Shown one piece after another: positions 1 to 44,138 of a stretch of 44,138 nucleotides of DNA (positions within the stretch are counted from its first letter, which is position 1; the number at the start of each line of letters is the position of its first letter). The notes beneath the pieces were generated by a model that was not told the origin of the DNA, searched no databases, and saw only the letters and a program-made list of their open reading frames with translations. The translations under genes were made by a program, and so were the position numbers. Origin of the DNA: a virus; the IMG/VR virus record IMGVR_UViG_3300022751_000021, positions 1-44,138 of that record; one strand, given 5' to 3'.

Positions 1-21
1 TGTTGAGTACGCACGCTCCAT
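1..21 (-). CDS. Prohead protease, 5' fragment at window edge
   Basis: The first seven codons of the prohead protease (MERAYST) are read leftward from the CAT at 19-21. The complete gene is at the other end of the window (43432-44028), so this is the same gene cut by the linear opening. A GGAG ribosome binding site lies about 9 bases upstream on the minus strand. Confidence 0.85.
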
Positions 22-132
22 ACAGGATGCTCCAAAGGAAAGGCCCGCACGTGGCGGACCGGGTCAAATAATGATCAGCTGATGCTTGGGCGCAGGGGGA
101 CGCTCCACTTGGCCAGCGCCGACGCCCATGAG
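1..132. repeat. Terminal direct repeat, left copy
   Basis: These bases recur at 44008-44138. The only difference is one C: the left copy has three C before ATGAG near base 126 and the right copy has two. The repeat covers the 5' end of the prohead protease gene, the protease-terminase gap and the 3' end of TerL. The gene order reads through it as one late operon. The simplest reading is a circularly closed assembly overlap giving a unit genome of about 44,007 bp. A true short terminal redundancy cannot be excluded. Confidence 0.9.
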
Positions 133-1773
133 CAGCGCGGCGAAGTCGTCTATCTTTTCGGTGGCCCGCTTCTTGTCGGGCGCGTTGTTCAGGTTTGCGT
201 CCTGGCGAGAAACCATGTTCGAGGCGTTCCAGTTCAGCACCGGGTCATTGCCGTGCGCGAACTTTCCATTCAGGTAAGCCACCTCGAGCGCCTGCATGGC
301 GGGGTGATAGCTGCGAGGCCCCTGGATAAACTGCTGCATCTTCACGCCGGCGCTGTTCAGGCGCTGCACCGACTGCGATGCGTTCCATCCGTCGTAGCCG
401 ACTGCCAACAGATTGAAGGTCTCCTGCACCTCGATGATCTTGTCTTCGATCGGCTTGTAATCGATGGCCTCGACGCCCGACTCGATCAGCAGGCCCTTGA
501 GCACCCAGCCGGCGTAAGGGATCAGGCCGCGCTGCGTTCGCCTGCGAACCGCCATTGCGGGGACCCAGCGCCAGCCGTGCGTGTAGAAGAAGCCGTCGAT
601 GTCCCACACCAAACGGAACGATGTCAGGTCGGTGGTGCTGGACAGGTCGAGGCCCCCGGTGCACGGGTACTTGCGCAGCCACTCCAGATCGATCGCGCCC
701 TTGCACTCTCGCCACTTGGTCAGATTGACCCAGCCCTTTGCCACCGAAGAAGGCCTGTTCAGGCGCTTGATCTTGAACTCGGCGTGTTGACCTGGCTTGT
801 CCTTCGCCTCAATGGCTGCCTTGCGAATCTCGTCGAGCAGCAGCGGGTTGACGTCCATCAGCGGGTTGGCCTTCCGCCACGCGCTCTCGTCGAAGTCGTC
901 GTCTGCCTCGGTGCCTAAGTCTTCATCCTTCTCGTCGACCGCGTAGTACACCGCCAGGTAGTGGTCGGCCTCGATCAGGCCGCGCAGCACCTTCTTGGCG
1001 AACTCTCGTTCTTCTTCCCATGGGCCGGGATTGGCGTAGCCTTCGGTCGTCAGGTACAGGAACAGAGGGTTCCGCCGAGCGCCTGCCGCCGACTTGAGCA
1101 CGTTCACCAGGTCGTGGTTCTTGTGGGCATGGATCTCGTCGAGGATCGTGCAACTCGGATTCAATCCGTCTTGCGTGCTTGCCTTGGCATTGATCGGCTT
1201 GTAGGTGCCGCCGTTGTTGAAGCTGGCGATTGCGTTGGCGAAAGCCTCGAGTCCGAACGCCGAACGCAGGTCTTCGGTTTTCTCGACCATGGTCTTTGCG
1301 ACCTTGAAGACGATCCGCGCTTGCTGCCCTGTGGTGGCGCCCGTGATGACCTGAGGCCCGTTCTCCCCTTCGCAGTTCTGGCAGTACAGGCCGATGATTG
1401 CGGCGAGGGTGCTTTTGGCGTTCTTGCGGGCGATTGCGAAAAGCGCCGTCGTGAACCGCCGCGTGCCATCATGCTTCCTGAAACCGAACAGGTTCACCAG
1501 GAAGAACACGTGCGATTCGTGCAGGACGATGGTCGGGGTGTCCCAGGTCCCCTCTACGTGCGGCAGGTCTTCGGCAAACAGGCAGATGTCCGACGCATGC
1601 CACTCGTCAAAGACGAAGGGCGCATTCTTAGCGCTCGCCCGCTTGAGGTCGTCCAGGAACCGCTGCGCAGCCAGGCGCATCCAGATCCCGAAGCTCTTGT
1701 GGTTCTTCGGGTTGGCTGCCCGCTTGGCGTAGTCCTTGGCTACGGCAACGAAATCACGCGGCGCGCTTGCCAC
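64..1773 (-). CDS. terL: Terminase large subunit (TerL)
   Basis: This is the DNA-packaging motor: an ATPase that pumps DNA into the procapsid, with a C-terminal nuclease that cuts concatemers. The 569 aa length is typical of the HK97/Terminase_1 group. A variant Walker A (ARKNAKST) is at about 115-122, Walker B with the catalytic acid (TILDE) at 209-213 and a coupling motif (LTTEG) at 241-245. Nuclease-domain acidic residues lie in GGLDLSST (about 373-380), GYDGWNA (459-465) and a KIDDF segment near the C terminus. The start overlaps the end of TerS by 20 bases. Downstream, across the circular junction, is the prohead protease, the standard HK97-like order. Function is confident from motifs and context. 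Confidence 0.96.
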   Translation of the reverse strand: MASAPRDFVAVAKDYAKRAANPKNHKSFGIWMRLAAQRFLDDLKRASAKNAPFVFDEWHASDICLFAEDLPHVEGTWDTPTIVLHESHVFFLVNLFGFRKHDGTRRFTTALFAIARKNAKSTLAAIIGLYCQNCEGENGPQVITGATTGQQARIVFKVAKTMVEKTEDLRSAFGLEAFANAIASFNNGGTYKPINAKASTQDGLNPSCTILDEIHAHKNHDLVNVLKSAAGARRNPLFLYLTTEGYANPGPWEEEREFAKKVLRGLIEADHYLAVYYAVDEKDEDLGTEADDDFDESAWRKANPLMDVNPLLLDEIRKAAIEAKDKPGQHAEFKIKRLNRPSSVAKGWVNLTKWRECKGAIDLEWLRKYPCTGGLDLSSTTDLTSFRLVWDIDGFFYTHGWRWVPAMAVRRRTQRGLIPYAGWVLKGLLIESGVEAIDYKPIEDKIIEVQETFNLLAVGYDGWNASQSVQRLNSAGVKMQQFIQGPRSYHPAMQALEVAYLNGKFAHGNDPVLNWNASNMVSRQDANLNNAPDKKRATEKIDDFAALLMGVGAGQVERPPAPKHQLIII

Positions 1774-2167
1774 GGTTCGCGAATTTGTTCCCGGCCGGCT
1801 CTTCCCCTACCGGCTTCACCTTGCCTTGCGCAACAGGTGTCAGGCCGAAGTCGTTGATCAGGTTCCGGTACTGGGCAACCATCGATGCGACCGGCGCCTC
1901 CCCTGCTGACCACAGCTGCACCAGCTTGCCATGCAGAGCGCACAGCATGCCCAAGGCGCTCAGACCCGCCTCCGTCAGCAGCTTGTTCGCCACCAGAATG
2001 GGGGCCAAACGGTCCCACTCCTTGATGGCGTGCGCGTTCGGCAGCCAGTCAGGTGCTTTCGGCGTTTCGGCCACCATCGGTAGGTCGACCGCAACAGTGG
2101 TGTCTCGGCTCGGCTGGATGGTCCCGGAAACCACTTTCAGCGCTCGCGGTTTCTTGGGGTTGGGCAT
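1754..2167 (-). CDS. terS: Terminase small subunit, P27 family
   Basis: This is the DNA-recognition subunit of the packaging enzyme. It binds the cos or pac site and hands DNA to TerL. It is 137 aa and begins with the signature of P27-type small terminases (KP-A-KVVSGT-QPSRD near the N terminus), followed by a mostly helical body and a conserved W/Y-N-LINDFGLTP segment near 110-125. A GAGG ribosome binding site lies 5 bases upstream of the ATG. It overlaps TerL by 20 bases, so the two are probably translationally coupled. Family assignment rests on the N-terminal motif, length and position. Confidence 0.92.
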   Translation of the reverse strand: MPNPKKPRALKVVSGTIQPSRDTTVAVDLPMVAETPKAPDWLPNAHAIKEWDRLAPILVANKLLTEAGLSALGMLCALHGKLVQLWSAGEAPVASMVAQYRNLINDFGLTPVAQGKVKPVGEEPAGNKFANRGKRAA

Positions 2168-2319
2168 GGGGACCTCGGTCTGTCAAAAACTGGGATTTGT
2201 GAACTGCACGTGTGAAAGAAAGGCTGGATGCGCGGTTTCCATCGGGACCAATCCCCGAGAAAAATCGCCCCCCCCTACCCTCATTTTCAAAAATGCACCA
2301 GATCGGTGCGCCTCAGGGG
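2168..2319. other. Terminase-HNH intergenic region, candidate cos region
   Basis: No gene is visible in these 152 bases. They contain an eight-C run at 2268-2275, a short A-rich stretch before it, and the pair GATCGG/CAGATCGG further right. In HNH-carrying HK97-like phages the cohesive-end site usually lies next to the small terminase and HNH genes, so this is the best cos candidate in the genome. The cut position cannot be read from sequence alone. Confidence 0.35.
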
Positions 2320-2625
2320 TCAGATCGGAAAACCGTCATCGCCGATGGCAACCTGGAGCTTCTGCCCCATGTCGTCGGCTGTCTTGCGGTCGTGGCACCC
2401 GACTCTTCCCTTCACGGTGACGCAGAGCACCTGGCAGTTGGCGTCGGTGTCTGGGCCGGCTTTGAACAGGGGAACCTTGTGGTCCAGCTGGAAGCCGTCG
2501 GGGAAGGTGGTGAGGGTTCCACACGATGCGCAGCATCCTTTGGCCTGTGCCCAGAGCCTAAGCCTGCGCTCTTGTAGCTTCCTGCCTCTGATGCGTCCGT
2601 CTTGGTTGTCGTAGCGTGCGGTCAT
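2320..2625 (-). CDS. HNH endonuclease next to terminase
   Basis: A 101 aa protein with an HNH zinc-nuclease fold. A CASCG pair at about 30-34, the central LDHK (H of HNH) at about 48-51, then N (DANCQVLC) and the closing CH-RKTADD motif follow in order. HNH proteins of this size beside TerS assist the terminase holoenzyme in specific cos cleavage in HK97-like phages. The ATG at 2625 was chosen because homology-like sequence begins at MTARYDNQ; a longer frame extends upstream but overlaps the preceding gene. No strong ribosome binding site is visible. Confidence 0.88.
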   Translation of the reverse strand: MTARYDNQDGRIRGRKLQERRLRLWAQAKGCCASCGTLTTFPDGFQLDHKVPLFKAGPDTDANCQVLCVTVKGRVGCHDRKTADDMGQKLQVAIGDDGFPI

Positions 2626-2651
2626 GTCGGGTTGATGACGCGGCGCGGCGG

Positions 2652-2906
2652 TCAGAGCCACATCGTCTCGTCCTGCATAGGTGGCGGCGATGCAGAGTAC
2701 GCGAGCGGGTACGGCGTGAGGCAGTAGCCACACGTGTGCAGTGTGAGTTCGTGCGGTGCGCCGCACTGGGTGCATGGCGCGGGGAGTGCGCGCATGATCG
2801 GTTCCTTGGTCTCCAGCATGAAACGCATGCGGGTCTCGAACCGGCCAGGCTCTAGCCCTTCGGTGTGAGGCTGCGGCCTCAGCTTCTCGGCGCCAGCGAA
2901 GGACAT
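2652..2906 (-). CDS. Small zinc-ribbon-like protein of unknown function
   Basis: An 84 aa protein with two CxxC pairs (CTQC at about 48-51 and CGYC at about 62-65) that could bind one zinc ion. Start chosen at the ATG at 2906, which has GAGGA about 8 bases upstream; an in-frame upstream ATG at 2933 lacks this. It lies between the tRNA genes and the HNH gene in the late unit. Not recognised beyond the metal-binding pattern. The 154 bases between its start and the first tRNA hold a GC hairpin at 3005-3022 (CCCCGT/ACGGGG) and no further gene. Confidence 0.6.
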   Translation of the reverse strand: MSFAGAEKLRPQPHTEGLEPGRFETRMRFMLETKEPIMRALPAPCTQCGAPHELTLHTCGYCLTPYPLAYSASPPPMQDETMWL

Positions 2907-3060
2907 GGTCGGTTCCTCAGGAATGGCGCCCATCCATCACGGCTTGCACCGCTGGACGCCTGGTTCACCCCGCGCTTGATGACGATGGGGTAGTCGCGAC
3001 AAAGCCCCGTCCGCTTACGGGGACGGCTCAAGCTGCCGTGGAGATTGGTTGGGGATGAGG

Positions 3061-3146
3061 TGGCGGAAGATGAAGGAATCGAACCATGCGCCATCCCTGG
3101 CGCCCACGGTTTTCAAGACCGCTTCGTGCCCTGCACGGCATCTTCC
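3061..3146 (-). tRNA. tRNA-Ser (anticodon TGA)
   Basis: An 86-base type II tRNA with encoded CCA. The acceptor stem GGAAGAT pairs with ATCTTCC. The anticodon stem-loop GCGGT-CTTGAAA-ACCGT carries TGA, reading UCA. A long variable arm GGCGCCA/TGGCGC is typical of serine tRNAs, and the T loop is TTCGATT. The D loop is short and the T stem shows two apparent mismatches, so it is somewhat degenerate. UCA is a rare codon in GC-rich genomes, a plausible reason for a phage to carry it. Confidence 0.85.
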
Positions 3147-3151
3147 TGAAC

Positions 3152-3241
3152 TGGCGGATGGTCGAGGGTTCGAACCTCGGCGGCCATTGCTGACCGGCTA
3201 CGGCTTAGCGGGCCGACACCTTACCTCTCGGTCAACCATCC
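3152..3241 (-). tRNA. tRNA-Ser (anticodon GCT) with C at position 33
   Basis: A 90-base type II tRNA with encoded CCA, five bases upstream of the other serine tRNA. Acceptor GGATGGT/ACCATCC and T arm CGAGG-TTCGAAC-CCTCG are perfect, and the variable arm CGGTC/GGCCG is well paired. The anticodon loop reads CCGCTAA, giving GCT (codons AGC/AGU) but C instead of the near-universal U at position 33. Its 5' end overlaps the stop of the upstream HNH gene by 10 bases. Confidence 0.85.
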
Positions 3242-3600
3242 TTGATACTTGCTCTCATGCCTTCGTGAATCTCGGCATGACAGTTCCTGCAAACTAGGTC
3301 GCACTTGGCGACCTCCGCAGCGATCTGATCCGGGCGCTTCGTCATCCCGGCGAGAGACAGCTCAAAGAGCTTGTCCTTCGGTTCACGGTGATGAAACTCA
3401 AGTGCATCGGAGCACTTTGAATAGCCGCATCGAGTACATGCGCCGCCAGCTTCTTGCAGCAGCCTGTCCTTCCGCTTTCGCCGGAAATCATCAATCTGAT
3501 TCACGGCGCAGATGCAACACCTGACGCCTCCGTCCAAGCGCCTCCGGTGCTTTACGTTTCCGTGAGTCGGGCAATCATGGAGGAATAGTTTGGACGGCAT
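3232..3600 (-). CDS. HNH endonuclease, homing-type candidate
   Basis: A 122 aa zinc-dependent HNH nuclease: CPTHGNVKHR near the N terminus, CCIC, a CTRCGYSKC knuckle, the LEFHHREP core (HH of HNH), and C-RNCHAEIHEG at the C terminus. The pattern resembles group-I-intron or free-standing homing endonucleases of phages. The ATG at 3600 was chosen as the beginning of recognisable sequence; no clear ribosome binding site is seen. The gene ends inside the 5' acceptor stem of the tRNA-Ser(GCT). It sits alone in the late leader, consistent with insertion of a mobile nuclease gene beside a tRNA. Confidence 0.8.
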   Translation of the reverse strand: MPSKLFLHDCPTHGNVKHRRRLDGGVRCCICAVNQIDDFRRKRKDRLLQEAGGACTRCGYSKCSDALEFHHREPKDKLFELSLAGMTKRPDQIAAEVAKCDLVCRNCHAEIHEGMRASIKDG

Positions 3601-4113
3601 ACATCGTAATTTAAACCGCCGTTGCCACTCCGGCAACCATCCGAATGAGAAAGCCGCTGAGCATTGCTGCTGGGTGGCTGAGTGTTGGTGGTGGCCGGTG
3701 CTGAACCCGGCATTCTGGCTATTTGCCGACGTACTTTCAGTCGGTCCCAAGTTTCCGATTTACCAGCGACCGGCCATTACGGCTGCGCATCAGCACTGCG
3801 CACTCACCATCACAGAATCAACCTCCAGTTCCCTGCGCGGCGGCCGACCGGGCGAGGGAAGCGGTTCTGCAACGTTGCCAGCATCCCGATTTCTCGTGCT
3901 GGGCGTGACCGCCTCTTACTGGGACCTTGCGGGTGAGAGGCATTGGTCTACGCGCTGCCATTCCCTGGAGGTGGTCTCTGTCATGGCCCTCGTTCCAGAG
4001 TCGGCTTTCCCCGAACTACTCGGCCCCGGATCGGGCCGGGGCAGTGGATGAGGCGTTGGCCTTTGCGCTTCAATGGCGCCAGCGTCTCTTCGGGGTCGCG
4101 CTGTGGTGGGCGC
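3601..4113 (-). other. Untranslated late leader region
   Basis: About 510 bases between the late promoter and the HNH gene with no convincing coding sequence on either strand; the open frames on the plus strand lack family signatures. On the minus strand a GC hairpin lies at 4023-4042 (GCCCCGG/CCGGGGC, six-base loop), about 65-85 bases after the likely transcription start. It has no U tract, so if it is the tR'-like terminator it is unusual. A leader of this kind, with a pause and an early terminator, is where lambda-type Q proteins act. Confidence 0.5.
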
Positions 4114-4142
4114 ACCATATCAGAAATGGACCAATCTGTCAC
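4114..4142 (-). promoter_or_regulatory. Candidate late promoter (PR'-like)
   Basis: On the minus strand a -35 GTGACA (4137-4142), a 17-base spacer and a -10 TATGGT (4114-4119) lie 27 bases past the stop of the Q-like gene, reading into the long leader and the late genes. The position matches the lambda arrangement Q gene, then late promoter, then leader. Match is 5/6 at -35 and 4/6 at -10. Confidence 0.65.
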
Positions 4143-4168
4143 CGTTTCCCCGATAGACACCGGCATGG

Positions 4169-4894
4169 TCACGCTGTCGACTTCGCCTGATGGCGCCACT
4201 TCGTCTCCTTGAGGTGGCGCTTGGCGTCGCTCATGCAGTGCCCCATGTACCCCAGCACCTTCCTGCCGAGGAAGCCGTGAGGGATCTTGGCTTCACCCGT
4301 GCCGCGGCAGGTCGAGCAATCCCGGCTTGAGGTCCGGCCGGTGCCCTCCACCACGCGCTTCTGCACGCCCTTGCACGACGTGCACTTCGGCGACAGCCAC
4401 CAGGTCAGCACGGCAGCCACCACGTGGGGCGCGGCCTCGATGCCTTCGGCCAGTGCCCAGCGATCCAGGGCACCGCGGACCATGGGAAGCGACTTCAGTC
4501 GCTGCAACAGGGCACGCTGCTCGGTCTCGAACCACGCCTCTGCCTGCCGCTGCGCGGCCGCCAGCGGCGTGACCTGCTCGGTCTTCAGGTCGTCCTGGCC
4601 AGCGTCGATGGTCGGCACGGTGACCAGGCCGTTGGGCTCGCGCGCGTAGGTGCCGGCCAGCGCGCGCAGCTGGTCGAGCGTCGGCGCCGCGGGCTTGGCG
4701 CTGCTGTCCCACTCCGTGCGCAGGCGCAGCAGGGCCAGGCCTAACCGGTGCGGGCTCAGGCCGGCGGCGATGATCACCTGCACGGCGCCGTTTCGGTCCC
4801 ACTCGTGGCGCAGGTTGGATGAACCGACCGCAGTGGAGTAGCTCTCTTCGATGGTCGGGGGGGCGTTCTGGTCTTCGTCGTTCGTCATGAGCAT
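4169..4894 (-). CDS. Q-like late antitermination protein
   Basis: A 241 aa protein whose C-terminal third carries two zinc-knuckle pairs, CTSCKG and CSTCRGTGE, spaced by about 18 residues, followed by a G-K-GYMGHCMSDAKRHL helix. Lambda Q has the same C-x2-C-x-G / C-x2-C-x-G-x-G organisation followed by a similar helix. It is the last gene of the leftward early operon and directly precedes a promoter and untranslated leader, exactly where Q genes lie. Q proteins load on RNA polymerase paused near the late promoter and let it read through terminators. AAGGAGG lies 4 bases before the ATG at 4894; a second ATG at 4888 is possible. Function is inferred from motif plus position. Confidence 0.75.
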   Translation of the reverse strand: MLMTNDEDQNAPPTIEESYSTAVGSSNLRHEWDRNGAVQVIIAAGLSPHRLGLALLRLRTEWDSSAKPAAPTLDQLRALAGTYAREPNGLVTVPTIDAGQDDLKTEQVTPLAAAQRQAEAWFETEQRALLQRLKSLPMVRGALDRWALAEGIEAAPHVVAAVLTWWLSPKCTSCKGVQKRVVEGTGRTSSRDCSTCRGTGEAKIPHGFLGRKVLGYMGHCMSDAKRHLKETKWRHQAKSTA

Positions 4895-4916
4895 GGTTCC
4901 TCCTTGGGGTAGTCGA

Positions 4917-5381
4917 TCAGCCGTACACCTTGACGCTCGGGTGAGCGGCGCGGATCCGGTTCATGGTGGTTTGAATGGCGCGCTCCAGCGTGGCCAGGTC
5001 AATGGCGGTGCGCTGGAGGTGGTGGTATTCGACGAGGTCCTGCATCGCCTGCAGGCCGTCCGGCGTGGTCTCGATGCAGTTCGTCCGGAGGAAGCCTTGA
5101 TGCGCGGCGCCGAGGTGCTGCTCGACGCTGGACAGGACCGGCGACACCTCATCGCGGCCGACGCCCATGCCTGCCAGGGTCTCGGCCAGGTTCACGACGT
5201 CGGCGATGGTGCGCCAGTGCTTCTGCGTGGCGGTGCCGGTGCGGAAGGCGTCGAGGGCTTCATGCTCTGCGGCCAGCAGCAGTTGCGCCTTGCGGTCGTC
5301 GATGGGCCGGACGCCTTCGATGACGAACGCGATCGCGGGCGTGGTCGCCTGGTAGTGCTTGCGGCGCGTGCGTTTTCTCAT
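4917..5381 (-). CDS. Conserved phage protein of unknown function
   Basis: A 154 aa mostly helical protein with a basic N terminus (MRKRTRRKHYQ) and no membrane segment. The start at 5381 has GGGAGG 8 bases upstream and overlaps the stop of the preceding 57-codon gene by four bases (ATGA). It precedes the Q-like gene by 22 bases. The basic start could contact nucleic acid, but no family is recognised with certainty. Confidence 0.8.
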   Translation of the reverse strand: MRKRTRRKHYQATTPAIAFVIEGVRPIDDRKAQLLLAAEHEALDAFRTGTATQKHWRTIADVVNLAETLAGMGVGRDEVSPVLSSVEQHLGAAHQGFLRTNCIETTPDGLQAMQDLVEYHHLQRTAIDLATLERAIQTTMNRIRAAHPSVKVYG

Positions 5382-5551
5382 TCCAGCGCCTCCCGGGGGA
5401 TGTCGGCCACGAGAATTGGCACCAAGTAGCACTCGCCGCTCTCGTGGTTGCGGACGCCGGCAGCGGCCGGAAGGAGCCGGAGCGGGCCGGCAGCGGCCGG
5501 CAACTCCGGTTTGCTGCCAGAGTTGAGTGCATCCAGTGATTTGTGATTCAC
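5378..5551 (-). CDS. Small protein, GTG start
   Basis: A 57 aa frame starting with GTG and a near-perfect ribosome binding site (AAGGAGG, 5 bases upstream). It overlaps both neighbours by four bases: GTGA with the gene before and ATGA with the gene after. The middle is low complexity, with two LPAAAG repeats, and the end reads YLVPILVADIPREALE. The overlaps on both sides are strong evidence of translation. Function unknown. Confidence 0.7.
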   Translation of the reverse strand: MNHKSLDALNSGSKPELPAAAGPLRLLPAAAGVRNHESGECYLVPILVADIPREALE

Positions 5552-5820
5552 AGAACCTCCTTGTCTCTTCCACGGATAGCGTCAGCGCAGCGGGATGCCG
5601 AAGCCTCGCGCTTGTAAGCATTGCCGCCGTTGTCGATCGCATACACGAGCTCTTCGCATTTCTTCGCTGCCGCCTCTGTAGCGGCCTGCCAGACGTCCCA
5701 TTGGTGTTGGATGTGCGGGTTGAAATAGTCGCCGTCGGTCATGCGCACGCAGTTGCTGAGCGTGGTGCTTCGCATGTGCGCCTCGAACTCGTCTCGCATG
5801 CTCTTTAGGGTGGTGGTCAT
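5548..5820 (-). CDS. Small phage protein with Y-N-W-W motif
   Basis: A 90 aa protein containing DYFNPHIQHQWDVWQAA (about 30-46), a motif repeated in many enterobacterial and burkholderial phage early-region proteins of unknown function, followed by a C-terminal helix. ATG at 5820 overlaps the preceding stop by four bases; its own stop overlaps the next GTG start. Likely a soluble accessory protein. Confidence 0.8.
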   Translation of the reverse strand: MTTTLKSMRDEFEAHMRSTTLSNCVRMTDGDYFNPHIQHQWDVWQAATEAAAKKCEELVYAIDNGGNAYKREASASRCADAIRGRDKEVL

Positions 5821-6011
5821 GGCTTGTAGACCTTCGCTTCGATGCAGCGCAGATGCGTGTTTTTCTGAACCTGTTCCGCCAGCGCGCGGACGCGCTCGCA
5901 TTCCTGCGCCGCGACAAAGCGCTCAACCACTTGCGTTGAAGCTGCGGTTGAGTAGCCGCCTTGGATCTGCGAGCCGACGCTCATAAGTAGCCATAGGGTG
6001 ATGGTGTACAT
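5817..6011 (-). CDS. Small secreted or membrane-anchored protein
   Basis: A 64 aa protein with a hydrophobic N terminus (MYTITLWLLMSVGSQI) that could be an uncleaved signal or short membrane anchor, then a helical polar tail with two cysteines. ATG at 6011 follows the upstream stop directly, with GGAG about 6 bases upstream inside the previous gene. Unknown function. Confidence 0.65.
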   Translation of the reverse strand: MYTITLWLLMSVGSQIQGGYSTAASTQVVERFVAAQECERVRALAEQVQKNTHLRCIEAKVYKP

Positions 6012-6012
6012 C

Positions 6013-6216
6013 TCAGGCTCCGTTCATGATGGCGACCGCGATCACGCCAGCGCCCACAGAAAGCATCGTCCCGCAAGCTGCCACGCTCTCGCGGTAGTCG
6101 ATGGGCCAGTCAGCCGGATTGGTTGAGGCGCCGCCTAGGGCGCCGCATGCGTAAGTCAAAGCCATGCCGAATCCCGTGATGACAAGGAATACGGCTGCGT
6201 TCTTGAGCGTCTTCAT
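6013..6216 (-). CDS. Small membrane protein, two transmembrane segments
   Basis: A 67 aa protein with hydrophobic segments at about 7-28 and 47-64, separated by a short polar loop containing ADWPIDYRES. Two-helix inner-membrane topology is likely. It lies in the leftward early operon between the DUF1364 gene and a short secreted protein gene. Not recognised; early expression makes a lysis role less likely than a host-modifying role. Confidence 0.65.
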   Translation of the reverse strand: MKTLKNAAVFLVITGFGMALTYACGALGGASTNPADWPIDYRESVAACGTMLSVGAGVIAVAIMNGA

Positions 6217-6236
6217 TCGGATTACCCTCTGTTGGT

Positions 6237-6815
6237 TCACGACATGCCGTGCGGCGTTGCATTGAGGTGATCGAGCGCCCAGCGAGCGGCGGCGATGTCC
6301 TTCGGGTCGGCGCCTGCACTTGCAGCAATGGCCCGCCACTCGCAGACCTGTGCCAGGTGCGCGCCCATGAATGCCAGCTCCTTCGCCGTCGCGTCGCCCT
6401 TCCCTTGGTCGATGTGCGAGTGACATGTAAAGCATCCCCATGCGCTGTATTCGTCGTCCGCCTTGCGTGCGCCGGCCTTGCCGTGGATGCTCAGGTTGCT
6501 GTGGCAGGCGACCGTAGTCTCCGGGTCGAAGTTGCAGACGCCAGGTATGCGGAACAGGCACGGGCGGCCGCGTGCCATGGACAGGAGGTGCGGATTGCGG
6601 TGGGCCTCGGTCTTCGGAGCCGAAATGAGATTTCCCATAACGGCGTAGGTGCCGCGGCGCAGCGGTTTCAGGGCGGCCACCTGGTGGTGTTCAAGCAAGG
6701 GCGAATCGGTCGGCACCCCGCATGGCGCCTCACTTCTGCGTGGTGCTGAACCGGCCACCTGCATGCGCTTAAAGCCCTTGCCCCGCGCCATCGGCTTCCG
6801 ATTTGTCAGGCTCAT
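6237..6815 (-). CDS. DUF1364-family putative nuclease
   Basis: A 192 aa protein. The block GRPCLFRIPGVCN, then PETTVACHSN, KADDEYSAWGCFTCHSHID is the hallmark of DUF1364 proteins, which look like small HNH-type zinc nucleases of the nin region. Cys and His are conserved in the order C, C, CH, C-xx-CH. The start at 6815 overlaps the preceding stop (ATGA). Position next to NinB and the resolvase supports a role in phage recombination or DNA processing, but no activity is established for the family. Confidence 0.85.
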   Translation of the reverse strand: MSLTNRKPMARGKGFKRMQVAGSAPRRSEAPCGVPTDSPLLEHHQVAALKPLRRGTYAVMGNLISAPKTEAHRNPHLLSMARGRPCLFRIPGVCNFDPETTVACHSNLSIHGKAGARKADDEYSAWGCFTCHSHIDQGKGDATAKELAFMGAHLAQVCEWRAIAASAGADPKDIAAARWALDHLNATPHGMS

Positions 6816-7027
6816 GCGGCGCCACCCATCAGCGTGTTGAGGTGCATAGCAGCGGCATGCGCAGCCTTGAAGCTCTGCGTGCGCGATCCGCCCGGGAGAA
6901 TCCAGCCCTCTTCGTGCGTGTTCCCACTCACGTCGACGCACGCCTTGGCGTACAGGATCCGGGCCTGGCCCTGGCTGATGTTCTTCGGGTGGAAGTAGGC
7001 TTCTTGGGCTTGGGTGTCGGTGGGCAT
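6812..7027 (-). CDS. Small phage protein of unknown function
   Basis: A 71 aa soluble protein starting at the ATG at 7027, which has AAGGA about 7 bases upstream. Contains YFHPKNISQGQARILYAKACVD in its middle (as separate short motifs) and an alanine- and histidine-rich end. Stop overlaps the DUF1364 start by four bases. No family recognised. Confidence 0.75.
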   Translation of the reverse strand: MPTDTQAQEAYFHPKNISQGQARILYAKACVDVSGNTHEEGWILPGGSRTQSFKAAHAAAMHLNTLMGGAA

Positions 7028-7056
7028 GGTGGGGTCCTTGGGGTTGATCTGGTGGG

Positions 7057-7548
7057 TCAGCGAGTCATCGCGGCGTGCTGTGCGCGCTCCGCGGGCGATG
7101 GGGTCCACTGCACGTTGTTGTCGGCGCCGTAGGCCAGCAGCCATTCAATGAATCCGCTGGCGAGACGTGTGTTGAAGTTGCGCGACTGCTCGCCGACCAT
7201 CACGAAGCCGGGGTGGTTCAAGGCGGGCACGAGCTCGATGTCGCCGAAGCGAGCCCAATCGTTGCGAAACTGCGGGTCGTCCTTCGTCTCGTGCTTGAAG
7301 GCGTCGACCAGCACGCGCTTCCAGGAGATCGGCGGCAGTTCCTTGCCGAACAGGCGGCACTGCCTCGAGATGTCGTTCAGCATCGCGTGGTACTTCTCTT
7401 CCTGCAGCCGGCTCTTGGTGTCCTTGCGGCGCTTCAGGGTGAGCTCGATGGAGTGGCCTGCGACCAAGTCGTCGCGCACGTCGCTGGCGTACCAGGAGCG
7501 GACGACGGCCTTGTACTGGTCGGGGGTGGTGATGGTCATCGTCTTCAT
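7057..7548 (-). CDS. ninB: NinB-like recombination protein
   Basis: A 163 aa protein of the NinB (lambda Orf) family, a recombination mediator that binds single-stranded DNA and helps replace RecFOR. The diagnostic block is RRKDTKSRLQEEKYHAMLNDISRQ (about 39-62, quoted here only as a region), with the K-S-Q---KYHAML core, then W-RVLVDAFKHE and the C-terminal FIEWLLAYGAD. Start ATG at 7548 overlaps the stop of the preceding gene (ATGA). Belongs to the recombination block with the RuvC-like resolvase. Confidence 0.9.
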   Translation of the reverse strand: MKTMTITTPDQYKAVVRSWYASDVRDDLVAGHSIELTLKRRKDTKSRLQEEKYHAMLNDISRQCRLFGKELPPISWKRVLVDAFKHETKDDPQFRNDWARFGDIELVPALNHPGFVMVGEQSRNFNTRLASGFIEWLLAYGADNNVQWTPSPAERAQHAAMTR

Positions 7549-7727
7549 GCGCGAGCCTCGCCAAACAGATCACGCTGCCGAGCGTCAAAGGCTGGCGCAG
7601 CCGCATCCCGGCGCGCGCGGCGCGGCGCTGCACCGCCGACGGCAGCCGCGCACTTGGGGCCGAACGACATCCCGCCCCGCACCACCGGCGGGCGCAGCAG
7701 GATGCGATTGCAGCGGGCGCAGATCAC
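7545..7727 (-). CDS. Small zinc-binding protein, GTG start
   Basis: A 60 aa protein starting MICARCNRILLRPP and continuing GGMSFGPKCA, a pattern of small phage proteins that probably bind zinc through CARC and one or two later cysteines. The GTG at 7727 overlaps the stop of the 24-codon frame upstream (GTGA). The C-terminal half is basic (Arg/Ala rich) and ends RQRDLFGEARA. Unknown function. Confidence 0.75.
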   Translation of the reverse strand: MICARCNRILLRPPVVRGGMSFGPKCAAAVGGAAPRRARRDAAAPAFDARQRDLFGEARA

Positions 7728-7798
7728 GCGGCCTCCGCTGCCTGGATGGCCCTGGCGCGGACCTGGGGGGTGATTTGGCGGAAGGGGTGGCGGGTCAT
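7724..7798 (-). CDS. Very short 24-residue coding frame
   Basis: Reads MTRHPFRQITPQVRARAIQA plus four more residues. Its ATG overlaps the upstream stop (ATGA) and its stop overlaps the downstream GTG start (GTGA), so it exactly fills the space between two clear genes in the coupled chain. Basic and helical. Either a microprotein or a translational-coupling relay. Confidence 0.5.
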   Translation of the reverse strand: MTRHPFRQITPQVRARAIQAAEAA

Positions 7799-8007
7799 CG
7801 CGGCACCTGCCCATGGAAATAGGCCATCGGCAGCGCCACCAGGTCGGCCGCGTCGGCTTCACGCAGTGGCCCTAGCCACAACCCCTCGATCGCCCGTATG
7901 CTGGGCCGCGGGCCGCTGCTCAACGCGAGCACGCGCGTTCCGAAGTGGTCGTAGGCGTGACCCTGGCGAGCAACCGCGACCGGTTCACGTTCAATCGCTT
8001 GCGTCAT
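7795..8007 (-). CDS. Small phage protein of unknown function
   Basis: A 70 aa protein beginning MTQAIEREPVAVARQGHAYDHFGTRV and ending VALPMAYFHGQVPR (short excerpts). ATG at 8007 overlaps the preceding stop by four bases. It looks soluble with mixed alpha/beta character. Unrecognised. Confidence 0.7.
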   Translation of the reverse strand: MTQAIEREPVAVARQGHAYDHFGTRVLALSSGPRPSIRAIEGLWLGPLREADAADLVALPMAYFHGQVPR

Positions 8008-8252
8008 GTCGTGGCCTTCGCTTTCTTGATGCGCGCGGCGCAAGCCAGCACGTGCTGATGGCCGTCGCGCCAGGCATCGCCGAACACCAGCGAAAGGCGC
8101 TTGCGGTACGGCTTCGCATCGCCACCGTCCATGCCGCCCGCGTGAAACTCTGGGCTCTGTGCGAGCTCGCGGATGCCGCAGTCGACGCATCCTGCGGTGT
8201 AGAAGGGATGCGCAGGGCGATCGGCCGCAGCGGTGCAGTGGCGGCAGGTCAT
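8004..8252 (-). CDS. Small zinc-finger-like protein
   Basis: An 82 aa protein with CRHC at 3-6 and CVDC at about 22-25, followed by the ELAQSPEF and FGDAWRDGHQHV motifs. The paired CxxC knuckles suggest one zinc ion. Start at 8252 overlaps the resolvase stop (ATGA). Small zinc proteins beside RuvC-like resolvases are common in this type of phage, with unknown role. Confidence 0.75.
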   Translation of the reverse strand: MTCRHCTAAADRPAHPFYTAGCVDCGIRELAQSPEFHAGGMDGGDAKPYRKRLSLVFGDAWRDGHQHVLACAARIKKAKATT

Positions 8253-8746
8253 CCGTTCAGCTCCCGCACGCCGTAGTGGCCGATCAGGATTGCCTCTGAC
8301 CGGTTGTGGTCCTTCACGCGCGACACTGGGGCCGACGGGTAGAGCGCCATGCACTTGGTGCGCGATGCGTTCTTGTCGGTGCCAAGCCCGAAGGCTTTCT
8401 TCCAGTCGCGCGGATTGACGAAGTGAACGCTGCCGCGGCGCTGCAGCTGCGCCCGCAACACGCCGAAGGTGTCGAACTGGCTGGCGATGGTCTGCGCCGG
8501 CAGGCTCGGCATTGGGATCGGGCGCTCTATGAATATCTCGACGCCCTCGGTCGCCAGTTCGAAGCGCTCAGCCCAAGACTGCAGCAGCGCCATGAACTTG
8601 GCGTTGTCGAGCCAGCGCTTCATGCTGCCGCTGGCCGTGCCGTTGTCGCACGTGGGGAGGTCCTGGCAGTCAAGCAGGACGTTGCCCGGCTTCAGCAGAC
8701 TGATGGCGCCAGTGAGGCCTGGATCGCAGCCGATGTAGAGCGTCAT
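8249..8746 (-). CDS. RuvC-like Holliday junction resolvase
   Basis: A 165 aa protein with the RNase H fold of RuvC-type resolvases. The N-terminal GCDPGLTGA supplies the first catalytic Asp (about residue 8), FIERP the Glu on the fourth strand (about 74), and DHNRSEAILIGHYG the terminal acidic pair (about 146-158). It would resolve four-way junctions during recombination and trim branched DNA before packaging. It replaces the RusA or Rap resolvase found at this place in other lambdoid phages. Confidence 0.92.
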   Translation of the reverse strand: MTLYIGCDPGLTGAISLLKPGNVLLDCQDLPTCDNGTASGSMKRWLDNAKFMALLQSWAERFELATEGVEIFIERPIPMPSLPAQTIASQFDTFGVLRAQLQRRGSVHFVNPRDWKKAFGLGTDKNASRTKCMALYPSAPVSRVKDHNRSEAILIGHYGVRELNG

Positions 8747-8748
8747 AC

Positions 8749-9438
8749 TCAGCGCGCGTCCGTGTCGCTGTCCGGCAGATCGTCGCCGTCGCCGCCATCA
8801 GCAGTCGAAGAGAAGATGTCTTCGACGGTTGGTACCTTCTCCTTGTCGCCAGCGCCGGGGCCGAACACATCTTCAACGCTCAGAGGCTTCTCTTCCTCGA
8901 TCTGCTCAATGACGGGCGGGATGAGCGTGATCGTGATCAGGTCCTTTTCAAGGCCGACGATGTTGCCCAGCGTGTCGCGGTCCAGGCGGTCGCCGGTGTA
9001 CTGCGCTGTCCAGCCGAGCGTCACGGTTCCGCCCTCCTTCAGCACAGCGGCCAGGTTCTTCACTTTGCAGCAGTCGAACTCCATGTTGCTCAGGTCGTCG
9101 CCCAGGCCGTAGCTGATGCGCAGCGTGTAGCCGGCGAACAGGTCCTTCTTGCGCATCAGGCCGAACTTGCCGTCATTCAGCTTCGGGAAGCGGAGGTTCG
9201 GACGGATGGACTCGACGCCTTCGATGTGCTCCTGGCCTTCCTCGCCGGCGGCGTTGAAGAACATCGCTTCCAGGAAGCCTGGCTGAATCTCGGACAGCTT
9301 GGTATTCGGCACGTCGACCGACATGCACAGGTCAACCGCCTGCACATGCTGGTCGCCGTGGTTTTCCTTGCGTGGGTTGACCTTGGTCAGCAAGACGTCG
9401 GTAGGGGTGCGGAATGCGAACTCGGGCTTTGCGGTCAT
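8749..9438 (-). CDS. Conserved phage protein with acidic C-terminal tail
   Basis: A 229 aa protein with a globular, beta-rich first 170 residues (for example FRTPTDVLLTKVNPR, DVPNTKLSEIQPGF, LFAGYTLRISYG) and a low-complexity acidic tail ending GGDGDDLPDSDTDAR. Acidic tails of this kind are seen in single-stranded DNA-binding proteins, and the gene lies directly after the helicase. A DNA-binding or helicase-partner role is therefore possible, but the tail lacks the terminal hydrophobic tip of bacterial SSB. ATG at 9438. Confidence 0.75.
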   Translation of the reverse strand: MTAKPEFAFRTPTDVLLTKVNPRKENHGDQHVQAVDLCMSVDVPNTKLSEIQPGFLEAMFFNAAGEEGQEHIEGVESIRPNLRFPKLNDGKFGLMRKKDLFAGYTLRISYGLGDDLSNMEFDCCKVKNLAAVLKEGGTVTLGWTAQYTGDRLDRDTLGNIVGLEKDLITITLIPPVIEQIEEEKPLSVEDVFGPGAGDKEKVPTVEDIFSSTADGGDGDDLPDSDTDAR

Positions 9439-9461
9439 GTGGATCTCTAGTGGTTGAGGGG

Positions 9462-10436
9462 TCAGGATTCGTGGCCCATCCAGGGCGTTTCGTCTTCTTC
9501 GGGGGCGTTGATGAATTCCATGGGCGGCTCGGAAGCGCCGGGGAGAAACTGCTGGCTCTGAGGGTGGTACCAGAGCTTGATTTCGCCTTGCCAGCCCTCG
9601 CCGTTGCGCTGCTTGGCGACGTACAGCGTGGTGTCAGGGACGCTCTGGTCGCGAAGACCCTTGCGTTCCTTTTCCTCGTTGCGATGCACCAGGATCACGT
9701 TGTCCGGCTGGTCGGTGATCGAGCCCGATCCCTTCACGGCGCGCTTCGTCGGCTTGCCGTCGGACTTGTTCATGTGGTGCACGAGGTGGATGTGAATGTC
9801 CTCGTCGCGGGCAATCGCGGTGAGCTCGTCGACGAACTCCTTCTGGCCGTTGTAGTCGTCCTCGTCCTTGATGCACTTCGCCAAGTTGTCGATGACCATG
9901 TGGCCGATCCGCAGCTCCTGTGCGGCGTAGCGCGTGACAGCGCAGACCTGGCGCCACTGCACGGTGCCCTGCTGGTCGTACAGCCACAGCTTGCCGTCCG
10001 TCCAATTGGCGAAGTCGTCGTATCGCTCGAGCGTTGCGCGGCGCTCGGCGGGGTCGGACATGATTTGCTTGTCCTGCAGGCTGAAATGCGTCCACTGACG
10101 GCCCATGCGCTCGAGCGTCTTGGTGGGCTTCATTTCGAAGCTGGCGATGGCCACGCGCACGTCCTGTGCGCACAGCGACAGCGTCACCTGACCGGTGATC
10201 AGGCTCTTGCCGCTGCCGTTCTCGCCAGCCCAAACCGTCACCTCACCCGGGCGGAATTGGAGCGCTCCCCTGGTCTTGCCCCAGGGCATGTACTGGTGCC
10301 GGGATGCCTGCGGGTTGTTCACGCGGGCGATGAGGTCTCGCACGTAGATCGACGCAGGTTTGACACGCTGGCGGGCCTCCGTGGCCTGCATGTACTGCCG
10401 AAAATCGATGTCGGTATCGGCGAATGTTTCAGCCAT
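9462..10436 (-). CDS. DnaB-type replicative helicase, single RecA domain
   Basis: A 324 aa RecA-fold helicase of the DnaB/Twinkle group that would unwind DNA at the fork. Walker A is GENGSGKS at 71-78; an SFEMKP segment follows; Walker B is MVIDNLAKC; the HLVHHMNK motif is H3; VKGSGSITDQPDNVI is the arginine-finger and sensor region. It lacks the N-terminal domain of DnaB and any primase domain, so it probably uses host primase. The start at 10436 has AAGGAG 7 bases upstream. It overlaps the next upstream gene by 8 bases and partners the O-like initiator. Confidence 0.92.
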   Translation of the reverse strand: MAETFADTDIDFRQYMQATEARQRVKPASIYVRDLIARVNNPQASRHQYMPWGKTRGALQFRPGEVTVWAGENGSGKSLITGQVTLSLCAQDVRVAIASFEMKPTKTLERMGRQWTHFSLQDKQIMSDPAERRATLERYDDFANWTDGKLWLYDQQGTVQWRQVCAVTRYAAQELRIGHMVIDNLAKCIKDEDDYNGQKEFVDELTAIARDEDIHIHLVHHMNKSDGKPTKRAVKGSGSITDQPDNVILVHRNEEKERKGLRDQSVPDTTLYVAKQRNGEGWQGEIKLWYHPQSQQFLPGASEPPMEFINAPEEDETPWMGHES

Positions 10437-10791
10437 GCTGAAGCTCCTTCTGGGGTCTGGTAAAGCGGCCTTTTCCGTTGGCCTGAATGCCCACGACCAC
10501 GCGCGCACCGGCAGCGATCAGGGCGTCGAAAAGTCGGTCGAAACGGGTTGCACCTCGGTCACCGTGGACATGGCACGTCAGGCCCACCACACAGCGCAGG
10601 TCGAGCGCTTCGGGGATGTCGCTGGCCTCGATGCGAATGTGCGCAGCCAGGTGCTTGCTGACTGGTTCGCGGTGCATAGGCCATTCGCGGCCCGTGACCC
10701 GGGCGTACTCGTCGTCGCTGTCCGATACCCAAACGCCGGACGGCGTGACACCGGTCTTGCGCAGGGCGATGAGAGCCAAGTCGCCGGTCAT
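10429..10791 (-). CDS. Unknown protein between initiator and helicase
   Basis: A 120 aa protein. A central CVVGLTCHVHGDRGATRFDRLFDALIAAGA block (region about 72-101) suggests an alpha/beta fold. The start at 10791 overlaps the initiator stop (ATGA) and the end overlaps the helicase start. Its place between initiator and helicase is that of a helicase loader (lambda P), but it is shorter and no loader motif is visible, so no function is assigned. Confidence 0.75.
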   Translation of the reverse strand: MTGDLALIALRKTGVTPSGVWVSDSDDEYARVTGREWPMHREPVSKHLAAHIRIEASDIPEALDLRCVVGLTCHVHGDRGATRFDRLFDALIAAGARVVVGIQANGKGRFTRPQKELQHG

Positions 10792-11594
10792 ATGCTGTTC
10801 ACGTGGCCAGTGTTCAGCAGGTCTTCGGAGGCCTCTGCGCCCTCCCAGCGTCGCTGGTTCAGGTACACCAGCGGGGCTTCGATGAATTGCCCGCCTTGCT
10901 TGCACCAATCCTCACTGGCCTTCTTCGTTTCGACGTGCGCCAGCACCTCGTCGGCAACGCCCTCGGCTCGCGCTTTTCGCCATGCCTCCAGGCATTTCCC
11001 GCGGGCTTCCTTGCGGATGCTCTTCGGCCATGCAGCCCAAAATCGGTCGAAGCCCGGAAACGACATCGACTCCCCCGATGGGGGTTGGGGGGTATCTGTC
11101 GAAGCTGAAGAAGAAGAAGAAGAAGAAGGGGGGGGTTCTTCGAAGCCTAGAAGGGGGGTTTCTAAACCCCCCTTAGTCTTATCAACAAAACCCCCCTTGT
11201 CTGTTGGTGGCCTACCCCCTTTGATGCCCGACTTCGCACCCTTCGCGCCGTGGTCGGCACCAGCAGTTCCGCCGCTTGCACGCGCGTTGCGGACTCGCTC
11301 GTCTTCGACCATGCGTTTGGAGAACAACACCCCTTCGGGCGTGCGCTTCACCACGCCAGCCTCTTCAAGCTCAAGAATCAGAGCCTCGGCTTCCTTAGCT
11401 GACAGGCCGACCTGGCGACCCAGTTGGGCTGCATTCATGCCCTTGCCGTTCACTGTCAGGTGCCCGTACGGCTCGCACTCGTGCGCGACGCACATGGCGT
11501 TGATCCACAAGCCTTGTGCCGCCATGGAGCACGACTGCAACTCAACGTCCTTGCGCCAGTCGGCGGGGTAAAACTGGAATGCGGGACGCTTCAC
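10788..11594 (-). CDS. Phage replication initiator, O-like
   Basis: A 268 aa protein. The N-terminal domain (FQFYPADWRKDVELQSCS, then GLWINAMCVAHE) is the winged-helix start of many phage replication proteins, followed by a Q-G-QVGLSAKEAEALI-ELE-AGVV helix-turn-helix and wing. A poly-serine linker (about 152-165) joins a C-terminal domain, FDRFWAAWPKSIRKEARGKCLEAW, of the DnaC/O-interaction type. The gene itself carries GC-tract repeats that may be the origin, as in lambda O. Start ATG at 11594 overlaps the preceding stop. Modular initiator role is a confident inference. Confidence 0.85.
   Translation of the reverse strand: MKRPAFQFYPADWRKDVELQSCSMAAQGLWINAMCVAHECEPYGHLTVNGKGMNAAQLGRQVGLSAKEAEALILELEEAGVVKRTPEGVLFSKRMVEDERVRNARASGGTAGADHGAKGAKSGIKGGRPPTDKGGFVDKTKGGLETPLLGFEEPPPSSSSSSSASTDTPQPPSGESMSFPGFDRFWAAWPKSIRKEARGKCLEAWRKARAEGVADEVLAHVETKKASEDWCKQGGQFIEAPLVYLNQRRWEGAEASEDLLNTGHVNSI
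11080..11198. repeat. G/C-tract repeats inside initiator gene, candidate origin
   Basis: Plus-strand G tracts occur at 11080-11084, 11087-11092, 11128-11135 and 11153-11158, followed by C tracts at 11167-11172 and 11191-11196. The unit AAGGGGGGTTT forms a perfect 11-base inverted repeat at 11151-11174 with a 2-base centre, and its complement recurs at 11188-11198. A GAA triplet run lies between. Lambdoid origins lie inside the O gene in a low-complexity linker region, as here. Four close G tracts could also fold into a G-quadruplex. Confidence 0.45.
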
Positions 11595-11857
11595 GAAGCC
11601 TGTCCTCCACTTTGTGCAGCCGACCGCGCTTCAGCGCCCATGCGCTCGAAGTAGCAGCCGCAGTCGAGGCCAAGGGCTCGCTCCATGCGCGCAACCTGCT
11701 CAGGCGAGCGCTGACGCACTGCCTCGACCTCGGTGTTCAGCCAGTGGCGCATGCCCTCTTCGTCGCCGTTGGAATGGGCTTTCAGGAACTGCTTGCCGCA
11801 GTCGACGATATGCAGCTCGAGCTCTGCATCGGAAAGGGTGCGGGCGGCTTCGGTCAT
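11591..11857 (-). CDS. Small helical protein of unknown function
   Basis: An 88 aa helical protein (TEAARTLSDAELELHIVD at the start, a GLDCGCYFERMG motif with two cysteines near 64-74). It overlaps both neighbours by four bases. Not recognised. Confidence 0.7.
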   Translation of the reverse strand: MTEAARTLSDAELELHIVDCGKQFLKAHSNGDEEGMRHWLNTEVEAVRQRSPEQVARMERALGLDCGCYFERMGAEARSAAQSGGQAS

Positions 11858-12210
11858 CGGCCACCCCGGCGCAGTGCATCGCGGCGATCGGTTGAAGCCT
11901 GACCAGCTTCACGGCCTTCAATCTGGAGGCTCGTGCTCGTGGGCTTCACCAGGCCATTGGTGGTGTACAGCTTGGGCTGGCGGCCGTGCTTGATGCCCAC
12001 GGCGTTGGCCACGGTGACGAAAGGTGGACGGGCGGCAGCAGTCGGGTGCTTCCGGGCCTTGGTGGGCTTGCCAGACAGCTTGGCGAGGGCTTCGCGCTGC
12101 AGGCGGGCTTCCATGCTGCGGTCGCCAGGCTTTGGAACCATGGATGCGCCGATGACGCTGGGCGTGCCCCGCCAGAAGAAGGCGCTTGTAGGGGCTGCGG
12201 GCTTGTTCAT
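11854..12210 (-). CDS. Basic protein of unknown function
   Basis: A 118 aa strongly basic protein, rich in Lys, Arg, Pro and Thr, with KPTKARKHPTAAARPPFVTV in the middle and repeated RR near the end. Predicted largely disordered. Start overlaps the stop of the CII-like gene (ATGA). Possibly nucleic-acid binding by charge only; no family recognised. Confidence 0.65.
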   Translation of the reverse strand: MNKPAAPTSAFFWRGTPSVIGASMVPKPGDRSMEARLQREALAKLSGKPTKARKHPTAAARPPFVTVANAVGIKHGRQPKLYTTNGLVKPTSTSLQIEGREAGQASTDRRDALRRGGR

Positions 12211-12692
12211 CCGACTGCCCTCAGCGCCATGGGCTTGCCAGCCTCGTGCTTGGCATGGATCGACTGCTCTAGCTTCTGCAGAGACTCGCGTGCTTCGGCG
12301 ATCTCCTTGTCGAGCGCGGCCTTGTCGTTGTCTGAGATCACGCCATCTGCATCCGCGGCGATGGTTGCAGTCGCAACGTCCGACATTTCCTTGATGACGT
12401 CGGACATGCCGCGCTGCAGGTTGACCGGCGCATTCATTTCCAGCACAGGCAGACGGACGAAGCCGCCGCCGCTGGCTGCGATGGCGTTGACGAAGTCATG
12501 GCAGTGCTCAGACTTCGCCTCGATGCAAAGGTCGGACACCATGACCGAATCCAACAGCCCCAGCTTGAACTTCGCGTCGCCGCTCATTTCCTTGCGGAAC
12601 GTCTCTGGGTTCTTTCCGATGCGCAGAGAGATCACTTCAAGACCACCGGGGTAGTGCTTGACCATCAGGCGGATGGCGTCAGAGGGGTTCAT
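12207..12692 (-). CDS. CII-type phage regulatory protein (CP76/YmfL-like)
   Basis: A 161 aa protein whose N-terminal half (DAIRLMVKHYPGG, LRIGKNPETFRKEMSG, KLGLLDSVMV) matches the pattern of Phage_CP76/YmfL regulators, DNA-binding proteins placed where CII lies in lambdoid and P2-like phages. The C-terminal half is coiled-coil-like (SDNDKAALDKEIAEARESLQ). Start at 12692 follows AAGGA by about 12 bases. It would decide lysis versus lysogeny by activating or repressing early promoters; the exact target cannot be read here. Confidence 0.75.
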   Translation of the reverse strand: MNPSDAIRLMVKHYPGGLEVISLRIGKNPETFRKEMSGDAKFKLGLLDSVMVSDLCIEAKSEHCHDFVNAIAASGGGFVRLPVLEMNAPVNLQRGMSDVIKEMSDVATATIAADADGVISDNDKAALDKEIAEARESLQKLEQSIHAKHEAGKPMALRAVG

Positions 12693-12778
12693 ATCCGTGT
12701 CGTCCTTGTTTGGATGTTGTTGCGGTGCAGCAGACGAGGCCCAATGCACCCATGGAATCGAAAGTGGTCAGCAAGAAA

Positions 12779-12871
12779 TCAAGAAGGCAGGAGCTCGTCG
12801 CACGCTTCACAGAGATCGCCGTGGGTGAGCGTCTGCGCGCTCTTGCGGGTGGTGAAGGCGAGGCTGCGCAT
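12779..12871 (-). CDS. Possible 30-residue protein
   Basis: An ATG frame in the gap between the small membrane protein and the CII-like gene: MRSLAFTTRKSAQTLTHGDL, then CEACDELLPS. It has a CxxC pair and no clear ribosome binding site. The remaining 86 bases before the CII-like gene hold nothing recognisable. Listed with low confidence. Confidence 0.3.
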   Translation of the reverse strand: MRSLAFTTRKSAQTLTHGDLCEACDELLPS

Positions 12872-12886
12872 GGCTTGGGGGTGGAA

Positions 12887-13069
12887 TCAGGTCGACTCGC
12901 GCTTGAGCAGGTGGAGCACCACGAGCAAGGCGGGGATGAAGCAACCGGCACGGACATAGCTGCCGGTGGAAGCCAGGTAGAACGCGGCCCCAGCGGCGCC
13001 GACGAGGATGGTCACCAGCGTGAAGTCGTTGCCGACAACGAGGCGCTCTGTGATGAAGTCGAACTTCAT
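12887..13069 (-). CDS. Small membrane protein, two transmembrane segments
   Basis: A 60 aa protein with hydrophobic stretches at about 16-32 and 40-53, separated by GSYVRA, and a basic C terminus (LKREST). It starts 3 bases after the Cro-like stop, so it is among the first products of the leftward operon. Small early membrane proteins may affect superinfection or host physiology, but function is unknown. Confidence 0.65.
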   Translation of the reverse strand: MKFDFITERLVVGNDFTLVTILVGAAGAAFYLASTGSYVRAGCFIPALLVVLHLLKREST

Positions 13070-13072
13070 GAC

Positions 13073-13288
13073 CTAGACGCTCGCCTTGGCTTTCATGGCG
13101 GAAGCACGCGGGAACAGGTGCTTGTGCAGCGTCATCACCTTCGAGTAACCCGGATCGTTCTCCCGGTTTTTGATCCGAAGCACCGTGTCGTAGGTCATTC
13201 CCACTTCTTTGGCGAGCTTGGGCAGTTCGCCCTTGCGTCGCTCAAGCTCGGCGGACACTTCGGCTAGGGGATCGATATGTTTGGGCAT
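13073..13288 (-). CDS. Cro-like HTH regulator, leaderless transcript likely
   Basis: A 71 aa protein with a helix-turn-helix: ELPKLAKEVGMTYDTVLRIKNR at about 21-42 (as a region) contains the turn EVGM and recognition helix TYDTVLRI. It is the first gene of the leftward early operon and lies across the operators from the repressor, the position of Cro. The ATG begins 6 bases after the -10 hexamer, so transcription should start on or next to it; there is no room for a ribosome binding site. Expected to turn down the repressor and early promoters. Confidence 0.8.
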   Translation of the reverse strand: MPKHIDPLAEVSAELERRKGELPKLAKEVGMTYDTVLRIKNRENDPGYSKVMTLHKHLFPRASAMKAKASV

Positions 13289-13294
13289 TCCGCT

Positions 13295-13323
13295 ATCCTA
13301 GGCATAAATGCCTCGTCTAGCAA
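13295..13323 (-). promoter_or_regulatory. Leftward early promoter
   Basis: Minus strand: -35 TTGCTA (13318-13323), 17-base spacer, -10 TAGGAT (13295-13300). The first operator fills the spacer and the second ends at the -35, so a bound repressor would block polymerase. Drives the Cro-like gene and the whole leftward operon to Q. A weak rightward promoter for the repressor may overlap it (TTGGGC at 13281, CATAAA at 13303). Confidence 0.75.
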
Positions 13324-13336
13324 GACATATTTGCCT
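13300..13336. promoter_or_regulatory. Left operator pair
   Basis: Two 14-base sites: AGGCATAAATGCCT (13300-13313, half sites perfectly inverted) and AGACATATTTGCCT (13323-13336), centres 23 bp apart, just over two helical turns. Identical half sites occur at the right operator pair 1.5 kb away in mirror order. Most likely bound by the repressor at 13361 and by the Cro-like protein. Confidence 0.8.
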
Positions 13337-13360
13337 GGGTTTTCGCGAGACGATTACGGG

Positions 13361-13747
13361 GTGAGCACAAACCCTGCACCAAGCCCTGCTGCTGCCGTTT
13401 TGGCGGCCAATCTGAAGGCGCTGATGGAGAATCACGCCACGCTCGACTCGCAAGCCAAACTCGGAGCGCGAGCCAAGATCAACCAGAAAACGGTCAGCCG
13501 ATACTTAGCAGGCACGCACGAAGCCACGATCGGAAACGTCCACATGCTGGCCAAGGCGTTCGAGCTCGAGACATGGCAACTGCTAACTCCAAACCTTGAC
13601 CCAAAGAAACCGCCGACACTCGCGTTTCAGACCGAGGCCGAATTGCGTGAGTTCTACAAGAACTTAGGCAAGACCAAAGAGGCCATTGACGGTGTCCTTC
13701 GCCGCGACGGCGGCACGGCCATTCCCAGCATCAAGGAAAAATCGTGA
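13361..13747 (+). CDS. Prophage repressor (CI-like, no peptidase domain)
   Basis: A 128 aa XRE-type DNA-binding protein: LAANLKALMENHATLDS, then QAKLGARAKINQKTVSRYLAGTHEATIGNVHMLAKAFEL is a classical five-helix HTH (about 12-65). The C-terminal part (AELREFYKNLGKTKEAIDGVL) is helical and probably dimerises. There is no LexA-like Ser-Lys peptidase, so RecA-mediated self-cleavage is not expected and induction must use another route, perhaps the second regulator. GTG at 13361 chosen because the HTH starts just after it; upstream codons cover the operators. Coupled to the lipoprotein gene. Confidence 0.82.
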   Translation: MSTNPAPSPAAAVLAANLKALMENHATLDSQAKLGARAKINQKTVSRYLAGTHEATIGNVHMLAKAFELETWQLLTPNLDPKKPPTLAFQTEAELREFYKNLGKTKEAIDGVLRRDGGTAIPSIKEKS

Positions 13748-14322
13748 TGAAGTCTCTTGCGGTTATGGTGATTGCCGCAGCTGCAACAGGCTGCGCATAC
13801 AAAGCGGATGTGCTGTCCACCAGCGCCGCTTACGAAGTGTCCGGCGCCCAAGGCTCGCGCGGACCAGCTGAGGTGGTCATTGGAGAATCGTTACAAGCCG
13901 TCGGTAAAGAAATGGCGCCTACGTTCGCTTGTGTGGGCTACAAGTACCCGTTGGCTTATGGTCAGGCAATCCGAGATTCGATCCTTCAGACCGTCGGTGG
14001 GGCTTACTCCCCGGTTGAGTCATCGCCTCGGCAACCCAGCGCGCCAGCGCCCTACCCCGTGTTCAGGTTCGATCTGGCAGAGTTCGACCCTACCATCACC
14101 TTCACGCCAGGCCTCATCACAACTGGCACTGCGACGGTCGAGATCGCATTGCGAGTCACTGTCTTCCATTCTGGAGCCGCGCTCAGGTCCTTCACCGCTC
14201 GCGGCACCGGCCAAGCAGTCGGCGATGGCAACTGCACGATAGGGGCCGGCCTACTGGCTTCCGCAGGACAAAAGTCTCTCAGACTGGCCCTGGAGAGTTT
14301 CGTGAAGCAGGGGATCAACTAG
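13747..14322 (+). CDS. Lipoprotein co-transcribed with the repressor
   Basis: A 191 aa protein with a short lipoprotein signal: MKSLAVMVIAAAATGC, lipobox AATGC with the lipidated cysteine at about 16 (Ala at +2, favouring outer-membrane sorting). The mature part is beta-rich, with FACVGYKYPLAYGQAIRDSI and a late NCTIGAGLLASAGQKSLRLALESF segment. The gene starts on the repressor stop (TGATG; a GTG at 13744 is also possible; AAGGA lies just upstream), so it should be made in the lysogen. That predicts a lysogenic-conversion or superinfection-exclusion role, an inference from position. Its stop shares CTAG with the stop of the opposing regulator. Confidence 0.8.
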   Translation: MKSLAVMVIAAAATGCAYKADVLSTSAAYEVSGAQGSRGPAEVVIGESLQAVGKEMAPTFACVGYKYPLAYGQAIRDSILQTVGGAYSPVESSPRQPSAPAPYPVFRFDLAEFDPTITFTPGLITTGTATVEIALRVTVFHSGAALRSFTARGTGQAVGDGNCTIGAGLLASAGQKSLRLALESFVKQGIN

Positions 14323-14639
14323 AGGCTTTGCTTCGCTTTGTCTGGGCGTTGACCTGCGTCACGCGGAGTGAACAAGATCCTGCATTCGGGTCGCCCGTGC
14401 TCGGGGCACCTTGCGTACCTCTCTACTCCGAATAGCAAATAGTCCGTGCTTACGCCGTAGAGCGTGGCCATGTTGACCAGCACCGCGACCTGAGCATCGA
14501 CCTCCGCTCGCTCAACGCGGGACACCACCGATCGGCTCACCCCCAGCACGATCGCGGCATCCCTTTGGGTCATCCCGCACGACATGCGCGCGGCCTCCAT
14601 TCGAGGGCCGATGTTCTTGAACATGTGGATATCGCGCAT
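14319..14639 (-). CDS. Second XRE-family regulator
   Basis: A 106 aa protein with a clear HTH: GPRMEAARMSCGMTQRDAAIVLGVSRSVVSRVERAE spans about 11-46, with the turn LGVS and recognition helix RSVVSRVE, followed by LVNMATLYGVSTDYLLFG as in many XRE repressors. The C terminus has C-PEHGRPEC, a possible metal site. ATG at 14639 follows GAGGA by about 6 bases. It is transcribed towards the repressor and ends tail-to-tail with the lipoprotein. It may be an antirepressor or a second switch acting on the inverted repeats just upstream. Confidence 0.82.
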   Translation of the reverse strand: MRDIHMFKNIGPRMEAARMSCGMTQRDAAIVLGVSRSVVSRVERAEVDAQVAVLVNMATLYGVSTDYLLFGVERYARCPEHGRPECRILFTPRDAGQRPDKAKQSL

Positions 14640-14716
14640 GCTGTCCTCGCTTTGTAGATGCATCGAAGTGTGAGCCTCTGTAGCAAGACGTGTCCTGCTG
14701 ACAACCCTACGTGAGG

Positions 14717-14798
14717 TTTCCAGTTTGGAATAAGTTTCCGAAGTGGAAATGTCCCGTATTCGGGACACGGGCCGAAATCTTGTCCCGTATTTGGGAAT
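14717..14798. promoter_or_regulatory. Cluster of four inverted repeats, candidate operators
   Basis: TTTCCAGTTTGGAA (14717-14730), TTTCCGAAGTGGAAA (14735-14749), TGTCCCGTATTCGGGACA (14750-14767, perfect) and TGTCCCGTATTTGGGAAT (14781-14798). All share TCC / GGA half sites and lie upstream of the second XRE gene, distinct in sequence from the AGGCAT operators. A weak minus-strand promoter (TTGTCA, 16 bases, TACAGA, about 14684-14711) lies between them and the gene. Likely autoregulatory sites for the second regulator. Confidence 0.6.
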
Positions 14799-14841
14799 TC
14801 CCGTTTTTGACTCATTGCTAACCCTAGTATTTTCGGGTCTC

Positions 14842-14878
14842 AGGCATATTTGTCTTGCCAACGCAGGCATATATGCCT
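14842..14878. promoter_or_regulatory. Right operator pair
   Basis: AGGCATATTTGTCT (14842-14855) and the perfect palindrome AGGCATATATGCCT (14865-14878), centres 23 bp apart. Read on the minus strand, the order and sequences match the left pair: perfect site first, AGACA-type site second. The perfect site fills the spacer of the rightward promoter. Confidence 0.82.
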
Positions 14879-14883
14879 ACGAT
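14855..14883 (+). promoter_or_regulatory. Rightward early promoter
   Basis: -35 TTGCCA (14855-14860), 17-base spacer, -10 TACGAT (14878-14883). It is almost the same sequence as the leftward early promoter, including the flanking TCTTGC and GATAGC. Drives the rightward operon that ends with integrase. Confidence 0.77.
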
Positions 14884-14925
14884 AGCTCCATCGCCACACA
14901 CCTCGTGGCCCACATGGAGATCGAT

Positions 14926-15171
14926 ATGCAAGCAAACGTCCACACGCCCCAACGTCTCGTCGGTGAAACCTTCCCTGCCTATCGCCTGCGCCGCGTCAAG
15001 TCGCACCAGTTGAATGCGGCGCCTGGTCGTCGTTTGATGCCTTACGAGCACCCGGCGTCGTCTGAAAAGCGCCAGCGCCGTGCCGACGTTGCCCTGTACG
15101 GTCGCCGCCAATACCGCCGCATGTTCGGCGCACGCGTGATCGTTGAGGCCACTTCGGGAGCCGCAGCATGA
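14926..15171 (+). CDS. Basic small protein, first gene of rightward operon
   Basis: An 81 aa arginine-rich protein (FPAYRLRRVKSHQLNAAPGRR, EKRQRRADVALYGRRQYRRMF, excerpts). The start at 14926 has GGAGA 5 bases upstream and lies about 36 bases after the predicted transcription start; an ATG at 14914 is less well placed. High positive charge suggests nucleic-acid binding, perhaps an N-like role by position, but no arginine-rich antiterminator family is recognised. Stop overlaps the next start (ATGA). Confidence 0.7.
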   Translation: MQANVHTPQRLVGETFPAYRLRRVKSHQLNAAPGRRLMPYEHPASSEKRQRRADVALYGRRQYRRMFGARVIVEATSGAAA

Positions 15172-15545
15172 GCACTCTCGACCAACATCACTCGCAACTT
15201 GATGACATGGGTTTCGGCAAATGCTCAGTGCCTATGTGGTCGGGTGGCTGCCCGTCGGGGTTCTGCGACAAGCCGGCATTCGGTGTGCCGCCGCACAGCC
15301 CTATGCGCATGAACTACTGCTCGGGGCAAATGAACCGAGAGGACATGCGTTATGCCGGGCATGTCCCGGCACTGGCGTGTCCTGGACACGGAGGCCCGAG
15401 ATCGCGCGTCTTCGCCGATGGCGATGCTTACTGCGCCGTGTTCCCCGACTTCATCAACATCCAGGAATCGGACTGCGCATTCGCTGAGACGCCCGAGGCT
15501 GCGCGCGCGGCGCTTGCGGCTCTGACTGGGAAGGCCGCAGCATGA
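15168..15545 (+). CDS. Cysteine-rich phage protein, paralogue copy 1
   Basis: A 125 aa soluble protein with eight cysteines (GKCSVPMWSGGCPSGFCD, NYCSG, ACPGHGG, YCAVF, DCAF). Several CP-G-C and H pairs suggest a zinc-binding fold. About 110 of 125 residues match the protein at 19278-19655, so the gene is duplicated within the genome. Both copies are embedded in the same four-base-overlap chain. Family not known; conserved cysteines in both copies indicate that both are functional. Confidence 0.85.
   Translation: MSTLDQHHSQLDDMGFGKCSVPMWSGGCPSGFCDKPAFGVPPHSPMRMNYCSGQMNREDMRYAGHVPALACPGHGGPRSRVFADGDAYCAVFPDFINIQESDCAFAETPEAARAALAALTGKAAA
15168..15545 (+). repeat. Duplicated gene unit, copy 1
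   Basis: Direct repeat with 19278-19655. Identity is complete over about 125 bases in the centre (from TCGGGGTTCTGCG onward) and again over about 65 bases after one change, and falls towards both ends. Confidence 0.9.
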
Positions 15546-15652
15546 CCGACCTCCTAACCGCCCTGGCCTGCTGGGCTGTGCTTGGCGTGATGTTCTGGTG
15601 CTTCATCCGTGGCGGCACGCAGCCTCACCCGACCGACAGCGAGCAGCCATGA
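15542..15652 (+). CDS. Short single-pass membrane protein
   Basis: A 36 aa frame: MTDLLTALACWAVLGVMFWC followed by FIRGGTQPHPTDSEQP. One transmembrane helix (about 5-22) with a polar C terminus. It overlaps the genes on both sides by four bases (ATGA), which supports translation. Unknown function. Confidence 0.65.
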   Translation: MTDLLTALACWAVLGVMFWCFIRGGTQPHPTDSEQP

Positions 15653-15960
15653 AGCACGGACTCAGCCCCGCGGAGAAGCAACACGCTCTGGCGCACTACG
15701 GCGCAATGGCGCACGAGCTCGCCTCACGCCGCCTGTCGGCCCCAGCCACCCTGGTGCAACCCGTCGAACCGATGCCGATGACCGCGATGCGGTTTGCCCG
15801 CACCCTGGACGAACGCTCGCCGCATGTGCGCAGCTCGACTGCATGCATCACGCCGATGGAATTCGAGCGCGTGATGCACGTTGCTGACCGCATCGTGATT
15901 GGCGCGTGTGCGGCGGCTGCCGTCGTGCTGGTGGCGTTCATGGCTGGAGGCGTCCTGTGA
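15649..15960 (+). CDS. Small protein with C-terminal membrane anchor
   Basis: A 103 aa protein: polar, helical N-terminal 78 residues and one transmembrane helix at the end (IVIGACAAAAVVLVAFMAGG). Tail-anchored topology. Coupled to its neighbours by ATGA and GTGA overlaps. Not recognised. Confidence 0.7.
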   Translation: MKHGLSPAEKQHALAHYGAMAHELASRRLSAPATLVQPVEPMPMTAMRFARTLDERSPHVRSSTACITPMEFERVMHVADRIVIGACAAAAVVLVAFMAGGVL

Positions 15961-16130
15961 TCCACGCTCCACACGACGAATCCTGCTGCAGCGAGCACGG
16001 CATGCACCCGGCGCCGAAGGATCTGCCGCCGATGCCCCGCTTTGCGCGCGTGGCGCTGGCCGTGCTAGTCGTCCTCTTTGTCTGCATGACCGTCTACACG
16101 GCCTTGCGTGGCTTTCGGGTGCTGCCGTGA
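15957..16130 (+). CDS. Small membrane protein, GTG start
   Basis: A 57 aa protein with an N-terminal His/Cys-rich part (IHAPHDESCCSEHGMHP) that could bind metal and one transmembrane helix (about 30-48, VALAVLVVLFVCMTVYTAL). The GTG at 15957 overlaps the preceding stop; its own stop overlaps the next GTG. Third consecutive one-helix membrane protein in the operon. Unknown function. Confidence 0.65.
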   Translation: MIHAPHDESCCSEHGMHPAPKDLPPMPRFARVALAVLVVLFVCMTVYTALRGFRVLP

Positions 16131-16669
16131 GCCGCCGCAGCATGCGCGATCAACTGGCCGCGGCGTTGCCACCGCGCGCGCCCGGCCCGGTGACGCCCTC
16201 GAACCCATCGCGCCGCGCCGTTGCACGCGTGCTGAATCCGCTGCCTGTGCCGGACCGCTGCCCCCACTGCGCATCGAAGGTCTTCATCGACACGAACGCG
16301 CTGATCTATGGCCGCCCGTTCGGCGAGTGGCCGTGGGCGCTGATGTGCACAGGCTGCGATTCGTACGTCGGCCTGCACCCGTTCACCGGCATCCCGCTGG
16401 GCACGCTGGCCACCAAGCCGATGCGCGATGCACGCAAGCGCGCCAAAGACGCCTTCAACCCTCTATGGCAAGACGGCGGAATGACGCGCACCGAGGCCTA
16501 TGCCTGGCTGGCCGGCGAACTCGGCATCGCTGAGGTCGAGAAGTGCCACATCGGCTGGTTCGACGTCAAGCAATGCGAGGCCGTCGTGCGTGCCTGCTAC
16601 CGGCGCGAGTTCGGCGCTGAAGAGGTGGACGACGGCCCGGCTGATGGATACCAGGGGGAGAACTGGTGA
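16127..16669 (+). CDS. DUF3268-family zinc-finger protein
   Basis: A 180 aa protein. The block RCPHCASKVFIDTNALIYG, then WALMCTGCDSYVGLHP-TGIPLGTLA, KDAFNPLWQ, MTRTEAYAWLAGELGI, HIGWFD-KQCE-VV is the DUF3268 signature, with a C4 zinc site formed by CPHC and CTGC. These proteins are common in Gram-negative phages and are of unknown activity, possibly nucleic-acid binding. GTG start at 16127 coupled to the previous gene. Confidence 0.88.
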   Translation: MSRRSMRDQLAAALPPRAPGPVTPSNPSRRAVARVLNPLPVPDRCPHCASKVFIDTNALIYGRPFGEWPWALMCTGCDSYVGLHPFTGIPLGTLATKPMRDARKRAKDAFNPLWQDGGMTRTEAYAWLAGELGIAEVEKCHIGWFDVKQCEAVVRACYRREFGAEEVDDGPADGYQGENW

Positions 16670-16812
16670 TGACCCTCTACGACCCACCCGACAGAGAGCC
16701 CGACTACGAGCTACTCGCCCAGGTTCGCTTGGAACGCCAGCGCAACGCCCACCGCATCGCACACCCCGATCCACGCGATCCCCATTTTGACGATTTGGAG
16801 CCAGACGAATGA
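16669..16812 (+). CDS. Short acidic protein
   Basis: A 47 aa acidic and charged frame, MTLYDPPDREPDYELLAQVR to DPHFDDLEPDE, coupled on both sides by overlapping stop/start codons. No recognisable domain. The overlaps are the main evidence. Confidence 0.6.
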   Translation: MTLYDPPDREPDYELLAQVRLERQRNAHRIAHPDPRDPHFDDLEPDE

Positions 16813-17063
16813 CACACACCATTTCAATCGCTGTGCAAGCCGTGAAGAACGTGGAGTTCCACGAGTTCCAGCGCGGCACAACGGAACTCGAGTTCACGCC
16901 GGCGCAGCTGTCTGACGCATTCGAGGCACTCTACGAATCCGCTCCCGAGGCAACCCGGGAAGTGATGCAGCAGTTCATCGCCGAGCAAGTCAGCGCCTCC
17001 ATGCCACCGCCGCACCCCGAGGACGTCGAGGGGAATCTGAAGTACCTGGGGGTCCACGCATGA
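16809..17063 (+). CDS. Small protein of unknown function
   Basis: An 84 aa protein with a beta-rich N terminus (HTISIAVQAVKNVEFHEFQRG) and a helical acidic middle. It overlaps the genes before and after by four bases. No family recognised. Confidence 0.7.
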   Translation: MTHTISIAVQAVKNVEFHEFQRGTTELEFTPAQLSDAFEALYESAPEATREVMQQFIAEQVSASMPPPHPEDVEGNLKYLGVHA

Positions 17064-17176
17064 CCGACTGGCTCTGCATCCGCACCGAATACCTGTACGC
17101 CCGCCGCCAGGGCCACTCGTGGCTCAAGGCGCTGCGCATCGCCATCGCCAAGAACGCTGAGCCCCTTCCATTCTGA
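17060..17176 (+). CDS. Very short basic protein
   Basis: A 38 aa frame, MTDWLCIRTEYLYARRQGHS then WLKALRIAIAKNAEPLPF, probably one amphipathic helix. The start is coupled to the previous stop (ATGA). Its stop is 14 bases before the ATPase start. Unknown function. Confidence 0.6.
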   Translation: MTDWLCIRTEYLYARRQGHSWLKALRIAIAKNAEPLPF

Positions 17177-17190
17177 CCACGGAGAACACC

Positions 17191-18132
17191 ATGCAATTCA
17201 CGAAAGCAACCCGGAAGAAAGCCCGGCTACGGCTGGCTCTTACCGGCCCCAGCGGCTCAGGCAAGACGATGGCGGCGCTGATGATCGCAAAGGGTCTCGG
17301 CGGGCGCGTCGCGCTGCTCGACACCGAACACGGCTCAGCCAGCCTCTACGCGGAGCCGATGGTGCTGCCCAACGGCACGCGCTTCGATCCGCCCGAGTTC
17401 GACGCGCTCGACCTCAGTGCCCCCTACTCGCCCGAACGCTACATCGAGGCCATTCACGCGGCCGAGAAGGCGGGCTACGACACGCTGATCATCGACTCCC
17501 TCACGCACGAGTGGTCGGGCTCTGGCGGCTGCCTGGAGATCAACGACACGGTGGCCGCAGCCAAGTTCCGCGGCAACAGCTGGAGCGCCTGGAACGAGAC
17601 GACGCCACGCCATCGCGCATTCGTCGACGCCATGCTGCAGAGCCGGATGCACATCATCGGCACCGGCCGCAGCAAGACGGAGACAGCGCAGACCGAGGGC
17701 GAGAACGGCCGCAAGCAGGTCGTGAAGCTGGGCATGAAGACCGAGCAGCGCGACGGCATCGAATACGAGTTCACCGTCGTGCTCGACCTCATCCATGCCG
17801 GCCACTACGCCAACGCCAGCAAGGACCGCACCGGCCTGTTTGCAGGCGGTGAGCCGGCGCCTATCAGCGTTGCGACCGGCGAACGTCTTCTGGCCTGGCT
17901 GGAGTCCGGCGCCGAGCCCGCACCGCCTGCGCAGCCAGAGACGAAGGGCAAAGACATGAGCCCGAAGGCCCGCGCCGGCCGCATTGAGGACGGCGTGAAG
18001 GCTGGCGACGCGACGGGCGCCGCCGCCTACCTGGCCACGCTGCCGAGCGAAGAGGCCGATTCGATCTGGGCGCACATCGCGCCCGCCATCCAAGACCAAC
18101 TCACTGCCGTATGGCCCGAGGTGACCGCATGA
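17191..18132 (+). CDS. Sak4-like RecA-fold ATPase (AAA_24)
   Basis: A 313 aa P-loop protein. Walker A is TGPSGSGKT at about 18-26; VALLDTEHGSA gives the second acidic strand; Walker B is LIIDSLTHEW (about 98-107). A C-terminal GTGRSKTE segment follows. This is the Sak4/AAA_24 type of phage Rad51-like protein that works with a single-strand annealing system in phage recombination. GGAG lies 7 bases before ATG. It is followed directly by a Gp157 gene, a frequent pairing. The C-terminal 80 residues (after PPAQPETKGKD) are a separate helical extension. Confidence 0.88.
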   Translation: MQFTKATRKKARLRLALTGPSGSGKTMAALMIAKGLGGRVALLDTEHGSASLYAEPMVLPNGTRFDPPEFDALDLSAPYSPERYIEAIHAAEKAGYDTLIIDSLTHEWSGSGGCLEINDTVAAAKFRGNSWSAWNETTPRHRAFVDAMLQSRMHIIGTGRSKTETAQTEGENGRKQVVKLGMKTEQRDGIEYEFTVVLDLIHAGHYANASKDRTGLFAGGEPAPISVATGERLLAWLESGAEPAPPAQPETKGKDMSPKARAGRIEDGVKAGDATGAAAYLATLPSEEADSIWAHIAPAIQDQLTAVWPEVTA

Positions 18133-18638
18133 CTTCCATTGCCCTCTATCAACTGACCGGCGAGCTGCTCGGCCTGATGGACAAGCTCGCCGACGGCGAC
18201 TTCGACGCGCAGACGATCGCCGACACCATCGAAGGATCCGGCCTGCAGGAGGCCATCGCCCAGAAGGGCGCCGGCATCGAAATGGTGGCCCGCAACATGG
18301 AAATGCATGTTCCCGCCATCGATGCCGAGATCGAGCGCTTGAAGGCGCTGCGCGACGGCCGCGTGAAGAAGGCGAAGGCGCTGCGCGAATACCTGCGCAC
18401 CAACATGATCGCCGCCGGCATCACGAAGCTGGAAAGCCCGCTGTTCAACATCACGTTGCGCAACAACCCGGCTGCCGTCGACGTGTTCGAGCTCGGGCTG
18501 ATCCCTGCCGAGTACATGACGAAACCGGTGGCGCCGGAACCCGCGCCGGACAAGGCCGCGATCAAGGCCGCGATCAATGCGGGCATCGAGGTGCCTGGCG
18601 CGAAGCTCACCCAAACCCAACGCCTGGCGGTCGCATGA
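18129..18638 (+). CDS. Siphovirus Gp157-family protein
   Basis: A 169 aa protein: LYQLTGELLGLMDKLADG at the start, a long coiled-coil (NMEMHVPAIDAEIERLKALRDGR, KAKALREYLRTNM) and the C-terminal block PLFNITLRNNPAAVDVFE, IPAEYM-KP, PDKAAIKAAINAG-EVPGA. This is the standard Gp157 layout. The family was first linked to phage resistance in streptococci and often accompanies recombination genes; its coiled coil resembles nuclease inhibitors such as Gam. Precise role uncertain. Confidence 0.9.
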   Translation: MTSIALYQLTGELLGLMDKLADGDFDAQTIADTIEGSGLQEAIAQKGAGIEMVARNMEMHVPAIDAEIERLKALRDGRVKKAKALREYLRTNMIAAGITKLESPLFNITLRNNPAAVDVFELGLIPAEYMTKPVAPEPAPDKAAIKAAINAGIEVPGAKLTQTQRLAVA

Positions 18639-19033
18639 ACTCCCACAACCAACCCGCAGGCGGCGTGCTGCCGGAAGAAGTACGCGAAGCAATCCTGGAT
18701 GCCGCAGACGAATGGTCGTGCTACGTCATCGAAGACAGAGCAAGCAAGACCTTGCGTGACCACATGGCCAGCGCACTCGACGCCCTTCCCGCTCCTGTTC
18801 CAGCAGACCCGGTAGCGGCTTGGCTGCCGATTGAGAGCGCGCCGAAGGACATCCCGGTCCTGCTGATGGTCCCAACGCGATCAAGCAAGTGGATCGACAT
18901 GTTTCCATGCCTCGGCTTCTGGATGGGGGGCTTCTGGGTCATCCTGAACAGCGACGAGGCCGTGCAAAGAGTGGAGCCTACGCACTGGATGGTGCCGCCC
19001 GCCGCCCCATTGCATGCAGAGGGAGGTGAGTGA
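18635..19033 (+). CDS. DUF551-family protein
   Basis: A 132 aa protein. The C-terminal part, WLPIESAPKDIPVLLMVPTR, then GFWMGGFWVI and EPTHWMVPPAAP, is the DUF551 signature common in enterobacterial and burkholderial phages. The first 60 residues are a separate helical domain. Function unknown; coupled to both neighbours. Confidence 0.88.
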   Translation: MNSHNQPAGGVLPEEVREAILDAADEWSCYVIEDRASKTLRDHMASALDALPAPVPADPVAAWLPIESAPKDIPVLLMVPTRSSKWIDMFPCLGFWMGGFWVILNSDEAVQRVEPTHWMVPPAAPLHAEGGE

Positions 19034-19281
19034 TGGCCGCGCGCATCGCAACTTCTCCGCTCAGTGGTCGCATCCAAATGGGTCGCGTCAACAAGGCTGG
19101 CAACTGCTTCATCGGCACCACGACCGACGTGACCAGCGACGTGCTCAAGGCCGTGATCGAAAAGGCCGAGTACCACGGTGGCAGCTTCGACATCGGCGAT
19201 GGCACGGCCTCTTGGGTTGTCACGGTCGTGAAGAAGCCCGCCTCCACCCCTCCCTCCACCCAACCCAAGGAACAAGCATGA
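19033..19281 (+). CDS. Small beta-rich protein of unknown function
   Basis: An 82 aa protein (MAARIATSPLSGRIQMGRVN, CFIGTTTDVTSDVLKAVIEK, a YHGGSFDIG-GTASWVVTVV strand pair). ATG at 19033 has GGGAGG 6 bases upstream and follows the preceding stop; a GTG at 19030 is less well spaced. Stop overlaps the duplicated gene start (ATGA). Confidence 0.75.
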   Translation: MAARIATSPLSGRIQMGRVNKAGNCFIGTTTDVTSDVLKAVIEKAEYHGGSFDIGDGTASWVVTVVKKPASTPPSTQPKEQA

Positions 19282-19655
19282 GCACTCTCAACCAACATCA
19301 CTCGCAACTCGACGAAATGGGCTTCGGCAAATGCTCTGTGCCCATGTGGTCGGGCGGCTGCCCATCGGGGTTCTGCGACAAGCCGGCATTCGGTGTGCCG
19401 CCGCACAGCCCTATGCGCATGAACTACTGCTCGGGGCAAATGAACCGAGAGGACATGCGTTATGCCGGGCATGTCCCGGCACTGGCGTGCCCTGGACACG
19501 GAGGCCCGAGATCGCGCGTCTTCGCCGATGGCGATGCTTACTGCGCCGTGTTCCCTGACTTCATCAACATCCAAGAGTCGGCCTGCGCATTCGCTGCGAC
19601 GCCCGAAGCTGCGCGAGCGGAGCTTGCGACCCTGACCGGAAGGACCACAGCATGA
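19278..19655 (+). CDS. Cysteine-rich phage protein, paralogue copy 2
   Basis: A 125 aa protein nearly identical to that at 15168-15545. All eight cysteines and the SGGCPSGFCDKPAFGVPP and FADGDAYCAVFPDFINIQES blocks are kept. Differences cluster at the ends (D/N at 5, DD/DE near 13, and the last 25 residues). Two coexisting copies in one operon suggest either dosage or specialisation. Function unknown; probably zinc binding. Confidence 0.85.
   Translation: MSTLNQHHSQLDEMGFGKCSVPMWSGGCPSGFCDKPAFGVPPHSPMRMNYCSGQMNREDMRYAGHVPALACPGHGGPRSRVFADGDAYCAVFPDFINIQESACAFAATPEAARAELATLTGRTTA
19278..19655 (+). repeat. Duplicated gene unit, copy 2
   Basis: Direct repeat of 15168-15545, 4.1 kb downstream in the same orientation. 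Homologous recombination between the copies would delete about eleven genes. Confidence 0.9.
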
Positions 19656-20623
19656 GCACGAACGAAGCATTGATCGAGCGCCTGCGCAACGAAGCGCAGA
19701 TCCACGCGCAGGAGGCCCGCAGCGCAAATGCGACCATCGCCGAGATTTACCGCATCGTCACCGAAGGCACGGGCGAACCTGGCCGATGGAATGGCGCAGA
19801 GCCCGTGCGCAAGTGCATCGAAGAATTGCGCGCAGCTCTTGCCGCTGCACCGGCTGCGGATGCCGTGGCTTCGGTGGCGGCGCCGCGCGGATGGTCGCAC
19901 TGGGAAGGCCGCATAAAGGCCCTGATGGCGGAAGTTGGCATGCCCGATAACCGGAGCCTGCTGCGCGCAATGTCGCAGTTGGTGAACGAGGTCGCGCAAC
20001 CCCAGCAGGCCACTCTCCCCGCCAGCGAGCCGACGAATCAAAAGCTGAACAATCACGTTGCGGTCGAACGGGCCGCATTGCAGATGGTGCGCAACGCACT
20101 GACGACCGACGCAGCAGGAGGCCGAACCGTGCGCGCCGAGATGCTTGCTGAACTTGACGCAGCGACAAGCGAACTCGCCACCGGCGCCCAGCCCCAGGCA
20201 GATGCGGCAGAGCCGGCACAGGCCGATCCGTTGGCCGACTTGCGCGCGGCAGTGGCCTTTGTCGATCAAGTGCGCGCGGCTGGCAAGGCGGGCGAAGAGA
20301 CGCTGGCGAACGGAGTGTTCCGCGATTCCCGCGAGTGGCTGGAGCGCGCTGCACGCACCGCCATCGCCCAGCCAGCACCCCAGGCACTGGGAGCGGATGC
20401 CGGCCCTGTCATGGTGGCACCGGGCGTTGTCCGCTTCCCGGCAAAGGACGTGCCTGCCAAAGAGTGCTTCGACCGCGACGACGACCCCAAGTATCCAATG
20501 TATACCTGTATGGCCTGCCAAGAGGCGGACTACGGCCCCACGCGCATCACGCACAAGGCTGGATGCGTCGTCAACGCCGCCCTGCGCGCTGCCGCTCCCA
20601 CCACGAAAGGCGGCGCAGCATGA
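19652..20623 (+). CDS. Large hypothetical early protein, mosaic architecture
   Basis: A 323 aa protein made of helical segments joined by Ala/Pro/Gln-rich linkers. An N-terminal coiled coil (EALIERLRNEAQIHAQEARS), a middle part with GWSHWEGRIKALMAEVGMPDNRSLLRAM, and a C-terminal YMYTCMACQE-like Cys/His part (CMACQ, H-AGC). No family recognised. Starts on the stop of the duplicated gene. The linkers suggest recombination of small domains typical of this operon type. Confidence 0.78.
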   Translation: MSTNEALIERLRNEAQIHAQEARSANATIAEIYRIVTEGTGEPGRWNGAEPVRKCIEELRAALAAAPAADAVASVAAPRGWSHWEGRIKALMAEVGMPDNRSLLRAMSQLVNEVAQPQQATLPASEPTNQKLNNHVAVERAALQMVRNALTTDAAGGRTVRAEMLAELDAATSELATGAQPQADAAEPAQADPLADLRAAVAFVDQVRAAGKAGEETLANGVFRDSREWLERAARTAIAQPAPQALGADAGPVMVAPGVVRFPAKDVPAKECFDRDDDPKYPMYTCMACQEADYGPTRITHKAGCVVNAALRAAAPTTKGGAA

Positions 20624-20838
20624 GCGCCAGCCTGCTTTCGGCAGTGCGCAAGGCGCTGCCGGACATCAATGTCGATGACCATCCATACGACATCGGCTAT
20701 TGGGCGCGTGTCGCCAAGTTTTCTCGCTCCCGCTGCCCGCGAAGCGTCGATGGGCGCCGCGGCTGGGATATTGCGGACAAGGAGCTTGCGGACGAAGCCT
20801 CGGAAGGTGCTGCCGCCACCACGGGAGGGCAGTCATGA
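20620..20838 (+). CDS. Small protein of unknown function
   Basis: A 72 aa protein (MSASLLSAVRKALPDINVDD, YDIGYWARVAKFSRSRC as excerpts), moderately basic, coupled by ATGA to both neighbours. Not recognised. Confidence 0.65.
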   Translation: MSASLLSAVRKALPDINVDDHPYDIGYWARVAKFSRSRCPRSVDGRRGWDIADKELADEASEGAAATTGGQS

Positions 20839-21077
20839 GCCGGCGATTCAGCAAAGCGGAAGCCCTTCGCGTTCTCGATGAGCGGGCAAAAAACATAGCA
20901 GCCGAGCATCAGCTTGACCGAGGTAACGGGACCTCGCAGTTGTCGCCAAAAGATCGGATGTCTGACGCCGATGTCAACCGTGCGGTCGCCTACGGAATGA
21001 TGCGCGCGTACGAGAAATTCGCGGAGTCCATCGAAGAAGGATTTGCATTCGACCAGCCCGAAGGGAGCGGCAAATGA
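20835..21077 (+). CDS. Small helical protein of unknown function
   Basis: An 80 aa helical protein: RRFSKAEALRVLDERAKNIA and ADVNRAVAYGMMRAYEKFAE. Overlaps its neighbours by four bases on each side. Not recognised. Confidence 0.7.
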   Translation: MSRRFSKAEALRVLDERAKNIAAEHQLDRGNGTSQLSPKDRMSDADVNRAVAYGMMRAYEKFAESIEEGFAFDQPEGSGK

Positions 21078-21931
21078 GCATCACACCATCCCCCGAAGCC
21101 CTGCGCAAACAGGCCCGCGAGCTGGCGTTCCAGTTGTCGCACGTCGCCGGCACTTACATCGTCCCCGGCTGGGACGGCTACAAGGTTGCGGTGCTGCTTG
21201 AGCATTTGGCCACCCTTGCCGCTACAGGCACTCCCCAGGTGCCGACCCTCACCAAGGGCCAGATTGATTCCCTGCGCGCCGTCCTCGACGCTGCGACGGA
21301 TCGCATGACGGACGTGGACAGCGCAACACCCCAATCCGTGGAGGCATGGGAGCATGCCCACGGCACGATTGATTCCCTCGCCATCGCTGCCCTTGCCTCT
21401 CAAGGCGCAGCACCGGCCATCGCCTATCGCGGGCCAGCGCGCTTCACGGCAGAAGAGATCGCCGCTGGCAATGTTGGCATTCGATGGGTTACAGAGACGC
21501 ATGTGGGTGGACGCCCGACCGAGCATGACGTGTACCAGTATTTGGCCGCGCGCGGCGCTGATGCGCATTGCAGTTGCGAAAAATGCGCTGCAAAGCGCGC
21601 AGCACCTACAGGCGCTGGAGATGCGGAGCCCTACGCCTATGCAATTCGCATCCCCGCAGAGGATCGGATAGAGCTGGTGCACAGCCTCGACGAGGTGACG
21701 GACGAACTCACGAACTGCGAATGCGTGGTCACGCCTCTCTATGACGCTCCCCAGCAGCCCGCAGAGGCCGCGCCGGGCGCCATCCCTGCCGAGGTGCACA
21801 CGGCGCTGCGCCATGCGGGCTTGGTGCTGGTGCGGACCGTGCACGGCATGGAGGTTGTTCCGATGATCCAAGGTGTGGCGGCAGACGCCGCACTCGCCAA
21901 CAACAAGAAAGGGGGCGAGCATGCAGACTGA
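21074..21931 (+). CDS. Hypothetical early protein with Cys cluster
   Basis: A 285 aa protein. The N terminus (SPEALRKQARELAFQLSHVA, GWDGYKVAVLLEHLATLAA) is helical; the middle contains AHCSCEKCAAKRA, a possible metal site, then a DAEPYAYAIRIPAEDRIELV strand segment and CVVTPLYDAPQQP, a sequence typical of phage early hypothetical proteins with DUF-type modules. The linker-rich build resembles the protein at 19652. Function unknown. Confidence 0.78.
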   Translation: MSITPSPEALRKQARELAFQLSHVAGTYIVPGWDGYKVAVLLEHLATLAATGTPQVPTLTKGQIDSLRAVLDAATDRMTDVDSATPQSVEAWEHAHGTIDSLAIAALASQGAAPAIAYRGPARFTAEEIAAGNVGIRWVTETHVGGRPTEHDVYQYLAARGADAHCSCEKCAAKRAAPTGAGDAEPYAYAIRIPAEDRIELVHSLDEVTDELTNCECVVTPLYDAPQQPAEAAPGAIPAEVHTALRHAGLVLVRTVHGMEVVPMIQGVAADAALANNKKGGEHAD

Positions 21932-22136
21932 CACCGCCCTATTCGAACTGCTCGACCCGGCCGAAGAGCTGGAGGCCGCGAAGGCGAGTCCGGAAGGTGC
22001 ATGGCTATCGCCAGCGGCGCAAGCCCTGTACGAGGCGGAAGGCGCAGCCAGATTCGCCCGATGCCACCGCCGCGGCTGGTTTGCCGCATCCCTTGCAACC
22101 CAGACCCCGGCCCAGACACCGAAGGAGGGTGCATGA
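21921..22136 (+). CDS. Small protein of unknown function
   Basis: A 71 aa helical, acidic protein (TALFELLDPAEELEAAKASP, AAQALYEAEGAARFARCHRR). It overlaps the preceding gene by 11 bases and the next start by four. Not recognised. Confidence 0.65.
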   Translation: MQTDTALFELLDPAEELEAAKASPEGAWLSPAAQALYEAEGAARFARCHRRGWFAASLATQTPAQTPKEGA

Positions 22137-22579
22137 GCGACCAAGCACTGATCGACGCGATCGACCACTACGCCGATACCCGGCACCGCAGCGGCGTGCA
22201 CCTCTACAACGCCGAGACGGATGCCGCGCGGCGCGCTGTGGTGGCGCAGCTTGAAGCGCTCGCCAAGCCTGCTGAGCCAGCACCCAAGGCGGATGCCGAC
22301 GTGCCCACCGGCAATGTCTGGAACAACATCTCCGAGGCGCTGCCTACCCTCAAGGCGGCCAGCCGCGGCGAATGGACTTGGGCAGCCAACACCCGGTGCA
22401 AGTACGTGCAGCTTCGCATCGACATGCGGGACGGCGGCTGCTTGATCCAGGACCGCCACGGCGTACGTATCACGCCGGCCACGCTCGCTCGCCAGGTGTT
22501 CGGCGCCCCCGGCCTGTCTTGGCCACAGTTCGCCGCGCTGCTGAGCCCCAGTCGTCAACCAGGAGATGGCAAGTCATGA
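22133..22579 (+). CDS. Hypothetical protein upstream of excisionase
   Basis: A 148 aa protein. First 50 residues helical (DQALIDAIDHYADTRHRSGV), then a beta-rich part (EWTWAANTRCKYVQLRIDMR, GGCLIQDRHGVRITPATLAR). Coupled by ATGA to the excisionase gene. No family recognised. Confidence 0.72.
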   Translation: MSDQALIDAIDHYADTRHRSGVHLYNAETDAARRAVVAQLEALAKPAEPAPKADADVPTGNVWNNISEALPTLKAASRGEWTWAANTRCKYVQLRIDMRDGGCLIQDRHGVRITPATLARQVFGAPGLSWPQFAALLSPSRQPGDGKS

Positions 22580-22797
22580 GCGCGAACGAATCTCTCTACC
22601 GCTGGGTGCTGCTCAAGAAGCACTGTGCCGACACCGGCGACACTCCCGACGCCGTGCACTCACGGCGCAAGCGCCACGAATGGCTCGACGGCGTCCAATG
22701 CCGGCTCGGCCCGAACGGCAAGCTCTACATCAACCCCGAGGAGTACAACAGATGGGTGGAAAGCCAATCGCAGCCCTCACAGCCCCTCGCGGCGTGA
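22576..22797 (+). CDS. xis: Excisionase (Xis-like)
   Basis: A 73 aa winged-helix protein: LYRWVLLKKHCADTGDTPDA, HSRRKRHEWLDGVQCRLGPN, KLYINPEEYNRWVES. The pattern W-LLKK---T-TPDAVHSRRKRHEWLDG---GPNGKLYI is that of small phage excisionases that bend attachment-site DNA and direct integrase to excision. It directly precedes and overlaps the integrase gene, as usual. Expression from the rightward early promoter fits induction. Confidence 0.85.
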   Translation: MSANESLYRWVLLKKHCADTGDTPDAVHSRRKRHEWLDGVQCRLGPNGKLYINPEEYNRWVESQSQPSQPLAA

Positions 22798-23942
22798 GCA
22801 TCCGGAAGTTTAAGACCGAGGAGCGCATCCAGATCGCCTTCAGCTTCCGAAACACCGAATGCCGCGAGCTGCTGCCGCCCTGCATGATCACGAAGAGCGC
22901 GCTGACGCACGCCGCGGGGCTGCGCGCCGAGATCCAGCGGAAGATCGCGGCCGGCGAGTTCCGGTACACCGAGTACTTCCCGGACAGCCAGCGCGCCGCG
23001 CAGTTCGACGAGATGCCCAAGCACATCCTGCTGGGCACACTGATCGACGCGCAGATGAAGACCTACGAGGCCCAGGTGTCGAATGGGACGTTGGCGCAGA
23101 GCACGTGCGATGGCTACCTGAAGGCGCTCAGCAGCGAACGCATGAAGGAGTGGCGCATCAAGCCGATCGCGTCCGTGACGCCCAGCATGCTGCGCAAGTG
23201 GATCGGCGAGCTCGGCGTGACTGCCAAGTTCGCGCGCAACCTCCTGACGCCGTTTCGCAGCGTGTTCGACGACGCCCTGAACGATGACCTGATCAAGTTC
23301 AACCCATTCGAGCGGATCGCGCTGACGAAGCTGCTCAAGCAGACGGCGATCGACAGCAACTACGTCGTCGACCCGTTCACGGCCGCCGAGCGCGCCCTGT
23401 TGATCGCGGCCGCCCGCCCGGACGAGTGGCCGACGGTGCAGTTCTGGTTCGAGACGGGCCTGCGCCCGGGCGAGCTGCAGGCGCTTCGCTGGTCGCGCGT
23501 CGACATGAAGGCCGAGAAGGTGCGCATCGACATCAACCAGGTCGCAAAGAAGGAGAAGGCCCCCAAGACCGAGGCCGGCGTTCGGGTGATGGAACTGAGC
23601 ACGGCCGCCCTGGAGGCGCTGGAAGCACAGAAGGCGATCAGCCTGTTGGCCAACGATCGCGTGTTCCTGAATCCGCGCACCGGCAAGGCATGGACGACAG
23701 ACGCCCAGCTGCGGAAAACCCTGTGGGTGCCGCTATTCTCTCGAGCGGATGTACGCTACCGCAACCCGTACCAGGTTCGTCACACCTTCGCAAGCGCGAA
23801 GCTCACGGCGCACGAGAACCCCTGGTGGCTGGCAGAACAGCTCGGCCACGTCGACGTGCAGATGGTCTTCCAGACCTACGGCAAGTTCATTCCCGAGGAC
23901 TACCAGAAGCCGAAGGCTGCGAAGTTGAAGTCGGTGGCGTGA
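22752..23942 (+). CDS. int: Tyrosine integrase
   Basis: A 396 aa tyrosine recombinase with an arm-binding domain at the N terminus (GVSIRKFKTEERIQIAF), a core-binding helical domain (about 90-190) and a C-terminal catalytic domain. Visible catalytic residues: Arg in FETGLRPGELQALRW, Lys in KTEAGVRVMEL, Arg/His in YQVRHTFAS, His in LGHVDVQ and the nucleophile Tyr in TYGKF. The first residue of HxxR is Tyr, as in several phage integrases of this type. ATG at 22752 has GAGGAG 8 bases upstream; a GTG at 22794 on the excisionase stop is the alternative. attP lies just downstream. Confidence 0.93.
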   Translation: MGGKPIAALTAPRGVSIRKFKTEERIQIAFSFRNTECRELLPPCMITKSALTHAAGLRAEIQRKIAAGEFRYTEYFPDSQRAAQFDEMPKHILLGTLIDAQMKTYEAQVSNGTLAQSTCDGYLKALSSERMKEWRIKPIASVTPSMLRKWIGELGVTAKFARNLLTPFRSVFDDALNDDLIKFNPFERIALTKLLKQTAIDSNYVVDPFTAAERALLIAAARPDEWPTVQFWFETGLRPGELQALRWSRVDMKAEKVRIDINQVAKKEKAPKTEAGVRVMELSTAALEALEAQKAISLLANDRVFLNPRTGKAWTTDAQLRKTLWVPLFSRADVRYRNPYQVRHTFASAKLTAHENPWWLAEQLGHVDVQMVFQTYGKFIPEDYQKPKAAKLKSVA

Positions 23943-23956
23943 TGAGCCCGCGCCGC

Positions 23957-23996
23957 GTGCGAATTTCCCCCGTCCCGCGTGCGAAATCGGTGCGAA
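23957..23996 (+). promoter_or_regulatory. Integrase arm-type sites, left arm (three copies)
   Basis: GTGCGAA at 23957-23963, 23979-23985 and 23990-23996, all in the same orientation, spaced by 22 and 11 bases (whole helical turns). Together with two copies right of the core they have the expected layout of arm-type integrase binding sites. Confidence 0.65.
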
Positions 23997-24035
23997 CCTC
24001 CTGCCAAAACAGGACCATCCGAATCCGAAAATGAA

Positions 24036-24069
24036 AGAGCCCGCCGATGGTCTCCCATTGGCAGGCTCT
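24036..24069 (+). terminator. Terminator after integrase
   Basis: AGAGCCCGCCGATGG pairs with CCATTGGCAGGCTCT around a TCTC loop: 15 positions with one mismatch and one G-T pair. Followed by GTTTGGT, a weak U tract. It would end the rightward operon before the attachment core, and the near symmetry could act on either strand. Confidence 0.6.
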
Positions 24070-24077
24070 GTTTGGTA

Positions 24078-24103
24078 TGGTGGAGCTGGGGGGATTTGAA
24101 CCC
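24078..24103 (-). other. attP: attP core resembling the 3' end of a tmRNA gene
   Basis: On the minus strand the bases read GGGTTCAAATCCCCCC then AGCTCCACCA: a T loop, T-stem 3' strand, the acceptor strand CAGCTCC and ACCA. CAGCTCC-A-CCA is the conserved 3' end of proteobacterial tmRNA (ssrA). The upstream T-stem strand is absent, so it is only a gene end, as expected for an attachment core that restores the host gene on integration. A tRNA-Ala end is a less likely alternative. Confidence 0.7.
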
Positions 24104-24141
24104 TAGCGCGCGCCCAATATATATGGGCTCCAGCGGACCAC

Positions 24142-24159
24142 GTGCGAAACACGTGCGAA
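24142..24159 (+). promoter_or_regulatory. Integrase arm-type sites, right arm (two copies)
   Basis: GTGCGAA at 24142-24148 and 24153-24159, 11 bases apart and in the same orientation as the left-arm copies. The stretch 24160-24261 between the arm and the next gene holds no other recognised element except a possible extended -10 (TGCTACGAT) at about 24246-24254. Confidence 0.62.
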
Positions 24160-24261
24160 TCGATGCCGCCCGCGGCCACTGTGGCTTCATCCAGCATCTG
24201 CAGCCGAGTCGTCCCCGCCATGCACTGGATAAATCAACAGTGCTTTGCTACGATCAGCGGT

Positions 24262-24510
24262 ATGAAAGTGATCATCCGCCACGAGTACTGGTCCCCTCCC
24301 AACCCAAGGGGCCGCACGAAGTCCGAACTGCTGACCGCCGAGGAAGCCGCCGAGCGATACCCAGGCTGGACGCCCGACGACTGGAGCCGGCGCGTCGAGC
24401 GCATTCCCGAGCCCGACGATCCACCTGAGCCAGAGCGGCATTTCGGGATGTCGTCGCCCCCGATGCCGGGCAGCTATGACTGGAAGCGGCTGCATCCTGA
24501 TGAGGAGTGA
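24262..24510 (+). CDS. Small acidic protein beside attP
   Basis: An 82 aa proline- and acid-rich protein (MKVIIRHEYWSPPNPRGRTK, EEAAERYPGWTPDDWSRRVE). It lies between attP and the convergent lysis genes, preceded by a possible extended -10 (TGCTACGAT). In the prophage it would be next to the host chromosome, so it could be a moron. Function unknown. Confidence 0.65.
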   Translation: MKVIIRHEYWSPPNPRGRTKSELLTAEEAAERYPGWTPDDWSRRVERIPEPDDPPEPERHFGMSSPPMPGSYDWKRLHPDEE

Positions 24511-24557
24511 CGGCGGCGACGCGGCTGAACTACGATGCGTGAAACTGGAGCCACCCC

Positions 24558-24803
24558 ATGACCGAAGACGAAGACGCCGATCCGGTCGGCGAGATCCATC
24601 CTCCTGCCCGCGACCCGCAGGAGGCATTCCGCGCGATCGCTGAGCGCGTCGGCCTGGTTGAGCCGGGCGCGGCGCTCGACCTGCGCCTGCTGGAGTTCGC
24701 GAACGGCGTGGTCGACCTGTGCGCGACCATCGCGGACCCCTACGGCGATGAGGAATCAGGCGGGAATGCCGGCGAGAACATCCGCGCCGAGCTATACGAC
24801 TGA
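24558..24803 (+). CDS. Small acidic protein of unknown function
   Basis: An 81 aa acidic protein (EDEDADPVGEIHPPARDPQE, LLEFANGVVDLCATIADPYG). GGAG lies 8 bases upstream of the ATG. It ends 21 bases before the convergent Rz1 stop. With the gene at 24262 it forms a two-gene rightward unit independent of the late operon. Confidence 0.65.
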   Translation: MTEDEDADPVGEIHPPARDPQEAFRAIAERVGLVEPGAALDLRLLEFANGVVDLCATIADPYGDEESGGNAGENIRAELYD

Positions 24804-24824
24804 CCTCGGAGAGGCGCCTCCAGA

Positions 24825-25130
24825 TCAGCGGCGCGGCGCTCTACTGCCCGACAGCGAGTAGTCGACCGGAGATCCGCTCGCAGGTGCTGCCGGCCGCCCG
24901 AAGCTGGTCAGCGTATCCACCGACGATTTCCGCTCGGCGGTCAGCGCGCTCAAGCATGTCGGCAAACATTCCGATGGCGTCGGAACTAGGCTCACCCGTG
25001 CCTCGGGCGGCAACGCTGGCGATGTATCGGGCTTGGTCGGTGGCGGTGCGGATAGCGAGCCGCATGCGCTCACGATCATCGCGAGCAGCGGCGCGCTCAG
25101 CCTCCAATGCCGCAAGTTGTTTCTGACCAT
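24825..25130 (-). CDS. Rz1: o-spanin Rz1-like lipoprotein, embedded in Rz
   Basis: A 101 aa frame lying in another reading frame within the Rz gene and running 16 bases past its end. The N terminus (LRHWRLSAPLLAMIVSAC) is a lipoprotein signal with lipobox VSAC; the mature part starts CGSLSAPPPTKPDTSPALPP, the proline-rich linker of Rz1 proteins. With Rz it would bridge inner and outer membranes and fuse them at the end of lysis. ATG at 25130. Nested spanin layout matches lambda and its relatives. Confidence 0.82.
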   Translation of the reverse strand: MVRNNLRHWRLSAPLLAMIVSACGSLSAPPPTKPDTSPALPPEARVSLVPTPSECLPTCLSALTAERKSSVDTLTSFGRPAAPASGSPVDYSLSGSRAPRR

Positions 25131-25347
25131 CGAGGGCCTCCTGATTGACGATGTCTTGACGGGCCGCGTTGCGCTGCTCGCGCGCGCGGTCGGCGAGGAT
25201 GCGCTGCTCCTGCTGCGCGATGCGTTCGGCGTCCCAGTCGGCGCGCACTGCGGCGCGGCCGGCCTTATAGACGAAGGCGCCGGCCAGGGCCAGCACGGCG
25301 GCCAGCGCCAGCGCGATCCAGACTTTCGGGTTAAGCAGCAGCGCCAT
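24841..25347 (-). CDS. Rz: i-spanin Rz-like protein (DUF2514)
   Basis: A 168 aa protein with an N-terminal transmembrane helix (about 8-26) followed by a long periplasmic coiled coil (AERIAQQEQRILADRAREQR, EALDGQKQLAALEAERAAAR) and a C-terminal segment CERISGRLLAVG. This is the DUF2514-type spanin of Burkholderia and Pseudomonas phages. It sits directly after the endolysin/zinc-protein genes and carries Rz1 inside. Inner-membrane component of outer-membrane disruption. Confidence 0.88.
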   Translation of the reverse strand: MALLLNPKVWIALALAAVLALAGAFVYKAGRAAVRADWDAERIAQQEQRILADRAREQRNAARQDIVNQEALDGQKQLAALEAERAAARDDRERMRLAIRTATDQARYIASVAARGTGEPSSDAIGMFADMLERADRRAEIVGGYADQLRAAGSTCERISGRLLAVGQ

Positions 25348-25531
25348 GGTTGCCCTCCGTGAGCCGCAAGGGCGTGCACACCGCGCAGACGGTGCGGTAC
25401 ATGCGCCCCTGGAAGATGTGCAGGCAGCGCTCGCACACGTTGCGCACGCAGGGCCCGGTGCCGATGTCCTGCACGTAGTCGCGGGGCAGCGCGGCGGCGC
25501 GGGCCTCGTCGCGGGCGAGGTCGCCGGTCAT
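25331..25531 (-). CDS. Small cysteine-rich protein in lysis cassette
   Basis: A 66 aa protein with CVRNVCERC and CAVC knuckles, a possible zinc site, and no signal peptide. ATG overlaps the endolysin stop; the end overlaps the Rz start by 17 bases. Not a known lysis component; it may be a regulator or a remnant. Confidence 0.6.
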   Translation of the reverse strand: MTGDLARDEARAAALPRDYVQDIGTGPCVRNVCERCLHIFQGRMYRTVCAVCTPLRLTEGNHGAAA

Positions 25532-26109
25532 GACAGCCCCAGCGCCGTGCGAGCCGCTGCGTAAATGCGCACCCTGTCGACCCAGCCGTTACTGTCGCCC
25601 TCGGCCACCGTCTTGCGGCCTCGGTTGATCATGTCGCAGTAGCCGTCGAAGTCGCCCTTGTCTGCCCAACCGTTCAGGCCACGCATGTCGGCATAGTCGG
25701 CGGCCGAAAGGCATGCCCACTGCGGCTCCGCCAGGCGCACCGGATCGGCCTCGAAGTCGGGAACGTCGATCTTCGAGAACCGCGCACGCAGCCGGTCGCG
25801 TGCAGCCGCATGGTTCGCGCGGCCAGTTGTCTGGATGAGGCCATGGCCGCGGAACTTGGAGCCATCGCCCGGCTGGGTGTTGCCGAGGTCAGCCCTGCCC
25901 TCGTAGCGCGCCTGCGCTGGCGTCGGGTCCCAGAGCTCGGTCGTGTACCGCAGGCCGCCCGACTCGTGGCCGACGTTCGCAAGAAACATGGCCTGCCGGA
26001 TAGGGGTGTCGATTCCGTAGAAGGCCATGGCGGCGGACAGCGGCTGGGCGAACCGGCGCGCATTGGCCAGTGTGGCGCCCGTGCAGAGCGCGAGTACTTC
26101 GGGTGTCAT
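25528..26109 (-). CDS. GH19-family endolysin
   Basis: A 193 aa chitinase-like (glycoside hydrolase 19) muramidase that cuts the peptidoglycan sugar backbone. The catalytic Glu is in NVGHESGGL (E49), a second acidic residue in YTTELWDPTP (E58), then RYEGRADLGN, and the substrate groove motif FRGHGLIQTTGRANH. No signal peptide, so it needs the holin. ATG at 26109 overlaps the holin stop (ATGA). Confidence 0.92.
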   Translation of the reverse strand: MTPEVLALCTGATLANARRFAQPLSAAMAFYGIDTPIRQAMFLANVGHESGGLRYTTELWDPTPAQARYEGRADLGNTQPGDGSKFRGHGLIQTTGRANHAAARDRLRARFSKIDVPDFEADPVRLAEPQWACLSAADYADMRGLNGWADKGDFDGYCDMINRGRKTVAEGDSNGWVDRVRIYAAARTALGLS

Positions 26110-26555
26110 GTGGCTGGCCCTCCAGCTGCAGCCGCGCTCGAGAGCTTGTCCGCAACGAACTTGTTGTACATGAGTTCCAGCGACTTCGCGCCGCCGAAGC
26201 TGACCATCGGAACGAAGAAGCCGATCATCAGACCGGGCATGTCGAAGTGCGACGCCATGAAGAACGCGCAGATGCCGGCCAGCCACGAACCGCACATGTG
26301 CGCACCTACCAGAAGTGGCAGGTTGCGGATCGGCTTCATGGGCTTGTCGTCGCCGCCGGCGTTCACCTGGTTGCTGATGCGGAACAGCAGCGCAGTGACG
26401 CCGGCCAGCGTCATCAACACGCCCAGCAGCAGCGATTCGCGCAGCGTGATCTGCGCCAGCGCCTCGTCGAAAGATAGCGTGGCCGCACGGACCACCGGCA
26501 CCCAGCAGCACAGCACGAGGATCTTCAGGCGGATAAGGATTCGGGCTGGGCTCAC
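26106..26555 (-). CDS. Putative holin
   Basis: A 149 aa protein with an N-terminal hydrophobic segment (about 5-23), a second at about 44-62, and two more at about 79-98 and 104-124 (GAHMCGSWLAGICAFFMA, GLMIGFFVPMVSFGGA), then a polar C terminus. It lies immediately before the endolysin. The GTG at 26555 overlaps the previous stop (GTGA). The layout is compatible with LydA-type holins. Holin role is inferred from position and topology. Confidence 0.75.
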   Translation of the reverse strand: MSPARILIRLKILVLCCWVPVVRAATLSFDEALAQITLRESLLLGVLMTLAGVTALLFRISNQVNAGGDDKPMKPIRNLPLLVGAHMCGSWLAGICAFFMASHFDMPGLMIGFFVPMVSFGGAKSLELMYNKFVADKLSSAAAAGGPAT

Positions 26556-27223
26556 TTCGTTACCTCTTCGTTCGTGCCGTCGCAAGATTCAGCACAGCCC
26601 GTCAGCTCTCGAAACTTCATTGACTCAAACTGCCCGCTCGTTGTGAAAGGTAGCGTCGCCCCGATCGGTGCGTAGATTCGCCCTTCAAATCGCACGGTTT
26701 GACTCTGCGCATGCATAAGCTGCCCGGCCGCGTACAGGATCGGTGGGTAATAGCCGCCGCACTCCATTGCGCGCCGGAGCGCGTCAGCAGCGCCCGCTAC
26801 AAACGCCGCAGCATCCTCGCGCCTAGTCCGCCAGTAGTGGCTATACACACCCAAGCACGCCACCAGCGACGCCACGCAGGCATCAAGCAGGTAGCGCGCC
26901 ATCACGGGCCGTATGTCGTCGCTGCGCGCCTCAACGAACGCGAGCGCGACCTGGCCGATGGCCATCGCCATGAAGACGAGGTGGCGGTGCCGGTGTGTGC
27001 ATCGCAATGAGTAGCGAGGCGGCAGCCAGTCGTTGATGAGCACGTCGAACAGCCCGGCTAGCGCGGTGAACGCCAGCAGGCCGATGGCGACGGCACCGCC
27101 GTAGCCGTCTTGGTCCATGATCCCGCGGTGCTGGCTCCACGGGTCGAGCATGGCGATGCAGGCGGTGACCAGCACCGAGCCGGACACGTAGAAGCGGGTG
27201 AGCCAGGAGAAATGAGTTTTCAT
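26552..27223 (-). CDS. Membrane protein carrying a tail-spike N-terminal segment
   Basis: A 223 aa protein. Residues 1-130 hold four likely transmembrane helices (about 11-26, 43-66, 82-97, 112-128). Residues 157-209 (GYYPPILYAAG, QTVRF, IYAP, LPFTTSGQFES-KFR) align with residues 89-141 of the tail spike encoded just upstream, with 29 of 53 identical positions. So it is a membrane domain fused to a spike-type module. The lysis position suggests a holin partner or antiholin, but the spike module has no place in known lysis proteins. ATG at 27223. Confidence 0.75.
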   Translation of the reverse strand: MKTHFSWLTRFYVSGSVLVTACIAMLDPWSQHRGIMDQDGYGGAVAIGLLAFTALAGLFDVLINDWLPPRYSLRCTHRHRHLVFMAMAIGQVALAFVEARSDDIRPVMARYLLDACVASLVACLGVYSHYWRTRREDAAAFVAGAADALRRAMECGGYYPPILYAAGQLMHAQSQTVRFEGRIYAPIGATLPFTTSGQFESMKFRELTGCAESCDGTNEEVTK

Positions 27224-27306
27224 CTGGCGCCTTTCGGGCTCAGGCCGACAATGTCGGCGGCAGGTTGTTCGATCATGGGAATCCAATGCTAGGAAGGCGA
27301 GCGGGC

Positions 27307-27332
27307 AAAAGAAAAAGCCACCCGAAGGCGGC
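27307..27332 (-). terminator. Intrinsic terminator between tail spike and lysis genes
   Basis: Minus strand: GCCGCC-TTCG-GGTGGC (27317-27332) followed by TTTTTCTTTT. It follows the spike stop by about 27 bases and precedes the lysis cassette. A strong hairpin plus U tract. Confidence 0.8.
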
Positions 27333-27358
27333 CGAATGGACTTTGCGAGGAACTGTGA

Positions 27359-29515
27359 TCAAACCCACGCCGAGCCATTCCATTGCGATGTCACAGTTGC
27401 GTCCGTTGCGAAGTACTTGAATCCGATCGGGATCACAAACGAGGAAGAGATTGGTCGCTGAGCAGCAGTTCCGATGCAGCGCAGGCCCATGTACTGCCAA
27501 CGATTCGCAGTGACCGCCCACTCGATGGCATAGCCGAACTCGGTGACCCAAACGCGCCAGCCGTCGCTGTCAACCACCGGCATCGAGGCCGCGCTTGCCA
27601 CGGTGACCGTTGCGATCTCGTGCCAGTTGGCACCGTCGTACAGGTAGCCATTCTTCGAAAGGCTGCCGTCAGCGCGCAAAAACATATCGCCTTTGATCGG
27701 CGTGTAGGTCGGGGTCGCACTCTGGAAAATGGCGGGTGCTTGATTCCGCTGGATGATGCTCATGCCCTGCGCACGCACCGATGCGATCTTCGGGAAGTTC
27801 GTCATGTTGACGCCGTTGTCCACGTCGCGCAGTTCGACGCCGCTCGCGAACCCGCCCAGGCCACCCACATTGCCGGCCGCATAGAAGGCGGCGCGCGCCT
27901 TCCTCCCGTTGTTGACGACGGCTTGCCCGAGGTCTTTCAAGACGCGCTGCGCCGTCTTGCGCCACAGGTCGATCTGGCCGCCGACGATCGCCGTGTCAAA
28001 GCTCGGGTGTTGGATGACGGTGTCGCCGACTTGGAACCGAGAATCAAGGTTGCTGCCCAGCGACGCGGCGAAGCTGAAGGTTCTCGGGCCGGGCTTGTAG
28101 CCGGAAGGGATCGTTGCGGGGAACACAGTGAATGCACCCGACGTGCTCGGACCTTGGTAGTTCGCGTCTCCGGCGCCTTGATCGCCCTCTGGGGTGTTGT
28201 CCAGGACGAAGTGCGTTCCATCGGTGACGCTCAGCACCCGCGAGAGATAGCGGAGCGTCGTGGACAGCTCGCCCGGCGACGTATCTGCATCAAATCCCCC
28301 ATAGTCCCCAGGCTGGATGCCAGCCGTGGTCGGCGCGGCGACCACTCGAGTCGCGTTGTCCAACGTGCACGAACCGAGCGAGATTTTGCGCGTGTCGTTG
28401 AGCAGCGCTCGCCCTCGATACACACCCGATCGATTCGAAATGCCACCACCGAAATATTGGGCCAGATCATTCGGCCCTGCGATCGTCACGGAGCCGATAG
28501 GACCAGTGGCAGACAGCGCAGAGATCACCCCGCTCGGGCTGATCGTGCCATCCCTCACCGCGAACTCGAAGCCGAACAGGCCGCCCGCATACGCCTTCAG
28601 ATCCGCGATGATGTGCCCGATTACACCGATGCCGAAGGAATTTCCGACGGTGTGATACGTCTCGATGTTCCCTGCGGTGTAGGCCGCAAACGAGGTGTGA
28701 TCGCGGCTCTGATTGCTCGACGAGGTCACGCCGCCAGAGCCGGGAATGGATACGGCATCGCCTTGCCAGATCAGGCGCAGCGGGCGCCAGGCCCAACGAC
28801 CAGGCAGAGCCGCGATCGTCTTGAGGTAGCTCTCGTAGAAGTTGGTGAAGACGCTTGTGCCGGAGTGGATGACCTTGACCGTCTCTGCATCGCTCGCCGT
28901 CGTTTGCGCGGTGACCAGGTTCGCCATCGCCGTAGGGTTGTCGATCACCCCGCCGCGATCCGTCATGAATTCACGGTGGTGGACGATGTCCGAGGCCTTG
29001 TCGCGCAAGGTGCGCAACACGGTGCCCACAGCCTGCCGAAGATAGCCGACCATATCCCCGCCGTTGCCGGCCGCCAGGTCGGTCGACGCGATACCCTGGA
29101 TCAATCGAAACTTCGCGGTCTCAAAGACGCCGCTCGTGGTGAACGGCAGGTCTGCTGCTTTGGGAGCGTATACGTTTGCCCCATAGTCGACGGTCTGCGT
29201 CCGCATGGTCATCGCGAGACCAGCCGTGTAAAGCACTGGCGGCGCGTACCCCGCTTGAGCAAGCACGAGGCTCGCAGACTCTTCTATCGCGGCGCGCTGG
29301 ACGTCTGCAGCAGCTTGCTGCTCCGCCATCTGGGCACTCGCTGCAGCATCGATCTGAGCCATCCGGCTATCTGCTTCTGCATCGATGCCCTCGAAGGTTC
29401 GGCGTTCTCTGCCGAGCCGATCCGAAGTTGTCAGAGCCGAGGACGTGGCGAGCCGGTCGATGAAGTCGGTGTTTTGCTTCGCCTGATTGAGGTCGGGGAT
29501 GGTGATAGCCGGCAT
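27359..29515 (-). CDS. Tail spike or fibre, receptor-binding protein
   Basis: A 718 aa protein. An N-terminal coiled coil (about 1-88, EADSRMAQIDAAASAQMAEQ) leads to a particle-binding module (89-141, GYAPPVLYTAG to KFRLIQG) known from tail spikes, then a long beta-rich body with many Gly/Thr/Val repeats, typical of a beta-helix or prism, and a C-terminal region with DSDGWRVWVTEFGYAIEW. It follows the J-like gene and precedes the lysis cassette. Enzymatic residues for polysaccharide cleavage cannot be seen directly. Determines host binding. Confidence 0.82.
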   Translation of the reverse strand: MPAITIPDLNQAKQNTDFIDRLATSSALTTSDRLGRERRTFEGIDAEADSRMAQIDAAASAQMAEQQAAADVQRAAIEESASLVLAQAGYAPPVLYTAGLAMTMRTQTVDYGANVYAPKAADLPFTTSGVFETAKFRLIQGIASTDLAAGNGGDMVGYLRQAVGTVLRTLRDKASDIVHHREFMTDRGGVIDNPTAMANLVTAQTTASDAETVKVIHSGTSVFTNFYESYLKTIAALPGRWAWRPLRLIWQGDAVSIPGSGGVTSSSNQSRDHTSFAAYTAGNIETYHTVGNSFGIGVIGHIIADLKAYAGGLFGFEFAVRDGTISPSGVISALSATGPIGSVTIAGPNDLAQYFGGGISNRSGVYRGRALLNDTRKISLGSCTLDNATRVVAAPTTAGIQPGDYGGFDADTSPGELSTTLRYLSRVLSVTDGTHFVLDNTPEGDQGAGDANYQGPSTSGAFTVFPATIPSGYKPGPRTFSFAASLGSNLDSRFQVGDTVIQHPSFDTAIVGGQIDLWRKTAQRVLKDLGQAVVNNGRKARAAFYAAGNVGGLGGFASGVELRDVDNGVNMTNFPKIASVRAQGMSIIQRNQAPAIFQSATPTYTPIKGDMFLRADGSLSKNGYLYDGANWHEIATVTVASAASMPVVDSDGWRVWVTEFGYAIEWAVTANRWQYMGLRCIGTAAQRPISSSFVIPIGFKYFATDATVTSQWNGSAWV

Positions 29516-29535
29516 AGCGTCCTCTCGGGGAAGGC

Positions 29536-29561
29536 AATAAAAAAGCGCCTCGAGAGGCGCT
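29536..29561 (-). terminator. Intrinsic terminator between J-like protein and spike
   Basis: Minus strand: AGCGCC-TCTCGA-GGCGCT (29544-29561) followed by a TTTTTT run and ATT. Lies between the J-like stop (29583) and the spike start (29515). Confidence 0.82.
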
Positions 29562-29582
29562 GTGCGTGGAGTGGTGGAGCGG

Positions 29583-32450
29583 TCAGTTGATGACCGATTC
29601 CTTCGGCGGGATGGGTTGCGTATCCCAGTAGTAGTAGCGGTCGCTGTAGTTCACGGCGCGGATCGTCACGTAGTTGTCCTTCGGCGGATCGATCTCGGTC
29701 ACAAGCCAGGCCTGCGCCGCGCGCGCGCTGTCGGCCGCGAACGAATAGATCGTGGCCACGCCGTCGACATCGGTGCTGGTCTTGACCGCTTCGGCCGGCA
29801 GGCTCGCCAGCAGGACCTGGTCGTCACGTCCTGCCACCGCGGTGACCGTGATGCCCTGCAGGCCACCGTTGCGTTGCAGCAGCACGATGCTGTGCGAGCC
29901 GCCGGCTTCGAAGCTGACGCGCTGGCTCAGCGTGAGCAGCAGGCCGTCCTGCCCGATCACCTCGCCGTCGTAGGCTTTGAACCGCGTGTTGTCCACGATG
30001 TCGATGCGCGTGTTCGGCAGCAGCAGGCGCGCGTCTGTGGTGCCGTTGGTCTCGATCGTCAGGCGCTGGCCGCGCAGCTTCTCGTACTCGCGGCAGGCGC
30101 GGATCCAGGCCTGCACATAGGACCGGATGCCGGGGATCTCGAACTTCTTGTACTTCGTCGCCGAGCCGTCCAGCGGCAGCCTGATGGTCTCGTTCTGCTG
30201 GGTGTCTGGGTCCGCATAGACGAACTCGACGCCGTCGTAGGCCGAGTCGTTGGCGAAGGTGCGCGTGATGACTTCGGCGATCACGCTCTGCGGCGCCTTG
30301 TTGCGGTGCGTGAAGAGCGCCGCGCTGTTGGTCTGCTGACGGTCCAGCGCGAGCCGCACCTTGCCGCTCTGCCGATACCCTTTGGAGAACGCCGCGTTAG
30401 CCACCATGTCGACGGTGTCCTCGAACGACAGGCTGTCGCTGTCCAGCGTGTAGTTGAAGGTCGGCAGATCGGGATGGATGGCGTACAGCTGGTCGACGAC
30501 GTTCTGCAGCTGCGGCATGTCGAGGTCGGTGATGGGCCGGTTGCCGATCTTCGGGTCAAGCGTCAGGGCCGCGATGATGTCTTGCGCGAGGGCGGTCTCG
30601 TAGAGGTCTCCCGACACGTGCCGGCCGTCGGCGTCGAAGGCACCCGTGAAGCCCGAACCGGTCCACTTCGGCAGCATCCTGCTGGCGATGCAATTCAGCT
30701 GCCGCGACTTCACCGCGGTGCTGCGCGCCGTGGCCTGCGTGACGGTGTGCACGGTGGTCTTGTTGCCGAAGTCGGCCTTGTTCACAGGGCTCACGCTGTA
30801 CAGGTCGGCCCACTTGATCTCGTCGACCACCTGACCCTGGAAGAAGTAGTCGTAGGGCGTCAGGCGGCGCATGCGCACGCGCGTGGGGCCCGTCCAGGCC
30901 GTGGCGTACTCCAGCGTCTCGGCGCGCTCTTCGGTCGTGACGCCGCTCAGGCTGCCGGTGGCCGTGACCACGCCGCCGATCGGGTTGAGTGAGCCGTCCA
31001 GCTGCTGCATCTCCATGGCGTAGGCCACCGAGGTTCCAGATCGGCCGCCGTCGTCCTTGTACATGCCGTTGAGAGCCAGGACGTTGGCCCAGATCTCGAT
31101 GCGGTCCAGCACCGACAGGGTCACCCAATCCGTCCAGTCCGTCAGCCCGTTGTTCGCCACCATGTTCGACTTCGTGCCGCCAGACAGCGGGTCATCATGC
31201 TGGTAGGGGAACGTCGCGCCAGCCAGGATCAGCCAGCCGTCGCCCACCTCCAGCACGGTGCGCGTGCCGCTGAAGGCCGAGCCCGGCAGCGCGACGGTGA
31301 CGGTGATGCCGGCCTGCGGGTCCGCCGTGACCTGGGAGCCGGTCGTCATCGTGACGGTGCGCTCGTCTTCCTTGGACAGCACGGTGAAGGTGCCGTTGTT
31401 CTCAGGATCGACGAATCCCGCGAAGGTCACAGTGCCGCCTGGAACGAGGCGCTCGAACAGAAGCGGTGCCGCGCCGACGCCTTGGTCAAAGTAGCGACGG
31501 AAAGCGCCATTCACCTCGACCGTGCCGCTGCGCACCTGGGTGGTGTCGGGCACGGTGAAGGTAACGGTCTGGCCAGCGGTGACGACGGCATTGAAGTTGG
31601 GCCGCTTGTAGAACTGCACGACGCGGTCGGTCGCGGCGGCCGGCACCGGCAGCGTGGGCCGAATGCTCCCAGGAGGCGCAGGCATGCCGCCTGCCGGGCC
31701 TGGCGGCAGGAAGTAGTAGCCCGAGTCCGGCTCGAGCTGGATCTGGTTCTGCGCCTTGAGCGTGATGCCATCCACCTCCACCGCGCGGCGCACCGACACG
31801 ATGCGGTCAATGATTGCAGGGCCGATCTGGATGTAGGGCGTACCGCTGTTGGGCGAGGTGAACGGCCGATAGAAGGCGGCGCTCGACCCGGTGATCGCGC
31901 TGATGAGCGTGTCGCCATCCTTCACGTCCGTGATCGCGTAGTACCCGCGGCCGACGCAGTAGTAGCCGTACTCCACCTTGATGTTGTCGATGTACTTCGT
32001 GTACGTCGGCATCATCAGGCTGGGGATGGACTTGACCTTGCCGAAGATGTCTTCGACGCGCTGCAGCAAGCGCACCTGGTTCTCGCGGCTGCCGAGGGCG
32101 TTGTTCGGGCTCTGCTGCGTGCGGTTCACGTTGGCCGGCATGTCCGGCTTGCTGGCCATGAAGGCGCTCGCAACCGAATAGACCGTCAGGATGACTTGGA
32201 ACCAGGTGAACGGGTCAGTGCCCGGGCTCTCAAGCACGGTGTACACCGGCGCGTCACTCGCCATCAGCGCGTCGAAGTCGCGGCTGATCTCGGTCCCGGC
32301 GCTAGGTTGGCCGCGGAAGACCTGCAGCACGGTGCGCTGGCCGCGCTCGAACCGGTCGACCAGCCACTTGCCGACGTGTGGCACCTCGATGACCTGGGGC
32401 GGCTCCGTCGAGATCCCGAAGCGGTGACGGTGAATGCGAAGTTGCGTCAT
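29583..32450 (-). CDS. J-like tail tip / host specificity protein
   Basis: A 955 aa protein. N-terminal segment TQLRIHRHRFG-STEPPQVIEVP, then a TipJ-type fold with YGYYCVGRGYYAITDVKDGDTLIS and a SPNSGTPYIQIG hinge, a middle with beta-sandwich modules and a phage-tail-hub part (RSGKVRLALDRQQ, FVYADPDTQQNE) and a C-terminal DPPKDNYVTIRAVNY domain. It follows the NlpC/P60 gene as in lambda order K, I, J. It forms the tail tip and triggers DNA release. Start at 32450 overlaps the previous stop (ATGA). Confidence 0.85.
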   Translation of the reverse strand: MTQLRIHRHRFGISTEPPQVIEVPHVGKWLVDRFERGQRTVLQVFRGQPSAGTEISRDFDALMASDAPVYTVLESPGTDPFTWFQVILTVYSVASAFMASKPDMPANVNRTQQSPNNALGSRENQVRLLQRVEDIFGKVKSIPSLMMPTYTKYIDNIKVEYGYYCVGRGYYAITDVKDGDTLISAITGSSAAFYRPFTSPNSGTPYIQIGPAIIDRIVSVRRAVEVDGITLKAQNQIQLEPDSGYYFLPPGPAGGMPAPPGSIRPTLPVPAAATDRVVQFYKRPNFNAVVTAGQTVTFTVPDTTQVRSGTVEVNGAFRRYFDQGVGAAPLLFERLVPGGTVTFAGFVDPENNGTFTVLSKEDERTVTMTTGSQVTADPQAGITVTVALPGSAFSGTRTVLEVGDGWLILAGATFPYQHDDPLSGGTKSNMVANNGLTDWTDWVTLSVLDRIEIWANVLALNGMYKDDGGRSGTSVAYAMEMQQLDGSLNPIGGVVTATGSLSGVTTEERAETLEYATAWTGPTRVRMRRLTPYDYFFQGQVVDEIKWADLYSVSPVNKADFGNKTTVHTVTQATARSTAVKSRQLNCIASRMLPKWTGSGFTGAFDADGRHVSGDLYETALAQDIIAALTLDPKIGNRPITDLDMPQLQNVVDQLYAIHPDLPTFNYTLDSDSLSFEDTVDMVANAAFSKGYRQSGKVRLALDRQQTNSAALFTHRNKAPQSVIAEVITRTFANDSAYDGVEFVYADPDTQQNETIRLPLDGSATKYKKFEIPGIRSYVQAWIRACREYEKLRGQRLTIETNGTTDARLLLPNTRIDIVDNTRFKAYDGEVIGQDGLLLTLSQRVSFEAGGSHSIVLLQRNGGLQGITVTAVAGRDDQVLLASLPAEAVKTSTDVDGVATIYSFAADSARAAQAWLVTEIDPPKDNYVTIRAVNYSDRYYYWDTQPIPPKESVIN

Positions 32451-32818
32451 GCGGGAAGACCCCAGTACTCGACCACCTGATAGGCGTCTTGCAGGCTGGC
32501 AAGGTCTTGGTAGACGTTGCCGGTGTCCAGCGCGTGCAGCACGCTGCCCTGGTAGTAGATGCCACAGTGGTGGACCGACAAGCCGGCGATCTTCGACATC
32601 AGCACGATGCACATCTCGGCGGGTGCCGCCAGCTGCGCGACGCCGTCGGGATTCTTGTGCAGCGCCAGGCGGAACTCGGTGGCGATCGCGCGCACGCTGC
32701 TGTTGATGGCGCGAAAGCCGGTCACCGACTTGTCGAGCTCGTGCGCGTACACGTCGGCGACAAGAAGCCAGCAGCCGCGCGGGCCGTACTGCTTGGCGAG
32801 ATAGTCGTTCACGTTCAT
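32447..32818 (-). CDS. NlpC/P60-type tail tip peptidase
   Basis: A 123 aa protein of the NlpC/P60 type. The catalytic Cys is in RGCWLLVADVY (C16) and the catalytic His in SVHHCGIYYQG (H84 most likely), followed by VLHALDTG. It probably cleaves peptidoglycan cross-links at the tail tip, as lambda K. It lies between the DUF1833 gene and the J-like gene. Confidence 0.87.
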   Translation of the reverse strand: MNVNDYLAKQYGPRGCWLLVADVYAHELDKSVTGFRAINSSVRAIATEFRLALHKNPDGVAQLAAPAEMCIVLMSKIAGLSVHHCGIYYQGSVLHALDTGNVYQDLASLQDAYQVVEYWGLPA

Positions 32819-32842
32819 GGAAGGTCCAGAGAAAAGGCCGCG

Positions 32843-33352
32843 CTACAAGAACGCGCGCATCATGGGGATGACGCGCGGCTCGTAGAGCTCGCCCGTACGG
32901 GAGACGTTGTACCGAGGCGCATTGGCCTGGATGGCACAGGCGCCGATCTGGCACGAGATGGATAGCGCCTCCAGCGTCACGCCGGCCAGCGGTGTTTCGA
33001 GGTCGTCCGAGAGGTACTCTCGGTACTGCACCTGCATGAATTCCTGCGTGTCGAGCGGGATGCGGTCCAGCTCTTCCCGGAACAGGTCGTCGATGTCGGT
33101 GGTGTCGATCGCGATCTTGTAGGCCTGGTCAAGGTTCGCAGGCGTGCCGGCGAGCTCCACGCTGATGTTTACCGGCAGCACGTCCATCAACACGCCGTTC
33201 TCGAAGCGCACCTGCCCGGCCTGGCTCTCGCGCCAGACGTTCCAGACCTTCGACATGGCCGAGTGGGAGAACGTCACGACGCCGATGCCGTAGATGTTCT
33301 GAGGCGCGCACAGCAGGTACTGGCGCAGCCGGTAGGCGAGGTCTTCAGCCAT
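32843..33352 (-). CDS. DUF1833-family tail tip protein
   Basis: A 169 aa protein with a beta-rich fold; VTFSHSAMSKVWNVWRES near the start and the RTGELYEPRVIPMM end are characteristic of DUF1833, a distal-tail family found between the tape measure and NlpC genes. It probably occupies the lambda L position. Confidence 0.82.
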   Translation of the reverse strand: MAEDLAYRLRQYLLCAPQNIYGIGVVTFSHSAMSKVWNVWRESQAGQVRFENGVLMDVLPVNISVELAGTPANLDQAYKIAIDTTDIDDLFREELDRIPLDTQEFMQVQYREYLSDDLETPLAGVTLEALSISCQIGACAIQANAPRYNVSRTGELYEPRVIPMMRAFL

Positions 33353-33843
33353 CAGAAATCCAGTACTCGGGTGTCGACGTTGGCGAACTTCTCGATGCGC
33401 CGCAGCAGGTCGTCGCCGACCTCTCCCGTCTCATTCCAGAAGTCGATGAGGTCCTCGACTTCTTGGTCGGTCAGGTTGTATGCCGTGCTGACGGCTAGGA
33501 CGGCGAAGGAAACCGAGGTGTGCTGTGTGAGCACGCGCACGGCGCTGTAGCTGCCCTTCACGATCGAGCACAAATGAATCTCGCAGCCGAATCCGCTGTC
33601 GAGCTCCATCTCGAAGCTCTTGGAACCCTTGTTGATCACGCGCAGATAGAAGGCCACCCACACCGAATACTTCGCAGGCGACATGATCATCGTCACCTGG
33701 AACTGCTGCGGCCCGCGGGCGAACTGCTGCGCCATGCGCGGCATGCCGCCATCGATCGCGGTCTGCTCGACGCCGCCAGGGTCGCCGATGCCATAGCCCT
33801 GCACGACCGGCGCGAAGCCGTTGGGGATCTTGGGGTTTGGCAT
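33352..33843 (-). CDS. Minor tail protein
   Basis: A 163 aa protein directly downstream of the tape measure; start and tape-measure stop overlap (TGATG). Contains IPNGFAPVVQGYGIGDPGG, a PQQFQVTMIMSPAKYSVWVAFYLRVIN beta-rich centre and a helical end. By position it corresponds to lambda M/distal tail. Not recognised by motif. Confidence 0.75.
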   Translation of the reverse strand: MPNPKIPNGFAPVVQGYGIGDPGGVEQTAIDGGMPRMAQQFARGPQQFQVTMIMSPAKYSVWVAFYLRVINKGSKSFEMELDSGFGCEIHLCSIVKGSYSAVRVLTQHTSVSFAVLAVSTAYNLTDQEVEDLIDFWNETGEVGDDLLRRIEKFANVDTRVLDF

Positions 33844-36515
33844 CAGGCTCGCTGCAGGTTGAAGTTGCGGGACATGGCCTTGCTCCCCATGCTGTTGCGG
33901 TCGCTCAGCTCGGCCCACACCTGCTTGCGCGTCTCCTGCATGATCAGCACGCGCTCGGTCGGAGACACGCGCTGCTCGACGACGTTGTCGACCCGGCCGC
34001 TGGTCTGGTTCACGATGCTCCAATTGGTCTCGCCGGTGCCGGCGCCGCCGTTGGCAATCACCCTGCCCGCCTTGTCGCCCATCATCAGGTACTGGCGGCC
34101 GGCGTAGTCCAGCAGCTCCGGACCGTTCTCGTTGACCTCGTGGAGGCTGTTCGCTGCCACGCTGCCGCCGCCGGCTTTGCCTGAGAGGCTGGCGAACTTG
34201 GCGTCGAGCAGCGCTTGCGTGGAAGTCCCATACGTGCCGCCGATGCTGGTGCCGGTGTAGTCGCCTAGCGCCATCGATCCGAGGCTGAACAGCGAGCCGA
34301 ATAGTCCGCTCGACCCGCCCTTGGTGCTCTTGCCGAACAGTGCGGTCGCAGCCTCCTGCGCGGCGATGTTGGCCAGCTGGTTGATGACCGACCGACCGAA
34401 CGCCTGGAACGCCTCCGACGCCGTCTTGCTTCCGGTGATGAAGTCGGCGAAGGCATTGCCGAACGAGTCGACGAAGATCGCGTTGAACTTGTCGCCCAGC
34501 GGATCGGCGACGGCCTGCAGCTTCTCCAGTTCGACGCGTGCGCGCTCGGCGTTCTGCGCCAGGGCTGGACTTTCGGAAGTCTTGGCGATGGTCTCCAGCG
34601 CTGTGACGTAGGCCTGTATCTGGGCAACCGCGGCCCGGCGCGCCTCACCCGTCTTCACCAGGGACGACAGCTCTGTATCGGCACCAATCTGACGGGACAG
34701 CGAGATGCGGTCTTCCTGCACCTGCAGGCTGGCCGTGATGCGCGAAATCTCTTCGCTCTGCTGCACGCTCTCGGCCTGCGCCGTCTTGAGCTGCTTGAGC
34801 CGGTCCAACTGCGCCTGGCCTGCGGAATCCCCGTTGACCGACAGGCGCTTGGACAGGTCCTCGTACTGAGCATCGAGCCGGATCTTGGAAGCCGCAGACA
34901 GATTGCCCGTGAGTTCCAGGACGTCGGCGTTGACGGCGTTCAGCTGCTTCTGCAGGTCCTCGGCGGACTTGCGTTCCTTGAAGCCCATCTCGAGCGCAGC
35001 CTCGCCGGCATCCCGGTAGAGCTTCGCCTTCTTCTCGACGAGCTCGTTGATCTTGCCCTGAGCCTCTTCGCGGTCAGTGGCCTTGGCAGCGCTGCTCTGG
35101 AATGCCTTGAGCCGCTCGATCTGTTGATCGTAGATGGCCGATTCCTTGGCGACGTTGTCTTCCATCGCCACGCGGCGGCCTTCGTAGTAAGCCTGGGTCG
35201 AAATGAGGTTCTCGCCGTTGTACAGGTCGAGCATCTTGTTGCGGGAAGAAAGGATGTCCTGCTGCTGCTTGACGCCTCGCTCCAGGTCCTTCAGAGCGTT
35301 GTCGAGCGCCTTCTTGGTGGGGTCATCGGCGCCACCCTTTTTGGCCGGCCCGTCGTACTGAACGGCGGCGCGCAAATCTTTCCCCGCATTGGGGTTGTTG
35401 GACTGATTGAGTAGCGAACGATTTCGGTCGCTCCTGTTGCGCGCGAGCTGGGCGTTGTATTTTTCGACGTATGTTTCCCCGGCTGCAGCGCCTTCAGTGC
35501 CCGCAATCTTTCGACCGAGTTCGTCCAGCCCATACTTCTTCCGAAAGTCCTCCCCGACCTTGCGCCCGCCAGCGAAATCGAAGCTCGAATACTTTTGGAC
35601 TGCTTCGATGCTTGAGCCCAAAAAGTCTGTGAGCGCGCCGAACTCGCTCTTTGTCGTCTTGATGTAGTCGATGACTTCCGCCAAGGCACGGCCCGCGTTC
35701 TCAGCGAAGTTTTGGACGCCCTGATTGATGCCGAATGCGTTGACTTGGTCGCCCGCGTTGATGAACTCCTTCGCTGAATCGCGCACGAGGCCGATCAGGA
35801 TATTCGTCGGCTCGACGAATTGCGTCGCGATCGCGCTGGCGTACAAAGTCAGTTCGGCTCGTAGCTTGGCCTGGCGATCAAGATAGTCGTCGGCCAGGGA
35901 GATTTGCTCCGCGGTCAGGATGCTGGTGCGGCCACCTTGCTCCTCGATCGCCTTCATCACCTTGAGCTGCTCAGCACCGGCTTTCCCGAACAGCGCGACT
36001 GCCACAGCCGTCTTTCCTGCGCCATCCGCATAGCCGGCCAAGCCCTTGCTGATCGCCTCATACTGAGCGACAGGGTCGAGCTTTTTGAAGTCGGAAACTT
36101 CAATGCCGATAGCACCCAACGCTGCTCCAGCCGCCTTCGACTCGTCGTCGACCCCCGACAAGCCCTTGGTCAGTTTGACCATAGAGCCCGCCACCGACTC
36201 AATGGAAACGCCGGCGGTACCTGCAGCCACCGCGAGGCTTGCAATGCCCTCTGCACTCGCTCCAGTTTCGTCGGCAAGGTCTTGAAATTTCGCAGCGCCT
36301 TCGAGCAGTTCGTTGAAAGCGGCGCTTGCGGCTGCAGCAGATGCTGCAATTCCAGAGATGGCCGCCGAGCCCACGAGCGCAGCCGATCGAATACCGGCGC
36401 CCAGGCTCTCGCCAAATTTCTTTGCGTCGTACTCTGCCTTGGTGAGGCCCCGAACGTATTCGGCAGCGTCAAGCCCAAGGGAGACGACGAGAGAACCAGC
36501 AGTTCCCCGGCTCAT
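33843..36515 (-). CDS. Tail tape measure protein
   Basis: An 890 aa protein, mostly helical. N terminus GSLVVSLGLDAAEYVRGLTKAEYDAKKF is the tape-measure start; a hydrophobic alanine-rich stretch (about 42-70) follows, then long coiled-coil segments (about 400-650) and a C-terminal FADFITGSKTASEAFQAFGRSVINQLANIAAQEAATALFGKS lambda-H-like end. Its length sets the tail length at very roughly 130 nm by the usual 0.15 nm per residue, an estimate. It follows the G/GT chaperones. Confidence 0.92.
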   Translation of the reverse strand: MSRGTAGSLVVSLGLDAAEYVRGLTKAEYDAKKFGESLGAGIRSAALVGSAAISGIAASAAAASAAFNELLEGAAKFQDLADETGASAEGIASLAVAAGTAGVSIESVAGSMVKLTKGLSGVDDESKAAGAALGAIGIEVSDFKKLDPVAQYEAISKGLAGYADGAGKTAVAVALFGKAGAEQLKVMKAIEEQGGRTSILTAEQISLADDYLDRQAKLRAELTLYASAIATQFVEPTNILIGLVRDSAKEFINAGDQVNAFGINQGVQNFAENAGRALAEVIDYIKTTKSEFGALTDFLGSSIEAVQKYSSFDFAGGRKVGEDFRKKYGLDELGRKIAGTEGAAAGETYVEKYNAQLARNRSDRNRSLLNQSNNPNAGKDLRAAVQYDGPAKKGGADDPTKKALDNALKDLERGVKQQQDILSSRNKMLDLYNGENLISTQAYYEGRRVAMEDNVAKESAIYDQQIERLKAFQSSAAKATDREEAQGKINELVEKKAKLYRDAGEAALEMGFKERKSAEDLQKQLNAVNADVLELTGNLSAASKIRLDAQYEDLSKRLSVNGDSAGQAQLDRLKQLKTAQAESVQQSEEISRITASLQVQEDRISLSRQIGADTELSSLVKTGEARRAAVAQIQAYVTALETIAKTSESPALAQNAERARVELEKLQAVADPLGDKFNAIFVDSFGNAFADFITGSKTASEAFQAFGRSVINQLANIAAQEAATALFGKSTKGGSSGLFGSLFSLGSMALGDYTGTSIGGTYGTSTQALLDAKFASLSGKAGGGSVAANSLHEVNENGPELLDYAGRQYLMMGDKAGRVIANGGAGTGETNWSIVNQTSGRVDNVVEQRVSPTERVLIMQETRKQVWAELSDRNSMGSKAMSRNFNLQRA

Positions 36516-37158
36516 CGCGCGCGCCCCTGCCCGAGCTTGCGCACGCCGACGCCTGCCAGCAAGCCAACCTCATGGGCGGCCGTGTCCGCCTCGGTGGTGC
36601 GGTCCTTTGCGAAGAGGTCGAAGTCAGCCATTCTGGTCTTGTTCCCTTGAAGTTGTGCCATGGTGCTGGTCATCTGCATGAGCATCAGCTCGAGCCGGCG
36701 GGGCCACAGCGGGCCGCGCACCATCCACAACGTGAGTTCCTTCTCGGTCATCGCGTTGATGGCCGAGACCGAGCACCCCAGCGCTTCCGCCAAGTCGAGC
36801 TTGAAGCGGTCGCGCGGGGTTAGCCGTTTCCCAGTTCCTGGGCGCCTTCGACCGTCGTCACGTTGACGGCGTCCATGGCTGCGTTGATCTTGCTCAGCGT
36901 CGACGCGCGCAGGCCATTGATGGCGAACAGATCGGTCGGGTTCGATGCGTCGAACAGCAGCTCACCGTTCTCGTCGCACAGCATGCGGGCGATGCCGCGC
37001 GCCATGTTCAGCTTGGGGTCGGTGTCTGCGCTGTTGGCCTCGATCTCGCCGACCAGCAAGGGGCGAACGAAGACGCCGCCCCATTCCGGCACGTCGACCG
37101 GCATGGGCTTCGGGTTGGAGGTGGCCAGGATCTTGGCGCGGAGTTCGTCTTTGGTCAC
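36512..37158 (-). CDS. Tail assembly chaperone GT fusion, -1 frameshift product
   Basis: The zero frame (36820-37158) encodes the G-like chaperone. A slippery heptamer GGGAAAC (36826-36832) precedes its TAA stop. Slippage by -1 continues into RLTPRDRFKLDLAEALGCSV and ends at 36512, giving about 215 residues. The T part (MAEALGCSVSAINAM, ELTLWMVRGPLWPRRLELML) is typical of phage tail assembly protein T. As in lambda, the abundant short form and the rare long form help load the tape measure. Visible directly in the sequence. Confidence 0.88.
36820..37158 (-). CDS. Tail assembly chaperone G-like protein
   Basis: A 112 aa protein: DELRAKILATSNPKPMPVDV, VPEWGGVFVRPLLVGEIEAN, DTDPKLNMARGIARMLCDEN as excerpts, a standard layout of phage tail chaperones that interact with tail tube and tape measure. 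ATG at 37158 overlaps the tail tube stop by four bases. Ends at TAA seven bases after the slippery site. Confidence 0.87.
   Translation of the reverse strand: MTKDELRAKILATSNPKPMPVDVPEWGGVFVRPLLVGEIEANSADTDPKLNMARGIARMLCDENGELLFDASNPTDLFAINGLRASTLSKINAAMDAVNVTTVEGAQELGNG
36826..36832 (-). promoter_or_regulatory. -1 ribosomal frameshift site GGGAAAC
   Basis: Minus strand reads CTG GGA AAC GGC TAA in the zero frame; the heptamer G GGA AAC allows both tRNAs to slip to GGG AAA. The lambda site is GGGAAAG at the same place. Confidence 0.82.
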
Positions 37159-37799
37159 AGCGCGTACACCTCACCGGTGAGCTTGATCGAGGTCGAGCCG
37201 GTCCAGAGGGAACCGTTCGAGCCGGTGAAGCTGGACGACTGGACGGTGCCGATCATCACGACCGTGCCGCCGGCGTTCGGCAGCACCACCTGGATGGCGA
37301 TCTGCTCACCGCTCTTCTTGGCCGCAGCGAAGCGCGCCTGCACGGCCTCGTTGGGCGCGTAGTTGTAGTCGAGGGTCAGCGTGCCGGAATCCGACAGGCC
37401 GGTCTCGAATTCCTTGGCGGTCGAGCAGATCGTGGTGGCCTCGATCTCGTCCGGCGTTCCGTCCTGCTGGCTGATGCTGGTCAGCTCGCAGAAGTCGCCG
37501 AACACCAGAGGCGTCGCGGTGCCGCCGCTGGTATAGGCCGTGTAGCCCGTCGAGTCGACGCCGGCCAACTCGAAGTCGCCGGTGTCGGGGTTGTCGACCA
37601 CGAACAGCTTGTTGTTGACCTCGGTCATGCCGACGACTGCGGCAATACGCACGACAGTGCCCAGCAAGAATCCGTGCGTGGCCGCGGAGACTACAGCCGG
37701 GTCCGACTGATCGATGTCGGTGATGGTCTTCGGCGCGCCATCGCTCATGCTGATGCGCACTTTCGAACCAGAGAACTTGAAGCGCTTTCCTGCGGCCAT
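37155..37799 (-). CDS. Major tail tube protein
   Basis: A 214 aa beta-rich protein (FKFSGSKVRISMSDGAPKT, ITDIDQSDPAVVSA, a SGTLTLDYNYAPNEAVQ segment, and a GSNGSLWTGSTSIKLTGEV end), the standard look of a siphophage tail tube subunit. It precedes the G/GT chaperones, as in lambda V. ATG at 37799 chosen: longer upstream frames cross a terminator. Confidence 0.87.
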   Translation of the reverse strand: MAAGKRFKFSGSKVRISMSDGAPKTITDIDQSDPAVVSAATHGFLLGTVVRIAAVVGMTEVNNKLFVVDNPDTGDFELAGVDSTGYTAYTSGGTATPLVFGDFCELTSISQQDGTPDEIEATTICSTAKEFETGLSDSGTLTLDYNYAPNEAVQARFAAAKKSGEQIAIQVVLPNAGGTVVMIGTVQSSSFTGSNGSLWTGSTSIKLTGEVYAL

Positions 37800-37865
37800 G
37801 ATGAAAATCCTTTCGGGATGTGATGCCGATCGAGCGGCGGTGAGTTGCCCGATCGGGCGGGGAAA

Positions 37866-37888
37866 CAAAAAAGCCCACCGAAGTGGGC
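37866..37888 (-). terminator. Intrinsic terminator before tail tube gene
   Basis: Minus strand: GCCCAC-TTCG-GTGGGC (37873-37888) followed by TTTTTTG. It lies between the tail completion gene and the tail tube gene, inside the late operon. Confidence 0.82.
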
Positions 37889-37907
37889 CGTATCAGGAGG
37901 GGTGGAT

Positions 37908-38294
37908 CTAGGTCGGCGAAGACAGGTAGACGAGGTAATCCATGCTGAGCCGGTAGGTCTTGGTCTCTGCGTCGTATTCCTCTGCTTCGCCGTCCCATAC
38001 GTAAGTCGGCAGCAAGGTTGCCATTGCGGTGCGGACCGACGCGCACAGCGTCGAGAACGCGCTTGCGCCTTTGGATTCCATGTCGACAACATCGATCTGC
38101 AGCCTGTAGTCGGCGGCTTCTTCGCCGCCGTCCCCGCAGATGTCAGGTGACACGATGGTGCTGACGAACGAATACCGGATGGCCGGCCAGACTGGGTTAG
38201 TGGCCAATGGGAACACCATGCGGTGCACGCGATTGCTCACCACGGGCCCGAGCTTCGAGACTACCGCTGCGGCAACTTGGGACTTGGTCGTCAT
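37908..38294 (-). CDS. DUF3168-family tail completion protein
   Basis: A 128 aa protein (SQVAAAVVSKLGPVVSNRVH, FPLATNPVWPAIRYSFVST, DYRLQIDVVDMESKGASAFS), a layout of the DUF3168/gp17 tail terminator family that joins tail to head. Coupled to the HK97 gp10-like gene by ATGA. Confidence 0.85.
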   Translation of the reverse strand: MTTKSQVAAAVVSKLGPVVSNRVHRMVFPLATNPVWPAIRYSFVSTIVSPDICGDGGEEAADYRLQIDVVDMESKGASAFSTLCASVRTAMATLLPTYVWDGEAEEYDAETKTYRLSMDYLVYLSSPT

Positions 38295-38743
38295 GCACCC
38301 GCCTTCTTCAGCCTTGCCTCAATGCGCTTGCGCATGGCTTCGATTGCTTCTGGCCCGCCTTCATCCAAAGCGGGACGCATGAACGGCTGTGCCTGCATCT
38401 TGACAGTCCCATACTCCTGTAAAGCACCGATCCGACTGGCATATCCGTTCTTGCGCTTGCCTCGCACGGTCACGATGTGCTCGCTCGTCAGCTCGGTCTC
38501 GCTCGGCTTCACGCGTTTGGCGATGATGTTCTTGGGCAGGTTGCCCCGCTGGACCTTCAGGCCCTCGACCACGTAATCCTCGGCGGCCACCGGCGCCTTG
38601 CGCACCGCACGCTTCTTGATCACGTTGGCAGCCGCCCCTGTCGCGGCACGGGCGATCTTCAGGTTCATGTCCTGGCTGAGCGACTTCATGCGCTCCCCGA
38701 GCTCGCGAAAGCCCTTGAGCTTGATCGTGACAGCATCAGCCAT
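38291..38743 (-). CDS. HK97 gp10-family head-tail joining protein
   Basis: A 150 aa protein: TIKLKGFRELGERMKSLSQ, NLKIARAATGAAANVIKKRAVRKAP, GALQEYGTVKMQAQPFMRPALD are the gp10 signatures (the QPFMRPAL end is diagnostic). Neck protein of the virion. ATG at 38743; overlaps the head-tail adaptor end by 8 bases. Confidence 0.9.
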   Translation of the reverse strand: MADAVTIKLKGFRELGERMKSLSQDMNLKIARAATGAAANVIKKRAVRKAPVAAEDYVVEGLKVQRGNLPKNIIAKRVKPSETELTSEHIVTVRGKRKNGYASRIGALQEYGTVKMQAQPFMRPALDEGGPEAIEAMRKRIEARLKKAGA

Positions 38744-39077
38744 CGTTCGCCCCACTCTGAACAGCCAGGTCGACGTGTTCACGGTTTTCAAGATCAGGCA
38801 GCACCGCGAGGATCTCGTAGACCTTGCCGGCGTAGGTCACGCGGCACGTGGCGTCGATGTCTTCGCGGAATCGAATGCGGAAGGAGCCGCGCGCCGTGGC
38901 GATGGGGGTGTCGCTCTTCAAGGTCTCGGTGCCGTTCAGGAGCCGAGGATTCGACCAGAGCATTCCGTCGCCGCCCAGGGGCACCCAGTCCACGATCTCG
39001 CCGCCCTCGGGGTCGCGTGTGATGCCGCGCTTCTCGACGAAGATGCGGCGGTTGAGCGTGCCAGCGGGGAGAGTCAT
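38736..39077 (-). CDS. Head-tail adaptor (SPP1 gp16/phage_H_T_join type)
   Basis: A 113 aa protein: AGTLNRRIFVEKRGITRDPE at the start, IATARGSFRIRFREDIDATC and VYEILAVLPDLENREHVDL in the second half, the pattern of phage head-tail joining proteins. Completes the connector after packaging. Coupled to the upstream connector by ATGA. Confidence 0.87.
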   Translation of the reverse strand: MTLPAGTLNRRIFVEKRGITRDPEGGEIVDWVPLGGDGMLWSNPRLLNGTETLKSDTPIATARGSFRIRFREDIDATCRVTYAGKVYEILAVLPDLENREHVDLAVQSGANDG

Positions 39078-39439
39078 GCCAGAGTCGGCTTTCGCAGCAT
39101 CGACAGCAGCGCCGTGACCGGGCGCGGGAGGACGCCGTATTCGTACTCGTGGTCCTTGTCCGAATCACGATCCTTGAACAGGTAGCCCAGCATCAACAAC
39201 GTGGCCCCCTGCACCTCAGGCAGGACATTGGTGGTGTAGATCGGATTCCCGTCGACGTCGAATGCCGGGATGCCGTTCACTTCTGCCTGGACGAACCGAT
39301 TCGCTCCCTTGAGGAAGTTCAGCACCGCGCCAGAGGCGGCGTGAATCTTCAAGGTGAGATCCGATTCGCCTGCATCAACAGAGCCAGCGTCTATCCTGAG
39401 ATGGTCTCTGGCTTGTTCAACAGTCACGAGCATTGTCAT
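39074..39439 (-). CDS. Head-tail connector (gp6/DnaT-like neck protein)
   Basis: A 121 aa protein: LVTVEQARDHLRIDAGS, ESDLTLKIHAASGAVLNFLKGAN and LLMLGYLFKDRDSDKD are the helical motifs of HK97 gp6-like connectors. ATG at 39439 with GGAG 7 bases upstream; a second ATG at 39433. Follows the head-fibre candidate gene. Confidence 0.87.
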   Translation of the reverse strand: MTMLVTVEQARDHLRIDAGSVDAGESDLTLKIHAASGAVLNFLKGANRFVQAEVNGIPAFDVDGNPIYTTNVLPEVQGATLLMLGYLFKDRDSDKDHEYEYGVLPRPVTALLSMLRKPTLA

Positions 39440-40323
39440 AACGAGACTCCCCTGCCAGCATCGCGGCCACGTTTCACGGCAAGGCGCCATCCTTCACAGC
39501 CAGGCTCGCCCGGCTTGCCAGTCGGCATGTCTTTTTGGGCGATGAAGAATGAACCACCCCAAGTCACGCCGTCGCCAGCTTCATATTCCGCGTCGGCCCG
39601 GTAGATGCCTTTGTCGATCAGAGCAGCGACTTTGATGGACTTCGACACCTCGGCGCCGCTCGATGTGCGGGCGATGAGCGTGAAGTCCCGTCCAGTAGCC
39701 TGGTCGATGCGCAGATCCGCAATGCCGTCCACGATGCATTCCCATCCGTGCATGCCCTTGGTGGCCTCGAAAGCTCTCCATAGGCCGCCAGCGTGCTTCG
39801 CATAGGTGCCGCGCGCATAGTCCTTCGCAGGATCGATCGCTGGCTGCAGTTCGATCTGCAGAGCGTCCCGGCCTGGGTCTCCATCCTTGGGCCGCTCGAT
39901 GGCCGAAACCGCCTTCGTGACCGCCTCGTCAATCATTTTTTGGACCTGATCGACCGGCACGCTTTCGCCATCCTTGGGAACAGGAATCAGCGCAACCGCT
40001 TTCGCAACCTGCTCGGCAATGACGGGCTCGAGCTCTTCGGCAGTGGGGGAAACGCCGTCATTCCCATCCTTGGGCGCGGGCAACGCGTTCACTGCGTTGG
40101 TGACCATGCGGCTCACCTCATCTGCTGGGAAATCGGCGCCGTCGCGTGGCCTAGGTATGGCGTCGACGGCCTTCTGCACGATCTCTTTCACTTGGCCCTC
40201 GTCGACCACAGGCATCGCCTTCACTGCGGCTTCGAGTCCGCCGAGGCGCTCGACGAGGGGCATGAGTCGCGCGCGGGTGGCTTGAATCACCAGATCGGCG
40301 ACTGCTTTCAGGTCGGCTCGCAT
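39436..40323 (-). CDS. Repeat-containing virion protein, candidate head fibre
   Basis: A 295 aa protein. Residues about 38-150 hold four imperfect repeats of about 30-38 aa with the core KAV-xIPxPKDG (AIPRPRDG, ALPAPKDG, LIPVPKDG, IERPKDG). Two aromatic modules follow: ARGTYAKHAGGLWRAFEATKG and GVTWGGSFFIAQKDMP-GWRLAVKRGRDA, which resemble small chitin/carbohydrate-binding folds. Between portal and connector such proteins are likely surface appendages. Role as a head fibre or glycan-binding decoration is inferred. Overlaps the portal end by 16 bases. Confidence 0.7.
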   Translation of the reverse strand: MRADLKAVADLVIQATRARLMPLVERLGGLEAAVKAMPVVDEGQVKEIVQKAVDAIPRPRDGADFPADEVSRMVTNAVNALPAPKDGNDGVSPTAEELEPVIAEQVAKAVALIPVPKDGESVPVDQVQKMIDEAVTKAVSAIERPKDGDPGRDALQIELQPAIDPAKDYARGTYAKHAGGLWRAFEATKGMHGWECIVDGIADLRIDQATGRDFTLIARTSSGAEVSKSIKVAALIDKGIYRADAEYEAGDGVTWGGSFFIAQKDMPTGKPGEPGCEGWRLAVKRGRDAGRGVSL

Positions 40324-41726
40324 TCAAGCTCCTTTGCGATGTATTCGGCCATCTCGCGCTGTTCCTCTTCACTCAGAGGCGCGTCTTCGGGGCTCGGTGC
40401 TGGCTCAGGCACAGGTTCGGGAGCGAGGCCAGCGGCTGGCGGAGGCGCTGCCGCGGGGATTTGGTTTCGCCGGACTTCTTCGAGAGGGAAATCCTGTTGC
40501 TGCATATAGACCGTGTCGCCACCAGGCAGCGGCGGCAGGTTATGCGCGCGGCGGCCTTCATTGATGGTCAAAACGGAGCCGGAAACCAGTTTGGTAGTTA
40601 CCTCTGCCTGCGTGGCAGAGTCCATGCGCAGCAGGTTATCCAACTCTAGCTCCGTGCGGTAGGCAACGGGGAGCGCCATGCCATCGTCAAGACAAGCCTC
40701 CATTTCCTCGATCAGCGAATGCAGCGCGTCGTTGAAATAGATTTGGTTCAGGTCTCCGACCTTCTGCCCTGCCGGGATGGGCCCACCCACCTTGAATGCG
40801 GGCACGTGGAAGACCTGGGCGACCATGTCGGCCACGACGGAGATCTGTTCCTTCGTCTGCGCATCTACCGCGGTCATGCGGATCGGCTCATATTTCATGC
40901 CGTGGCCGACGACTGCGACTTTCCCGGAATTCGGCCCGGTGAAGTTGTCGTTCCAGTAGACCTTCAGTTCCTGGGCGTCCTTATCCGAAATCTCTCCAGC
41001 CGCAGCGAGAATGCCGCTGGGCTTTGCGCCCTGCCGGAAGAAGCGCTGCGAGTCCCGCAGGATCTCCAGGCCACTCGATGCGGGCAGCGAAGCAGCAAAC
41101 AAGGGAGAGATGCCGACGAGCGGATGGAACAAGCAATTCATCCGGTCGTGAATGATCTCTGATGCAGGAACAAAGACAGTTGGCAGCTCCAGCCCGGAAA
41201 GGTTGTCCTGCGTGAGCTGGTAGAAGACCGATCCGTCCGGTGCAATCATGGGCTGCACCAGGGCCGGGTCAAGGATGTAGAGCCCGATCACGATGCCTCG
41301 GCCGTCGCGCACCTTGAGCAGGTACGAATTGCCCCACAGCAGTTTTGAAATGATCCAATGCTGTTTGAACTGGATCTGGTTCTGGTAGCTGTTCGGTCGA
41401 CGAAGAACGGGCGAGAAGGCGGGATTCGTGGTCTCGGCCCAGATGCCTCTTTCGTCCATGCTCATCAGACGGGTACGCAGCTTGCCGATGTCGTTGGAGA
41501 TCAGCGTCACGCAGGCAAAAACCGTGGGATGCGACAGCACGGACTCAGGGCGAACCTTGATGTCATGCTGGAAGTACCCGGGCGGCTGCGCAGGCGTGAT
41601 GTCCATCCAGCCGATCTCAGACGGAAAGGAAATAAGGCCGCGCGGCTGCTGTACGACGGAAAGCGCCTTGGATTGCGCCGCCTGCTCAACCTCCTGCGCG
41701 CGCAGGTACGCGCCGAAGGTGTTCAC
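40308..41726 (-). CDS. Portal protein, HK97 family
   Basis: A 472 aa portal subunit. VLSHPTVFACVTLISNDIGKL, IHDRMNCLFHPLVGISPLFAA, AVVGHGMKYEPIRMTAVDAQ and ADMVAQVFHVPAFKVGG are characteristic HK97 portal blocks. It forms the 12-subunit ring at one capsid vertex through which DNA enters. The C-terminal about 70 residues are Pro/Glu rich (PEPVPEPAPSPEDAPLSEEE). Start overlaps the H1-like gene by four bases. Confidence 0.95.
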   Translation of the reverse strand: MNTFGAYLRAQEVEQAAQSKALSVVQQPRGLISFPSEIGWMDITPAQPPGYFQHDIKVRPESVLSHPTVFACVTLISNDIGKLRTRLMSMDERGIWAETTNPAFSPVLRRPNSYQNQIQFKQHWIISKLLWGNSYLLKVRDGRGIVIGLYILDPALVQPMIAPDGSVFYQLTQDNLSGLELPTVFVPASEIIHDRMNCLFHPLVGISPLFAASLPASSGLEILRDSQRFFRQGAKPSGILAAAGEISDKDAQELKVYWNDNFTGPNSGKVAVVGHGMKYEPIRMTAVDAQTKEQISVVADMVAQVFHVPAFKVGGPIPAGQKVGDLNQIYFNDALHSLIEEMEACLDDGMALPVAYRTELELDNLLRMDSATQAEVTTKLVSGSVLTINEGRRAHNLPPLPGGDTVYMQQQDFPLEEVRRNQIPAAAPPPAAGLAPEPVPEPAPSPEDAPLSEEEQREMAEYIAKELECEPT

Positions 41727-41983
41727 TTGGCGGCAGCCTTCTTTGCAGGGGCCTTCTTTGCAGGGGCCTTCTTCGCGGCAGCTTTGCGGGCCGGCGCCTG
41801 AGTCACGACTTCCTTCGTGACGGTCGGCTTTAGTGCCGTGGTCTGGTACGTGCCCGCAGGCGCTGCACGGCCAAGGGCACGAAGGGCGCGAGCATCGGCG
41901 CGCGGCGCTCTGAAAGGATCGCCAGCTACGAGAGCACGGCCGGCATAGGTGAATGCCTTCAGGGCGGTGAGTTCTTGACGCAT
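41723..41983 (-). CDS. Basic protein with histone H1-like tail
   Basis: An 86 aa protein. The first 45 residues (LTALKAFTYAGRALVAGDPF, RADARALRALGRAA) form a small globular region; the last 20 residues are an AAKKAPAKKAPAKKA repeat, like bacterial and eukaryotic histone H1 tails. It lies between capsid and portal genes. A DNA-binding role during packaging is plausible but unproven. The repeat is encoded by a reiterated GCCTTCTTTGCAGGG unit on the plus strand (about 41737-41770). Confidence 0.75.
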   Translation of the reverse strand: MRQELTALKAFTYAGRALVAGDPFRAPRADARALRALGRAAPAGTYQTTALKPTVTKEVVTQAPARKAAAKKAPAKKAPAKKAAAK

Positions 41984-42007
41984 GGCGGCTCCTTAACGAA
42001 TGGGGAG

Positions 42008-42027
42008 CCAGACCCCGAAGGGCCTGG
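42008..42027 (-). other. GC-rich hairpin between capsid and H1-like gene
   Basis: Minus strand CCAGGCCC-TTCG-GGGTCTGG, eight pairs with one G-T and a stable TTCG loop, 11 bases after the capsid stop. No U tract follows, so more likely an RNA stabiliser or processing signal than a terminator. Confidence 0.5.
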
Positions 42028-42037
42028 CAGGGGTGGC

Positions 42038-43435
42038 TTAGACGCCTTCTTCGGCGCCGTAGTCAGCGCCGGCCACGAAGGCCACGGCAGATGCGCGGCG
42101 CTTCGCGAAGTTGATAGAGCGCACCACCTTGATGGCCGTCGACTCGCTCTGGAACATGGAGGTCATGTTCAGCGAGGCAGCGACCGGGGTATCGGTCGCG
42201 CCAGTCGGTGCCGTGTCCTGCTCGATCATCGCTTCGCGCGACACGGACACCTGCACACCGGAGTCACCGATGCGGTAGATATCCGAAGGCTTGAGCAGGA
42301 TCAGCTGTCCCGCGCCGACGTTGTCGCCAGTCACCACCGCATCGCCGAGCAACGTGCCGCCGCCAGCGTTCAGGCCGGGGAACTCGGTCTGGCCCATGGC
42401 GTTGGTCATGAGTTGGATCGCCTTGGCCAGCGACGGGGTCGTCACGAGTTGCAGGCCGTTGGCGTTCTTCGCTGCGATGAACGATGCGTAGAGCGCCTTG
42501 ATGTCCGAGCGCAGGCCGGCGCCGTCCGTGCCAGCCGACGCGATGCCGGTCAGGCCGTTCAGGATGCCGGCAGGCGACACGCCAGTCACCGCGGCGGCTG
42601 CCGAGATGAAAGTTGCGTCCACACGCTGGGCACTGGCTTCGGCCAGAGCATCGCGCACCAGTTGCTCGGCTGCCGGGCTCGAGTCACGCAGGAGCTCGTT
42701 CGACACCACGGCCAGTGCGGCAACCTTCAGAGGGGTCAGATTGACGGCGAAGAAGTCGGCGGTGGTCGCTGGGATCGCCTTCGATTGGCCGACCCAGTAG
42801 GCGGTGGCGGCACCGTCTTGGCCCTTGATCTGCACGTTGGCAGGAACCTGGCGCAGTGGCAGCTTGTCGTAGACCGTCATCGAATACAGGAAGTCGATGA
42901 AGTCGCCGGTGTACTGCTGGTTGATCGCCGCAAGTTCCGAGCCCCACTCGCCCGCACCCGTGCCGCCACCTGGAACGGCGGCCTTCATGACGTTGATGAG
43001 CGTCGGGTTGGTCTTGCCCCAGCGAGCCTCTGCGATCTGCAGCGGCGAGCGCTCGTGTTCGTCCAGCCGCGCCAGCGCCTTGGCGATGACCATGCGGGTG
43101 TAGTTATGACCCTTGAACTTCTCGTCGGAATCGCGGCTCATGTGAATGGCCGGGCCGGCGCCGGTTGCCAGGGAACCGCGGGCAGAGGTGCCAGCAGCAG
43201 CGGCGCCGCCGGCAGCGGGCACAGCCTTCGTGACTTGCATCGCTTCGAGGGCGCGCAGGTCGGTGAGCTCTTCGTCCAGGGCAGCGATGTCGCCCATCAG
43301 GGTCTTGAACTGTTCACGCTCGGATTCGTCCTTGGTGCGGCCTTCGTCCATGGACTTTTTTTGCACGCCTTCGAGCTCGAGAGCCTTGGCCATGCGCGTT
43401 TCCATAAGACGCTTGATTTGCTCTTGCAGATTCAT
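42038..43435 (-). CDS. Major capsid protein, HK97 fold
   Basis: A 465 aa protein with an N-terminal coiled-coil delta domain (about 1-65: MNLQEQIKRLMETRMAKALE, DIAALDEELTDLRALEAM) that acts as a scaffold and is removed by the protease, an Ala/Gly linker, and the capsid core (GEWGSELAAINQQYTGDFID, SNELLRDSSPAAEQLVRDAL, GQLILLKPSDIYRIGDSGVQ). Located directly after the prohead protease, as in HK97. Start at 43435 overlaps the protease stop. Confidence 0.95.
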   Translation of the reverse strand: MNLQEQIKRLMETRMAKALELEGVQKKSMDEGRTKDESEREQFKTLMGDIAALDEELTDLRALEAMQVTKAVPAAGGAAAAGTSARGSLATGAGPAIHMSRDSDEKFKGHNYTRMVIAKALARLDEHERSPLQIAEARWGKTNPTLINVMKAAVPGGGTGAGEWGSELAAINQQYTGDFIDFLYSMTVYDKLPLRQVPANVQIKGQDGAATAYWVGQSKAIPATTADFFAVNLTPLKVAALAVVSNELLRDSSPAAEQLVRDALAEASAQRVDATFISAAAAVTGVSPAGILNGLTGIASAGTDGAGLRSDIKALYASFIAAKNANGLQLVTTPSLAKAIQLMTNAMGQTEFPGLNAGGGTLLGDAVVTGDNVGAGQLILLKPSDIYRIGDSGVQVSVSREAMIEQDTAPTGATDTPVAASLNMTSMFQSESTAIKVVRSINFAKRRASAVAFVAGADYGAEEGV

Positions 43436-44028
43436 TTCGATACCTCAGTTTGATTCAGATAAACGGCGCCCTTGCGAGCGTTTGGAAGCCCCGAGACGCC
43501 GGGAGCGAGCAGCCGGACAACCCGGTCTTGCTTAATGCCAGTCGCGGCAAGCAAGGCCCGGTCGATCGACTTGATCGCGGTGATTGATGCGTCGGCATGC
43601 GCCGGCACTGTGACGGCAGACAACTCGAACCACAGCCATTTGGAATAGCGCATGCCGAAGGTGCCTTCGATGCGCGAGGCTTCGATTGGCTTGAAGCCGA
43701 CCGAAAGGCCGCGGACCAGCTTCGCCTTGAGCATTTGCCAGGCGGTTGCGAGGCGAGTTTTCAGCTCGCCCTCTTCTTCGACATCGGCAACTTCGCCTTC
43801 AATCTCGATGCCTTTGGATGTCACCGTCGCTGCGGTGATCCAGCCGATGGGGTCGCTCATGTCGTGCTGCCAGAGGAAAGGCAGCGGCAGCTTGAACTGG
43901 GCGCCCTTAGGCTCGACGATGTCGCCCGTCCGATCGGTCGACGGGGTGGACGCAACGCCTTTAAAAGTGCGCTTCCCGGGTTCGTCGCCGATCGCCTTGA
44001 TGACGAGTGTTGAGTACGCACGCTCCAT
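43432..44028 (-). CDS. Prohead protease (U35 / HK97 family)
   Basis: A 198 aa serine protease that matures the capsid by removing delta domains. Visible catalytic triad: His in LWQHDMSDPIG (H55), Ser in VRGLSVGFKPIE (S109), and an acidic residue in WFELSAVTVPAHADA (E135). TFKGVAST and STDRTGDIVEPKG at the start are typical. GGAG lies 9 bases upstream of the ATG. The 5' end lies within the terminal direct repeat. Confidence 0.95.
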   Translation of the reverse strand: MERAYSTLVIKAIGDEPGKRTFKGVASTPSTDRTGDIVEPKGAQFKLPLPFLWQHDMSDPIGWITAATVTSKGIEIEGEVADVEEEGELKTRLATAWQMLKAKLVRGLSVGFKPIEASRIEGTFGMRYSKWLWFELSAVTVPAHADASITAIKSIDRALLAATGIKQDRVVRLLAPGVSGLPNARKGAVYLNQTEVSK

Positions 44029-44138
44029 ACAGGATGCTCCAAAGGAAAGGCCCGCACGTGGCGGACCGGGTCAAATAATGATCAGCTGATGCTTGGGCGC
44101 AGGGGGACGCTCCACTTGGCCAGCGCCGACGCCATGAG
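44008..44138. repeat. Terminal direct repeat, right copy
   Basis: 131 bases identical to bases 1-132 except for one missing C close to the end. Marks the closing overlap of the circular genome. Confidence 0.9.
44071..44138 (-). CDS. terL: Terminase large subunit, 3' fragment at window edge
   Basis: Repeats the last codons of TerL (ending PPAPKHQLIII). The single-base deletion near 44133 disrupts its frame at the very edge, so it should not be read as a separate gene. Confidence 0.8.
   Translation of the reverse strand, partial: HGVGAGQVERPPAPKHQLIII

Follow-up and report, generated by a model that had tools for sequence, protein, structure and literature searches.

The new finding is that, in a 44,138-base virus record (the window, i.e., the whole stretch of DNA that was analysed), a repressor gene and the lipoprotein gene directly behind it are flanked on each side by a cluster of the same operator motif. 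We propose that the product is a lysogen-expressed outer-membrane lipoprotein, and consider its most likely function to be superinfection exclusion, exerted at the periplasmic face of the outer membrane (probability roughly 0.45). The window belongs to a lambda-like siphophage, with terminase, portal, HK97-type capsid and lambda-type tail tube genes; the portal has its nearest annotated counterpart, at 47% identity, in Pseudomonas phages, and a DNA-level query with half of the genome matched no annotated phage. At 3061-3241, on the minus strand, there is a pair of neighbouring tRNA-Ser genes, one with anticodon TGA and the other with GCT. The features relevant to the analysis are as follows:

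12207-12692, minus strand: CII-like activator (Phage_CP76; Pfam PF06892, E 4.7e-12; PHROG CII-like, E 8.3e-19)
13073-13288, minus strand: 71-aa Cro-like repressor, encoded divergently from the CI-type repressor (PHROG transcriptional repressor, E 1.3e-5)
13323 to 13295, minus strand: sigma-70-like promoter pR, TTGCTA-17-TAGGAT, directed toward cro
13300-13313 and 13323-13336, no strand: OR-like operator pair, overlapping the leftward pR
13361-13747, plus strand: CI-type repressor, HTH, 128 aa (Pfam HTH_3, E 9.5e-5, just under the cut-off; PHROG transcriptional repressor, E 1.2e-6)
13733-13737, plus strand: Shine-Dalgarno-like AAGGA of the lipoprotein gene, inside the repressor gene, 9 nt before the ATG
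13747-14322, plus strand: lipoprotein gene, 191 aa (open reading frame, family alignment, AlphaFold2 model)
14319-14642, minus strand: second XRE-type HTH regulator, convergent with the lipoprotein gene and overlapping its stop codon (Pfam HTH_31, E 7.2e-12; start picked by an RBS-like GAGGA before the ATG)
14750-14796, no strand: repeat TGTCCCGTATTCGGGACA / TGTCCCGTATTTGGGA upstream of the second regulator, candidate operators of that regulator
14842-14855 and 14865-14878, no strand: OL-like operator pair, overlapping the rightward pL
14855-14883, plus strand: sigma-70-like promoter pL, TTGCCA-17-TACGAT, directed toward early genes on the right
22566-23942: integrase
29583-32954: gpJ-like gene

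The interval 13361-14322 is made up of two genes, the repressor and the lipoprotein, both on the plus strand. The original observation that the lipoprotein begins on the repressor stop codon was borne out: the TGA occupies 13745-13747 and the ATG 13747-13749, the two having one base in common. There is no room for a terminator between the genes, and the lipoprotein gene, overlapping the repressor as it does, has no promoter-like site of its own; the window copy is thus not a classical moron with its own promoter and terminator. This anatomy supports co-expression of the lipoprotein with the repressor. Since full-length relatives are 37-39% identical, with E-values down to 1e-41, we conclude from sequence comparison that the gene is real.

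The predicted signal peptide comprises residues 1-15, with lipidation at Cys16 (13792-13794). The lipobox, A-T-G-C, had been described as clean; it fits a relaxed PROSITE-type rule, and, having Ala at position -3, departs from the strict rule [LVI][ASTVI][GAS]C. We nevertheless regard it as secure, because Cys16 is invariant in an eight-member family alignment and several relatives have strict lipoboxes. No other open reading frame in the window has a signal-peptide-like lipobox. The residue at position +2 predicts membrane sorting of lipoproteins (the Lol +2 rule), and because it is Ala here (and never Asp among the relatives), the protein is predicted to be sorted to the outer membrane. Two further cysteines, Cys62 (13930-13932) and Cys163 (14233-14235), are, like Cys16, intact in all members of the alignment, which suggests that they probably form one disulfide.

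The palindromic motif AGGCATAWWTGCCT occurs in two clusters, 13300-13336 and 14842-14878, that flank the repressor and lipoprotein genes. When the motif AGGCATANNTGCCT was searched for with up to two mismatches, the palindromic site being scored on both strands, nine matches were obtained versus 2.1 expected; eight of the nine fell inside the two clusters, and nine or more matches were observed in none of 100 shuffles. The clusters are the arms of a 65-nt inverted repeat (74%). Because each overlaps a promoter and the promoters are in mirror orientation, the clusters look like lambda OR and OL, and we infer that they are operators bound by the window repressor. In lambda, rexAB lies behind cI, between OL and OR, and is transcribed with cI; RexA binds DNA, and RexB is located in the inner membrane. 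Judged by its sequence elements, to which Cro-like and CII-like genes on the left belong, the window switch follows the lambda plan (OR, OL, pR, pL), with the lipoprotein gene in the place of rexAB: it lies between OL-like and OR-like operators, directly behind the repressor and on the same strand. No relatives of the repressor or of the second HTH regulator were found in IMG/VR.

Members of the lipoprotein family were found in 7 of 399 sampled Burkholderiaceae genomes and in two IMG/VR phages; they include Burkholderia loci L002 and L003, Burkholderiaceae loci L014-L016 and the more distant L017 and L018, and there is a 25% identical relative on an Agrobacterium plasmid. Searches for relatives at the order and class levels added only weak or partial matches, and an Actinomadura match (L004) was discarded as spurious, being antisense to a large NRPS gene. 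The Burkholderia chromosomal and Agrobacterium plasmid relatives have no adjoining phage switch. L017 and L018 are chromosomal members located near lexA, in two Burkholderiaceae genomes, at an apparently conserved locus. The stretch common to L002 and L003 is only 816 bp long (92% identity) and consists of the gene and 126 bp upstream of it; the surroundings differ, with the L003 copy adjoining an integrase, and dN/dS between the two is 0.028. We conclude from these comparisons that the lipoprotein gene is mobile as a cassette and subject to strong purifying selection. No MCE, Lpt or secretion partner was conserved beside any copy in the neighbourhoods read.

A phage relative is encoded by prophage L021 (IMGVR_UViG_2881545252_000002; Burkholderia-family); L021 and L016 (genome G214) are one and the same prophage. 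Its lipoprotein is 36-37% identical to the window protein, and the gene again follows the repressor in the same orientation, bracketed by three OR-like sites and two OL-like sites (motif CACCATTTGGTG; three sites at 7104-7155, two sites at 9851-9887). The L021 repressor (phrog_12107), Cro-like protein and operator motif all differ from those of the window; its CII belongs to PF06892 (E 2.6e-44). The repressor coupling originally claimed for the lipoprotein is strengthened by these observations, as OL-like and OR-like operators bracket the window gene and the relative is placed in the same way within an immunity region unrelated to that of the window; for the same reasons, expression in the lysogen appears likely. 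Since the L021 lipoprotein gene starts ca. 450 bp past the repressor, it may have its own promoter, and its co-transcription with the repressor is less certain than in the window. Two small genes convergent with the lipoprotein gene (8803-9560, minus strand) are also located inside the L021 OL-OR interval; at least one has a signal peptide, and both match PHROGs of unknown function. A weak match of 9165-9560 to Cor (E 0.054) was not used.

Three other phages, L054, L055 and L056, were found through CII, and each has an OL/OR pair (0 of 200 shuffles in each case). In L054, an unrelated 132-aa lipoprotein (3653-4051, plus strand; no family above the cut-off) is encoded between OL and the repressor, convergent with the latter. 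L055 has a secreted 105-aa protein (4292-4609, minus strand; no Pfam family) in the rex position, 20 bp behind a Peptidase_S24 repressor, and the L056 interval contains a two-TM 54-aa protein and a convergent XRE gene, the latter as in the window. To the left of the OL-like sites of L054, two adjacent similar genes (1245-2503, minus strand) form tandem paralogues with common C-terminal motifs, e.g., WYWSSTQ and KGYEAHV. More distant annotated CII-type phages are mixed, and not all have envelope genes after the repressor. Envelope cargo in the repressor-linked interval is therefore, as far as sequence comparison goes, a tendency in five phages and no general rule.

No Pfam, PHROG, NCBIfam or PADLOC model matched the lipoprotein, and the PDB sequence matches (E 0.26 and weaker) were not meaningful. 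AlphaFold2 models were obtained for the window protein (pLDDT 78.8, pTM 0.77) and for the L021 relative (pLDDT 77.3, pTM 0.75); both were built from one set of four sequences and so do not count as independent. In a Foldseek search of the PDB, the window model matched PqiC-family XCC0632 first (E 1.7e-5, TM 0.53/0.57), followed by E. coli PqiC, LptE (E 6.4e-4, TM 0.38-0.53) and CsgG (E about 1e-3). The L021 model ranked fold members other than PqiC first (Cj1090c, an Acinetobacter minor lipoprotein, CsgG, LptE). TM scores were moderate, from 0.36 to 0.57, and a search of viral structures (BFVD) returned nothing clearly below E 1e-3. That PqiC, LptE and PelC have a common fold is already known (PMC10897342). 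Thus, the structure prediction and search that had been proposed as a check gave a predicted PqiC-like and, more tentatively, LptE-like fold, that of envelope-transport lipoproteins, and the earlier statement that no known family could be recognised, while correct at the level of family models, has to be softened, as the fold can be named. By sequence, the protein is a member of neither family, because hhalign gave a probability of only 3.4% against DUF330 (12 Burkholderiales members) and 13.5% against LptE, the latter from signal-peptide columns only; Pfam PF03886 (PqiC/DUF330) and PF04390 (LptE) did not match, and there is no MCE or LptD gene beside the window gene. The predicted core fold is also related to that of CsgG-type lipoproteins, which occur in some uncultured phages as well; the window protein differs from them in having no Pfam match and no curli partners. 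Two other assignments were rejected: YajG (Lipoprotein_16), since PF03923 matched none of the eight members and YajG is absent from sampled Burkholderiales, and the Tle1 immunity lipoprotein, which had been matched to "DUF330" only via DUF3304, a beta-sandwich.

Exclusion lipoproteins known from coliphages are usually encoded beside gpJ (tail tip). The window protein resembles Llp of T5, Rtp45 of Rtp and mEp Lpp (PMC9586334, PMC12685063, PMC11893012) in being a phage-encoded lipoprotein, predicted to face the periplasm from the outer membrane, and, as in these proteins and Cor, there is a lipoprotein signal with an invariant Cys. Rtp45 blocks LptD and Llp blocks FhuA, both acting from the periplasm (PMC12685063, PMC9586334), and Rtp45 contains a disulfide, as predicted for the window protein. 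In contrast, Llp, Rtp45 and mEp Lpp are small and encoded among tail or structural genes, whereas the window protein is unrelated to them in sequence, is 191 aa long with an LptE/PqiC-like domain, and is encoded behind the repressor and not beside the gpJ-like gene (29583-32954). A place in the lysogeny module is shared with Ltp of Streptococcus thermophilus phage TP-J34, a lipoprotein that is transcribed in the prophage and excludes phages (PMC3952083); Ltp, however, is a Gram-positive cytoplasmic-membrane lipoprotein that blocks DNA injection, and has no sequence relation to the window protein. The position behind the repressor is also that of lambda rexA and rexB and of RexAB-type defence genes that follow a CI-like prophage repressor in Pseudomonas putida (PMC12894663); the window protein is unrelated to RexA and RexB in sequence and is an outer-membrane-type lipoprotein instead. 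Morons are commonly found between the repressor and n (PMC7067206).

Based on the precedents of Llp, Rtp45 and Ltp, and on the occurrence of morons and defence genes in the repressor-linked interval, we favor the following scheme. The lipoprotein gene would be accessory, of the moron type, in the place that rex has in lambda. The repressor would keep pL and pR silent in the lysogen, with its own transcript continuing into the lipoprotein gene, so that the prophage makes the lipoprotein steadily. The protein would be lipidated and Lol-sorted to the inner leaflet of the outer membrane, its LptE/PqiC-like domain, held by the Cys62-Cys163 disulfide, lying in the periplasm, where it may bind an outer-membrane receptor or envelope-transport protein and exclude phages that use it. 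Such action would be like that of Llp or Rtp45, though the proteins are unrelated. A more specific and rather doubtful version is that the lipoprotein, with its LptE/PqiC-like fold, mimics an outer-membrane transport lipoprotein and docks onto LptD or another transport complex, so that surface lipids are altered or a phage receptor is closed; it would then represent a structurally new class of immunity-region exclusion lipoprotein.

Exclusion need not be the original role of the family, because no phage switch adjoins the relatives on Burkholderia chromosomes, two of them near lexA, or on an Agrobacterium plasmid. A general lysogenic conversion, in which the protein aids the lysogen envelope (barrier function, lipid or LPS transport, adhesion, resistance to bacteriocins or type VI lipases) without any connection to phage exclusion, is a real if tentative possibility that would fit these chromosomal, island and plasmid relatives, the movement of the cassette with its own upstream DNA between two Burkholderia genomes, and the predicted resemblance in fold to PqiC and LptE; it is less easily reconciled with the lack of a conserved transport or secretion partner, and with the fact that both complete phage members keep the gene in an operator-bounded interval, where known cargo often serves exclusion or defence. 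The original idea of exclusion or conversion is thus leading by position and precedent, its two parts being close in likelihood in view of the relatives outside phages, the large LptE/PqiC-like domain and the remoteness of the tail-tip gene.

It is improbable that the gene is a passenger, captured behind the repressor and of little benefit to phage or host. Its rarity and its GC content (0.60 versus 0.63 for the phage) are what such a gene might show, yet selection between the mobile copies is strong, the cysteines are intact throughout, and the same position is occupied in two unrelated switches. Outer spanins of phages can be lipoproteins, and a lytic-phase envelope protein (outer spanin-like or virion-associated, for example), as opposed to a lysogenic product, was considered on that ground; the overlap with the repressor on the same strand, the remoteness from the lysis and tail genes and a folded domain of ca. 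175 aa, unlike spanins, make this highly improbable.

Superinfection exclusion by a lysogen-expressed lipoprotein thus remains our preferred reading. The lipoprotein would add a family with a nameable fold to the short list of prophage genes that are kept on, and the analysis shows that the repressor-linked interval of several unrelated switches serves for cell-envelope cargo. If the lipoprotein does exclude phages, it would represent a new structural class of exclusion lipoprotein.

Follow-up and report, generated by a model that had tools for sequence, protein, structure and literature searches.

A described counterpart of the locus examined here is found in the Variovorax phage VarioGold, whose lysis module runs from VG_p19 to VG_p24 and comprises a spike, a four-TM protein, a holin, a lysozyme and spanins (PMC9658991). 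For Achromobacter phage phiAxp-2, the published report states that no lysin or holin gene was found (PMC5037462). An uncharacterised protein of this phage, A0A0K2FH83, is the third-ranked BFVD match of the membrane protein that is our subject (here called P0001); it resembles the membrane part of P0001 in fold (TM 0.76 by target length) but, at 138 aa, has no room for the spike segment described below. A 138-codon gene situated after the virion genes of phiAxp-2 (L100, 38850-39266) fits the length of A0A0K2FH83, their identity being putative. Closer in sequence is Variovorax sp. UMC13, which carries P0001 homologs at two places (68% identity over residues 1-134, and 57% over 1-148). Like P0001, the UMC13 prophage protein (L023/L026) has a four-helix domain over residues 1-134 and stands directly before the same holin-like gene, with a stop/start overlap.

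The stretch of DNA that we analysed, referred to as the window, is a virus record of 44,138 bases. Its late genes lie on the minus strand in the order J-like tail tip protein, spike, P0001, holin-like protein, endolysin and Rz-like spanin (Table 1). Since VarioGold shares this gene order from the spike onwards and is also the nearest named phage by tail tip protein, a Variovorax-like host is likely. VG_p20 differs from P0001 in that it is unrelated by BLASTP and has no spike segment. The spike gene ends 135 bp upstream of the P0001 gene, and the P0001 stop codon is overlapped by the GTG start of the holin-like gene (gTGAg). The holin-like protein has three TM segments predicted by hydropathy, and its gene is 83% identical to its counterpart in L023.

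Table 1. Features of the spike-lysis region, with positions in the window
Feature	Position	Strand	Basis
J-like tail tip protein		minus	phrog_469, E = 4e-195
Tail spike/fibre, 718 aa	27359-29515	minus	phrog_17635 tail fiber protein, E = 1.7e-7, residues 5-168
Spike residues 1-45, probable virion-docking part, absent from P0001	29381-29515	minus	Inferred
Spike residues 89-141, connector domain common to spike and P0001	29093-29251	minus	Sequence match
P0001, membrane protein with spike segment	26552-27223	minus	ORF, 223 aa from ATG
P0001 residues 1-134, membrane domain of four helices (phrog_20672 family)	26822-27223	minus	PHROGs, hydropathy, AlphaFold2
P0001 residues 135-223, added C-terminal segment, predicted cytosolic	26555-26821	minus	DNA alignment gap against L023, homolog C-tails, GC3
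P0001 residues 157-209, spike connector core (GY...PFTTSG.FE..KFR)	26597-26755	minus	Spike identity, leave-one-out HMM
Holin-like gene, 149 aa, GTG start	26106-26555	minus	Weak phrog_31412, phrog_6384 and phrog_785 matches, E = 9.3e-5 to 0.014
Endolysin, chitinase-like by PHROGs	25528-26109	minus	phrog_181 endolysin, E = 6.8e-47; phrog_14712 chitinase; start inferred from overlap with holin-like stop
Rz-like i-spanin	24841-25347	minus	phrog_312, E = 9.7e-24; PF10721 DUF2514

A preliminary description of this DNA had claimed that residues 157-209 of P0001 share 29 of 53 positions with residues 89-141 of the adjacent spike, including a PFTTSG-FE--KFR core. Both the identity and the core are present as described. 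Comparison of the two proteins by single-pair BLASTP gave 30 identities over 57 positions (E = 1e-16), with the significant alignment restricted to residues 157-213 of P0001, and by Smith-Waterman the score was 160, whereas 500 shuffles of the protein reached no more than 57. By leave-one-out HMM the segment scored 77.6 bits, within the range of the 23 spike rows (62-121) and below 21 of them. On these alignments, the fusion of a spike segment to P0001 looks real. By BLASTP against the spike, P0001 is without spike residues 1-45; nor does an enzymatic or receptor-binding body follow the connector, as P0001 stops 14 residues past the 53-residue match.

We searched viral-contig DNA for PFTTSGxFE and recovered 8 + 15 stretches. 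Twenty-one of these 23 lie inside spike-like ORFs, some of them cut by the ends of the stretches, and in all 21 the connector is followed by more protein or by the stretch end; the other two are chance ORFs of 31-34 aa. None of the 23 motif places has PFTTSGxFE at the end of a membrane protein. Chance motif matches (L049, L056) and repeats (L064, L067, L028, L029, L030, L041) were dropped before the segment was counted. Among 20 spike rows the connector occurs behind six N-terminal groups and ahead of 13 C-terminal groups, where members of different groups have no mutual BLASTP match at 1e-3 (N-terminal clusters by single linkage, with composition correction off). Such diversity of partners indicates a mobile connector that links docking heads to enzyme bodies and is set behind several apparently unrelated spike N-termini. 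Its consensus among spikes, which include VarioGold VG_p19 and the window's own spike, is GY.PPV.Y.AG...QTV.Y.G..YAP....LPFTTSG.FE..KFRLIQG. The P0001 segment resembles these connectors over 53 residues and in having a helix ahead, and is unlike them in forming the C-terminus of a membrane protein. One contig (IMGVR_UViG_3300028584_000048) yielded a near-identical spike N-terminus and connector twice (L058, 9640-9666; L059, 189-215); the two stretches differ by one residue over the compared part, and possibly represent two spike genes in one phage.

With spikes in L003, L004, L005, L007, L009 and L016, the window spike has in common only a stretch from residue 1 to about residue 43-60, and these spikes show no segment match at E ≤ 1. 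Because these related spikes share the N-terminus without the connector, virion docking is probably located in spike residues 1-45 and not in the segment. The segment had been labelled as anchoring, a designation that is not borne out, the likelier docking part being the one absent from P0001. Profile PF18668, which we take to be Tail_spike_N, gave no match for 14 segment rows at E ≤ 1. The segment has no useful match in Pfam and nothing better than E = 0.88 among PDB sequences, and the spike model has a weak BFVD match (E = 2.4) to an Aeromonas phage PS1 protein annotated as TSP1/Gp66 N-terminal domain-containing.

Preceding the segment, the four-helix membrane domain claimed for P0001 appears in the hydropathy profile as four predicted segments (8-26, 45-63, 81-99 and 107-125). 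The positive loops of P0001 lie on the N-in/C-in side according to the positive-inside rule, and four predicted segments with such loop charges are present in all seven phrog_20672-family proteins examined, P0001 included. With this topology the added segment is predicted to face the cytosol, the compartment in which spikes are synthesised. The idea of a spike module on the inner membrane thus stands in part: the module does derive from a spike, and the protein that bears it, encoded beside the lysis genes, is predicted to lie in the inner membrane, with the cytosolic face as the predicted placement of the module. Residues 11-113 match phrog_20672 (PHROGs, E = 9.9e-10), a known but uncharacterised phage family with a 139-position model, and the same profile is matched by all five homologs scanned. 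Helix 4 is followed by 10-25 residues in the six homologs in which helices were placed; P0001 is without this short tail and has 89 extra residues past residue 134. We read P0001 as a phrog_20672 member with an added domain.

Once repeats were removed, we retained 24 homologs of the membrane part: viral contigs supplied 14, and the other 10 came from a search of genomes of the genus (101) and the family (399). The spike segment is present in none of the 24. The viral contigs contain 17 loci, in which the segment has no match at E ≤ 0.01; these add only 14 because L083, L084 and L093 repeat L032, L036 and L042. L043 and L048, near-identical places in one genome, were counted as two; L037, L047 and L081, whose membrane matches are weak, were excluded from the count. 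In L045 (1460-2403, genome G401) the membrane and holin-like genes read as one ORF, probably through a frameshift; it was counted as a segment-free homolog and left out of alignments. Outside UMC13, the genus and family genomes hold more distant homologs of P0001. Normally terminated homologs have 110-158 aa and a short tail, and these C-tails vary in both length and sequence. The membrane gene of the phrog_20672 family is found just 5' of the holin-like gene, usually with a stop/start overlap: in nine of the 10 homologs from genomes, the gene abuts the following one or overlaps it (judged by stop context and listed ORFs), and the next ORF matches the holin of the P0001 phage in at least nine of the 17 viral-contig loci, a lower bound because the ORF taken was the longest, and at four or more loci its frame was incorrect. 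It is because of gene order alone that we call P0001 antiholin-like, its membrane part being probably a holin partner or antiholin. Given 24 homologs without the segment, the role of the membrane protein in the lysis cassette cannot in general depend on it.

The closest homolog, L023, is a 141-aa Variovorax prophage protein that is colinear with P0001 over 134 residues, lacks the segment and then runs straight into the holin stop/start overlap. Its DNA can be aligned on either side of the segment, up to the gTGAg overlap and the GGAGGT/GAGGT box. Given its absence from the homologs and the alignable flanks, the segment is most simply explained as an in-frame addition after helix 4 in the P0001 lineage; its loss from all other homologs is conceivable in principle, although far less parsimonious. 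No second instance of the fusion was found in viral contigs with P0001 as query, in genome and viral contigs by membrane alignment, in the 101 genus and 399 family genomes, or in phage records. The sole segment-only matches in the genus and family genomes (G067 and G076) are both in spikes, and a three-row segment alignment found no match in 369 class genomes, an uninformative outcome as this search had no positive control. The fusion of membrane part and spike segment is represented by one instance in one IMG/VR record. A fusion of another kind occurs in the homolog L094 (~4001-5170, IMGVR_UViG_3300031413_000595), where a phrog_20672-like protein is cut after helix 3 and then reads through in frame into an ORF unrelated to it, giving a total of 388 aa; this is a second C-terminal fusion of such a protein, with a partner that is not a spike domain. 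Taken with the variable C-tails of the homologs, this run-on suggests that the C-terminal end of the family is open to fusion.

The AlphaFold2 model of P0001 (mean pLDDT 82.5; ~61-82 over the segment) has helices at residues 7-26, 41-66, 80-100 and 106-154, the last of which runs unbroken from helix 4 into the added part, and then a short beta unit. The spike model shows a like arrangement, with a stalk helix (41-87) ahead of strands whose positions correspond: P0001 strands 177-179 and 182-186 pair with spike strands 109-111 and 114-118, an offset of 68 that is also that of the sequence alignment, although the agreement is not independent, as the P0001 alignment held spike rows and the pLDDT of the spike model is 42-64 there. 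In BFVD, P0001 is matched best by free-standing phage proteins 136-141 residues long, in line with the segment being an extra. Against PDB folds P0001 matches generic helical proteins, the best with E = 0.4.

A recent duplication of the neighbouring spike was considered and rejected: over 57 codons, DNA identity is 93/171 and only 19 of 57 third positions agree. Of 30 shared residues, 12 use the same codon. The segment is about equally distant from many spikes, with identity reaching its maximum, 30/53, in each of L055, L057 and L063, compared with 29/53 for its own spike; no sampled spike exceeds 57%. The tree does not single out a donor, and a grouping of the segment with its own spike finds neither support nor rejection in it (p-AU 0.25). 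The segment branch carries 2.86 changes per column over 77 columns, and within the 53-column core its terminal branch carries 1.6-1.8 changes per column versus a median of 0.27-0.39 (4-6 times). Despite this divergence, 23 of 24 core columns conserved among spikes are kept in P0001, the sole change being I for V. Residues private to P0001 number 11 in the 29 variable columns and zero in the 24 conserved ones (P = 0.0005, or 0.003 without the eight search-motif columns, both by Fisher's exact test), whereas spikes have on average 2.85 residues unique to one row and a maximum of six (n = 20); these column counts were made without L053 and L025, which are divergent, and L058, a near repeat of L059. 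After KFR the identity to spikes is lost (median 0.28 versus 0.39-0.72 among spikes). GC3 drops at the join, from 0.87 in the membrane part to 0.65 in the segment, and is 0.84 in the holin gene. Two histories would fit these values: either a divergent spike outside our sample donated the segment recently, or the fold has been retained in its new place; with one sequence only, recent capture and selection in place are not separable.

On balance, we lean towards the explanation that P0001 is a lysis-cassette membrane protein bearing a captured spike domain that is tolerated and mainly a passenger. P0001 would be made together with the downstream holin-like protein and, in the role of antiholin or holin partner, would most likely modulate it. 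A piece of a spike gene, encoding the connector domain and part of the helical stalk, probably entered by illegitimate recombination close to where the spike and lysis genes meet, coming to lie in frame between helix 4 and the holin ribosome-binding site; it would be tolerated because the C-tail of the phrog_20672 family varies freely. The domain would then be mainly a folded passenger with no dedicated function, its tendency to pack or trimerise at most shifting the oligomer state of the membrane protein. Besides the segment-free homologs, the lower GC3 of the segment, the loss of spike identity after KFR and the long terminal branch favour this view. The retention of the core columns counts against a passenger, as the domain does not look like one in decay.

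That retention, alongside divergence of the variable columns, would fit a domain that serves as a cytosolic oligomerisation unit and determines how the antiholin-like protein assembles, and hence the time of lysis, without need of the spike. Helix 106-154 joins the domain as the stalk helix does in the spike, to judge from the models, which is consistent with such a role. However, the 24 homologs manage without the domain, its C-terminal edge is eroded, and a single instance does not allow selection in place to be told from recent capture; we regard this alternative as possible but doubtful.

It is unlikely that the domain binds the spike, through mixed trimers or as the spike's partner, and thereby acts as a membrane tether or decoy or couples lysis to spike supply, the roles put forward in the preliminary description. 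P0001 and the spike have this domain in common, their genes are adjacent on one strand and probably share one late transcript, and both products would be cytosolic before assembly. Yet the probable docking part of the spike is missing from P0001, and neither residue identity, which is no higher with the window's own spike than with L055, L057 or L063, nor third codon positions give a sign of co-evolution with the neighbouring spike. That the connector trimerises on the cytosolic face, alone or with nascent spikes, and gates the holin so that lysis senses spike assembly strikes us as quite improbable. A chimeric insertion introduced during assembly of one metagenomic contig, which the occurrence of the fusion in a single record might suggest, is the least probable explanation, as both joins are in frame without a stop, the holin gene has kept its GAGGT ribosome-binding site and its gTGAg overlap, and the piece came from no sampled genome.

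The best-documented cases of domain mosaicism in phages concern receptor-binding proteins, endolysins and polymerases (PMC10684548). Here a spike module appears to have crossed into a membrane protein of the lysis cassette, and our search of open-access literature, by title and the start of the abstract, found neither such a fusion nor a spike-to-lysis link. Were the domain functional, virion assembly would be linked to lysis timing; if it is not, P0001 would be a clean example of a mobile spike module landing in a neighbouring gene and surviving by virtue of the recipient's tolerant tail.

At the far end of the lysis cassette, a frame overlapping the Rz gene (window 24825-25127) encodes a lipobox-like LSAPLLAMIVSACGS followed by a proline-rich part, and presumably represents an embedded Rz1.
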